From assembly GCA_028717885.1 (NCBI GenBank), contig JAQUMX010000010.1, forward strand, positions 1 to 43,565: a DNA stretch of 43,565 nt, in the 5' to 3' direction. Position numbers and translations under genes: made by a program. The stretch is from Candidatus Omnitrophota bacterium (GTDB lineage Bacteria; Omnitrophota; Gorgyraeia; Gygaellales; Profunditerraquicolaceae). This document shows positions 1-43,565 of the stretch, piece after piece; positions within the stretch are counted from its first letter, which is position 1, and each line of letters opens with the position of its first letter. The notes beneath the pieces are model-generated. The model made no database searches. It was not told where the DNA came from and worked only from the letters and a program-made list of their open reading frames with translations.

Positions 1-107
1 GGGCTGTCGCCGATTAGCACCGGTTTTTCCTTAGCTACAAAAAAAATAACAACCAGCCGCAGCATGAAAAATAAGGCCAATAGTAAAATTATTGTCCGTT
101 TATTCAT
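1..107 (-). CDS. N-terminus of a membrane protein, truncated by window edge
   Basis: Minus-strand reading MNKRTIILLLALFFMLRLVVIFFVAKEKPVLIGDSP...; N-terminal hydrophobic segment; start ATG at 107. Confidence 0.55.
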   Translation of the reverse strand, partial: MNKRTIILLLALFFMLRLVVIFFVAKEKPVLIGDS

Positions 108-134
108 TATTTTTTTCTTCCCAGATGATGGCAA

Positions 135-162
135 ATTATATTTGTTCGTCGCATTTTCTCAA
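135..162 (-). promoter_or_regulatory. Candidate sigma70 promoter for the minus-strand gene starting at 107
   Basis: TTGAGA-N16-TATAAT read on minus strand, 27 nt before ATG. Confidence 0.5.
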
Positions 163-167
163 AAACC

Positions 168-196
168 TTGACTATTAGTTTATTTTAAGTTATAAC
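168..196 (+). promoter_or_regulatory. Sigma70-like promoter abutting the start codon (leaderless configuration)
   Basis: TTGACT (168-173) -N17- TATAAC (191-196), then 7 nt to ATG at 204. Confidence 0.7.
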
Positions 197-203
197 GATA
201 CAA

Positions 204-1790
204 ATGTCAAGAAATGGTAAAAAAACAGCGCTCATAATCGGCGCCGGCCCCGCAGGGTTAACCGCTGCCTACGAACTGCTTACCAAAACGGATATCAAGC
301 CAATTGTTTACGAAATCAATGGGTCTGCCGGAGGAATCGCGCGGACTATTGAGTTTAAAAACAATAAAATAGATATCGGTGGGCACCGATTTTTTTCTAA
401 ATCCGAAAAGGTCACGCAATGGTGGCTAGGCTTCCTCCCCTTACAAGGCGCTCCCGCCAAGGATGACATTATACTGAATCGAAACGTTGAGCTCTCCGCA
501 GACAAAAACGCTCCGGACCCGGAAAAAACCGATAAGGTCATGCTGATGCGGAACCGCATATCAAGAATATTATTTTTACACAAATTTTTCGAATACCCGC
601 TAGGGGCGCATTTTAATACTTTTATAAATCTAGGGGCAGTGCGCACTTTTAAAATAGGCATAAGTTACCTAAAATCATGTTTATTCCCCATAAAAAAAGA
701 AAAGAACCTCGAAGATTTTTTTATTAATAGGTTCGGAAGGCAGCTATACCTGACATTCTTCAAAAAATATACGCAAAAAGTATGGGGTGTTTCCTGTAAA
801 AGTATCCCTCCTGAATGGGGGTATCAAAGAGTAAAAGGGTTATCTATCTTAAAACTACTCTCGGTATTAATACATGATATATTTTTTAAAAATAGGCCCA
901 GGCCAGACGCTGATCAAGAAGAAACCAGCCTTATCAAGCAATTCATGTATCCTAAGCTTGGGGCGGGGCAGTTGTGGGAAGAAGTCGCCCAAGGGGTAAG
1001 AAAAAATGGGGGCGATATATTTTTACATCATAAAGTTATTGGGCTCAAAGCAGAAGGCTCCAGTATAATTGAAGCGGAAATAAAAGATGAAATAACCGGA
1101 AATACTATAGTTATGCAGGCAGATTACTTTTTTTCGACAATGCCCGTTAAAGATTTAATCCGCTGCCTAAATAATTATGTTCCTAAAAATGTTGCGGATA
1201 TAGCCGAAGAACTGCCTTATCGCGATTTTATCACGGTCGGCTTGCTTTTAAAAAAAATGAAAATACAAAACGACTCCTCGATAAAAACAATAAATAATAT
1301 AATCCCCGATAATTGGATTTATATTCAGGAAAGATATGTAAAAATCGGCCGCCTGCAGATATTCAATAATTGGTCGCCTTATATGGTTGCGGACAGCAAT
1401 ACCGCCTGGTTAGGGTTGGAATATTTTTGTAAAGAAGGGGATTATTTTTGGAATAAGCCGGATAGCGAAATAATCGACTTTGGCATAAAAGAATTAATCA
1501 AGCTTGATTTCATAGAGAATGACAGCGTCTTGGATGGCGTAGTGATACGTTCTGCAAAAGCATATCCGGCTTATTTCGGGGCATATGGGCAGTTTGACAT
1601 TATTAAAAATTTTACCGACAATTTTGAAAATCTATTCTTAATAGGCAGGAATGGCATGCATAGATATAACAATATGGACCATTCGATGCTGACGGCAATG
1701 GCGGCTGTCGAGAATATTACCCTCGGGACAAAATCAAAAGAAAATATATGGGCAATAAATACAGAAGAAAAATATAATGAATCATCTTGA
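204..1790 (+). CDS. FAD/NAD(P)-binding amine-oxidase / UDP-galactopyranose mutase-like oxidoreductase
   Basis: N-terminal dinucleotide-binding [37 protein letters not shown] motif; C-terminal [24 protein letters not shown]. Confidence 0.8.
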
Positions 1791-1801
1791 AAGGCTAACT
1801 A

Positions 1802-2077
1802 TTGTCTCGAAGAAGTAGAAGAAACAAATTTAAACTAAAGCAGCAAAAACAAACCCTCCCGCAGCATGAGGCCATACCTGACGCGCCAATTACCCCTGCG
1901 CCCAAACCAGAAGAAAGTTACCGCATTGTCGGCCCGAAAAAATTTAAACAGGAAAATTATCGCTCGGACGCCCCTATCCTTTTTTATTCTCTCTTGGCCT
2001 TTGCAGTCTTTATGGCCATAGCGATAACAATAATCATTGTAATCGGTAAGTCTGTTGTCGAGGGAATTTACCGTTAG
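1802..2077 (+). CDS. Small single-TM protein of unknown function (TTG start)
   Basis: Basic N-terminus, C-terminal TM helix PILFYSLLAFAVFMAIAITIIIVIGK; 11 nt after previous gene; AAAGG upstream of TTG. Confidence 0.5.
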   Translation: MSRRSRRNKFKLKQQKQTLPQHEAIPDAPITPAPKPEESYRIVGPKKFKQENYRSDAPILFYSLLAFAVFMAIAITIIIVIGKSVVEGIYR

Positions 2078-3240
2078 GGTTTTTGCGCTTTTTCCCAGTG
2101 CAAGAAGCATTTTTGAAAGGATTTATAGGCGGGTTTTTTGGAAAAATCCCAACGTACCAGGCCGAAATAATCCACACCATTTCCCCAATGATTGTTGCAA
2201 TCGCGGAAAAACGCCCAGAAAACTTTTTCCACATTCTCCTGTTTCAGTAACTCGTTATAAACCTCTTCCACCCACTTTGCCTGCTGCTTTTCATCCGGGT
2301 TAGTATCCATCCACCAGTTATTGGTTTTAATCCCCCTTTTTACTCCCGGGCAGCCGATCTCGGTAAACCAGATTTTTTTCTCGGCATCGCCGTTCCTGGA
2401 CATTACCTTGTACGCTAATTTCGGATAAGCAGCTACTGCTTTAATTGCGTGCGGATTAAGCGGATTCTCGAAAAAATGCAAATTTAAAATATCGAAATAA
2501 TCTTTTGCGCCGTTATCATAAAGATGATGCACCGTAGCCAGTCCATTAGCCACTCCGCCGTTTAAGATCTTACATTCCGGATCGATTTTTTTTGCGGCAA
2601 TGTAAGTCGCCTTTAAAAGTTCGCAATAGCCTTTTAACCCGTCCTGCTCCTTCCAGTAAACCGCAGAATCCGGCTCATTCCAGACTTCCCAATATTTTAC
2701 TTTATCTTTATAACGGGCAATTACAGCCGAAGCATAATCCACAAATAATTGATTAGCCTTTGGCGCGGAATTCCATTTTCCATCCGCTGCAGCCCAAGCA
2801 GCAGTATAATCTAACAGGCCGAGGATTTTCAAATCGTTCTTTGTTAAGATATCGACGATATAATCGTATTTTGCGAAATCAAATTTACCCTGTGCCGGCT
2901 CGATATCTTCCCAGAGAAAATCCATCCTCACCCACCCTACTCCCGCCTCTTTCATTAATTTAACTATTCTTTCATAGTCCTGGGGGCTGTCATATTTATA
3001 ACTATTCCAGGCATGGTTCCAATGCAAAAACTCCAGCACTCCAAAAGGATTTTTTTCCTGCGGCATCTTCTTCTCCGTTCCCGCGCACCCCATCAGCAAG
3101 CAACAAATAACCACCGGGGACGTTCCCCAAAGTACCACCCTTTTCAAAAAGGGTGGCCCCTTTAGGAGCGTCCCCATTCTGTTACTGAGCTTGCTCATCA
3201 TGGTTTTGATGCGGAAGCTGTTCGATATTGATATAGTCAT
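2074..3240 (-). CDS. Clan GH-A glycoside hydrolase-like lipoprotein (GH39/GH5-like); true start probably 3177-3201
   Basis: Lipobox VVICCLLMGC; catalytic-type motifs WEVWNEPD and IWFTEIG; (beta/alpha)8-like sequence. Confidence 0.75.
   Translation of the reverse strand: MTISISNSFRIKTMMSKLSNRMGTLLKGPPFLKRVVLWGTSPVVICCLLMGCAGTEKKMPQEKNPFGVLEFLHWNHAWNSYKYDSPQDYERIVKLMKEAGVGWVRMDFLWEDIEPAQGKFDFAKYDYIVDILTKNDLKILGLLDYTAAWAAADGKWNSAPKANQLFVDYASAVIARYKDKVKYWEVWNEPDSAVYWKEQDGLKGYCELLKATYIAAKKIDPECKILNGGVANGLATVHHLYDNGAKDYFDILNLHFFENPLNPHAIKAVAAYPKLAYKVMSRNGDAEKKIWFTEIGCPGVKRGIKTNNWWMDTNPDEKQQAKWVEEVYNELLKQENVEKVFWAFFRDCNNHWGNGVDYFGLVRWDFSKKPAYKSFQKCFLHWEKAQKP
3116..3175. repeat. REP-like 60-bp compound palindrome lying in the 5' coding end of the GH lipoprotein gene
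   Basis: Outer arms GGGGACGTTCC / GGAGCGTCCCC (1 mismatch); inner perfect 10-bp hairpin CCACCCTTTT-CA-AAAAGGGTGG (3135-3156). Confidence 0.8.
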
Positions 3241-4546
3241 TAAAAGTAATCCCCTGGCCTAATTCTTGTTTGACGATCCTAATACGGTCAGGCACATACG
3301 GGTGGGTCTTAAAATAATTCATCGGCTGTAAAGGCCTGCGGCGGTTAATATCCTGGAGCTTGGTTAAAAAAGTGATCATTGCCTTTGGGTTATACCCGGC
3401 TAACCTGGCGTAACGCGTACCCAATTGGTCCGCCAATAATTCATCCTCCCGGGAATAACCCAGCATGATCTGGGTAAAAGCCTGATCAGCTGCTGCCGCT
3501 ACATTCCCCGATCCGGTCCCTGCAGCCGCTACCATCAAGACTGCATACAATTGCTGCGCCTGTAGTTTCTTAATACTGTGCCTGGCAACGATGTGGCCGA
3601 CCTCATGGCCGATAACCCCTGCCAGCTCATCGTCATTGGAACACTTTTCTACCAGGCCTTTATTCACATAAACATATCCTCCGGGCAAAGAAAACGCGTT
3701 CACCTCTTCATCTTCCAAAACCCGGAAATGATAATCGATATCTTTGCGGTCGCAAACTACGGCGATTTTTTTCCCGATATCTTTCACGCGCTTTTCCACT
3801 AACGGGTCATCGACCATCTTGAATTCATTTTCAACTTCTTTATCAATCGCCTCGCCCATCTGGACTTCTTTATCCGTGGAATACATGTAGCTTTCTTCTT
3901 CGCCGGTAACAATATTGTATTCGGTGGTGCATCCGGCAAGCATCATTCCATACACTATACACGCTACACAATACAGGACTACGTTCAATTTTTTCAACAT
4001 TTTAAAAAGCTTATACACCGGCAGCCCCACCACATTATAGAAACAACCTTCGATGCGCCGGATAAAAAAAGCCCCTTTTCCCTGGATATCGAAACTGCCG
4101 GCTTTGTCCAATGGGTTAACTTGCGCAAAATAAGCGCTGATTTCTTTATCGTTTAAAGGATCCATGTAAATTTTGGTTTTTTCGCAGCCCACTAATGTTT
4201 TCTTCCGGCCCTTGTCAATTACGGCGATCCCCGTATAAAGCCACTGCGGCTTACGGGAAATAGCTTTAAGCATCCGGCGCGCGTCTTTTAAATCCTTAGG
4301 TTTTCCAAAAATACTTTTGCCTTGCACGACAAAAGTATCGGCAGCGATAATCAAGCCGCTTTTTACTTTTTTAGCGGCTGCCTTAGCTTTTTCAAGCGCA
4401 TTTTTTTTCGCTAGGCCGGAAAAAGATAGGTTTCCCCTATTTCTGCTTTCCCGGATATGGCTGGGCAAAACTTTAAATTTCAAGCCAAAATCCCGGAGGA
4501 TTTTTTTACGCGCCCTGGAATCCGATGCTAAATAGATTTGCTTCAT
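3182..4546 (-). CDS. Fusion: Maf-like nucleotide pyrophosphatase (N-term) + lipoprotein M48-family metalloprotease (C-term)
   Basis: Maf motifs IYLASDSRARKKIL, IIAADTFV, DKAGSFDIQGKGAFFIRRIEGCFYNVVGLP; then MLKKLNVVLYCVACIVYGMMLAGC lipobox; then HEVGHIVARH and DELLADQLGTRYA of M48. Continuous frame. ATG at 4546 preferred over the ORF-track start at 4555. Confidence 0.8.
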   Translation of the reverse strand: MKQIYLASDSRARKKILRDFGLKFKVLPSHIRESRNRGNLSFSGLAKKNALEKAKAAAKKVKSGLIIAADTFVVQGKSIFGKPKDLKDARRMLKAISRKPQWLYTGIAVIDKGRKKTLVGCEKTKIYMDPLNDKEISAYFAQVNPLDKAGSFDIQGKGAFFIRRIEGCFYNVVGLPVYKLFKMLKKLNVVLYCVACIVYGMMLAGCTTEYNIVTGEEESYMYSTDKEVQMGEAIDKEVENEFKMVDDPLVEKRVKDIGKKIAVVCDRKDIDYHFRVLEDEEVNAFSLPGGYVYVNKGLVEKCSNDDELAGVIGHEVGHIVARHSIKKLQAQQLYAVLMVAAAGTGSGNVAAAADQAFTQIMLGYSREDELLADQLGTRYARLAGYNPKAMITFLTKLQDINRRRPLQPMNYFKTHPYVPDRIRIVKQELGQGITFNDYINIEQLPHQNHDEQAQ

Positions 4547-4547
4547 C

Positions 4548-5792
4548 TTAAGCACTTGAGGCGCTTTCTCCGGCTAAGTACCCGGTAGAGAATGCTGCCT
4601 GCAGGTTAAAACCGCCTGTATCTGCGTCAAGATCGATCATTTCCCCGGCAAAATACAATCCTTTTACCAGCCGCGACTGCATGGTCCGCGGGTCGATCTC
4701 TTTTAAAGCCACCCCACCCTGCGTTACCATCGCTTCTTCTAACGGCAGGGATTTCAAAATTTGCATGCGCCATGTTTTCAATAGAGAAATAATCTTCCGC
4801 CGTTCCTCTTGCGTAATCTGGCTGGACTGTTTTTGCGGCTCGATTTTCGCCAGTTTTAAAAATAAATTCACCATGCGCATTGGCAGTAAATTTTTTAATA
4901 CCGTCTTGATTGATTTTTTGGAATTTGCTTTAAATTCCCGTAAAATGCGCGCTTCCAACTGCTCGTTCGAAAGTGCCGGCTTAAAATCTATCTCCAGAAA
5001 AACTTCTCTTTCTTCTTCCAGGCAATTAACCACGCTGGCACTTAAGGATAAAACCAACGGCCCGGAGACCCCGTTCTTGGTAAAAACCATCTCTCCGATT
5101 TCCGAAATGATTTCTTTCTTGGCGCAAATGAATTTCAAACGGATATTTTTCAAAGAAAGCCCTTCCAGGTCTTTTACATATTCTTCGCGGGTTACTAAGG
5201 GCACTAATCCCGGCCTTAAAGGAATAATCCTATGCCCGAGCTTTTCTGCGATTTTAAAACCGTCGCCGGTAGAACCGGTAAATTTATAAGAAAGGCCTCC
5301 TGTAGCTAAAATCACCCGATCTGCCTCCAGGATTTCTCCCTGGGAAATTTTAACCGCATTCACTTTGTTGTCTTTAATAATAATTTCTTTTGCTTCGGTG
5401 CGATAAATAGTCCGTACCCTAAGCTTATCTAATTGCGCAATTAAAACTTCCAAGACACTGGCAGATTTTCCGCTTTGTGGAAAGACCCTTTCCTGCCTTT
5501 CCACTTTTAATTTCAGGCCCCGCTCTTCGAAGAACCGCATTAATTCCGGATAAAAGAATTTTTTGAAGGCATCGCGTAAGAATTGCCCGTTTTGTGAGAA
5601 CCTGGCAATGAATTCGTCTACCGTGCAAACATTAGTCAGGTTACAGCGGCCCTTGCCGCTTAAGAGGAGTTTCCGGCCGGGGAGGGAATTTTTTTCTATC
5701 AGGAGGGCATCCTGCTGCAGTTCTGCGGCCCTGATTGCCGCCATTAATCCGGCTGGCCCTGCGCCAATAACAATTATTCGGTTTTTCCGCAC
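4548..5792 (-). CDS. BaiN/HI0933-family NAD(P)/FAD-dependent oxidoreductase
   Basis: [67 protein letters not shown]. Confidence 0.88.
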   Translation of the reverse strand: MRKNRIIVIGAGPAGLMAAIRAAELQQDALLIEKNSLPGRKLLLSGKGRCNLTNVCTVDEFIARFSQNGQFLRDAFKKFFYPELMRFFEERGLKLKVERQERVFPQSGKSASVLEVLIAQLDKLRVRTIYRTEAKEIIIKDNKVNAVKISQGEILEADRVILATGGLSYKFTGSTGDGFKIAEKLGHRIIPLRPGLVPLVTREEYVKDLEGLSLKNIRLKFICAKKEIISEIGEMVFTKNGVSGPLVLSLSASVVNCLEEEREVFLEIDFKPALSNEQLEARILREFKANSKKSIKTVLKNLLPMRMVNLFLKLAKIEPQKQSSQITQEERRKIISLLKTWRMQILKSLPLEEAMVTQGGVALKEIDPRTMQSRLVKGLYFAGEMIDLDADTGGFNLQAAFSTGYLAGESASSA

Positions 5793-5812
5793 TGATATTT
5801 AAGAAGTTTAAT

Positions 5813-6472
5813 CTATCTTTGAAAGGAGAATTTTACTCTTTCTACAATCTCATCCGGCCAATCTTGTTCAATATAAGCTTTCCCTTCTTCAACTTGTGCC
5901 GGCATAAACCTGTCATTCACATAATCGAACCTTACCTTTAATGTGTTGGTGACGGTGTAATAATATTTTCGCGGATCGGAAATATTCCCCGGGAAATTAC
6001 GCTGGGCATAAAGCACTTCCCTTACATCCAACACCCCGATATAAGGCGCCTTTACCGAAGAACCGGTTTGCAGGATGTCAAAATCATTAATATTGATATC
6101 AAAAGCGCGCAGGGTATAGTCATAGTGGATACGCGGTCCATATTTAAAAAGCGCTTGCCAATTTTGATCGACCAATTGATTAAGCTGCGCTTTCTTTTTA
6201 TTAGTTTCTTCTTCGATCCACTTATCTACCGCAGCCTGTAATTTAGTGCCCAGGTCCGCTCCAAATTGCACCTGCTTCGAAGCATGCTCTTCGTTATATT
6301 CGTGGATCGCCTGTTTCATGGCTTTGTTCAGCCTATCCGTAAGTTCTGCGTTATCATCGATAAATCCGCCATAGGCATTACCGCTATTATTATCCTGACA
6401 AAAAACATTTTGCCAAACCGCAAAAAGAAAAAAAAGATGGATTAGAATTGATGCGAGTATTCTTTGACTGAT
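5813..6472 (-). CDS. Secreted protein of unknown function; likely non-canonical (ATC) start giving a signal peptide
   Basis: ORF track starts at ATG 6319, but the frame is open upstream and encodes ISQRILASILIHLFFLFAVWQNVFCQDNNSGNAYGGFIDDNAELTDRLNKA before it; no in-frame ATG/GTG/TTG between the upstream stop and 6319. Confidence 0.55.
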   Translation of the reverse strand: MSQRILASILIHLFFLFAVWQNVFCQDNNSGNAYGGFIDDNAELTDRLNKAMKQAIHEYNEEHASKQVQFGADLGTKLQAAVDKWIEEETNKKKAQLNQLVDQNWQALFKYGPRIHYDYTLRAFDININDFDILQTGSSVKAPYIGVLDVREVLYAQRNFPGNISDPRKYYYTVTNTLKVRFDYVNDRFMPAQVEEGKAYIEQDWPDEIVERVKFSFQR

Positions 6473-6473
6473 T

Positions 6474-7028
6474 TTACACCCCCAGTTCGGTTTTGGTGAA
6501 GATCGCTTCGAGCTTTAATCCGGCATTAGCTAAATTTTCCGCGGCCCCTTCCTGCCTGTCTACAATGACGATTGCGCAATCAATCGTTACCTTAATATTA
6601 TCAAGTGCGGCTTTTGCTTCTACCAGCGCTTTGCCAGTCGTAGCTACATCATCGACCAAGACTACTCTCTCCCCTGCTTTTAATTGCGGGCCTTCGACCT
6701 GGCGCTGCGTGCCATGCTCTTTGGCGGATTTTCTCACGATAAAAGTTTTTATCGGCACTTGCTGCTGATGCGCCAATACCGCAACTGCCCCGACAATCGG
6801 GTCTGCGCCTAAGGTAGGGCCTCCTACAGCCGCGATATTTTTCCCCCGGATCATTTCCAGGACAATTTTTCCTACTAAGTACGCGCCTTCAGGAGTAAGC
6901 GTAATTACCCTGCCGTCGAGATAGTAATTGCTTTTCTTCCCGGAAGAAAGGGTAAAATCGCCTTTTTTGAAAGCTTCCTTCTCCAATAACGCCTTTAATT
7001 TTTCTTTTAATTGTTTTAAGTCTTCCAT
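6474..7028 (-). CDS. pyrE: Orotate phosphoribosyltransferase
   Basis: FTLSSGKKSNYYLDGR, VVLVDDVATTGKAL PRPP-binding motif; ATG at 7028 fits promoter better than TTG at 7064. Confidence 0.9.
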   Translation of the reverse strand: MEDLKQLKEKLKALLEKEAFKKGDFTLSSGKKSNYYLDGRVITLTPEGAYLVGKIVLEMIRGKNIAAVGGPTLGADPIVGAVAVLAHQQQVPIKTFIVRKSAKEHGTQRQVEGPQLKAGERVVLVDDVATTGKALVEAKAALDNIKVTIDCAIVIVDRQEGAAENLANAGLKLEAIFTKTELGV

Positions 7029-7035
7029 AAAAAAT

Positions 7036-7064
7036 ATTCTACTATCATCCACCCATACTGTCAA
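7036..7064 (-). promoter_or_regulatory. Sigma70-like promoter of pyrE (leaderless configuration)
   Basis: TTGACA -N17- TAGAAT on minus strand; 7 nt to ATG at 7028. Confidence 0.75.
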
Positions 7065-7085
7065 TAAAGGATTGCAAAGAAATTA

Positions 7086-7114
7086 TTGAAATCCGATTAA
7101 CTTTCTGCTATGCT
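7086..7114 (+). promoter_or_regulatory. Candidate promoter of the minor-pilin operon
   Basis: TTGAAA -N17- TATGCT, upstream of a GGAG Shine-Dalgarno before ATG 7147. Confidence 0.6.
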
Positions 7115-7146
7115 ACGCGTAGAAACTTGCCATGAACGGAGACGCG

Positions 7147-7602
7147 ATGTTGCTAAAGAAAAAACATGCCCGTGGCTTTAGCCTGGTAGAAATAGTCGTG
7201 GCCGTAGGAATCCTTGCCTTTGCTCTCTGTGCCATCTTAGCCGCTTACGTTTCATTCTTTGTCCTCAGTAACACTTCAAAAAATATCAATATTGCCAGTA
7301 ACGCCGCGCTTAGCCTGATGGAAGAAATCCGCAGTACGTCATTTTTCCAAATATATAATACTTACAACGGGCTTAATTTTACCCTGAATGATATCCCGCA
7401 AAGCCGTGGTGTCGTATATGTGAATAATACAAACCCGGAGTTGCTGGAAGTCACGGTCAGCGTTTGCTGGCGGCAGCAGAATAATCGGGTAATCGGAGAA
7501 GACTTGAATTTAAACGGCGTACTTAATGCGGGAGAAGACACCAACGGTAACGGCATAATCGACTCTCCCGTTGAATTAGTTACGCGTATTGCCAATAAAT
7601 AA
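7147..7602 (+). CDS. PilV/GspI-like type IV minor prepilin
   Basis: Class III signal KKKHARGFSLVEIVVAVGILAF; ATG at 7147 has SD GGAG (ORF track starts at 7132). Confidence 0.8.
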   Translation: MLLKKKHARGFSLVEIVVAVGILAFALCAILAAYVSFFVLSNTSKNINIASNAALSLMEEIRSTSFFQIYNTYNGLNFTLNDIPQSRGVVYVNNTNPELLEVTVSVCWRQQNNRVIGEDLNLNGVLNAGEDTNGNGIIDSPVELVTRIANK

Positions 7603-7605
7603 ACT

Positions 7606-8124
7606 ATGAGAGGTTTTACGATAACGGAAATTTTGATTGCCGCCTGCATCTTCTTGGTATTAGTACTTTCCTTATTCCAGTCCCTGGATATCAGCAGGAG
7701 CCTCTGGTTTAATGACGAGGTATCTGTGGAGCTGCGCCGGGAAATCATCAAAACATTCACTAATATGGAGCGTGAATTAAAAGAAACCCGGCCGGCATTA
7801 ACCAACCTTGCCAGCGGCACCTCTAGCGCGACACTCACCTTCTGCGTCCCCCAGGATAATGACGGTGACGAAACAATCTTAAACTCTTTTGGGGATATCG
7901 AATGGTCTCCCCAGATTACCTATGCTTTAAACGACTCGCATCAGATTACCCGGACAGTTTCCGGCAATACTACGATCGTAGCAAATAATGTTTCGGATTT
8001 ATTATTTACCCGGCCGCTTAGCCCGGTGAATATCATTCAGGTTGATATTACGGCTTCGAAGAATAGCGCTTTTGGCAGGCAAATTCAGGATGCGGGGCAA
8101 ATCACCGTAGAGATGAGAAATTAA
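7606..8124 (+). CDS. Prepilin-type N-terminal cleavage/methylation protein (PilW/GspJ-like)
   Basis: MRGFTITEILIAACIFLVLVLSLFQ. Confidence 0.8.
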   Translation: MRGFTITEILIAACIFLVLVLSLFQSLDISRSLWFNDEVSVELRREIIKTFTNMERELKETRPALTNLASGTSSATLTFCVPQDNDGDETILNSFGDIEWSPQITYALNDSHQITRTVSGNTTIVANNVSDLLFTRPLSPVNIIQVDITASKNSAFGRQIQDAGQITVEMRN

Positions 8125-8125
8125 A

Positions 8126-9409
8126 ATGAAGAATAATAAAGGTATTGCGCTGATTGCTACTTTTTTCGTGATTTGCATCCTGCTGATTTTTCTCGGCGCT
8201 TTCCTAAGCACGGATATCAATCAAAGTGTTACTTCCGATATTTTCCGCAGGCGCACAAAAGCTTTTTACCTTGCGGAGTCCGGGCTTGACCAGGCAATCA
8301 CCTGGCTACGCAGCCAGCCTTCTCCTCCGGTGGGAAACCACACTGACCCCTGGGGCGGAATACAAAATTTAGGCGGAGGTACTTATTCGGTTACGATTAC
8401 CGACTTAGGGATCATTGCCGGTTCCGGCAGCGTGCGCAGATACCAGGTAACTTCTACCGGCTCATTCAGAAACTTAAACCGTTCCGTAAGCAGCTACATT
8501 CAAGTAGATAATTATTCACGCTACCTCTGGTTTACCGACCGGGAAGTTTTTAACGGTACTACAGTCTGGTTCTGGACCCAGGACCACTTAAACGGCCCCA
8601 CCCAGACCAACGGGCATTTCAATATTATGGGAAACCCGATTTTCGAAAGCCAGGCGCGCTCCGTAGATACTTACATCCGCTTCTTTAATAACGGGAATAA
8701 TATCAATCTAAGCCAGACTACGAACCCGCCTTATGATAGCCCTGATTTCCAGCAGGGGATGTTTTTTGGCGTCACTCCCACTACTATGCCTAACCGCGCG
8801 CAGGCCCTGCGTAATGCCGCTGCCGCTGGTGGGTTATCGCTTACCGGAAACAGCACAGTAGTGCTTTTATCAGACGGCACGATGAATGTCACTAATCCCG
8901 GCCGGGAATGGACAAATCATAATATGGCCTTACCGGCAAACGGAACCCTTTTTGTAAACAGCGGAAACCTTACCATCTCAGGGACATTAAGCGGCAGGCT
9001 GACAGTAGGCGCAAACCAAAACGTAATTATTCCGAATAATATTTTATATGCCGATGACCCGAGGACCAACCCTGATTCTACTGATGTGCTGGGAATTATC
9101 GCCGAGGAAGATGTCATACTTACTTCAGGCGCGCCTTCTGATTTAGAGATTGACGCCTGCATCATGGCAATGGGTACCTCCTTCTATATGCAGAACTGGT
9201 GGATAGGGCCTCCAAAGGGAACGCTTACGGTTTTTGGCGGGATCATCCAGGACGAAAGAGGCCCGGTAGGCACCTTTAACAGCTCAACCGGGCAAAAGGT
9301 AAGCGGCTATTCCAAGGATTACGAATATGACCAGCGCTTGCTTGGCTCGCCTCCGCCTTTTATGCCGACTACCGGAGATTATGTCGTACTTTCCTGGGAG
9401 GAAAATTAA
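8126..9409 (+). CDS. PilX-like pilus assembly protein with large C-terminal domain
   Basis: MKNNKGIALIATFFVICILLIFLGAFLS...RRRTKAFYLAESGLDQAITWL; C-terminal DHLNGPTQTNGHFN segment. Confidence 0.7.
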   Translation: MKNNKGIALIATFFVICILLIFLGAFLSTDINQSVTSDIFRRRTKAFYLAESGLDQAITWLRSQPSPPVGNHTDPWGGIQNLGGGTYSVTITDLGIIAGSGSVRRYQVTSTGSFRNLNRSVSSYIQVDNYSRYLWFTDREVFNGTTVWFWTQDHLNGPTQTNGHFNIMGNPIFESQARSVDTYIRFFNNGNNINLSQTTNPPYDSPDFQQGMFFGVTPTTMPNRAQALRNAAAAGGLSLTGNSTVVLLSDGTMNVTNPGREWTNHNMALPANGTLFVNSGNLTISGTLSGRLTVGANQNVIIPNNILYADDPRTNPDSTDVLGIIAEEDVILTSGAPSDLEIDACIMAMGTSFYMQNWWIGPPKGTLTVFGGIIQDERGPVGTFNSSTGQKVSGYSKDYEYDQRLLGSPPPFMPTTGDYVVLSWEEN

Positions 9410-9412
9410 ACC

Positions 9413-9859
9413 ATGAAAACCAAAACCGTTTATTATTTTTTTGTTATTCTTATAATTGTGGTATTAGCAAGCGCCATTTTTACCGCCTGGCTAAATAGAG
9501 AACAAACTAAAATCCTTCCCGCCGTAAAAGAACCTGCAACAGTTATGCCGGAGACCCAAAACCATCTGGTACATTCATCACAAACCGTTCCGCTGCCTGG
9601 TGAGCCTCAGGAGCAGTTACCGGCTAAGAACATCTCATCTATCGTGCAGGTCCCGGGGATTACCGTAATCTCTCAGGAACCGGCAATGCAAACTCCGGGC
9701 ATAGTAAAATTACCGGAAAAGCAACAAATCAAAAATATTCCCTCGCAGCCTACTCAAAGTAACCAACCTGTTATCACCTCAGGATACAAAAAAATCGGAA
9801 AAATCCCTCCTGAAGCCGAAAGAAAAGAAATGAACCAACAAGGCATCATCATGTATTAA
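9413..9859 (+). CDS. Bitopic Pro/Gln-rich protein of unknown function in pilin operon
   Basis: N-terminal TM VYYFFVILIIVVLASAIFTAWL; low-complexity P/Q-rich remainder; 3 nt after previous gene. Confidence 0.5.
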   Translation: MKTKTVYYFFVILIIVVLASAIFTAWLNREQTKILPAVKEPATVMPETQNHLVHSSQTVPLPGEPQEQLPAKNISSIVQVPGITVISQEPAMQTPGIVKLPEKQQIKNIPSQPTQSNQPVITSGYKKIGKIPPEAERKEMNQQGIIMY

Positions 9860-9878
9860 ATCCTGCCTCGTCTTCGCA

Positions 9879-9907
9879 TTGACAAAATTTACTTTCACTG
9901 TTATCAT
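9879..9907 (+). promoter_or_regulatory. Sigma70-like promoter of comF-lptF-lptG (leaderless configuration)
   Basis: TTGACA (9879-9884) -N17- TATCAT (9902-9907); 6 nt to ATG at 9914. Confidence 0.75.
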
Positions 9908-9913
9908 ATACGC

Positions 9914-10639
9914 ATGCTGCGAAAGGCACTTAAGCCTCTGGTAAATTTAATTTACCCGAAAAAATGCCTTGCCTGCAGTACCAGGCTGGCAACCGAAACA
10001 ACTAATGTATTTACCTGCCGTGCCTGCGATGAGGCAATCAAAAAGAACCTGCCTCCCTTCTGTATTTCCTGCGGAAGGCAGTTGGAAAAAAAATCTTTTG
10101 CGAAAAATATCTGCGTTGATTGCCAGAGAAGGAAACTGCATTTCGACCGCGCCTTTAGCCCCTGCCGTTATGAAGGGGTGATTAAAGAACTGCTGCATCA
10201 GTTCAAATATAAAGGCAAGGACTACCTGGGAGAGCCATTAGGAAAGATCATGACTGATTTCATCAGAGAATACAACCTGCCGATAGATTACCTGGATTGC
10301 GTTATACCTGTCCCTTTGCACAAAGTTAAATTACGCGAAAGGGAATTTAATCAGGCAAAAGTCCTGGGAGAAAAAATCGCGCGCAGCTTCCAGAAAGACC
10401 TGCTTGATTCCGTGCTGGTGCGCAAACGCCACACCAAAGCGCAGGCGGAATTGGAGAAAAATGCCCGGCTTTTAAATGTACGGGACAGTTTCGCAGTTAC
10501 CGAAAGCTCGTTAGTAAAAAATAAAAATATCCTTTTGGTAGACGATGTGCTTACTACCGGCGCCACCTGTTCGGAAGCTGCCAAATCGCTTAAAGGCTCG
10601 GGAGCAAATATCGTTTTCGTCCTGACTTTGGCTAATTAA
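9914..10639 (+). CDS. ComF-family phosphoribosyltransferase-like protein
   Basis: Zn-finger cysteines CLACSTRL/CRACDEA/CISCGRQL/CVDCQRRK; NILLVDDVLTTGATCSEAAKSL. Confidence 0.88.
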   Translation: MLRKALKPLVNLIYPKKCLACSTRLATETTNVFTCRACDEAIKKNLPPFCISCGRQLEKKSFAKNICVDCQRRKLHFDRAFSPCRYEGVIKELLHQFKYKGKDYLGEPLGKIMTDFIREYNLPIDYLDCVIPVPLHKVKLREREFNQAKVLGEKIARSFQKDLLDSVLVRKRHTKAQAELEKNARLLNVRDSFAVTESSLVKNKNILLVDDVLTTGATCSEAAKSLKGSGANIVFVLTLAN

Positions 10640-10641
10640 CT

Positions 10642-11742
10642 ATGAGAATATTACGCAATTATTTTTTACGCGAATTTATTACGCCGCTTTTCCTCTCCCT
10701 GGGAGTTTTAAGCTTTGTTATGCTCTTAGGCAGCTTAATTAGGCTAACTGACCTAGTGATCAATAAAGGTGTAGATATTTTTAGCATCACCAAGCTGTTT
10801 TTATTCATGATGTCTTCTTCTTTAAGCTACACCCTGCCGCTTGGGACGCTAACCGCAGTATTGTTTTCCTTAGGCAGGCTCTCCAGCGACAATGAGATCA
10901 TGGCAATCCGGGCAAGCGGCGTGCATTTATTCAGCCTGATTTCTCCGCTTTTAACCGTGGGATTGATTTTAAGTTTACTGCTGGTTGTTTTTAATGACCG
11001 GGTTATTCCTTATGCGCATTTTGCGCAGCGTAAGACGATTATCGAAGTAGGGATGAAAAACCCGACCGCAGCTTTGGAGCCGGGGATTTTTATCAACTCT
11101 TTTCAGAAATATATCCTCTTTATTTATCAGATCGACCAGAAGAAAAACCGCATGGGGAATGTGCGCATTTACGAGCCACAGGAGGGCCGGCCCACCCGCA
11201 CTATCGTTGCAAAACGCGGAGAGTTCATTGCAATCCCGGAACAGAATATGGTGAAATTAAAACTTATGGACGGCACCTCTGACGAACCCGACCCAAAGAA
11301 CCCCACCAGTTTTTACAAATTAAATTTCAAAACTTATTTTATGTCCTTAAATCTTGGCCAGATGCGCGATAAAGACAAGATCGGCAAAAAACCAAAAGAT
11401 ATGACCGTAGCGGAATTGCACGAAGAAGCAAAAAAACTGGAGCGCGAAGGCATTGACCCTACTCCGTTACTTACGGAAATCAATGAAAAAATTTCCATGG
11501 CATTTTCTTGTTTCGTTTTTGTACTGCTGGGTTTTCCGCTCGCAGCAATTACCAAGCGCCGCGGCGTATTTATCAATTTCGCCATGGCATGCTTGTTTTT
11601 CGGATTATACTATGCGCTCCTTTTAGGAGCTGAAGCACTCTGCTTGCAGGGATTTGCCAATCCGCGCTTCATGATCTGGCTGCCGAATATTATTTTAGGC
11701 TCCCTGGGGGCATATTTAACTTACCGCGCATGCGCATCCTAG
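10642..11742 (+). CDS. lptF: LPS export permease LptF/LptG family (YjgP/YjgQ), first paralog
   Basis: MRILRNYFLREFITPLFLSLGVLSFVMLLG; NEIMAIRASG; multi-TM architecture. Confidence 0.8.
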   Translation: MRILRNYFLREFITPLFLSLGVLSFVMLLGSLIRLTDLVINKGVDIFSITKLFLFMMSSSLSYTLPLGTLTAVLFSLGRLSSDNEIMAIRASGVHLFSLISPLLTVGLILSLLLVVFNDRVIPYAHFAQRKTIIEVGMKNPTAALEPGIFINSFQKYILFIYQIDQKKNRMGNVRIYEPQEGRPTRTIVAKRGEFIAIPEQNMVKLKLMDGTSDEPDPKNPTSFYKLNFKTYFMSLNLGQMRDKDKIGKKPKDMTVAELHEEAKKLEREGIDPTPLLTEINEKISMAFSCFVFVLLGFPLAAITKRRGVFINFAMACLFFGLYYALLLGAEALCLQGFANPRFMIWLPNIILGSLGAYLTYRACAS

Positions 11743-12830
11743 ACCGCTATATCATAAAATCGGTTTTAAGTTTATTCGTAACCTGCCTATTAGTATTTCT
11801 TTTCCTCTATGTAATCATCGACCTTTTCTCAAACCTGGAAGATATGTTAAAGCAGCAGCTTAACTTCCAAATCCTCTTGCAATATTACATGTCTTACCTG
11901 CCGATTATTTTCGTGCAGGTAACCCCGATAGCCATACTCCTTGCAACATTGTACACCTTCGGAAAATTAAACCGCGATAATGAAATCATTGCCATGCGCG
12001 CTTCGGGCTTAAGCATCCTGCAAATCACCAGGACCGTAATCATCTTCGGCTTCTTAACCAGCATTTTTATCTTCTGGGTGAATGACCGTTTCGTACCTCA
12101 GGCGCTGGGCACCAATCAACGTATCCGTGAAGAAATGGAAAATGCCGATAAGCGCAACAAAAACAAACAGGCAGAAACTATCTATAACCTCTCCATGTAC
12201 GGGTCAAAAAACAGGCTCTTTTTTGTCAGTAAATTCATTCCGCCGCAAAATACCATGGAAGGCATCACTATCCTTGAAAATGACGAGCATCAGAATATCA
12301 CCAAAAAAATCGTGGCGAATAAAGGCGTTTTTCAGGATGGATTCTGGAAATTTTACCAGGTAATTACCTACACCTTTAATGACAGCCTGCAGACCGAAGA
12401 GGAACCGCAATATTTCGAGGAAGAAATAATGCCGATCCCGGAAACCCCGCATGAATTTATGACGCAAAGGGAAAGGCCGGATTTGATGACTATCGCGCAA
12501 TTGGATGATTATATCTGGAAGCTTTCGAAAAGCGGGGCAACTACGGTAATCAGGAACCTTAAAGTCGACCTTTACCAGCGCTTTAGCGCGCCATTCACTT
12601 CGATCGTAATCATATTCCTAGGGATCCCCTTTGCGCTCAAAATGCGTAAGCGCGCTACCGGATTATCGTCCTTGGGGCTATCGATGATTATGGGCTTTCT
12701 TTTTTATGTTTTAAACGCGGTAAGTATTGCTTTTGGCAAGGCGGGAATTTTGATTCCGTTATTAAGTGCTTCTCTGCCGCAGATCCTGGCTTTTATCTTC
12801 AGCCTCTATTTTATTTACACCCTTCCTTAA
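11730..12830 (+). CDS. lptG: LPS export permease LptF/LptG family (YjgP/YjgQ), second paralog
   Basis: MRILDRYIIKSVLSLFVTCLLVFLFLY; NEIIAMRASGLS; overlaps lptF by 13 nt. Confidence 0.8.
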   Translation: MRILDRYIIKSVLSLFVTCLLVFLFLYVIIDLFSNLEDMLKQQLNFQILLQYYMSYLPIIFVQVTPIAILLATLYTFGKLNRDNEIIAMRASGLSILQITRTVIIFGFLTSIFIFWVNDRFVPQALGTNQRIREEMENADKRNKNKQAETIYNLSMYGSKNRLFFVSKFIPPQNTMEGITILENDEHQNITKKIVANKGVFQDGFWKFYQVITYTFNDSLQTEEEPQYFEEEIMPIPETPHEFMTQRERPDLMTIAQLDDYIWKLSKSGATTVIRNLKVDLYQRFSAPFTSIVIIFLGIPFALKMRKRATGLSSLGLSMIMGFLFYVLNAVSIAFGKAGILIPLLSASLPQILAFIFSLYFIYTLP

Positions 12831-13966
12831 TCAAGGTAGACGCGCGGTACACGGCTGCCTAAACCACAGACAATTTCATAGGGGATAGTCCCGGAAAGTT
12901 TTGCTAACTCTTCTGCCGTAACTTTATTTTTTCCCTGGGAGCCGATTAAAACTACCTCCTCCCCCTCTTTTACCGCTAAATCCCCGACATCCACCATAAT
13001 CTGGTCCATACAAACCCGGCCGCTGATTTTAAAACGCCTACCCTTAATTAGCACTGAAGCGACATTCGAGAGGTTGCGCGGATAACCGTCTCCGTAACCA
13101 ATAGGCAGAGTAACAATAGTAGTTTTCTTTTTAGTAATATAGGTATGGCCGTAGCTGATCCCCTGCCCGGCAGAAACCCTTTTACAATAAACAATTTTTG
13201 TTTTTAAGGCTAAGGCAGGTTTCAGTTTTAAATCGATATCTTCGGAAGGATACAAACCATAAACTACAAGCCCGGGCCTGACCATATTAAAATGGCCTTC
13301 CTTGTAGCTGACTACGCCCATACTATTGGCGCAATGCAGCAAGGGAAAATGCATTCCTTCTTTTTCCAGCTTGCCGATCATCCGGTCGAAAAGCTGTATC
13401 TGATGCAAAGTAAATTCGCGGTTCATGTCTGCAAAGGCAAAATGCGTAAATACCCCTTCGATACGCAGATGCGATAACTTTGCGATTCTCTTAATCAGCA
13501 TTTCTGCATCGTATGGCGAAACGCCGATCCTGCCCATTCCGGTATCCACCTTAACATGCAGGTTAATTTTCTTTTTTAGGCTGGCGGCTTTTTTATTTAA
13601 GACGCGCGCTAAATTTTCCCCGCAGACAGTAGGAGTGAGATTATGCTTAAAGAGCGGGGTAGTATCCCGCTCAAAAATCATCCCTAAGACTAAAATCGGC
13701 AGCTTTATTCCTTCCTTGCGTAAAACTATCCCCTCATCGATGGAAGCAACGCCAAAATAATCCACCTTTAAGCTGGCTAATTTTTTTGCCACCCGCACTA
13801 ACCCATGGCCATAGGCATCTGCCTTGACAGTGACTAAAACCTTTGTCCCGGCTTTAAGAAATTTTTTTATCTGAACCAGGTTAAATTCCAGGTTCTTTAA
13901 ATTTACTTCTGCCCAGGTCGGCCGGTATCCGATATATTGCGTCTTACTCATTTTTTTACTTGGCAC
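12827..13966 (-). CDS. alr: Alanine racemase
   Basis: KVLVTVKADAYGHG PLP-lysine motif; HVKVDTGMGRIGV; GRVCMDQIMVDV. Confidence 0.93.
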   Translation of the reverse strand: MPSKKMSKTQYIGYRPTWAEVNLKNLEFNLVQIKKFLKAGTKVLVTVKADAYGHGLVRVAKKLASLKVDYFGVASIDEGIVLRKEGIKLPILVLGMIFERDTTPLFKHNLTPTVCGENLARVLNKKAASLKKKINLHVKVDTGMGRIGVSPYDAEMLIKRIAKLSHLRIEGVFTHFAFADMNREFTLHQIQLFDRMIGKLEKEGMHFPLLHCANSMGVVSYKEGHFNMVRPGLVVYGLYPSEDIDLKLKPALALKTKIVYCKRVSAGQGISYGHTYITKKKTTIVTLPIGYGDGYPRNLSNVASVLIKGRRFKISGRVCMDQIMVDVGDLAVKEGEEVVLIGSQGKNKVTAEELAKLSGTIPYEIVCGLGSRVPRVYLD

Positions 13967-14622
13967 TCCTGCGGATAAAGATAAATCGGCTTAACCTTAA
14001 AGGTATCGGTAACTTCCCGTTTTTTTATCCGCTGCAAACTTAAAGCCAAAAGGTTTGCGGGATTTAATTTCCAATAGTCTTTATCCAGCAATACCGCATT
14101 TTTTGCACGCTTGCTTAAGCTTTGTTGATATAAGTTCAAGGCATCCCCCAAAACAAGGGCCTTATTTTTTATTTTACTCACGAATTCATTTTCTGAAAGC
14201 AGCATGTAAGGAGAAACTCTTTTTATTCCTTTGTTCCCCCGTTTATAAATACTGCAAAAAATTAAATTCCGTTTGGCATCGATTGCCGGAATAATATAAT
14301 CGCTATTAAATCCTTCTGCATTTTCCGCCAGGATATCCAAAGTCGGAACCGCTACTATCGGCTTATTCAAGCTAAAAGCCAACCCCTTGATCGTGCTTAA
14401 GCCGACGCGTAATCCGGTAAAAGAGCCCGGCCCCACTCCGCAGGCAAGATAATCGATTTCTGAGGGCTTTAATTCAAGCGCATCGAGCACATTTTTAATT
14501 GTCGCCATCAACAGGCCGGAAAGCTTCCTGCCTGATTCCAGGCTGTATGCATAAACTTTGCCGTCATCATAAACACCTAAGCAAAGCGTATTGGTAGTAG
14601 TATCTATGGCTAATATTTTCAT
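13948..14622 (-). CDS. tsaB: tRNA threonylcarbamoyladenosine biosynthesis protein TsaB
   Basis: ILAIDTTTNTLCLGV; CGVGPGSFTGLRVGLSTIKGLAF. Confidence 0.92.
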   Translation of the reverse strand: MKILAIDTTTNTLCLGVYDDGKVYAYSLESGRKLSGLLMATIKNVLDALELKPSEIDYLACGVGPGSFTGLRVGLSTIKGLAFSLNKPIVAVPTLDILAENAEGFNSDYIIPAIDAKRNLIFCSIYKRGNKGIKRVSPYMLLSENEFVSKIKNKALVLGDALNLYQQSLSKRAKNAVLLDKDYWKLNPANLLALSLQRIKKREVTDTFKVKPIYLYPQECQVKK

Positions 14623-14636
14623 CTTAATAATCCCTA

Positions 14637-15083
14637 TTATAGCAGAAATCTGGCATAATTTTTACCGATTGCGCTTAATTTGAAAACGCGTTTTTTCTCT
14701 GCTTTGATGGTAATTTCGATTTTTAAATATTCTTTAGGCAAGAACCCTTTTAAGCGCTCTGCCCATTCGATTACCGTAGCCCCGTCTGAATACAGGTATT
14801 CCTCATAACCTAAAGCCAGGATGTCACCGGAAGATTTCAAACGGTAAAGGTCAAAATGATACAAAGGGATTTTTGCCTGCGGATATTGGCGTAACAGCAC
14901 AAAAGACGGGCTGATAATATCTTTTTCATCCAATTTTAAGCCATGGGCAATGCCTTTAGTAAGCACAGTCTTGCCGCTGCCCAGATTACCAAATAAACAA
15001 ATAATATCCCCGGGCTTTAGCTTCCTGGCGATTACCTTGCCTAAATTCAAAGTATCTTTGACGCTGCGGGAAATAACCTTCAT
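14637..15083 (-). CDS. tsaE: tRNA threonylcarbamoyladenosine biosynthesis ATPase TsaE
   Basis: ICLFGNLGSGKTVLTKGIA; HFDLYRLKS; VIEWAERL. Confidence 0.92.
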   Translation of the reverse strand: MKVISRSVKDTLNLGKVIARKLKPGDIICLFGNLGSGKTVLTKGIAHGLKLDEKDIISPSFVLLRQYPQAKIPLYHFDLYRLKSSGDILALGYEEYLYSDGATVIEWAERLKGFLPKEYLKIEITIKAEKKRVFKLSAIGKNYARFLL

Positions 15084-15084
15084 C

Positions 15085-15984
15085 TTAAAAATGCTGGTAG
15101 CCTTTACCAGAAATTTTTATCTCTTTGCCGGACTGGTTAATCAATTTTAAACCTTGTTTTTTTTCGATGATTTCTCCGATTGCCTGAAAATTCTTTGCGC
15201 GTTTATCCGAAAAAAACCGGTTTGCCTCTACAGGGCTAACCGTAAAAAGCAGCTCAAAATCCTCTCCCGAGGCCAAAGCATCATTTAATCCTGAGGCTAC
15301 TTTACTTATCGGGACCCGTGGAGCAAAAATCAATCCGCCCGTGCCGCTTGCTTTAAGAATATGGCCTAAGTCCGCAAGCAAACCATCGGAGATATCGATC
15401 ATGGAATGTATTTTGAAGTTTTCTACCAGAAAACGCGCTTCTTTCAAACGCGGTGTAAATTTAAGGTGCTTGTCCAATATTGAACCGCCCAGGCAGCCGC
15501 TCACAAAAATAATATCGCCTTTCTTTGCCCCGCTTCTTAATACCAGGTATTTTTTCTCGACTAAACCCAACATCGAAACATCAATCACTGTTTTTTCCGA
15601 ATGGCTTATGTCACCGCCGACAATATTAACCCCATATTGCTTGGCAATATCGTTCATCCCCTTAAAAAGCCGATCGCAGTACTTAAGCGTACTTTTTTTC
15701 GGTACCCCTAAAGAAATTACTGCATGCATAGGCTTACCGGCACAAGCAGCAATATCGCTTAAAGAAACCGCAATAGCTTTCCTGCCGACAAGATATGGAT
15801 TTGCGCTGCTAAGAAAATCTACTCCTTCGATCAGCATGTCGCAAGTAAAAAGCTGATAATATTGCCGATTAAAAGTTAATACCGCGCAGTCGTCTCCGGA
15901 ACCAACAATAACCGAACGGCTGTTCTTAATCTTCCTGGCAAACCGTTCGATTAATCCGAATTCTCCGATATCTTTTATTTGCAT
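15085..15984 (-). CDS. thiL: Thiamine-monophosphate kinase
   Basis: VGSGDDCAVL; CDMLIEGVDFL; GRKAIAVSLSDIAACAGKP; MIDISDGLLADLGHI. Confidence 0.9.
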   Translation of the reverse strand: MQIKDIGEFGLIERFARKIKNSRSVIVGSGDDCAVLTFNRQYYQLFTCDMLIEGVDFLSSANPYLVGRKAIAVSLSDIAACAGKPMHAVISLGVPKKSTLKYCDRLFKGMNDIAKQYGVNIVGGDISHSEKTVIDVSMLGLVEKKYLVLRSGAKKGDIIFVSGCLGGSILDKHLKFTPRLKEARFLVENFKIHSMIDISDGLLADLGHILKASGTGGLIFAPRVPISKVASGLNDALASGEDFELLFTVSPVEANRFFSDKRAKNFQAIGEIIEKKQGLKLINQSGKEIKISGKGYQHF

Positions 15985-17018
15985 ATAATTTTTCTAATGT
16001 TTTTTGAATACGGCGGCTCAACTACGCCCTGATCCGTGATAATTGCCGTGATTAATTCGTGCGGCGTTACATCAAACGCCGGGTTATAAACTTTAACCCC
16101 TTTTGCCGTAATCGGCTGTTTAAAGAATAAACTGGTTACTTCTTTTGCATCCCTTTGTTCAATAGGGATTTGCCTGCCATTTTTTATTTTTAAGTCGAAG
16201 GTTGAAGCGGGCGCAGCGACATAAAAAGGAATTTTATGGTAATTAGCCAATACTGCTAGCCCCAGGGTACCGATCTTGTTCGCTGTGTCGCCGTTAGCAG
16301 CAATTCGGTCAGCCCCGGTAATTACTTTTTTAACTTTACCCTCGCGCATTAAGCTAGCTGCCATATTATCGCAGATTAAAGTCACATCTACACCCTGATG
16401 CCTTAATTCCCAGGTAGTCAAACGCGCCCCCTGTAACAGCGGCCGGGTTTCGCAAGCATACACCTTTAAGCGCTTCCCATCCTCTTTGGCGCGATAAATT
16501 GCCCCCAGTGCCGTGCCATAATCAATGGTAGCTAAAATCCCCGCGTTACAAATAGTTAACACCGCATCTCCGTCATGAAAAAACCTAGCCGCATAAAAAC
16601 CGATCCTTCTGCAAGCTTGCCGGTCTTCTTCGATGATTTTCTGCGCTTGCGCAAAAAGCAACTTTTTTATTTCCGGTACCGGGCTATGCCTGTTATTTAC
16701 TGCCACGGATTGCATACGTTCAATACCCCAAAAAAGGTTCCGGGCAGTAGGCCGCGAAGAACCAAGATAATCGGAAACTTCTTTTAATTTTCGTAAAAAC
16801 GCTTTTTTGTCATCCCCCTTAAAGTCTTTAATCCCTAAATAAACCCCTAAGCCTGCCACACCTCCCAATGCCGGAGCTCCACGTACCTTCAATTCCTTGA
16901 TTGCCCGCCATAAAAGCGATAAACTCCTGATTTTAAGAAATACCAGTTTTCCGGGTAGCTTTGTCTGGTCAATAATCCGGATGGAATTATTTTTCCAGGA
17001 AATGGTTTTTAGATTCAT
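15975..17018 (-). CDS. mtnA: S-methyl-5-thioribose-1-phosphate isomerase
   Basis: KVRGAPALG; TICNAGILATIDYGTALG; YACETRPLLQGARLTTWEL; ITGADRIAANGDTANKIGT; start MNLKTISW at 17018 preferred over ORF-track 17075. Confidence 0.9.
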   Translation of the reverse strand: MNLKTISWKNNSIRIIDQTKLPGKLVFLKIRSLSLLWRAIKELKVRGAPALGGVAGLGVYLGIKDFKGDDKKAFLRKLKEVSDYLGSSRPTARNLFWGIERMQSVAVNNRHSPVPEIKKLLFAQAQKIIEEDRQACRRIGFYAARFFHDGDAVLTICNAGILATIDYGTALGAIYRAKEDGKRLKVYACETRPLLQGARLTTWELRHQGVDVTLICDNMAASLMREGKVKKVITGADRIAANGDTANKIGTLGLAVLANYHKIPFYVAAPASTFDLKIKNGRQIPIEQRDAKEVTSLFFKQPITAKGVKVYNPAFDVTPHELITAIITDQGVVEPPYSKNIRKIICK

Positions 17019-17583
17019 AATTTTTGATCTCTTCGATTTTTGCTTTAATTTGTTTTCTGATGCCTCTGCATGCACCCGGCTTTAATAGATGCAGCACTTT
17101 TTCGTAAGCTTCTAAAGCGCCCTCATAATCCCGAAGGTTAAATAAAGCATCTGCCAAATTGTCGAAAGTTACCGGCCGGTTCGGTTCCAGGCTTAAGGCT
17201 TTTTTAAAACAGGCAATTGCCTCGGTGTGCCTGCCGATATTATTCAAAAGCCAGCCTTTATTATGATAAATCGTGGCGTAATTCGGCTCAACTGCAATTC
17301 CCTGCTCAAAAAACCCTAAAGCATGGTCAATAATACCTAATTCTACCATGCAAAGCGCCCGGTCATTAAAGGCGCCGCCGTCTTTAGGGTTGAGCTTGAT
17401 TGCCGCATCGAAATGCTCTATGGCAGTGGTAAAGTTTTCTTTTAGAAGCTCGACCTGCCCCTTAAAATATTCTACTTCCCCGGCTGCGTTCTTCTTCTGG
17501 GCAAGTTTTAAAGCTATCCTGGCAATTTTTAAAGCCTTGCGCCGCGAGCCATAAGTAATTTCCTGATCCAGTTTTTCTCTCAT
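16987..17583 (-). CDS. Tetratricopeptide-repeat protein
   Basis: Repeated TPR units e.g. AIEHFDAAIKLNPKDGGAFNDRA, AIACFKKALSLEPNRPVTFDNLA, ALEAYEKVLHL. Confidence 0.85.
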   Translation of the reverse strand: MREKLDQEITYGSRRKALKIARIALKLAQKKNAAGEVEYFKGQVELLKENFTTAIEHFDAAIKLNPKDGGAFNDRALCMVELGIIDHALGFFEQGIAVEPNYATIYHNKGWLLNNIGRHTEAIACFKKALSLEPNRPVTFDNLADALFNLRDYEGALEAYEKVLHLLKPGACRGIRKQIKAKIEEIKNYESKNHFLEK

Positions 17584-17584
17584 T

Positions 17585-18703
17585 TTACATCCCTAATAAT
17601 TTTACCATAAAACTTTTCTTTATTTTAATTGCCGATGCCGGACAAGCCTCTTCACAGCAAAAACAGGCAATACATTTGCTATAGCAGAAAGAAATCCCCT
17701 TTTCCCCCATACTGATTGCCTGGTTAGGGCAAGCCTGAATGCAAGCTGCGCATTTTACGCAGTTATCCTTTTCAACGCATGGGTAGAACTTAAGCAGTTT
17801 TCTCGCCAACTTTACCAATACCGGAGGGACTTTTCTTAACATCGAAGCGGCGGGCAAAATAAAGGGGCGTAAATTCAAGCTTTCTATACTTTCCCCAAGA
17901 ATTTCAATATCCTTCATTCCGCCAATACCCAAACCGCGCGCCACACCTTCCTTATTGGTTGGTACTTCCAAAGGATCCACTCCCATAATTTTTGCTGCCA
18001 CAAAATCCAGGGCCAGGCAATTCTCGCCGGCAAGCAGTAAATTTAAACTGCGTTTTTTTCCGCTGGTTGCCGGGCCATCCCCTTCGATCACCGAAACCCC
18101 GTCAATAATGGTTAAATGTGGTTTTGCCTCAAGATAAATATCCAACAGGATCCTGGAAAAATCTTCCGGATAAAAATACTGTTTATGTAGTTCGGTTTTA
18201 AAATTTCCCGGTATCAGCCCGAAAAGATTTTTTACTGCCGCGGTCATTACAGTAAATTCATGGGTCTTTAATTTTGGCAAATTCACAAAACAGTCGCATT
18301 CATCCAGCCAGCCGGTTAAAGGAAATTTCCCCCTCCAGCGCTTTTTTTCGAATTTTACCAGCTCCGCCCCTTCTTCCAGGGCTACCTTCCTGATCCCGGA
18401 TTTTTCGTACACGCTATCTATGTCTTCTGCCTGGCTGCCCCAGACACTCGGACCGTCTCCGATTACTACCCGGCAGTTAATTTCTTTCAAAATCTTCACC
18501 ACTGCGCGTACCACTTCCGGGTGCGTATCAATGGCGAATTCCGGTTCCTTAGCCATGAGTAAATTTGGCTTCACTAACACGCGGCTTCCGGGGGGAATAT
18601 ATTTATTGAGCCCTCCGATAAGTTCAACTGCCTGTTTTACGGCTTTTGACACTACAGCCGGTTCATAACCGGCGCATTTAACAAGTGCAACTTGAGCTTT
18701 CAT
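17585..18703 (-). CDS. DUF362-type protein with C-terminal 4Fe-4S ferredoxin domains
   Basis: VLVKPNLL; NLPKLKTHEFTVMTAAVKNLFGLIPG; CVKCAACIQACPNQAI and CIACFCCEEACPASAI. Confidence 0.85.
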   Translation of the reverse strand: MKAQVALVKCAGYEPAVVSKAVKQAVELIGGLNKYIPPGSRVLVKPNLLMAKEPEFAIDTHPEVVRAVVKILKEINCRVVIGDGPSVWGSQAEDIDSVYEKSGIRKVALEEGAELVKFEKKRWRGKFPLTGWLDECDCFVNLPKLKTHEFTVMTAAVKNLFGLIPGNFKTELHKQYFYPEDFSRILLDIYLEAKPHLTIIDGVSVIEGDGPATSGKKRSLNLLLAGENCLALDFVAAKIMGVDPLEVPTNKEGVARGLGIGGMKDIEILGESIESLNLRPFILPAASMLRKVPPVLVKLARKLLKFYPCVEKDNCVKCAACIQACPNQAISMGEKGISFCYSKCIACFCCEEACPASAIKIKKSFMVKLLGM

Positions 18704-19461
18704 TTTAGCTTAAAAAAATTTTTGGCGTTTTCGCTGGTTGCCCTGGCGACTTCTTCTGCTGAAACCCCTTTTACTCTGGCAATTTCCGCGGCTACATATT
18801 TTACATTGATTGGCTCATTTCTTTTACCACGTAACCCCTCCGGGGCCAAATAAGGAGCATCGGTTTCCAGGAAAATTCTTTCCAATGGCGCCTGGGCAAC
18901 GGCCTGACGCAGCCCTTCTGCTTTCTTATAAGTAATATTGCAGGTAAAAGAAATAAAAAACCCCAAATCCAAACAGGCCTTTAAGAATTGCGTATCCCCG
19001 GAAAAACAATGCACTACCGCAGAAATCGGCTGCATTTTTTTTAAAATCTCCAACGTATCGTTTTCTGCCTGACGGGTATGGATCACTAACGGAAGGTTCA
19101 AATCCTTTGCCAATTTTAAAAGCGCCAAAAAAAGCGGCTTTTGGTTCTCCGGCCGGGAAAAATTACGATAGTAATCCAAGCCGATTTCTCCTATGGCCAC
19201 CACTTTCTCTGATTGCGCAAAAGCACGTAGCTTCTTTTCATCCTCAGCATTAAATCTGTCGGCTTCATGCGGATGAATACCGATACTGGCGTAAACAAAG
19301 GGGTATTTTTTAGCCAATTCCAGAGAATCGCCCGAAGATTTCAGGCTCGCGCCGACATTCACCAGAAAATCGATGCCTTGCGCCTTAGAACCCTTAATTA
19401 CCGCTTCCCGGTCCTGGTCAAACTCCGGGAAATCCAGATGGCAATGCGTATCGATATACAT
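18700..19461 (-). CDS. TatD-family metal-dependent hydrolase
   Basis: YIDTHCHLDFPEFDQD; IGIHPHEA; GEIGLDYYRNFS; LETDAPYLAP. Confidence 0.92.
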   Translation of the reverse strand: MYIDTHCHLDFPEFDQDREAVIKGSKAQGIDFLVNVGASLKSSGDSLELAKKYPFVYASIGIHPHEADRFNAEDEKKLRAFAQSEKVVAIGEIGLDYYRNFSRPENQKPLFLALLKLAKDLNLPLVIHTRQAENDTLEILKKMQPISAVVHCFSGDTQFLKACLDLGFFISFTCNITYKKAEGLRQAVAQAPLERIFLETDAPYLAPEGLRGKRNEPINVKYVAAEIARVKGVSAEEVARATSENAKNFFKLK

Positions 19462-20996
19462 TATTTTTTTGGCTTTTGATCTTCAATACGGGGGAATAAA
19501 GGCTTGCCCTTCTTGATTGTGCCGCTGCCTAACTCTTCATTAATAGTTCCTGCTGTGCGAGGCATGAAGGGCGCAATTTCTGCGCCTGTCTTTCTGATTG
19601 CCTCGACTAAAAGTCGGATAAAATTTTTCAGCTCTTCGGTTTTATTTTCTTTTGCCAGGTTCCAGGGCTTGGTTTCTTCGACGTATTTATTTGCCAGGTT
19701 AATCTTCTCCCAAATATTTTCCAGCGCACGGACAAAATTAAAATCAGACTCTGCTTTAAGGCTATTCTCTACTTCCTTCGGCAATGCTGCAAGCTTGGCG
19801 GCAATCTCCTTCACCCGTTCGCCGGAGGAACTAAATTCCGGGACTACGCCTTGAAAATATTTTTCTACCATTGTCAAGGTCCGGTAAACAAGATTGCCTA
19901 AGTCATTGGCCAAGTCGCTGTTAAACCTTTTAATAAATGCTTCTTCCGAAAAATTTCCGTCTAAGCCAAAAGGCAAATCGCGTAACAAAAAATAACGGTA
20001 AGTTTCCACGCCGAATTTATCCGCCATGAATAGCGGAGAAATCACATTGCCTCTGGATTTAGACATCTTTTCGTCTTTATTCAGCCACCAGCCATGCGCA
20101 AAAATCGTGTCAGGCAGCTTTACCCCTTTTACTCCTGCCTGCTGCAAAGCCATTAACATAATCGGCCAGTAAACCGCGTGGTGGCGTAAAATATCCTTGC
20201 CGATTAAATGCACCACTTCCGTTTCGTTATCCCACCACTTTGAAATATAATTATTCTTTTCATCAAAGGAGCCGACTGCACTCATGTAGTTAATCAAAGC
20301 ATCGAACCAGACATAGGTAACGTGCCCCGGGCTAAAGGTTAAAGGGATCCCCCAGCTTAAACGCTCCTTGGGCCGGGAAATACAAAGGTCTTCCAATTTA
20401 TTCAAGCGCAAAAAACTTAAAACTTCATTGCGCCTAAAATCCGGGCGGATGAAATTTTTGTGTTCCTCGATGTACTTGATTAAATCCTGCTGGTATTTCC
20501 CCAGCTTCAAAAAGAAATTCTTTTCGCTGATCCTCTCTACGGGGCGGTGGCAATCCGGACAAAAATGGTCAACCAGCTGCGTTTCCGGCCAGAAGGTTTC
20601 GCAAGGCGTACAATACCAACCTTCATAGGTATCCTCATAGATATCACCGCTCTTATAAAGTATCTCCAGGGCTTTCTGCACAACTTTAATATGGCGCTCT
20701 TCGGTAGTACGGATAAAATCATTATATGAAATATCCAATTTTACCCAGAGTTCCTTAAACTTCACCATTACCTTATCGACAAATTCCTGCGGAGTTAATT
20801 TTGCTTCGTCAGAGGCCCTTTGAATTTTTTGCCCGTGTTCGTCGGTGCCGGTCAAAAACCAAACCTGATTTTCTCCTAAAAGCCGTCGGTTAAAACGCGC
20901 CAAGGCATCGGCGGCAATAGTGGTATATGAATGGCCGATATGCGGGATGTCGTTCACATAATATATGGGCGTAGTAATATAAAATTTGTTTGCCAT
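19461..20996 (-). CDS. metG: Methionyl-tRNA synthetase (no C-terminal tRNA-binding OB domain evident)
   Basis: TTPIYYVNDIPHIGHSYTTIAADALAR; KMSKSRGNVISP. Confidence 0.94.
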   Translation of the reverse strand: MANKFYITTPIYYVNDIPHIGHSYTTIAADALARFNRRLLGENQVWFLTGTDEHGQKIQRASDEAKLTPQEFVDKVMVKFKELWVKLDISYNDFIRTTEERHIKVVQKALEILYKSGDIYEDTYEGWYCTPCETFWPETQLVDHFCPDCHRPVERISEKNFFLKLGKYQQDLIKYIEEHKNFIRPDFRRNEVLSFLRLNKLEDLCISRPKERLSWGIPLTFSPGHVTYVWFDALINYMSAVGSFDEKNNYISKWWDNETEVVHLIGKDILRHHAVYWPIMLMALQQAGVKGVKLPDTIFAHGWWLNKDEKMSKSRGNVISPLFMADKFGVETYRYFLLRDLPFGLDGNFSEEAFIKRFNSDLANDLGNLVYRTLTMVEKYFQGVVPEFSSSGERVKEIAAKLAALPKEVENSLKAESDFNFVRALENIWEKINLANKYVEETKPWNLAKENKTEELKNFIRLLVEAIRKTGAEIAPFMPRTAGTINEELGSGTIKKGKPLFPRIEDQKPKK

Positions 20997-20997
20997 G

Positions 20998-21786
20998 TTA
21001 TTTTTGCGGATAATTTACCTCAACCTGTGTTCCGTCTTCTAATTCCACGGTAGCAGAACGCTTAAAAACATTTACGCTCACTACTTTGCCTTTCCCCTGC
21101 TGGATATGGATCTTCTCTCCTTCGTGCGGCAACCCCTTAGAAAGGAGTTTATAAGTTTCGTATTCGAAATTTAAGCAGCACATCAGCCTTCCGCATAACC
21201 CGGAAATCTTCGGTGGGTTTAAAGGCAGGCCTTCTTCTTTTGCCATTTTAATAGTTACCGGCTCAAAATCTTTCAGGAACCTCGCACAGCAAAGTTCCCT
21301 GCCGCAAGAGCCAAATCCTCCGAAAAATTTCGCTTCATCGCGCACGCCGATCTGGCGCAGTTCAATCCTCGCCTTAAAGATCTTTGCCAAGTCTTTTACC
21401 AGATTGCGAAAATCTACGCGGCCGGCAGCGGTAAAATAGAAAATGATCTTGGAGCGGTCAAAGGAATATTCCGCCTGGACCATTTTCATTTCCAGCTTAT
21501 GCTCTTCGATTTTTTTAAAACAAGTGTTAAAGGCGTCTTTGGCTTTTGTGCGGTTCTCTTCGATCTGTTTTAAATCATTGGGGCTAGCCAAGCGGATAAT
21601 CTTCTTTATCTGTTCCTTTTCCGAACCCTCCTCTGCTGCTTCCTGGGGAGGAATGATCTGGCCGTAATCAAGCCCGCGGTCGTGCTCGACAATTACAAAA
21701 TCGCCTTCTTTAGCCTGTATCTCTCCGGGGTCATAAAAGCAGGTTGAGCCTAAATCCCTCAGCCTGACTAAAACTTTCTTTTCCAT
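20998..21786 (-). CDS. ricT: PSP1-domain protein, RicT/YaaT family
   Basis: FGGFGSCGRELCCARFL; PKISGLCGRLMCCLNFEYETYK. Confidence 0.88.
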   Translation of the reverse strand: MEKKVLVRLRDLGSTCFYDPGEIQAKEGDFVIVEHDRGLDYGQIIPPQEAAEEGSEKEQIKKIIRLASPNDLKQIEENRTKAKDAFNTCFKKIEEHKLEMKMVQAEYSFDRSKIIFYFTAAGRVDFRNLVKDLAKIFKARIELRQIGVRDEAKFFGGFGSCGRELCCARFLKDFEPVTIKMAKEEGLPLNPPKISGLCGRLMCCLNFEYETYKLLSKGLPHEGEKIHIQQGKGKVVSVNVFKRSATVELEDGTQVEVNYPQK

Positions 21787-21794
21787 AGATACAC

Positions 21795-22769
21795 CTAGCC
21801 TTTCAAAATACCTTTCAGGTTTGCAAAAATCAGTTTCGCGTTTACATTCTGCTCCAGATACATTAAAGCTTGTGAAACGAATTTCATTGCTTCGTCAAGT
21901 TCGCTATAGGAATAATGGCTCATTAATTTTAGCAATTGCTCCTTACGGTCCAAATTTATGATCTCTGCATGGCTTAAACCGGATTTTACCAGGTAAAGGT
22001 CGCGCAGCCACACTGCCAAAAGGTTCAAGTAACGCCGCAGGCCTTCCCGGTCTTTGGCTGCCAACTGGTCTACATTGGAGCCCACGGAAATAAATTCATC
22101 GATCAGCTCATTTTTCTCGGTAAAGATATTGGTATCTTTAAGCGCCAGCGCCGACCCCAGCCTTCCCTCTGCCAGGTACGCCAAAAAATGCGCCTGCTCG
22201 GAAAGCAGATGGTATTCGCTTCTTAAAGTAGCTTCCAATTCTTTTCTCGGTAAAGGGGAAAATTTTACTATCCTGCAGCGCGAAATAATGGTTTTAAATA
22301 ACCGGTTAAATTTTGAGCTGATTAAAATGATCAGGCTGTTTTTCGGCGGTTCCTCAAGGATTTTTAAAAGCGCATTAGCGCTCTCCGCAGTCAACTGATG
22401 CGCGTTATTGATAATAAAAACTTTCTTTTTCGCTTCAAATGGCCGCAGGTTAATCTCTCGGTGCAATTGCCGGATCTCTTCGATTTTAATTAACTCTGAA
22501 TCGCCCTGATTGTCCATGCTCCCGGGGTTGATAAAATGGATATCAGGATGCTGGTTCTTTTCTATTTTAATACAAGAGCTGCATTTGTCGCAAGAATCAA
22601 ATGATTCTTCCTGGCAGTTTACTGCCTTGGCAAGGGCCTTTGCGGTAAAAGCTTTGCCAACGCCTTCCGGGCCGATAAAAAGATAAGCGCCGGCAAGCTG
22701 CTGCTGCTTGATCGATTCCCGGAGAAAATTTATCGGCTGATCCTGGCCCTTAATCGCTTCAAATGACAT
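21795..22769 (-). CDS. holB: DNA polymerase III delta' subunit
   Basis: AYLFIGPEGVGKAFTAKALAKAVNC; zinc CDKCSSC; SANALLKILEEPPKNSLIILIS. Confidence 0.9.
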   Translation of the reverse strand: MSFEAIKGQDQPINFLRESIKQQQLAGAYLFIGPEGVGKAFTAKALAKAVNCQEESFDSCDKCSSCIKIEKNQHPDIHFINPGSMDNQGDSELIKIEEIRQLHREINLRPFEAKKKVFIINNAHQLTAESANALLKILEEPPKNSLIILISSKFNRLFKTIISRCRIVKFSPLPRKELEATLRSEYHLLSEQAHFLAYLAEGRLGSALALKDTNIFTEKNELIDEFISVGSNVDQLAAKDREGLRRYLNLLAVWLRDLYLVKSGLSHAEIINLDRKEQLLKLMSHYSYSELDEAMKFVSQALMYLEQNVNAKLIFANLKGILKG

Positions 22770-23388
22770 ATTTTTCTACCAATTCTCGAATTTTACTTTG
22801 AGTTTTTGCTTTTTCCTGTTCAACGCTTACCACTTTAATCCTGGCCGGCTCTAAACGCGCTAATTTTAGATATCCTTGCCGCACTCTGCCATGATAATCA
22901 AGCGAGCGCTTTTCAATACGGTCCTCGCAGAACTTACGGTGCTTTAAGCCTTTTTTTACCGGTAAATCCAGGAAGATTGTCAGGCCCGGCTTTATCCCTA
23001 AGCTCACAAATTTGCCGACCTGGCGGATAAAATCCAAATCCATCCCTAAGCCATACCCCTGATAAGCTAAAGTCGAGTCAAGAAAACGGTCGGAAATTAC
23101 GATTTTACCTTTTTTTAACGCAGGCAAAATAATTTCTTTGACGATTTGCGCACGCGCTGCCATATAAAGCAGCATCTCGCTCTCCTGCGCCATGCGGTCA
23201 TTCTTGGTATCGAGGAGAATGCTTCGGATTTTCTCGCTGATGCGCGTGCCGCCTGGCTCGCGTACATAAACAACGCTTAAACCGTTTTTCTTCAGGTAAG
23301 CTGCGAGCATTTTCGACTGCGTTGACTTACCGCAGCCTTCCGAACCTTCGAATGTAATAAATTTACCTTTCATAATTTCCGGCGCCAT
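22759..23388 (-). CDS. tmk: Thymidylate kinase
   Basis: KFITFEGSEGCGKSTQSKMLAAYLK; VREPGGTRISEKIR; DRFLDSTLAYQGYG. Confidence 0.93.
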   Translation of the reverse strand: MAPEIMKGKFITFEGSEGCGKSTQSKMLAAYLKKNGLSVVYVREPGGTRISEKIRSILLDTKNDRMAQESEMLLYMAARAQIVKEIILPALKKGKIVISDRFLDSTLAYQGYGLGMDLDFIRQVGKFVSLGIKPGLTIFLDLPVKKGLKHRKFCEDRIEKRSLDYHGRVRQGYLKLARLEPARIKVVSVEQEKAKTQSKIRELVEKYVI

Positions 23389-24749
23389 GTGGTTTTACCG
23401 TCTTTGGTATCTTCTAAAATAACGCCCTTAGCCTCGAGATCTTGCCTGATTTTATCGGAAAGCGCAAAATCTTTATTCTTGCGGGCATCCTGCCGCTGGG
23501 AGATTTTCTCCAATACTTCTGTTTCGCTAACTTCTGAAGCGCCACTCTGCGCATTTAACGAAAGCCCTAATAAGCTTGCCAATTCTTTGATTGCCTGTTT
23601 TGCTGCCAAGGTAAATTCATTATCCGCGATATTTTTATTGGCTAAGTTTACCAACTCAAATACTACTGCCAAAGCCTGAGGCGTATTAAAATCATCGTCC
23701 ATTGCCTCGATAAATTTCCCCTTAGCCTCTTCTATCTCCTTAAAGCTCTTTGCTTGCCCACTATCGGCTTTCCGCATTAAAATATCTATGCGCTCATAAG
23801 CCTTTTTTGCTTCGGTAATTTTTTCTTCGGTAAAATCGATCGGGTGCGCGTAATGCGCGGATAAAAAGAATAACTTTAAAAAATCCGCGTTCTTGTATTT
23901 GGCGATAAAATCTTTGATCGTGACGAAATTTCCTAAAGACTTCGACATCTTCTGGCCATTAATCGTTAAAAGCCCGTGATGAATCCAGTATTTTGCAAAA
24001 GGTTTTCCGGTCAGCGCCTCAGCCTGGGCAGTTTCATTTTCATGGTGCGGAAAAATCAAATCCCTTCCACCGGCATGAATATCTAAAGTCTGGGTATTTA
24101 AAAATTTTTGGCTCATTACCGAACACTCGATGTGCCATCCGGGCCTGCCCTGCCCCCAAGGGCTTTCCCAACTCGGCTCACCCGGCTTGGAATTTTTCCA
24201 CAAGGCAAAATCCAACGGGTCTTTTTTCAATTCCGTAGGCTCTATCCTTACCCCTGTCTCCATCTGATCGATAGACTGGCCGGATAATTTCCCATATTGC
24301 GTAAATTTACGCACGTTAAAATAAACATCCCCGCCGCCGGTATAAGCAAATCCTTTTTCGATCAAACCCCGGACATATTCGACCATTGCCGGGATATTTT
24401 CTGTTGCCCGAGGCTCAATATCAGCCCTTTCTATTCCTAGAACTGCTAAATCCTCATAGTACCTGGCAATATATTTCTCGACTAATTCCTTCCAATCCAC
24501 TTTCAATTCATTGGCACGGTTAATGATTTTATCGTCAATATCCGTAATATTCCTGACAAACTTTACTTTAAAACCGCGAAAGGCAAGGTATTTCCTGATC
24601 AGGCCAAAAATATACAAGCTGCGGGCATGGCCGATATGCGACTCATCATAAACCGTGACTCCGCAGGTATAAATATTTACCTGCGGCGGGTTCAAAGGAA
24701 TAAATTCTTCTTTTTTGCGCGAAAGTGAATTATAGATCTGAATGGGCAT
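23370..24749 (-). CDS. cysS: Cysteinyl-tRNA synthetase
   Basis: YTCGVTVYDESHIGHARSLYIF; GWHIECSVMS; HHENETAQAEA; KMSKSLGNFVTI. Confidence 0.95.
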   Translation of the reverse strand: MPIQIYNSLSRKKEEFIPLNPPQVNIYTCGVTVYDESHIGHARSLYIFGLIRKYLAFRGFKVKFVRNITDIDDKIINRANELKVDWKELVEKYIARYYEDLAVLGIERADIEPRATENIPAMVEYVRGLIEKGFAYTGGGDVYFNVRKFTQYGKLSGQSIDQMETGVRIEPTELKKDPLDFALWKNSKPGEPSWESPWGQGRPGWHIECSVMSQKFLNTQTLDIHAGGRDLIFPHHENETAQAEALTGKPFAKYWIHHGLLTINGQKMSKSLGNFVTIKDFIAKYKNADFLKLFFLSAHYAHPIDFTEEKITEAKKAYERIDILMRKADSGQAKSFKEIEEAKGKFIEAMDDDFNTPQALAVVFELVNLANKNIADNEFTLAAKQAIKELASLLGLSLNAQSGASEVSETEVLEKISQRQDARKNKDFALSDKIRQDLEAKGVILEDTKDGKTTWRRKL

Positions 24750-25429
24750 TATTTTTTCTCTAATTTTTCGATTCTCTTTTCCAGCTCTTCGATATTCTGC
24801 ATGATTGGGTCCAGGATATGAATATGGTCAAGGCTAACATCAATTTTTTTGCCGTCTTGCTTGGTGATCCTGCCCGGCACGCCAACTACCGTGGAATTTG
24901 CCGGCACATCTTTGATCACGACAGCGTTTGCGCCGATATATGAATTATCCCCTACGGTAATATTACCTAAAACTTTTGCACCGCCGCCGATAACCACATT
25001 GTTTCCGATTGTCGGATGCCGTTTCTCATGCGCCAGGCCGGTACCGCCTAAAGTCACTCCCTGGTATAAAAGCACGTCATCGCCTACAATCGCAGTTTCG
25101 CCGATCACCACACCCATGCCATGGTCAATAAAGAACCGCCTGCCGATTTTTGCTCCGGGATGGATTTCAATACCCGTAGCCCAGCGCGCCATCTGGGAAA
25201 TAAAGCGCGCCAGAAAATATAGATGCAGCAAATAAAAGAAATGCGCAGCTCTGTACGCAACCAATGCATGTAAACCCTGGTATAACAACAATATCTCTAC
25301 AAAGCTTTTTGCCGCGGGATCCCGCTTCTGTGCAGCCCTGATATCGCCATAGAAGAAAAACGCAACCAAAAGGTTCTTTAATACGATCAACCCCAAAATA
25401 ATAAATAAAATATCTCGAAGGCAAATCAT
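24749..25429 (-). CDS. cysE: Serine O-acetyltransferase
   Basis: Left-handed beta-helix hexapeptides; [46 protein letters not shown]. Confidence 0.92.
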
Positions 25430-25431
25430 CT

Positions 25432-25914
25432 TTATCTCCTCTTCGCTAATAATGCTATTGCAAAAGCCGCGATTGCTTTTTTCTGGCCGATTTCCCCTAA
25501 CTTTTCCTGAGTTTTTCCTTTTAAGCTCACTGCTTTCGCATCGATTTTAAGCATCCGGGAAAGGTTTTGCTGAATTTTTTTTCTTAAAGGCAAAATTTTC
25601 GGCTCTTCGGCAATCAATATCAGGTCAATATTAATAACGGAAAACTTTTTTCTCGCAATCATAGCCTGCACTTCTGCCAAAAGGTCTTTACCAGAGAGGC
25701 CCTTATAGCGCTTGTCGGTATCGGGAAAATGCTCGCCGATATCTCCTAAACCTGCCGCGCCCAAAAGCGCATCTGCCAAAGCATGGATCAATACATCGGC
25801 ATCAGAATGGCCAAGCAGGCCCTTATGGTATGGCACTGCTATGCCGCCTAAAAATAACTTCCTCCCCTTTACTAGGCGATGGATGTCATAGCCAATCCCG
25901 ATCTTGTATTCCAT
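25432..25914 (-). CDS. ispF: 2-C-methyl-D-erythritol 2,4-cyclodiphosphate synthase
   Basis: [57 protein letters not shown]. Confidence 0.95.
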
Positions 25915-25916
25915 GC

Positions 25917-26603
25917 TTATCTCTTCCTGAATTTAATGATTGCCTGCGCAATCAAAAGGTCTTCCGGAGTAGTAATTTTAATATTATCGTAGGAACCAAA
26001 TACCACACTTACATTTTTGCCTAATTTTTCTACCAAAGAGGCGTCATCAGTCACTGTTGCCTTGGTAAATTTTTTATAGGCCCTAAAGATCAATTCTTTT
26101 TTAAAAACCTGCGGGGTTTGAATTGCCCAGAGGTTGCTGCGGTCGATATTTTTTTTCACAAAATTTTTCTTATCGACCGCTTTTATCGTGTCCTTAACCG
26201 GAACCCCAAGGACCGCCCCGCCGCTTTTCTTTGCCGCATTGATTGCGGCGCTGATTTTATTAGCCTCGATCAAAGGCCTGGCTGCATCATGAATCAACAC
26301 GTGGCTAGCGTCTTGAGATACCGCCCTTAACCCATACGCCACCGAATCCTGCCTGCGTGCGCCGCCTAAAACCAATGCCTTTATCTTTTTGACTGCGGAT
26401 TTTTCGATACTCTTAAGGATACCGCCGCGGTTAGAGGGATTTACTACTACGATAATTTCTTTTATATCGGGATGCCTGCTTAATACGGCGAGGGAATGCA
26501 TAATTACCGCTTGCCCCTCAAGCTTTACCAGGGGCTTAGGGATTTTTGAGTTAAATCTAGTACCCTTGCCTGCTGCCACTACAATTGCTGCTACGTAAAT
26601 CAT
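25917..26603 (-). CDS. ispD: 2-C-methyl-D-erythritol 4-phosphate cytidylyltransferase
   Basis: [55 protein letters not shown]. Confidence 0.93.
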
Positions 26604-27580
26604 TTATCTAACTTGGTAAAGATCATCCTTCCTGCTTGCGTCTGCAATACGGAAGTTACGGTTACCTTTACTTCCTGGCCGAGGAGCCTGCGCGCATCTT
26701 CCACCACCACCATCGTGCCGTCATCCAGGTAACCAACTGCCTGATTATGCTCTTTACCTTCCTTGAGTAATTTAATCTGCATTTCTTCTCCGGGGAAAAC
26801 CACAGGCTTTAAGGCATTTGCCAGTTCGTTGATATTTAGAATCTTTACGCCCTGAAGGCTGGCTACCCGGTTAAGGTTAAAATCCACGGTAAGCACTTTC
26901 GCATTTAAAAGCTTGCCTAATTTTACCAATTTCGCGTCTACTTCCGCCACCTCGGGCAATTCTTCCTCATGTAAAGTTATTCCCTGTTGCCCTGCTTCTT
27001 TTTGGATTGCATGCAGTATTTCCAGGCCGCGGCGGCCGCGTTGGCGCTTAATCGGGTCTGTCGAATCGGCAATTTGCTGCAGCTCCTTCAAAACAAACCT
27101 GGGAACGACGATTTTCCCCTCGAGAAACTTCGTTTTCATGATATCGATGATCCTTCCGTCGATGATCACGCTGGTATCCAATAAAACAATTTCTTCCGTC
27201 TGGTCCTGCCGGCGCATGCGCACATAAGGAATGATCAGGTTAAATTCATCCTTCCCGCGCAAGCCGATAGACATACCAAGATAGCAGAAAATCAAAGTGA
27301 GGATTATTTTAATCAAAGCAAAGCTACTTGGAGAAATCTGGGTGGTAGCAAAAGCCTCAGAAACCAATTTTGACATAATTAAACCCAGGATCAAGCCGAA
27401 TACCGCGCTCGATAGCCCGCGCACGGAAACCTTACGCATCCCGACTTCCAAAAATATGATCACAACAGCAATAGCTGCGCCCACAAAAGCTCCGAAAAAA
27501 TATTCCTTTTGCCCGGCAGTTTGGTATCCGACAATAGCGCTAAAAACAATAAAAAGAATCCGTAATAATAATAAATTCAT
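26600..27580 (-). CDS. PIN/TRAM-domain membrane protein (YacL family)
   Basis: Four N-terminal TM segments; [55 protein letters not shown]. Confidence 0.9.
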
Positions 27581-27585
27581 ACGTG

Positions 27586-27633
27586 CCTCCTAGCATAGAG
27601 ATGCACACCGGCCTATCCTTTAAGGCCGGGTGC
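27586..27633 (-). repeat. Intercistronic structured element, copy A, straddling the radA stop and carrying the SD of the YacL-like gene
   Basis: Minus strand GCACCCGGCC...GGCCGGTGTGCATCTCTATGCTAGGAGG; 24-nt block differs by 1 nt from the copy at 41308-41331. Confidence 0.75.
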
Positions 27634-28998
27634 TAAAGCTATCTCAAGCGCCTCTTTTAAAGTGGAAACCGCGATTATTTCAATGGAACTTTTTTTCAAT
27701 TCAAGGCCGCGATGGTTATTTTTCGGTATCACGCAATGCTTAAAACCCAATTTTTCTGCTTCCTTAATCCGTATATTTGGCTGGGAAATACTCCTGACCT
27801 CTCCGGCCAAGCCCAGTTCACCCAAGAAAATCGTATCCGCAACCACTGTTTTCCCCTGGTGCGCAGAAGCGATTGCCACAGCAACTGCCAGGTCTGCGGT
27901 AGGGTCTTCTATTTTAATCCCTCCGGCAACATTGACAAAAATATCTTCCAGCTCCAAATGCATGCCGATTCTTTTCTCAAGGACCGCTATCAGCAGGTTT
28001 AAGCGGTTAAAATCAAAACCTTGCGCTTTTCTTGTAGCATAACCAAAAGCGGATTTACTTACCAACGACTGAATCTCTACCAACAACGGCCGGGTGCCTT
28101 CTAAAACGCAGGTAACTACGGACCCGGAAACATCCTTCGGCCTTTCGGATAAAAAAATCTCCGAAGGATTTTTTACTTCTTTTAGCCCCGAGGAAGACAT
28201 TTCAAAAACGCCGATCTCATTAGTCGAGCCAAACCTGTTCTTTACCGCGCGTAAAATCCGATAAAGCGCAAACCTATCCCCTTCGAAATAAAGCACGGTG
28301 TCAACTATATGCTCTAAAACCCGGGGGCCGGCAAGCGTACCTTCTTTAGTCACGTGGCCGATAATAAAAACGGAAGTCGAGGTAGTTTTTGCTAATTGCG
28401 TCAAAATTCCGGCGCATTCCCTGACTTGGCTGACGCTGCCTGCGGCAGAACCGATTGACGGCTCAAAAACCACCTGGATCGAATCGATAATCACAACCGC
28501 GGGCTTTATTTTCTTGATATATTCGATAATAAAAGAAAGATCGGTCTGATTGACAATATAAAGATTGCTTTGGGCACTGCTATTTTCTAAACGTTTTGCC
28601 CGCAGTTTAGTCTGGGCAACCGACTCTTCTCCGCTTACATAAAGTACGGTGTGGCCTTGTTTGCTTAACTGATTGGAAACCTGCAGAGAAACCGTAGACT
28701 TTCCGATACCGGGGTCTCCGCCGATCAAAACTACCGATCCGGGCACGATCCCGCCGCCTAAAACGCGGTCGAGCTCAGCGATTCCCGTCACCAGCCGGCT
28801 ATCCTCTTTTACTTCGATATCCTTTAACAATACCGGATCGTCTTTATAAAGTGCGTTGCGTTCCTTGGATTTCCCCAGAGGCTCGCTAAAATCTTCTTCT
28901 GCAAAAGAATTCCAATTATTACAATCCGGGCACCTACCCAGCCACTTTGGCGACTGATAGCCGCAGTTCTGGCAGGTAAATATTGTTTTGGTTTTCAT
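27613..28998 (-). CDS. radA: DNA repair protein RadA
   Basis: FTCQNCGYQSPKWLGRCPDCNNW; LIGGDPGIGKSTVSLQVS; KNRFGSTNEIGVFEM; C-terminal Lon-like domain. Confidence 0.94.
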   Translation of the reverse strand: MKTKTIFTCQNCGYQSPKWLGRCPDCNNWNSFAEEDFSEPLGKSKERNALYKDDPVLLKDIEVKEDSRLVTGIAELDRVLGGGIVPGSVVLIGGDPGIGKSTVSLQVSNQLSKQGHTVLYVSGEESVAQTKLRAKRLENSSAQSNLYIVNQTDLSFIIEYIKKIKPAVVIIDSIQVVFEPSIGSAAGSVSQVRECAGILTQLAKTTSTSVFIIGHVTKEGTLAGPRVLEHIVDTVLYFEGDRFALYRILRAVKNRFGSTNEIGVFEMSSSGLKEVKNPSEIFLSERPKDVSGSVVTCVLEGTRPLLVEIQSLVSKSAFGYATRKAQGFDFNRLNLLIAVLEKRIGMHLELEDIFVNVAGGIKIEDPTADLAVAVAIASAHQGKTVVADTIFLGELGLAGEVRSISQPNIRIKEAEKLGFKHCVIPKNNHRGLELKKSSIEIIAVSTLKEALEIALAPGLKG

Positions 28999-29621
28999 TA
29001 CCGTTCTTTGCCTTTAAAGAATAATTTCCAGGGGTTCTTGCGGATGTCTTCGCTGAATGCTTCGACATTGTTATAGAGCCTGTCATCGTAGATAAATTTG
29101 CCGAGATTGCCTTCTCCCTTGTGCACGGTATCTACTACGGAACTTAAAGAGTCAAAGATCCCCTTTGCCTGGCGGAAGACTTCATGCATCGGTATGGGGT
29201 CGACTCCGGCTAACGATTCATGAGGATTCATGCAATGAGCATAATCCTTGCCCGGCATAATCTCTAAATATTTCTCTCCTAAAAGCCCCAGCGTATTGAC
29301 CCAGATCGTCGAGTCATTCGGAATGTGCACAAAATTACGCAGCCAGCATTCCAGGCTTACCTGGGATTTCTGTTCCTCGGGAAGAAACTTTACCGTGATC
29401 TTCTTTATTTCCCCCACATCTACACCGGCAAAACGGATGGGCGCGCCCACTTTGACGCCGTTCACAAAATTAAAAGTGAAATTTACTTTATATCCCGACG
29501 CCCAGGTGCGGAATTTCCCTATCGATAAAACGAAGATCGCTAGAATTATGATGCCGAGAAAAACAAAAATGCCTACCTTCAACTCTAATTTCGTTTTACC
29601 AAAGATCATCTTTTGCCTCAC
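28998..29621 (-). CDS. mlaD: MlaD/MCE-family protein
   Basis: N-terminal TM; VNFTFNFVNGVKVGAPIRFAGVDVGEIKKI MCE signature. Confidence 0.85.
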   Translation of the reverse strand: MRQKMIFGKTKLELKVGIFVFLGIIILAIFVLSIGKFRTWASGYKVNFTFNFVNGVKVGAPIRFAGVDVGEIKKITVKFLPEEQKSQVSLECWLRNFVHIPNDSTIWVNTLGLLGEKYLEIMPGKDYAHCMNPHESLAGVDPIPMHEVFRQAKGIFDSLSSVVDTVHKGEGNLGKFIYDDRLYNNVEAFSEDIRKNPWKLFFKGKER

Positions 29622-29630
29622 TCTCTAGTA

Positions 29631-30404
29631 TTAAGGTATGAGTTTTGCTCCGGCTTCCAGGGTTTCCGTAATCGGCCCCTGTGCCAGGCCATTAATAAAC
29701 TGATGCACCACAGGATGCTCTGAATGCTGGATTTCCTCAGAGGAACCCTGGGCGATAATCTTGCCCTGATACATCATGGCGATTTTATCCGCCACTTTGT
29801 ACGCGCTCTTCATATCATGGGTTACCACTATCGAAGTAACCTTTAATTTATCGTGCAAATTTACGATCAAGTCATTAATACTGTCTGCGGTAATTGGGTC
29901 AACGCCGGTAGTCGGCTCATCATAAAGAATGATCTCCGGCCGGATACACAATGCACGGGCCAAAGAAACGCGTTTTTTCATCCCGCCGCTTAACTCCGAA
30001 GGCATTAAATTCATGATCCCGCAAAGCCCGACCAGGCAAAGGCACTCCTCGATACGCTCAAGCAATTCATGGTGGCTGATATGGTCGTGTTCGATCAGGC
30101 CAAATCCGACATTTTCTCCTACGGTCATGGAATCGAAAAGCGCGCCGCCCTGAAACACATAACCGATCTTCATGCGCAGCGCATTCATTTCTTTTTCGTT
30201 AAGCTTGCCCACCTCTTTATCGCTGACAACGATCTTGCCCTTCTCTGCCTTCATGATGCCCATAATGTGCTTTAAGAGCACGCTTTTTCCGCATCCGGAA
30301 CGGCCGATAATCACACAGGTAGTGCCTTTATCGATATTAAGGCTTAAGCCGTCTAATACCTTATGTTCTCCGAAAGATTTGTATAGATTCGCAATCTCTA
30401 TCAT
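29631..30404 (-). CDS. mlaF: ABC transporter ATP-binding protein, MlaF family
   Basis: Walker A IGRSGCGKSVLLKH; ELSGGMKKRVSLARAL; Walker B IILYDEPTTGVDP; start MIEIANLYKSF at 30404 preferred over ORF-track 30485. Confidence 0.9.
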   Translation of the reverse strand: MIEIANLYKSFGEHKVLDGLSLNIDKGTTCVIIGRSGCGKSVLLKHIMGIMKAEKGKIVVSDKEVGKLNEKEMNALRMKIGYVFQGGALFDSMTVGENVGFGLIEHDHISHHELLERIEECLCLVGLCGIMNLMPSELSGGMKKRVSLARALCIRPEIILYDEPTTGVDPITADSINDLIVNLHDKLKVTSIVVTHDMKSAYKVADKIAMMYQGKIIAQGSSEEIQHSEHPVVHQFINGLAQGPITETLEAGAKLIP

Positions 30405-30406
30405 TT

Positions 30407-31192
30407 TTATGGAAAGATAAAATAAAACATCGCGGTAAAGAAACAGTCCGCCATAATAATCAGGATAAAGGAAATCACTACACACCTGGTAGTTGCCTGG
30501 CCGACGCCTTCTGCCCCGCCTTCGACATTAAAACCTTCATAGCAGCTGACAAAAGCGATGATCATGCCGAAGAAGATAGTTTTAAATAGCCCGGTAAATA
30601 AATCCTTGAAAAGTAAAGCGTCAAAGGTAACCTGCATGTACATACTGGAAGAGATCCCCAATTTATATACACAGATCGCATAACTTCCTAAAATACCGAC
30701 CATATCCGCGTATAATGTCAATACGGGCAAAACCAGGATCAACGACAAAAATCTTGGCACCACTAAATATTTTATCGGGTTGGTAGCGAATGCTTCCAAG
30801 GCATCGATCTGTTCGGTAACCTGCATCGAGCCTAATTCCGCAGTATTCGATGCGCCGACTCTTCCGGCAACTACCAGCGCGGTAATTACAGGGCCCAATT
30901 CCCTAACCAGGGAAAGCGCTACCATGCTAGCAATATACATTTCCGAGCCGATACGCTGCATAAAATAGGCAGTTTGCAGCGCAAAGATAAAACCGATAAA
31001 CAAAGCAACCAAAGAAACTATCGGTAAACTGTCAAAGCCGCTCTTTTTTATCTGTTCGATAACACGGTCTTTTTTGTATGGCGGCATAAAAGAAAGGTAG
31101 AATGTCTGCGCGCAAAGGTTAGCCATCCCTCCTAAGAAAAAGAGGAGGTTATGGATACGCCTACCAAAGGTAATGAAAAATTTATGCGTCAT
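30407..31192 (-). CDS. mlaE: ABC transporter permease, MlaE family
   Basis: LVRELGPVITALVVAGRVGASNTAELGSMQVTEQIDALEAFATNPIKYLVVPR. Confidence 0.92.
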   Translation of the reverse strand: MTHKFFITFGRRIHNLLFFLGGMANLCAQTFYLSFMPPYKKDRVIEQIKKSGFDSLPIVSLVALFIGFIFALQTAYFMQRIGSEMYIASMVALSLVRELGPVITALVVAGRVGASNTAELGSMQVTEQIDALEAFATNPIKYLVVPRFLSLILVLPVLTLYADMVGILGSYAICVYKLGISSSMYMQVTFDALLFKDLFTGLFKTIFFGMIIAFVSCYEGFNVEGGAEGVGQATTRCVVISFILIIMADCFFTAMFYFIFP

Positions 31193-33615
31193 TCTTGTGT
31201 AAATTCCAGGTCGTCGTTTTTACGCGTTACCTTAATTTTAGAACCATCTTTATATTTCTTGGAAATAATTTCCGAGGCTAACGGGTCTTCGAGAAACCGC
31301 TGGATCGTCCTCTTTAACGGCCGTGCGCCAAAAACCGGGTCAAAGCCTTTTTCGATCAATAAATCCTTAGCTTCCTGAGAAACTTCCAGGGAAATATTCT
31401 GCTCCTTGAGCCTATCTGCGACATGGCCGATTTCGATAGTCACGATATTTACCAAATCCTCTTTTACCAGAGGCCGAAAAACGATAATATCGTCAATACG
31501 GTTTAAAAATTCCGGCTTAAACGTACGCTTCACTTCTTCCAAAAGCTTATCCTTCATCTCCTGATAAGTGATTTCTTCTTTTTGGGTTTTAAACCCGAGC
31601 GAACCGGTCTTACGGATCAATTCCGCACCAACATTGGAAGTCATGATCATGACAGTGTTGCGGAAATCCACTTTTCTGGCAAAACTATCCGTCAATCTTC
31701 CGTCTTCAAAAACCTGCAGTAATAAATTAAACACATCCGGATGGGCTTTTTCGATTTCATCCAGCAAGATTACCGAATAAGGACGGCGCCGTACTTTTTC
31801 TGTCAATTGCCCGCCCTCTTCATAACCCACATATCCGGGAGGCGCACCGATCAAACGCGAGACATTAAACTTTTCCATATATTCGGACATGTCCAATTGA
31901 ATCAATGCGTCTTCGTCGCCAAACATGAATTCTGCCAATACCCTGGCTAAAAGGGTTTTGCCTACGCCGGTCGGCCCTAAGAAAATAAATGAACCAATGG
32001 GCCGGCGCGGGTCTTTAATCCCTGCGCGCGACCTGCGGATCGCATGCGCAATCACGCTGATCGGTTCATCTTGCCCTACAACACGCTTACGTAATTCTTC
32101 TTCGATCTTTAAAAGTTTTTCCCCTTCTTTTTCTTCGAGGCGGAAAATCGGTATGCCTGTCCATTGCGCTACGATCTTTGCGATCTCTTCTTCGCCGACT
32201 TCCGGCCGCATTTTATCTTTTGACTGCGACCATTCACGGTTTAATTGCTCTAGTTCCTGACGTGCAATCCTTTCCTGATCCCTTAAGGAAGCGGCTTTTT
32301 CAAAATCCTGCGACTTAATAAATGCTTCTTTTTCTTTTCTTAAAATTTCTACCTTCGCTTCCAGCTTTTTAATTTCCGGGGGCACGATCAAAACATTTAA
32401 GCGTGCGCGCGAGCCTGCTTCATCGATTAAGTCAATTGCCTTATCCGGCAAAAATCTTCCCGAGATATAGCGGTCGGCTAATTTTGACGCAGCCTCCAGC
32501 GCTTCATCCTTGAAAGTTACCCGGTGGTGCGCTTCGTATTTATCGCGCAGGCCTTTTAAGATTTCTACGGTCTGCTCAACCGAAGGCGGCTCGACCATGA
32601 TCGTCTGAAATCTTCTCTCCAACGCGGCATCCTTTTCAATATATTTCCTGTATTCATCCATGGTGGTTGCACCAATACACTGGATCTCTCCGCGGGAAAG
32701 CGCAGGTTTTAAAATATTGGAGGCGTCAATTGCGCCTTCTGCGGCACCTGCGCCCACCAAAGTATGCAATTCGTCGATAAAAATAATTACGTCCTGCGAA
32801 CGCTTGATCTCCTCCATTACCGCTTTGATTCTTTCTTCGAATTGGCCGCGGTATTTTGTGCCTGCAACCATCAATGCCAGGTCCAATACCACGATACGCT
32901 TACCCCTTAGGACTTCCGGAACATTCCCCGCAATGATTGACTGTGCTAATCCTTCAACAATAGCGGTTTTTCCTACGCCGGCTTCTCCTAAGAGTACAGG
33001 ATTATTTTTTGTGCGGCGGCTTAAGATTTGGATTACGCGCTCAATTTCCATGTGCCGATCGATTACCGGGTCAAGTTTATTTTCTTTTGCTAAAGCAGTT
33101 AAATCCCTGCCAAAAGCATCCAGCGCCGGAGTCTTAGTCTTTTGCCCTTGTGCGCCCTGGCCAAATCCCGGTAAAGCTGAACCTAAAAGCTCCATCACTT
33201 CATTGCGCACCCGCTCTAAATCTAAGCCTAAATTTAATAAAACTTGAGACGCAACGCCTTCTCCTTCACGAATCAGGCCTAACAATAAATGTTCCGTACC
33301 GATATAGTTATGCCCCAAGGCGCGTGCCTCTTCTGCTGCTAATTCCAGCGCCTTTTTTGCGCGCGGAGTAAAAGGAATATCCCCGATAATTTGGGTGGTT
33401 GGCCCGGGCTGCACTAACTTTTCGATTTCCAGGCGGATATTTTCCAGAGAAACTCCCATTTTTTGTAAAACAGCGGCTGCTACACCTTCTCCCTCACGGA
33501 TCAGGCCCAAAAGGATATGCTCTGTCCCGATATAATCATGATTAAAACGCCTGGCTTCTTCTTTTGCCAGAATAATTACTTTTCTTGCCCTTTCGGTGAA
33601 ACGATTAAACATCAA
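31189..33615 (-). CDS. clpC: ClpC-type AAA+ unfoldase
   Basis: MFNRFTERARKVIILAKEEARRFNHDYIGTEHILLGL; two Walker A sites GEAGVGKTAIVEG and GPTGVGKTLLARVL; UVR segment SQDFEKAASLRDQE. Confidence 0.95.
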   Translation of the reverse strand: MMFNRFTERARKVIILAKEEARRFNHDYIGTEHILLGLIREGEGVAAAVLQKMGVSLENIRLEIEKLVQPGPTTQIIGDIPFTPRAKKALELAAEEARALGHNYIGTEHLLLGLIREGEGVASQVLLNLGLDLERVRNEVMELLGSALPGFGQGAQGQKTKTPALDAFGRDLTALAKENKLDPVIDRHMEIERVIQILSRRTKNNPVLLGEAGVGKTAIVEGLAQSIIAGNVPEVLRGKRIVVLDLALMVAGTKYRGQFEERIKAVMEEIKRSQDVIIFIDELHTLVGAGAAEGAIDASNILKPALSRGEIQCIGATTMDEYRKYIEKDAALERRFQTIMVEPPSVEQTVEILKGLRDKYEAHHRVTFKDEALEAASKLADRYISGRFLPDKAIDLIDEAGSRARLNVLIVPPEIKKLEAKVEILRKEKEAFIKSQDFEKAASLRDQERIARQELEQLNREWSQSKDKMRPEVGEEEIAKIVAQWTGIPIFRLEEKEGEKLLKIEEELRKRVVGQDEPISVIAHAIRRSRAGIKDPRRPIGSFIFLGPTGVGKTLLARVLAEFMFGDEDALIQLDMSEYMEKFNVSRLIGAPPGYVGYEEGGQLTEKVRRRPYSVILLDEIEKAHPDVFNLLLQVFEDGRLTDSFARKVDFRNTVMIMTSNVGAELIRKTGSLGFKTQKEEITYQEMKDKLLEEVKRTFKPEFLNRIDDIIVFRPLVKEDLVNIVTIEIGHVADRLKEQNISLEVSQEAKDLLIEKGFDPVFGARPLKRTIQRFLEDPLASEIISKKYKDGSKIKVTRKNDDLEFTQE

Positions 33616-33629
33616 ATCCTCCTGTTATT

Positions 33630-34679
33630 TCATTGGTTGAGTTTACTTCTTACCAACTCCGCGCGTTTCATGTCCCGGTCCTGCGAAGTAATTTTCTTAT
33701 TCTCCAGCTTTTGCAGATGCGCCGGCTGTGTAATAATAAATAATTCATTGATCCGGCTACGGTCAACATCCTTAATCATCCCTAAATCAGAGCCCAGCCG
33801 AATCATCGATAATAATTCGATTGTTTCCTGGCTGGAGATAATATAAGCGTTTTTCAAAATCCCAAAACTGCGGCTGATCCGGTCCTCGAGAAGCGCCTTG
33901 CTTTGGCCGAGTAAAACTTCGCGCGCCTGGTTTTCCTGTTCGATAATTTGCTTGATCAGGCCATTAATATTTTCGATAATCTCTTCTTCGCTGTGGCCAA
34001 GGGAAACTTGATTTGAAATCTGGAAGAAATTTCCTGTAGCCTGCGTACCTTCCCCGTAAAGCCCGCGGGTAGTAAAGCTTAATTTAGAAATCGCCGCCAA
34101 AACACGGTTAATCTGGCGCGTCATTACCAATGCAGGCAAATGTAGCATCACTGACCCGCGCATGCCGGTACCGGTATTGGTCGGGCAGGCAGTCAGATAC
34201 CCCCATTCGCGCGAAAAAGCAACATTCAATTCCTTGCTTAAACGGTCATCGATGCGGTTAATGATATCCCAGGCCTCAAAAAGATTAAAACCCGATTGCA
34301 TTACCTGGATGCGCAGATGGTCCTCTTCATTGACCATGATCGCGATGATTTCTTCGTCGTCAATCATGATCGCCTTAGAGTCTTTTTTCTGCGCATGCTC
34401 ATGCGACATCAAATGCCTCTCGACCAAGAATTGCTTGTCGAGATTATCCATTTTTGCCAACTTGAAAGTAGTGGTATTTTTTAAGAAATCGATTTTTCCC
34501 TTCGCCTCATCGATTTTTGCCAGGATCTCTTCCCCTTGCTCCTTGGCTGCCCAATGAGGAAAAGGGTATTTATCCAGGTTACGCGCCAGGCGTACACGGC
34601 TAGAAATTACGATATCGGAATTTGGGCCGGTTCCTTTAAGCCATTCGCTAGTATGTTGTAAAAGGTCACTAAGCTCCAT
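33630..34679 (-). CDS. mcsB: Protein arginine kinase McsB
   Basis: SDIVISSRVRLARNL; VNEEDHLRIQ; LTACPTNTGTGMRGSVM; TTRGLYGEGT. Confidence 0.93.
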   Translation of the reverse strand: MELSDLLQHTSEWLKGTGPNSDIVISSRVRLARNLDKYPFPHWAAKEQGEEILAKIDEAKGKIDFLKNTTTFKLAKMDNLDKQFLVERHLMSHEHAQKKDSKAIMIDDEEIIAIMVNEEDHLRIQVMQSGFNLFEAWDIINRIDDRLSKELNVAFSREWGYLTACPTNTGTGMRGSVMLHLPALVMTRQINRVLAAISKLSFTTRGLYGEGTQATGNFFQISNQVSLGHSEEEIIENINGLIKQIIEQENQAREVLLGQSKALLEDRISRSFGILKNAYIISSQETIELLSMIRLGSDLGMIKDVDRSRINELFIITQPAHLQKLENKKITSQDRDMKRAELVRSKLNQ

Positions 34680-35172
34680 CTTGGCCTCTACGTTCTATTT
34701 CCTTGATCTGATCGCGTAAATGCGCAGCTTCCTCGAATGCCTCCGCTTCGATAGCTTTCTGCAACTGGCCGCGTAAATCCCCAAGCGAATCAGGTTTCGG
34801 CGCAAGCTTTGTCCCACCTTGCGGATTTTTTCCTACGTGCATGCTAGAGCCGTGGATGCGCTTTAAAAGAGGAGCGAGGTATTTACGAAAAGCGGTATAA
34901 CACTCTCCACAGCCGAGCCTGCCGATTTTTTTGAAATCCGCGTAAGTAAGTTTGCAGCTCGGGCAGGCAAGCGTATCCGCCTCTTTATCGATGCTGGGTT
35001 TTTCAAAATCCACCATCCCTGCCAAAAGATCGCTTAAGCCGAATTGCGACTCCATTTGCGCGCTTTTCTGGCGGGCGCATTCCTCGCAAAGGTGCAGTTC
35101 GTTCATCTGGTCATCGATAATTTCCGTGAGATGCACGGTTGCCGGATTTTTACCGCAGATATCGCAAACCAT
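34669..35172 (-). CDS. mcsA: McsA-like zinc-binding UvrB/UvrC-motif protein
   Basis: CDICGKNPATVHLTEI; CPSCKLTYADFKKIGRLGCGECYTAFRK; C-terminal UVR EAFEEAAHLRDQIKEIE. Confidence 0.92.
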   Translation of the reverse strand: MVCDICGKNPATVHLTEIIDDQMNELHLCEECARQKSAQMESQFGLSDLLAGMVDFEKPSIDKEADTLACPSCKLTYADFKKIGRLGCGECYTAFRKYLAPLLKRIHGSSMHVGKNPQGGTKLAPKPDSLGDLRGQLQKAIEAEAFEEAAHLRDQIKEIERRGQDGA

Positions 35173-35174
35173 CT

Positions 35175-36044
35175 TTAATACTTTACTCCCTCTTTCTTAG
35201 TCAGGGCCTTAAATTTTTTCATTAGCCCTAAGCTAAGTTTTCCCGGCTTGCCTGAACCTATCACCCTACCATCTACTTTTACTACCGGGATAATTTCCGC
35301 GGCAGTGCCGGTTAAGAAACATTCGTCGGAAATATACACTTCATGGCGCGTAATCACATGCTCGTGCACGCAAATCTTGTCGCGTTTGGCAATTTCTAAG
35401 ACGCAATCACGGGTAATCCCTCTTAAGGTACCCATACATTGCGGCGGCGTATAAAGGTGGTTATTCTTCACCACAAAAATATTATCTCCGGTACACTCCG
35501 CCACAAACCCCATGGAATCCAGCATGATCGCTTCGTCGCAGCCGGCATTTGCCGCTTCGATTTTAGCCAAGATATTATTCAGGTAATTCAGGGACTTAAT
35601 CTGCGGATTCAACGCCTCCGGCAGGTTACGCACTGTCGGCACCGTAATAATAGACAGCCCGTTTTGATAAAATTTTTCCGTATATAACGCTATCCTATCG
35701 GCAATAATGACCACCGTAGGCTTTCCTAAACATTTACGCGGGTCAAGCCCTAAATCCCCCTCGCCCCTGGTCACTATTAACCTGATATAGGCATCACTTA
35801 AATGATTTTCTCTAAGCGTTTTGAGCACTGCCTGGATCATTTCCTCTTTACTTAAGGGAATCTTTAACATGATACTATGGGCAGATTCAAAAAGCCTGTC
35901 CACATGCTCTTTTAATTTAAAAACCAGGCGGTTATAGGCGCGGATGCCTTCGAAGACTCCGTCACCGTAAAGCAGGCCATGGTCGAACACTGACACCTTT
36001 GCCTGCGCTTTTTCATAAAATTTTCCGTTAATATAGATTTTCAT
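35175..36044 (-). CDS. ilvE: Branched-chain amino acid aminotransferase / class IV PLP aminotransferase
   Basis: VFDHGLLYGDGVFEGIRAY; IKSLNYLNNILAKIEA; YISDECFLTGTAAEIIPV. Confidence 0.85.
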   Translation of the reverse strand: MKIYINGKFYEKAQAKVSVFDHGLLYGDGVFEGIRAYNRLVFKLKEHVDRLFESAHSIMLKIPLSKEEMIQAVLKTLRENHLSDAYIRLIVTRGEGDLGLDPRKCLGKPTVVIIADRIALYTEKFYQNGLSIITVPTVRNLPEALNPQIKSLNYLNNILAKIEAANAGCDEAIMLDSMGFVAECTGDNIFVVKNNHLYTPPQCMGTLRGITRDCVLEIAKRDKICVHEHVITRHEVYISDECFLTGTAAEIIPVVKVDGRVIGSGKPGKLSLGLMKKFKALTKKEGVKY

Positions 36045-36715
36045 TGAAGCCCTCCATCCTTTAAATGATACACCCGATTAGCCGTTTTCGTCAATTCTAT
36101 ATTATGCGTTACCATTACCACGGCCATTTTATTCTCCTGATTGAATTTTTTGATCAGGGAAATAATTTCTTCTCCGGTTTTAGTATCGAGGTTCCCGGTT
36201 GGCTCATCGCAAAGTAACAGCTGCGGCTGGTTAATCAGGCCGCGGACAATTGCCGCCCTTTGCTTTTCCCCTCCGGAGAGCTGCGCCGGGAAATGATTCA
36301 ACCTTTCCCCCAGCCCCGCCTGAATCAAGAGTTCTTGCGCCCTCTGCTTCGCCTCTAATTTCAGGTCATTATTGCTTTGTGACCTGATTAACGCCGGCAT
36401 TAAAACATTCTCCAGGAGATTAAACTCCGGCAACAAATGATAGAATTGAAAGACAAAACCGATTCTTTCATTCCTGATCTTGGCCAGCCCGGCTTCAGGT
36501 AAAGCATATAAATCATTTTCTTCAAAGAACACTTTTCCTTGAGAAGGCGAATCCAATCCGCCTAGAATATGCAGCAGCGTAGATTTACCGGCGCCCGAAG
36601 GCCCGATAATCGCGGCAAATTCCGCTTTCTCGATTTTTAAGTCTACTGCCTTTAATACTTCCAGAGAATCCTTGCCGTTAAAATAAGTCTTCCGGATATT
36701 CTTAGCTTCTAACAT
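36041..36715 (-). CDS. lolD: Lipoprotein-release ABC transporter ATP-binding protein LolD
   Basis: IGPSGAGKSTLLHILGGLDSPSQGKV; FQFYHLLPEFNLLENVLMP; LSGGEKQRAAIVRGL. Confidence 0.88.
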   Translation of the reverse strand: MLEAKNIRKTYFNGKDSLEVLKAVDLKIEKAEFAAIIGPSGAGKSTLLHILGGLDSPSQGKVFFEENDLYALPEAGLAKIRNERIGFVFQFYHLLPEFNLLENVLMPALIRSQSNNDLKLEAKQRAQELLIQAGLGERLNHFPAQLSGGEKQRAAIVRGLINQPQLLLCDEPTGNLDTKTGEEIISLIKKFNQENKMAVVMVTHNIELTKTANRVYHLKDGGLQ

Positions 36716-37902
36716 TACTCATACCTTAACGCTTCTACCGGCTTAAAACTCGCCGCCTTAGAAGCCGGGTAAATCGTAGAAATAATAGTAATTGCCATTG
36801 CCGCCATAACCACCAGCCCCATATCAGACCAATCGATTGCCACCGGTAAATGGTCAATATAATAAATATCCTGCGGAAGCTGGATAAATTGATATTTTTT
36901 TAATAACCAACAAAGGAGGACTCCGATACTCGCCCCGAAAAAAGTACCCAGAGAGCCGATCATTAGGCCCTGATAGGTAAAAATCCTTCTAATCTGCCCA
37001 GGATTCATGCCAATAGCCATTAAAATTCCGATGTCCTTGGTTTTTTCTACCACCATTACAATCAAGGTACTGATAATATTAAAAGAGGCCACCAAAATGA
37101 TCAACGTCAAAATGATAAACATGGTCAATTTTTCCAGTTTCAAAGCCGCAAAGAAATTTTCGTTTGACTGGGTCCAGGTTTTTACCATGTAATCGTACCC
37201 CAGTAAATTGGATAGCTGCGGAGCTATTTTATCTGCCAGGTAAAGATCATCCAATTTTACCGCTATCGCGCTGATTTTATCGCCCAGCCCTAAGATCTCT
37301 TGGGAAGTTTTTAAATCCGTAAAAATCAAATTAAGGTCATAATCATACATACCGGATTTAAAAATCCCCACTACTTTCAAAGAGTAAGGCTTTCCCAGTG
37401 CAGAAACAACGGATAAATTTGAATTTAACCTTAGCCCCAAATACGCTGCCAGTTCTTTGCCGATAATCACCGCACCGTTACTTAAGTCGTTGACAGAGCC
37501 TTTAACCAGGTATTGCGCTAACTTGGTGACCTTAGTTTCTTTTTCCGGGTCAATCCCCTTGAGCCCTACCGCAAAATAACGCTCAGCTTCTTTTGCCAAT
37601 ACCTGGCCTTGCACATAAGGGCTTAAACTTACGATATGCGGGATATTTTTGATTTTTCCGGAGATATTTTCATAATCGGCATTGCTGATCCCTTTATACC
37701 CGGAGATCGTCAGGTGCGAATAATTACCGACGATTTTTTCGCGCAGGTCACGGTCAAAACCGCTCATTACCGCAATCACTATGATCAGCGCGGCTACTCC
37801 TATACTTACCCCCATTACCGAAATTACGCTGATCAAAGAAATAAATTTTTCTTTTCTTTTGGTCAAGAGGTAACGCCAACTGATCAATAATTCTGTGCGC
37901 AT
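36715..37902 (-). CDS. Lipoprotein-release ABC transporter permease, LolC/LolE family
   Basis: SWRYLLTKRKEKFISLISVISVMGVSIGVAALIIVIAVMSGFDRDLREKI; C-terminal FtsX-like TMs. Confidence 0.9.
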   Translation of the reverse strand: MRTELLISWRYLLTKRKEKFISLISVISVMGVSIGVAALIIVIAVMSGFDRDLREKIVGNYSHLTISGYKGISNADYENISGKIKNIPHIVSLSPYVQGQVLAKEAERYFAVGLKGIDPEKETKVTKLAQYLVKGSVNDLSNGAVIIGKELAAYLGLRLNSNLSVVSALGKPYSLKVVGIFKSGMYDYDLNLIFTDLKTSQEILGLGDKISAIAVKLDDLYLADKIAPQLSNLLGYDYMVKTWTQSNENFFAALKLEKLTMFIILTLIILVASFNIISTLIVMVVEKTKDIGILMAIGMNPGQIRRIFTYQGLMIGSLGTFFGASIGVLLCWLLKKYQFIQLPQDIYYIDHLPVAIDWSDMGLVVMAAMAITIISTIYPASKAASFKPVEALRYE

Positions 37903-37903
37903 C

Positions 37904-39349
37904 TTATACTGACTCCGGGCGCAATAAAGGAAAAAGGATTACGTCACGGATCGTAGTCTGCCCGGTAAGCAGCATTACCAACCTGTCGATACCGATCCCC
38001 AGCCCTCCGGCAGGAGGCATGCCATGCTCTAATGCCAGGCAATAATCTTCATCGACGTTTTTTTGTTCCTGCATTTTTAAATCCTTGATTTCTTCTTCAA
38101 AACGTTTTTTCTGCTCCAGGGGGTCATTTAATTCGGAATAAGCATTCCCCACTTCCATGCCGGCGATATATAATTCGAACCTTTCGGAAATTAGTGGGTT
38201 ATCTTTTTTATTTTTCGCTAAGGGGCACATGCTGGCGAAATAATCCGTGACAAAAACCGGGTTTAACCCCATCCCCTCTTCCAGCACCTCTTCGATAATT
38301 TTGGCAATCTGGGTGCGGGAGAGCTTTTGCACTTCCTTGGCAAATCCTTTTTCCTGCAGCTTCTTAAGCATCGTCGCTTCATCATCTTGCGGCACAATGC
38401 CGAATTTATCTTTTACTAATTCAGCGAAGGACACCCGTTTCCAGGGAGTAGCCAAATCGATTTGCTTATCCTGAAAAGTAAATTTTGTTCCGCCGAGCAG
38501 GTCCTGCGCCAAAGAAACGATCAAATTCTCCGTCAAAACCATCATCTCTTCATAATTTGCATAGGCTGTATAAACCTCGAGCATGGTAAATTCCGGGTTA
38601 TGCCGGGTAGACACGCCTTCATTACGGAAGCTGCGGTTAATTTCATAAACCTTATCCAACCCGCCCACTAACAGCCGCTTCAAATATAACTCCGGCGCAA
38701 TCCTTAAATATAAATCCATACTGTATTCATTATGAAAAGTTTTGAAAGGCCTGCCGGCTGCGCCTCCGGGAATAGTGTGCATCATCGGGGTTTCTACTTC
38801 CAAGTACCCTAAATCATCGAGGAATTTCCTGATATTGCGGATAATCCGCGAGCGCGCCAGGAATACCTTTCTTACTTCTTCATTGGCAACCAAGTCCAGG
38901 TAACGCTGGCGATAGCGGATATCCACGTCTTTTAAGCCATGCCATTTTTCCGGTAATGGCCTTAAAGCCTTGGATAAAAAAGTTGCCTTCTCTACCTTTA
39001 AAGTAAACTCGCCGGTATGCGTCTTGAATAATTCCCCTTCTACGGCGAGAAAATCCGCAACTTCAATATTTTCAAAGAGAAGAAAGTTTTCCTGGCCGAT
39101 AATATCCGCTTTGACGTAAAGCTGGATCTTTCCGGTTGCATCGCGTAAATCCAGGAAATTGACTTTTCCGTGTTGGCGCTTAGCCATTACCCTGCCGGCA
39201 AGGCTCGCCCTTTTTCCTTCGGCAAATTCCTCCAAGGCCTTGGCAATAGGCGTATGCTCAGGGGTTTTTGCAGGATAGAGCTCCACACCTTTGGCTTTAA
39301 GCGCTTCGGCTTTAGACTTTTTTAATTCTATAAGTTCGTTTAATTCCAT
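37904..39349 (-). CDS. lysS: Lysyl-tRNA synthetase (class II)
   Basis: GRVMAKRQHGKVNFLDLRDATGKIQLY; FRNEGVSTRHNPEFTMLEVYTAYA; GGLGIGIDRLVMLLTGQTTIRDVILFPLLRP. Confidence 0.96.
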   Translation of the reverse strand: MELNELIELKKSKAEALKAKGVELYPAKTPEHTPIAKALEEFAEGKRASLAGRVMAKRQHGKVNFLDLRDATGKIQLYVKADIIGQENFLLFENIEVADFLAVEGELFKTHTGEFTLKVEKATFLSKALRPLPEKWHGLKDVDIRYRQRYLDLVANEEVRKVFLARSRIIRNIRKFLDDLGYLEVETPMMHTIPGGAAGRPFKTFHNEYSMDLYLRIAPELYLKRLLVGGLDKVYEINRSFRNEGVSTRHNPEFTMLEVYTAYANYEEMMVLTENLIVSLAQDLLGGTKFTFQDKQIDLATPWKRVSFAELVKDKFGIVPQDDEATMLKKLQEKGFAKEVQKLSRTQIAKIIEEVLEEGMGLNPVFVTDYFASMCPLAKNKKDNPLISERFELYIAGMEVGNAYSELNDPLEQKKRFEEEIKDLKMQEQKNVDEDYCLALEHGMPPAGGLGIGIDRLVMLLTGQTTIRDVILFPLLRPESV

Positions 39350-39358
39350 AGTTTTACA

Positions 39359-39387
39359 ATTATATCTTAGAAAGCAATTACTGTCAA
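39359..39387 (-). promoter_or_regulatory. Perfect-consensus sigma70 promoter of lysS and the downstream gene run (leaderless configuration)
   Basis: TTGACA -N17- TATAAT on minus strand; 9 nt to ATG at 39349; no SD. Confidence 0.85.
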
Positions 39388-39438
39388 CAGATTAAGATAT
39401 ATAGGTAAGAATAAACAATGGCAGTTGCGATGCGCAGC

Positions 39439-41301
39439 TTACTTATAGTCTAGGGTAACCCGGAAGGTTTCCTCTGCTTTATCCATATCTACGGGAAACG
39501 GATCAAAAGGAGATGCTTCTTTAATGCTGGCGATCACAGTTTGATTTAAATCCTGATTACTGGAAGAAACGATCTCCGGGGTATTTTTTAATTGTCCGTT
39601 CGCAGCCAAGGTAAATGCTACCTCAACCGATCCCTTAGTGTCCTTCGGCTGGTTAAAAAGCGTGAGCGCTTTTACCCGGTCGGTAATCAATTTGAAATAT
39701 TGCTGCTGCGGGCTTAAAGTTTCATATTTTGCTTTGATCAACTTCCCCTCTACCATATTCATTACAACGCCGTTCTTGGGCTTAATTTCGGAATAGTCGG
39801 AAAACGAACTCTCTCCGCTCATGATATGCGGAGTCAAAAGAATTACTAAGTCGGTTTTAGTTACGCTGTCATTGGTGCTCCTGAATAAAAATCCCACGCC
39901 GGGCATATCGCCGATAATCGGAATTTTCTTTACGGTTTTAGTTTTCACATCCTTGGTCAAGCCACCCATAATTACTGTTACGCCATCCTTTACCATTAAA
40001 GTCGTTTCAGCGTCTGAGCTAGTAACGATAGGAATCGTGGTTTTCTGCCCCTCGGAAAGAATATCCGTAGCAGTAGCATCGCTAATCTCGGGCTTAATTT
40101 TCATGGTAATAAAATTATCTTTGTTGATCGTCGGGGTAACGCTCAAGGTAATCCCCGTATCCACGAAATTGACGGTTTGAGAAGTCACGGTATTTCCGCT
40201 GCCGCCCTGAGAGGTAGTAGAAGTAATGTAGGCTTGTTTGACTCCCACGTGAATTTTAGCTTCCTGGTTATTTAAAACCATTACCCGCGGGCTGGAAAGA
40301 TTCTTTGTGTCGCCGATCGTGCGCAAAACATCGATAATTGCCTTATATTTACCCGGCTCGGAAGGCGTGCCGGTTTGCACCGTGCCTAAAAAGAGGGTAC
40401 TATCGGTATTAATCGGCAACGCAGTGCGGAATTCAAAATATTTTTTTATCCAATAATCCCAATTCACGCCCATCTGAAAAGTATCGCTGGGAGCAAGGGA
40501 AATAATTTGCGCATCGATCAAAACCTGGGGCGTTTTTTCGTCAAAGGCGCCCACAATATTAGTAACTTCTTTTACCTTGTCCGGATAATCTTTTACTACT
40601 AACTTATTGGTGCGTTCATCGAATTTAATCGAACCGATGCCTTTGGTGATTACCTCCTGCAGCTTAGTATTTAGCTTTTCTGCCTGGGCGTAATCAAGGC
40701 TAAAAACTTTTGTTTCCATCGGCAAGTCGGCTTTCTGGATAAATTCTTCCATTTGCTTGAGGGTCTCCGGGGCATCGATCAAAACTACGGTATTAGTGCC
40801 TTCATCAGAAACAATCTTACCAATATTAGTCTTAATCTGATTCAATGCTTTCGAGAGGTCCGCGGCTTTTGCGTATTTTAGCTGGATAATCTTTGCCTGT
40901 TTTTTATCCTGGTAGCGCTCGCCGTAAAGCAATTCATAGTCTCTTTGCGACATCACGTTCACAATACCACCCCTAGTATCATATGCCAGGTCATTGGAAA
41001 GGATCACGATTTCAAAGGCATCCTTTACATCCACATCTTTAAGGTAAATCGTGACTTTTCCCGAAACATTTTTTCCGATCACGATATTCATTCCTGCGCG
41101 GGTTGCGAGCATCTTTAAGACATCCACCACATCCATGCCTTTTAGGTCCAGGGAAATTTTGCTTTGCGGTGCCCCAGACACAGTTGCCTGGGCAGCAGCA
41201 GGATTAGCTAAGTCAGGATCAGTGGTTTCCCTGGCAGCAAAGGCCCGCGGCATAAAAAATAAAAACGACACAAGTAAAAACAATACACGATATTTTTTCA
41301 T
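39439..41301 (-). CDS. Secretin (PilQ/GspD-like) with TonB/TolA-like C-terminal domain
   Basis: SLDLKGMDVVDVLKMLATRAGMNIVIG; VTVIMGGLTKDVKTKTVKKIPIIGDMPGVGFLFRS; C-term KGSVEVAFTLAANGQLKNTPEIVSSSNQDLNQTVIASIKEASPFDPFP; ATG at 41301 has SD GGAGG. Confidence 0.82.
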   Translation of the reverse strand: MKKYRVLFLLVSFLFFMPRAFAARETTDPDLANPAAAQATVSGAPQSKISLDLKGMDVVDVLKMLATRAGMNIVIGKNVSGKVTIYLKDVDVKDAFEIVILSNDLAYDTRGGIVNVMSQRDYELLYGERYQDKKQAKIIQLKYAKAADLSKALNQIKTNIGKIVSDEGTNTVVLIDAPETLKQMEEFIQKADLPMETKVFSLDYAQAEKLNTKLQEVITKGIGSIKFDERTNKLVVKDYPDKVKEVTNIVGAFDEKTPQVLIDAQIISLAPSDTFQMGVNWDYWIKKYFEFRTALPINTDSTLFLGTVQTGTPSEPGKYKAIIDVLRTIGDTKNLSSPRVMVLNNQEAKIHVGVKQAYITSTTSQGGSGNTVTSQTVNFVDTGITLSVTPTINKDNFITMKIKPEISDATATDILSEGQKTTIPIVTSSDAETTLMVKDGVTVIMGGLTKDVKTKTVKKIPIIGDMPGVGFLFRSTNDSVTKTDLVILLTPHIMSGESSFSDYSEIKPKNGVVMNMVEGKLIKAKYETLSPQQQYFKLITDRVKALTLFNQPKDTKGSVEVAFTLAANGQLKNTPEIVSSSNQDLNQTVIASIKEASPFDPFPVDMDKAEETFRVTLDYK

Positions 41302-41307
41302 TATTAT

Positions 41308-41368
41308 CCTCCTAGCATAAAGATGCACACCGCCCCAGAAGGGGCGTGCGACACCAATGGCCGGGTGC
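41308..41368 (-). repeat. Intercistronic structured element, copy B, carrying the SD of the secretin gene
   Basis: Minus strand GCACCCGGCC...GCACGCCCC-TTCT-GGGGCGGTGTGCATCTTTATGCTAGGAGG; shares 10-nt and 24-nt blocks with copy A. Confidence 0.75.
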
Positions 41369-41372
41369 CATA

Positions 41373-41987
41373 TTATACTCCTAATTCATACCTCTGGCCC
41401 TTATAATTTAAAATTACCTTGCCTTCTCTAATATCCTCTACCTGAAATTGCCCGATAAATTGCCCGCGGTTAACGTAAACTGTTTTTTGTGATTTTTTGT
41501 CCTCAATAATCGCCTGAGGATTATCCCCCATCACTACGCCTAAAAGATTGATATCCTTGATTGAATCTGCTTCCGCAGCTACTGCCGCAGCGCCCGGCCC
41601 CTCCTGGGTTTCAGAAAACGAACCAAAAACCTGCCGCCCTTGCACATCCTTCAAGTAATATTCAAAAGGCTTTTTTTCCTTTTTACTGACGGCAATTGCC
41701 TCTTCCTTAAAACTTTGCGCAGAAACAGCCGGGAGGTTGATCTTTTTCGAAGAAAAGTACGGGTAGATAAAAGTAACGGCCAAATAAACCAATGAAATAA
41801 CGAACAAGATGATTTTAAGCTTCTTTAGCGTAAAGAAAATGAAATTGTTAAACTGCGGGTTAATTTTTGGTTTTAAAGCAGCTGGTAAAATTTTTGCCGC
41901 GGGCTCTTCCTTCTTTTCAACCGGCGCCTTTTTATCGCCTTTGATCAGCCGCAGTAATTTTTCTTCGGGAGAAATATTATCTTTCAT
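41373..41987 (-). CDS. PilP/GspC-like bitopic pilus/secretion assembly protein
   Basis: Single TM; periplasmic DINLLGVVMGDNPQAIIEDKKSQKTVYVNRGQFIGQFQVEDIREGKVILNYKGQRYELGV. Confidence 0.65.
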   Translation of the reverse strand: MKDNISPEEKLLRLIKGDKKAPVEKKEEPAAKILPAALKPKINPQFNNFIFFTLKKLKIILFVISLVYLAVTFIYPYFSSKKINLPAVSAQSFKEEAIAVSKKEKKPFEYYLKDVQGRQVFGSFSETQEGPGAAAVAAEADSIKDINLLGVVMGDNPQAIIEDKKSQKTVYVNRGQFIGQFQVEDIREGKVILNYKGQRYELGV

Positions 41988-42802
41988 GCCTCCACTCTTT
42001 CCCTGGTTAGGCCATCGATAATTTCTTCTGTTACGCGCTGCTCCCCTTTCATTACGGTTGTTTCCAAGGCATCATGGCAGAGCATGGAAATTTTACGCGG
42101 GTACCCCTGAGTAAACCGGTAAATCAATTTTATCGCCTCATTGCTAAAAAGCGGCTCACTCGAAGAAAAACCCGCCTGTTTCAAACGGAACTCTATCATT
42201 TCTTTAGTTTCGATTTCGTCCAAAGGATTGATCGTATATTTCAAAGCAACGCGGTCGGAAAAATTACGGATGCGGCTGATACGCGGCAGTAATTCAACCT
42301 GCGCCATAATTACCAATTGCAAAAGCTTAAATTCATTAGTCTCGAAATTTAGCAGCGTACGCAAGGCCTCCAGGTTTTCGAAATTAATCTTCTGCCCCTC
42401 GTCGATCAAGAGAATTATAGTCTTATTCTCTTCAACCCCTTTCTGAAACAAATACTTTTCGATTGCTTCTTTGAAATCTATCGTAGAATTAAAATTCGGG
42501 GTAATATCGAACATTTTTACCAGGCTTAAAAGGAATTGGTACTCGGATTTAAAACCTGGGTCAAGAATGAGATGAAAAATAAAATCAGAATCATCCTTAA
42601 ATGCCTGCAGGAGTGCGCGGGAAAGCGTGGTCTTACCGGTGCCGATATCGCCTAAGATAATACTTAAGCCGCGGCGCAAGCGAATAGCAATCTCCAGGCG
42701 TTTAAGTACGGTGTGGTGTGTTGTGGAATGGTATAAAAATCTGGGGTCAGGGCTGGTAGAAAAAGGTTCTCTATCTAATCCGAGGACATTATAATAACTC
42801 AT
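41984..42802 (-). CDS. ExeA/GspA-like AAA ATPase
   Basis: YYNVLGLDREPFSTSPDPRFLYHSTTHHTVLKRL; GDIGTGKTTLSRAL; LLIDEGQKINFENLEALRTLLNFET. Confidence 0.88.
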   Translation of the reverse strand: MSYYNVLGLDREPFSTSPDPRFLYHSTTHHTVLKRLEIAIRLRRGLSIILGDIGTGKTTLSRALLQAFKDDSDFIFHLILDPGFKSEYQFLLSLVKMFDITPNFNSTIDFKEAIEKYLFQKGVEENKTIILLIDEGQKINFENLEALRTLLNFETNEFKLLQLVIMAQVELLPRISRIRNFSDRVALKYTINPLDEIETKEMIEFRLKQAGFSSSEPLFSNEAIKLIYRFTQGYPRKISMLCHDALETTVMKGEQRVTEEIIDGLTRERVEA

Positions 42803-43010
42803 CTTTAATTTGCCGGATCGATTTTCCGGCTACGCGTAAAGCATGGATTTTCTTTAACGCCGCGACAGTAGTATCGTCAAAATAACGGTACCGCGTCTCC
42901 AAGCTACGGCTGACTTCCTTAATTAAGCCGATTTTTAAGTAATATTTTACCGTATATACTGAATAACCGGTTAAAGATGCTAAGTCCTTGATTAAATAGA
43001 TGTTAGAAAT
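42789..43010 (-). CDS. MerR-like HTH regulator with apparent ATT start; absent from the ORF track
   Basis: Minus-strand reading (M)SNIYLIKDLASLTGYSVYTVKYYLKIGLIKEVSRSLETRYRYFDDTTVAALKKIHALRVAGKSIRQIKDELL*; stop TAG directly before ATT; G6 run upstream. Confidence 0.7.
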   Translation of the reverse strand: MSNIYLIKDLASLTGYSVYTVKYYLKIGLIKEVSRSLETRYRYFDDTTVAALKKIHALRVAGKSIRQIKDELL

Positions 43011-43025
43011 CTAAGCCCCCCTTTA

Positions 43026-43041
43026 CTCTCTAGTTAGAGAG
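43026..43041. promoter_or_regulatory. Operator-like dyad just downstream of the -10 of the MerR-like gene
   Basis: CTCTCTA-GT-TAGAGAG, perfect 7-bp arms. Confidence 0.5.
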
Positions 43042-43067
43042 CATACTCCTATTTCAGTTCTTGTCAA
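43040..43067 (-). promoter_or_regulatory. Candidate sigma70 promoter of the MerR/ExeA/PilP/secretin operon
   Basis: TTGACA -N16- TATGCT on minus strand. Confidence 0.6.
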
Positions 43068-43078
43068 GCAAAAAAAAT

Positions 43079-43134
43079 GGGGCCGGAATTACTTTTCTCG
43101 TTTTACAAATACAGAGAAAAATAATTCCTGCCCC
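43079..43134. repeat. REP-like palindrome, second family
   Basis: 21-bp arms GGGGCCGGAATTACTTTTCTC / GAGAAAAATAATTCCTGCCCC (2 mismatches), 14-nt loop. Confidence 0.8.
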
Positions 43135-43170
43135 CGATTACGATATGGATAAACCCTCCTCCAGGGAAGA

Positions 43171-43401
43171 TTATTTTTCCTTAATTTCCTTAAACATCCG
43201 GACCAATTGTTCTTCCATTTCCTGCTTGTTGAGGCTGCCTTTTTCTTTGAAGGCATCAATGATCTCCTCGATCAGCTTCACTCTCGGGATATGGATGCCG
43301 TGAGAGAAAAAGATATCCTTTTCCAAGTCGTCCAGAAAGTCCAACTCGTCACGGTTCAAAAACGCAATTACGCGGTACTGATTTCTTTTCTCTTCTCTCA
43401 T
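43171..43401 (-). CDS. Small protein of unknown function (ribbon-helix-helix-like pattern)
   Basis: YRVIAFLNRDELDFLDDLEKD...IPRVKLIEEIIDAFKEKG; strong SD GAAGGAGG before ATG. Confidence 0.5.
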   Translation of the reverse strand: MREEKRNQYRVIAFLNRDELDFLDDLEKDIFFSHGIHIPRVKLIEEIIDAFKEKGSLNKQEMEEQLVRMFKEIKEK

Positions 43402-43419
43402 TTTAATCGCCTCCTTCTA

Positions 43420-43565
43420 TTAAGGTGTAGTTACGGAAGCCTCGGCATATGCCGATTCTCCCGAACTATTTATTGCCATTACGCGGTAATAGTAAAGGGT
43501 CCCGCTCGATACGCCGGTATCTTTAGCAGTAGTTATATTTTTTTCTGTATATCCTACATAGGAAA
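43420..43565 (-). CDS. C-terminal end of a fibronectin type III domain protein, truncated by window edge
   Basis: Minus-strand YVGYTEKNITTAKDTGVSSGTLYYYRVMAINSSGESAYAEASVTTP*; FN3 YYYRVMAINSSGES signature. Confidence 0.7.
   Translation of the reverse strand, partial: SYVGYTEKNITTAKDTGVSSGTLYYYRVMAINSSGESAYAEASVTTP

Follow-up and report, generated by a model that had tools for sequence, protein, structure and literature searches.

The radA-yacL junction and its element

The window analysed here is a stretch of 43,565 nucleotides from a Candidatus Omnitrophota bacterium, and its minus strand carries two copies, A and B, of a short structured element (Table 1). An earlier note on this DNA had described near-identical copies at 27586-27633 and 41308-41368 of this strand, and both are present at these positions. 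The 24-nt pattern GGTGTGCATCTNTATGCTAGGAGG has exactly two matches in the window (none is expected from shuffled sequences), and GCACCCGGCC is located 5' of it at both.

Copy A lies between radA (27613-28998) and a gene encoding a YacL-like PIN-TRAM protein (26600-27580), both on the minus strand. The radA frame matches the NCBIfam RadA profile (E=1.5e-183), the match stops at residue 451 of 461, and the frame terminates within copy A with A-P-G-L-K-G-TAG. Judging from the sequence, the final RadA residues are encoded by the element, as the note had read them. The 3' block, which it had taken for the Shine-Dalgarno sequence (SD) of the next gene, does have this place, AGGAGG lying 5 nt upstream of the YacL-like ATG. 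Copy B precedes a secretin gene (identified by Pfam; 39439-41301, minus strand, start at 41301), whose product carries a TonB_C domain at its C-terminus (residues 555-620) after the secretin domain, an unusual fusion. The resemblance of copy B to copy A is less close than had been thought, as its hairpin 1 is interrupted. By comparison with L036, a clean nested copy of the same genome, this irregular part is probably a decayed nested or rearranged copy.

Table 1. Features of copies A and B of the element, in coordinates of the window
Feature	Position	Strand	Basis
Copy A hairpin 1, CACCCGGCC-TTAAAGGATA-GGCCGGTG: foot CAC/GTG, bulged C, 6-bp upper stem, 8-nt loop	27606..27632	-	model matches and covariation over copies
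Copy A hairpin 2, T-GCAT-CTCT-ATGC-T, abutting hairpin 1	27592..27605	-	compensatory changes elsewhere keep the pairing
AGGAGG, Shine-Dalgarno (SD) of the YacL-like gene, host sequence older than the insertion	27586..27591	-	empty sites in relatives
radA stop codon TAG, from the element loop	27613..27615	-	sequence; RadA profile end; stop-SD overlap at empty sites
Copy B irregular hairpin 1 region, interrupted by CATTGGTGTCGCACGCCCCTTCTGGGGC	41328..41367	-	model matches
Copy B hairpin 2, T-GCAT-CTTT-ATGC-T	41314..41327	-	
AGGAGG, SD of the secretin gene (start ATG 41301-41299)	41308..41313	-	

Structure of the element

Two hairpins side by side make up the element, a unit of about 41-44 nt. 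The single hairpin that had been drawn across the radA stop codon therefore stands as a structure but not as a single one: downstream of the large hairpin and before the SD, GCAT-CTCT-ATGC forms a small stem of its own, with a pairing that is preserved from copy to copy. Hairpin 1 (27 nt) has a foot of 3 bp, which reads CAC/GTG, UAC/GUA or CGC/GCG; above it come a bulged C, a 6-bp upper stem and an 8-nt loop near UAUCGGAU. Hairpin 2 follows directly, without linker; its stem has 4-6 bp and its loop 4-5 nt, the last of them usually U.

In a set of 58 sequences, chosen partly for pairing, none of the 14 modelled pairs is invariant, and 13 of them have changed on both sides. In a less biased set of 10 sequences, four pairs of hairpin 1 are changed on both sides and 100% of the hairpin 1 cells are paired. 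The suggestion of a structured element was thus well founded, compensatory changes being found over many copies. A CsrA-type GGA site in the loop of hairpin 1 was also considered and was dropped, as GGA is not kept in several copies of the source genome.

Family size and distribution

A search with hairpin 2 and the SD only found 12 places in the source genome (1.47 Mb), and the reversed control pattern had no match there; upstream of these places, in sequence not used by the search, a hairpin with compensatory changes is present in 10. A covariance model without the SD finds about 30-40 copies in this genome, which was therefore wrongly credited with a two-copy element. Searching relatives, as the note had proposed, gave covariance-model matches in 33 of 58 of them. 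A second covariance model, R2, matches 69 of the 285 genomes of the Candidatus Omnitrophota phylum, a scan that scored few candidates per genome, so that its copy numbers are minima. Among these 69 are 43 of the 51 genomes of the same family; none of 26 genomes from other phyla is matched. The named relatives are Candidatus Omnitrophota, and the element is, from the genomes searched, known so far from this phylum only. Exact-pattern scans of viral contigs and genome contigs collections gave no match because the hairpin 2 sequences are genome-specific. The data throughout are draft metagenome assemblies, whose contigs are broken by repeats, and all copy numbers are therefore lower bounds. Genes were named from their translated starts, except radA, the YacL-like gene, the secretin gene, carB and rpsP. 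The repeat is not described in the open-licence literature searched.

Two further structures were seen with copies in relatives. In G025 (about 90 matches), the element belongs to a longer composite repeat whose outer parts are inverted repeats, GGATGA...ACATAAGTTATG (L052, G025:C39:1173-1212). In G023 (L062), a group I intron match overlaps a tRNA gene and adjoins a copy of the element.

Location of the copies

The source genome and G030 are the best sampled, with 64 model matches between them. In 49 of these (24 of 33 in the source genome, 25 of 31 in G030) the copy has sense orientation and its hairpin 2 stops at an SD with a gene of the same strand behind it; a generous background predicts 2.6 of 64. 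Forty-four of the 49 were scored as SD plus start by script and five were added by eye, the gene being frameshifted (prfB) or short, its start non-standard, or the SD a few bases further off. Across all sampled genomes, the start of the SD core is offset by -3 to +4 nt relative to the hairpin 2 end. Copies further upstream are mostly inner nested copies or upstream members of tandem arrays whose last member adjoins the SD. The upstream stop codon, by contrast, is variably placed: it can lie as much as 20 nt within the element or as much as 72 nt ahead of it. Neither of the two outcomes that the note had named as refuting its reading was seen: the copies share one orientation and are tied to start codons instead of being scattered at random like plain REPs, and they are numerous and show covariation. 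Not every copy ends at an SD, however. Copies also occur at A-tracts next to terminators, mostly with a 6-bp hairpin 2, and in the FMN riboswitch aptamer, in tandem arrays and in the loops of existing copies. These non-SD addresses predominate in G026, G092, G117 and G235.

Some copies deserve separate mention. The FMN aptamer (Rfam RF00050) is found at copies L054, L057 and L064, and 16 copies are assigned to it by their flanks; the element lies inside the aptamer in several families (also L071, L158, L167, L294 and others), on the strand opposite to the riboswitch where this was checked. After the copy at L022:1500-1540 (G000:C3:16014-16054), an RsfS-like gene has no ATG, GTG or TTG near the SD; its frame points to ATA or ATT as the start codon, or else to an error in the sequence. 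In other Omnitrophota, unrelated palindromes such as GCCTGCCTGCCGGCAGGCAGG occur directly before the yacL SD (L111 in G031, L113 in G016, L109 in G022, L220, L221, L224 and L226); the position before the SD may therefore be a general landing place for hairpin repeats.

Empty sites, nested copies and turnover

The site between carA and carB is filled in the source genome only and empty in 20 of 21 genomes, most relatives running from carA via an AAGGAG-type SD into carB. Most of the 27 genomes compared at rpsP have no element. At radA-yacL, the filled form GCTTTA-G[element]T-AGGAGG corresponds to GCTTTAAGGAGG in G033/L211 and to GCATTAAGGAGG in G005, and the radA stop overlaps the SD at these empty sites. 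Within a single genus, eno is preceded by a copy in G255 and by none in its congeners G156 and G213. Since empty orthologous sites already have an SD, the SD is older than the element. The proposal that the repeat donates a ribosome-binding site was therefore rejected, all the more as copies without SD exist (tandem, nested, beside terminators and in the FMN aptamer).

Nesting, with one copy sitting in another's loop, is seen for eleven copies. In L051 and L036, excision of the inner unit gives back exactly the canonical outer hairpin with its 8-nt loop and no target duplication; the junctions of other nested copies, like that of the eno copy in G255, would allow a duplication of 1-2 nt. With the tens of copies and the empty sites, these nested insertions support the note's alternative of a mobile repeat.

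Among 110 SD copies, 35 precede genes that are also filled in another sampled genome, two of these matches being doubtful (SecG-like and signal-peptide-like). There are 25 shared pairs versus roughly four expected by chance, a figure that we estimated from about 1400 genes per genome. Element versions at orthologous sites are no more alike than random pairs (6.44 versus 6.26 of 9 positions). The excess of shared target genes could reflect hot targets, concerted evolution or retention for function.

Possible functions

The riboswitch-like or protein-bound translational control first envisaged would be that of a cis-acting RNA in which a ligand or protein reads the loop and bulged C while hairpin 2 gates the SD of a regulon. 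The conserved loop and bulge, the covarying stems, the exact contact of hairpin 2 with the SD and the filling of eno, rpsP, cold-shock genes and others across genera above expectation all speak for it. In the source genome, moreover, CUCU in the loop of hairpin 2 is complementary to GGAG, and the minimum-energy fold shows the two paired. However, this complementarity is not preserved in other genomes, with loops such as UUACU, UUGCU and CGCU, and an SD-sequestering switch acting through the loop was discarded. The downstream genes are unrelated (carB, eno, prfB, rpsP, rpsK, gdhA, pgi, yacL, the secretin gene and others), the occupation of any one gene changes from genus to genus and even among congeners, many copies have no SD, and orthologous copies show the lack of resemblance given above. 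No Rfam family matches the window above threshold (best chance match at the locus, E=5.4), in line with the note's remark that it knew no such riboswitch class. Such control is thus very unlikely.

A second possibility is that the element, although of mobile origin, was domesticated, copies before an SD being retained because they stabilise the mRNA or set the rate of translation. This reading is unlikely. The same genes are occupied repeatedly across genera, as in the eno leader, filled in G000, G030 and G255 and by a composite in G012, and compensatory changes keep the stems of old copies; most relatives nevertheless have no copy at each gene tested, and the element is predicted to leave SD accessibility unaltered. 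The predicted probability that the SD is unpaired was 0.60 in the native sequence, 0.61 with the element deleted, a form compared for 31 copies, and 0.44 with the element shuffled at the same composition. By this prediction the element does not make the SD less accessible, whereas shuffled filler does.

Comparison with known repeats

REPs and REPINs are short imperfect bulged hairpins found in tens of copies per genome, mostly extragenic and clustered, and regarded as non-autonomous mobile DNA (PMC3116915, PMC8266576); in Escherichia coli, the stem bulge is required for the action of TnpA-REP (PMC8266576). The present element shares with them the mobility, the short bulged hairpin, the tens of dispersed copies, mostly extragenic, and the clusters. 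It could then be supposed to be an ordinary REP moved by a REP-associated Y1 tyrosine transposase (RAYT), the more so as tandem copies occur and Y1 transposases are encoded by 43 of 58 relatives, with two in the source genome. REP-type repeats, however, are marked by a GTAG or CGTC tag and keep near to where the preceding gene ends, their distance to the following gene being variable (PMC3733652). Flank profiles of 108 SD copies and 60 others contain neither tag: on the 5' side they show no more than a richness in purines, and on the 3' side they consist of the SD or are rich in A. Unlike REPs, the element has two different adjacent hairpins in fixed order and sense orientation, and its address is the opposite, fixed relative to the downstream SD and variable relative to the upstream stop. 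Nor was a link to Y1 genes found: the source-genome contigs that carry them have no model match, and no Y1 gene was found in G020 and G030, two incomplete genomes with about 30 copies each. An ordinary REP is accordingly the least credible of the readings weighed here.

CGTC-tagged palindromic repeats, including some Rickettsia palindromic elements, have variable stems and no dedicated transposase is known for them (PMC3733652). The present element is also a short palindrome with variable stems, but whereas those repeats have an 8-9-bp stem and a 4-5-nt loop, it is untagged, with a bulged 3+6-bp stem, an 8-nt loop and an SD address. MITEs such as RUP, ERIC and Correia are non-autonomous and intergenic, insert in transcribed regions and can lengthen upstream frames (PMC10969869). 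The element resembles them in these points, the lengthened frame being that of RadA, and shows empty and filled orthologous sites (carA-carB, rpsP, radA-yacL and eno). Unlike them, it is much shorter, and it appears to cause no or very short target duplication and to lack terminal inverted repeats of a known transposase, PF01797 being the partner family searched. With SD-proximal riboswitches and RNA thermometers it shares a structured RNA ending at the SD, but it is mobile, serves no single pathway and is predicted to fold without closing the SD. It is best grouped with the short mobile palindromic repeats, as a variant of its own.

A model for the insertion of the element

The family, its structure and orientation, its address, the empty sites and the nested insertions are shown by sequence comparison. 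Because of the family, the empty sites and the nested copies, the element is probably neither a riboswitch nor a donor of ribosome-binding sites but a non-autonomous mobile repeat of two hairpins that inserts as a discrete unit. Its spread can be pictured as follows. An enzyme acting in trans would move the element, which would insert as a whole unit, with no or very short target duplication, at positions left unpaired in the transcript: chiefly the 5' edge of an SD, but also a terminator A-tract, the FMN aptamer or the loop of an existing copy. Self-folding of the unit would leave the SD, and the distance from SD to start codon, undisturbed, and the insertion would therefore be tolerated even before essential genes. 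On this simplest account, insertions of a mobile unit would persist where they are harmless. Three observations weigh against this account: Y1 transposases (PF01797) are absent from the two copy-rich, incomplete genomes mentioned above, with no mobilising enzyme identified; the above-expectation filling of orthologous genes in different genera could mean retention for function; and non-SD addresses predominate in the four genomes named above.

The exact abutment would reflect a target preference and not selection alone. That copies abut the SD even in roomy leaders suggests such a preference, selection on position being also possible. It is conceivable, though rather doubtful, that the element homes to translation-start signals, its machinery recognising the purine tract of the SD or acting on mRNA at unpaired positions, and that subtypes of hairpin 2 go with particular addresses, the 4-5-bp form with SDs and the 6-bp form with terminator A-tracts.

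For an uncultured phylum, the element provides a traceable mobile element that accounts for extra hairpins and altered protein ends in its genomes. It makes testable the question of whether an SD is recognised by a mobile element or the position is held by selection alone. With the last bases before the ribosome-binding site as its main landing place, it could tune the translation of essential genes without breaking genes.
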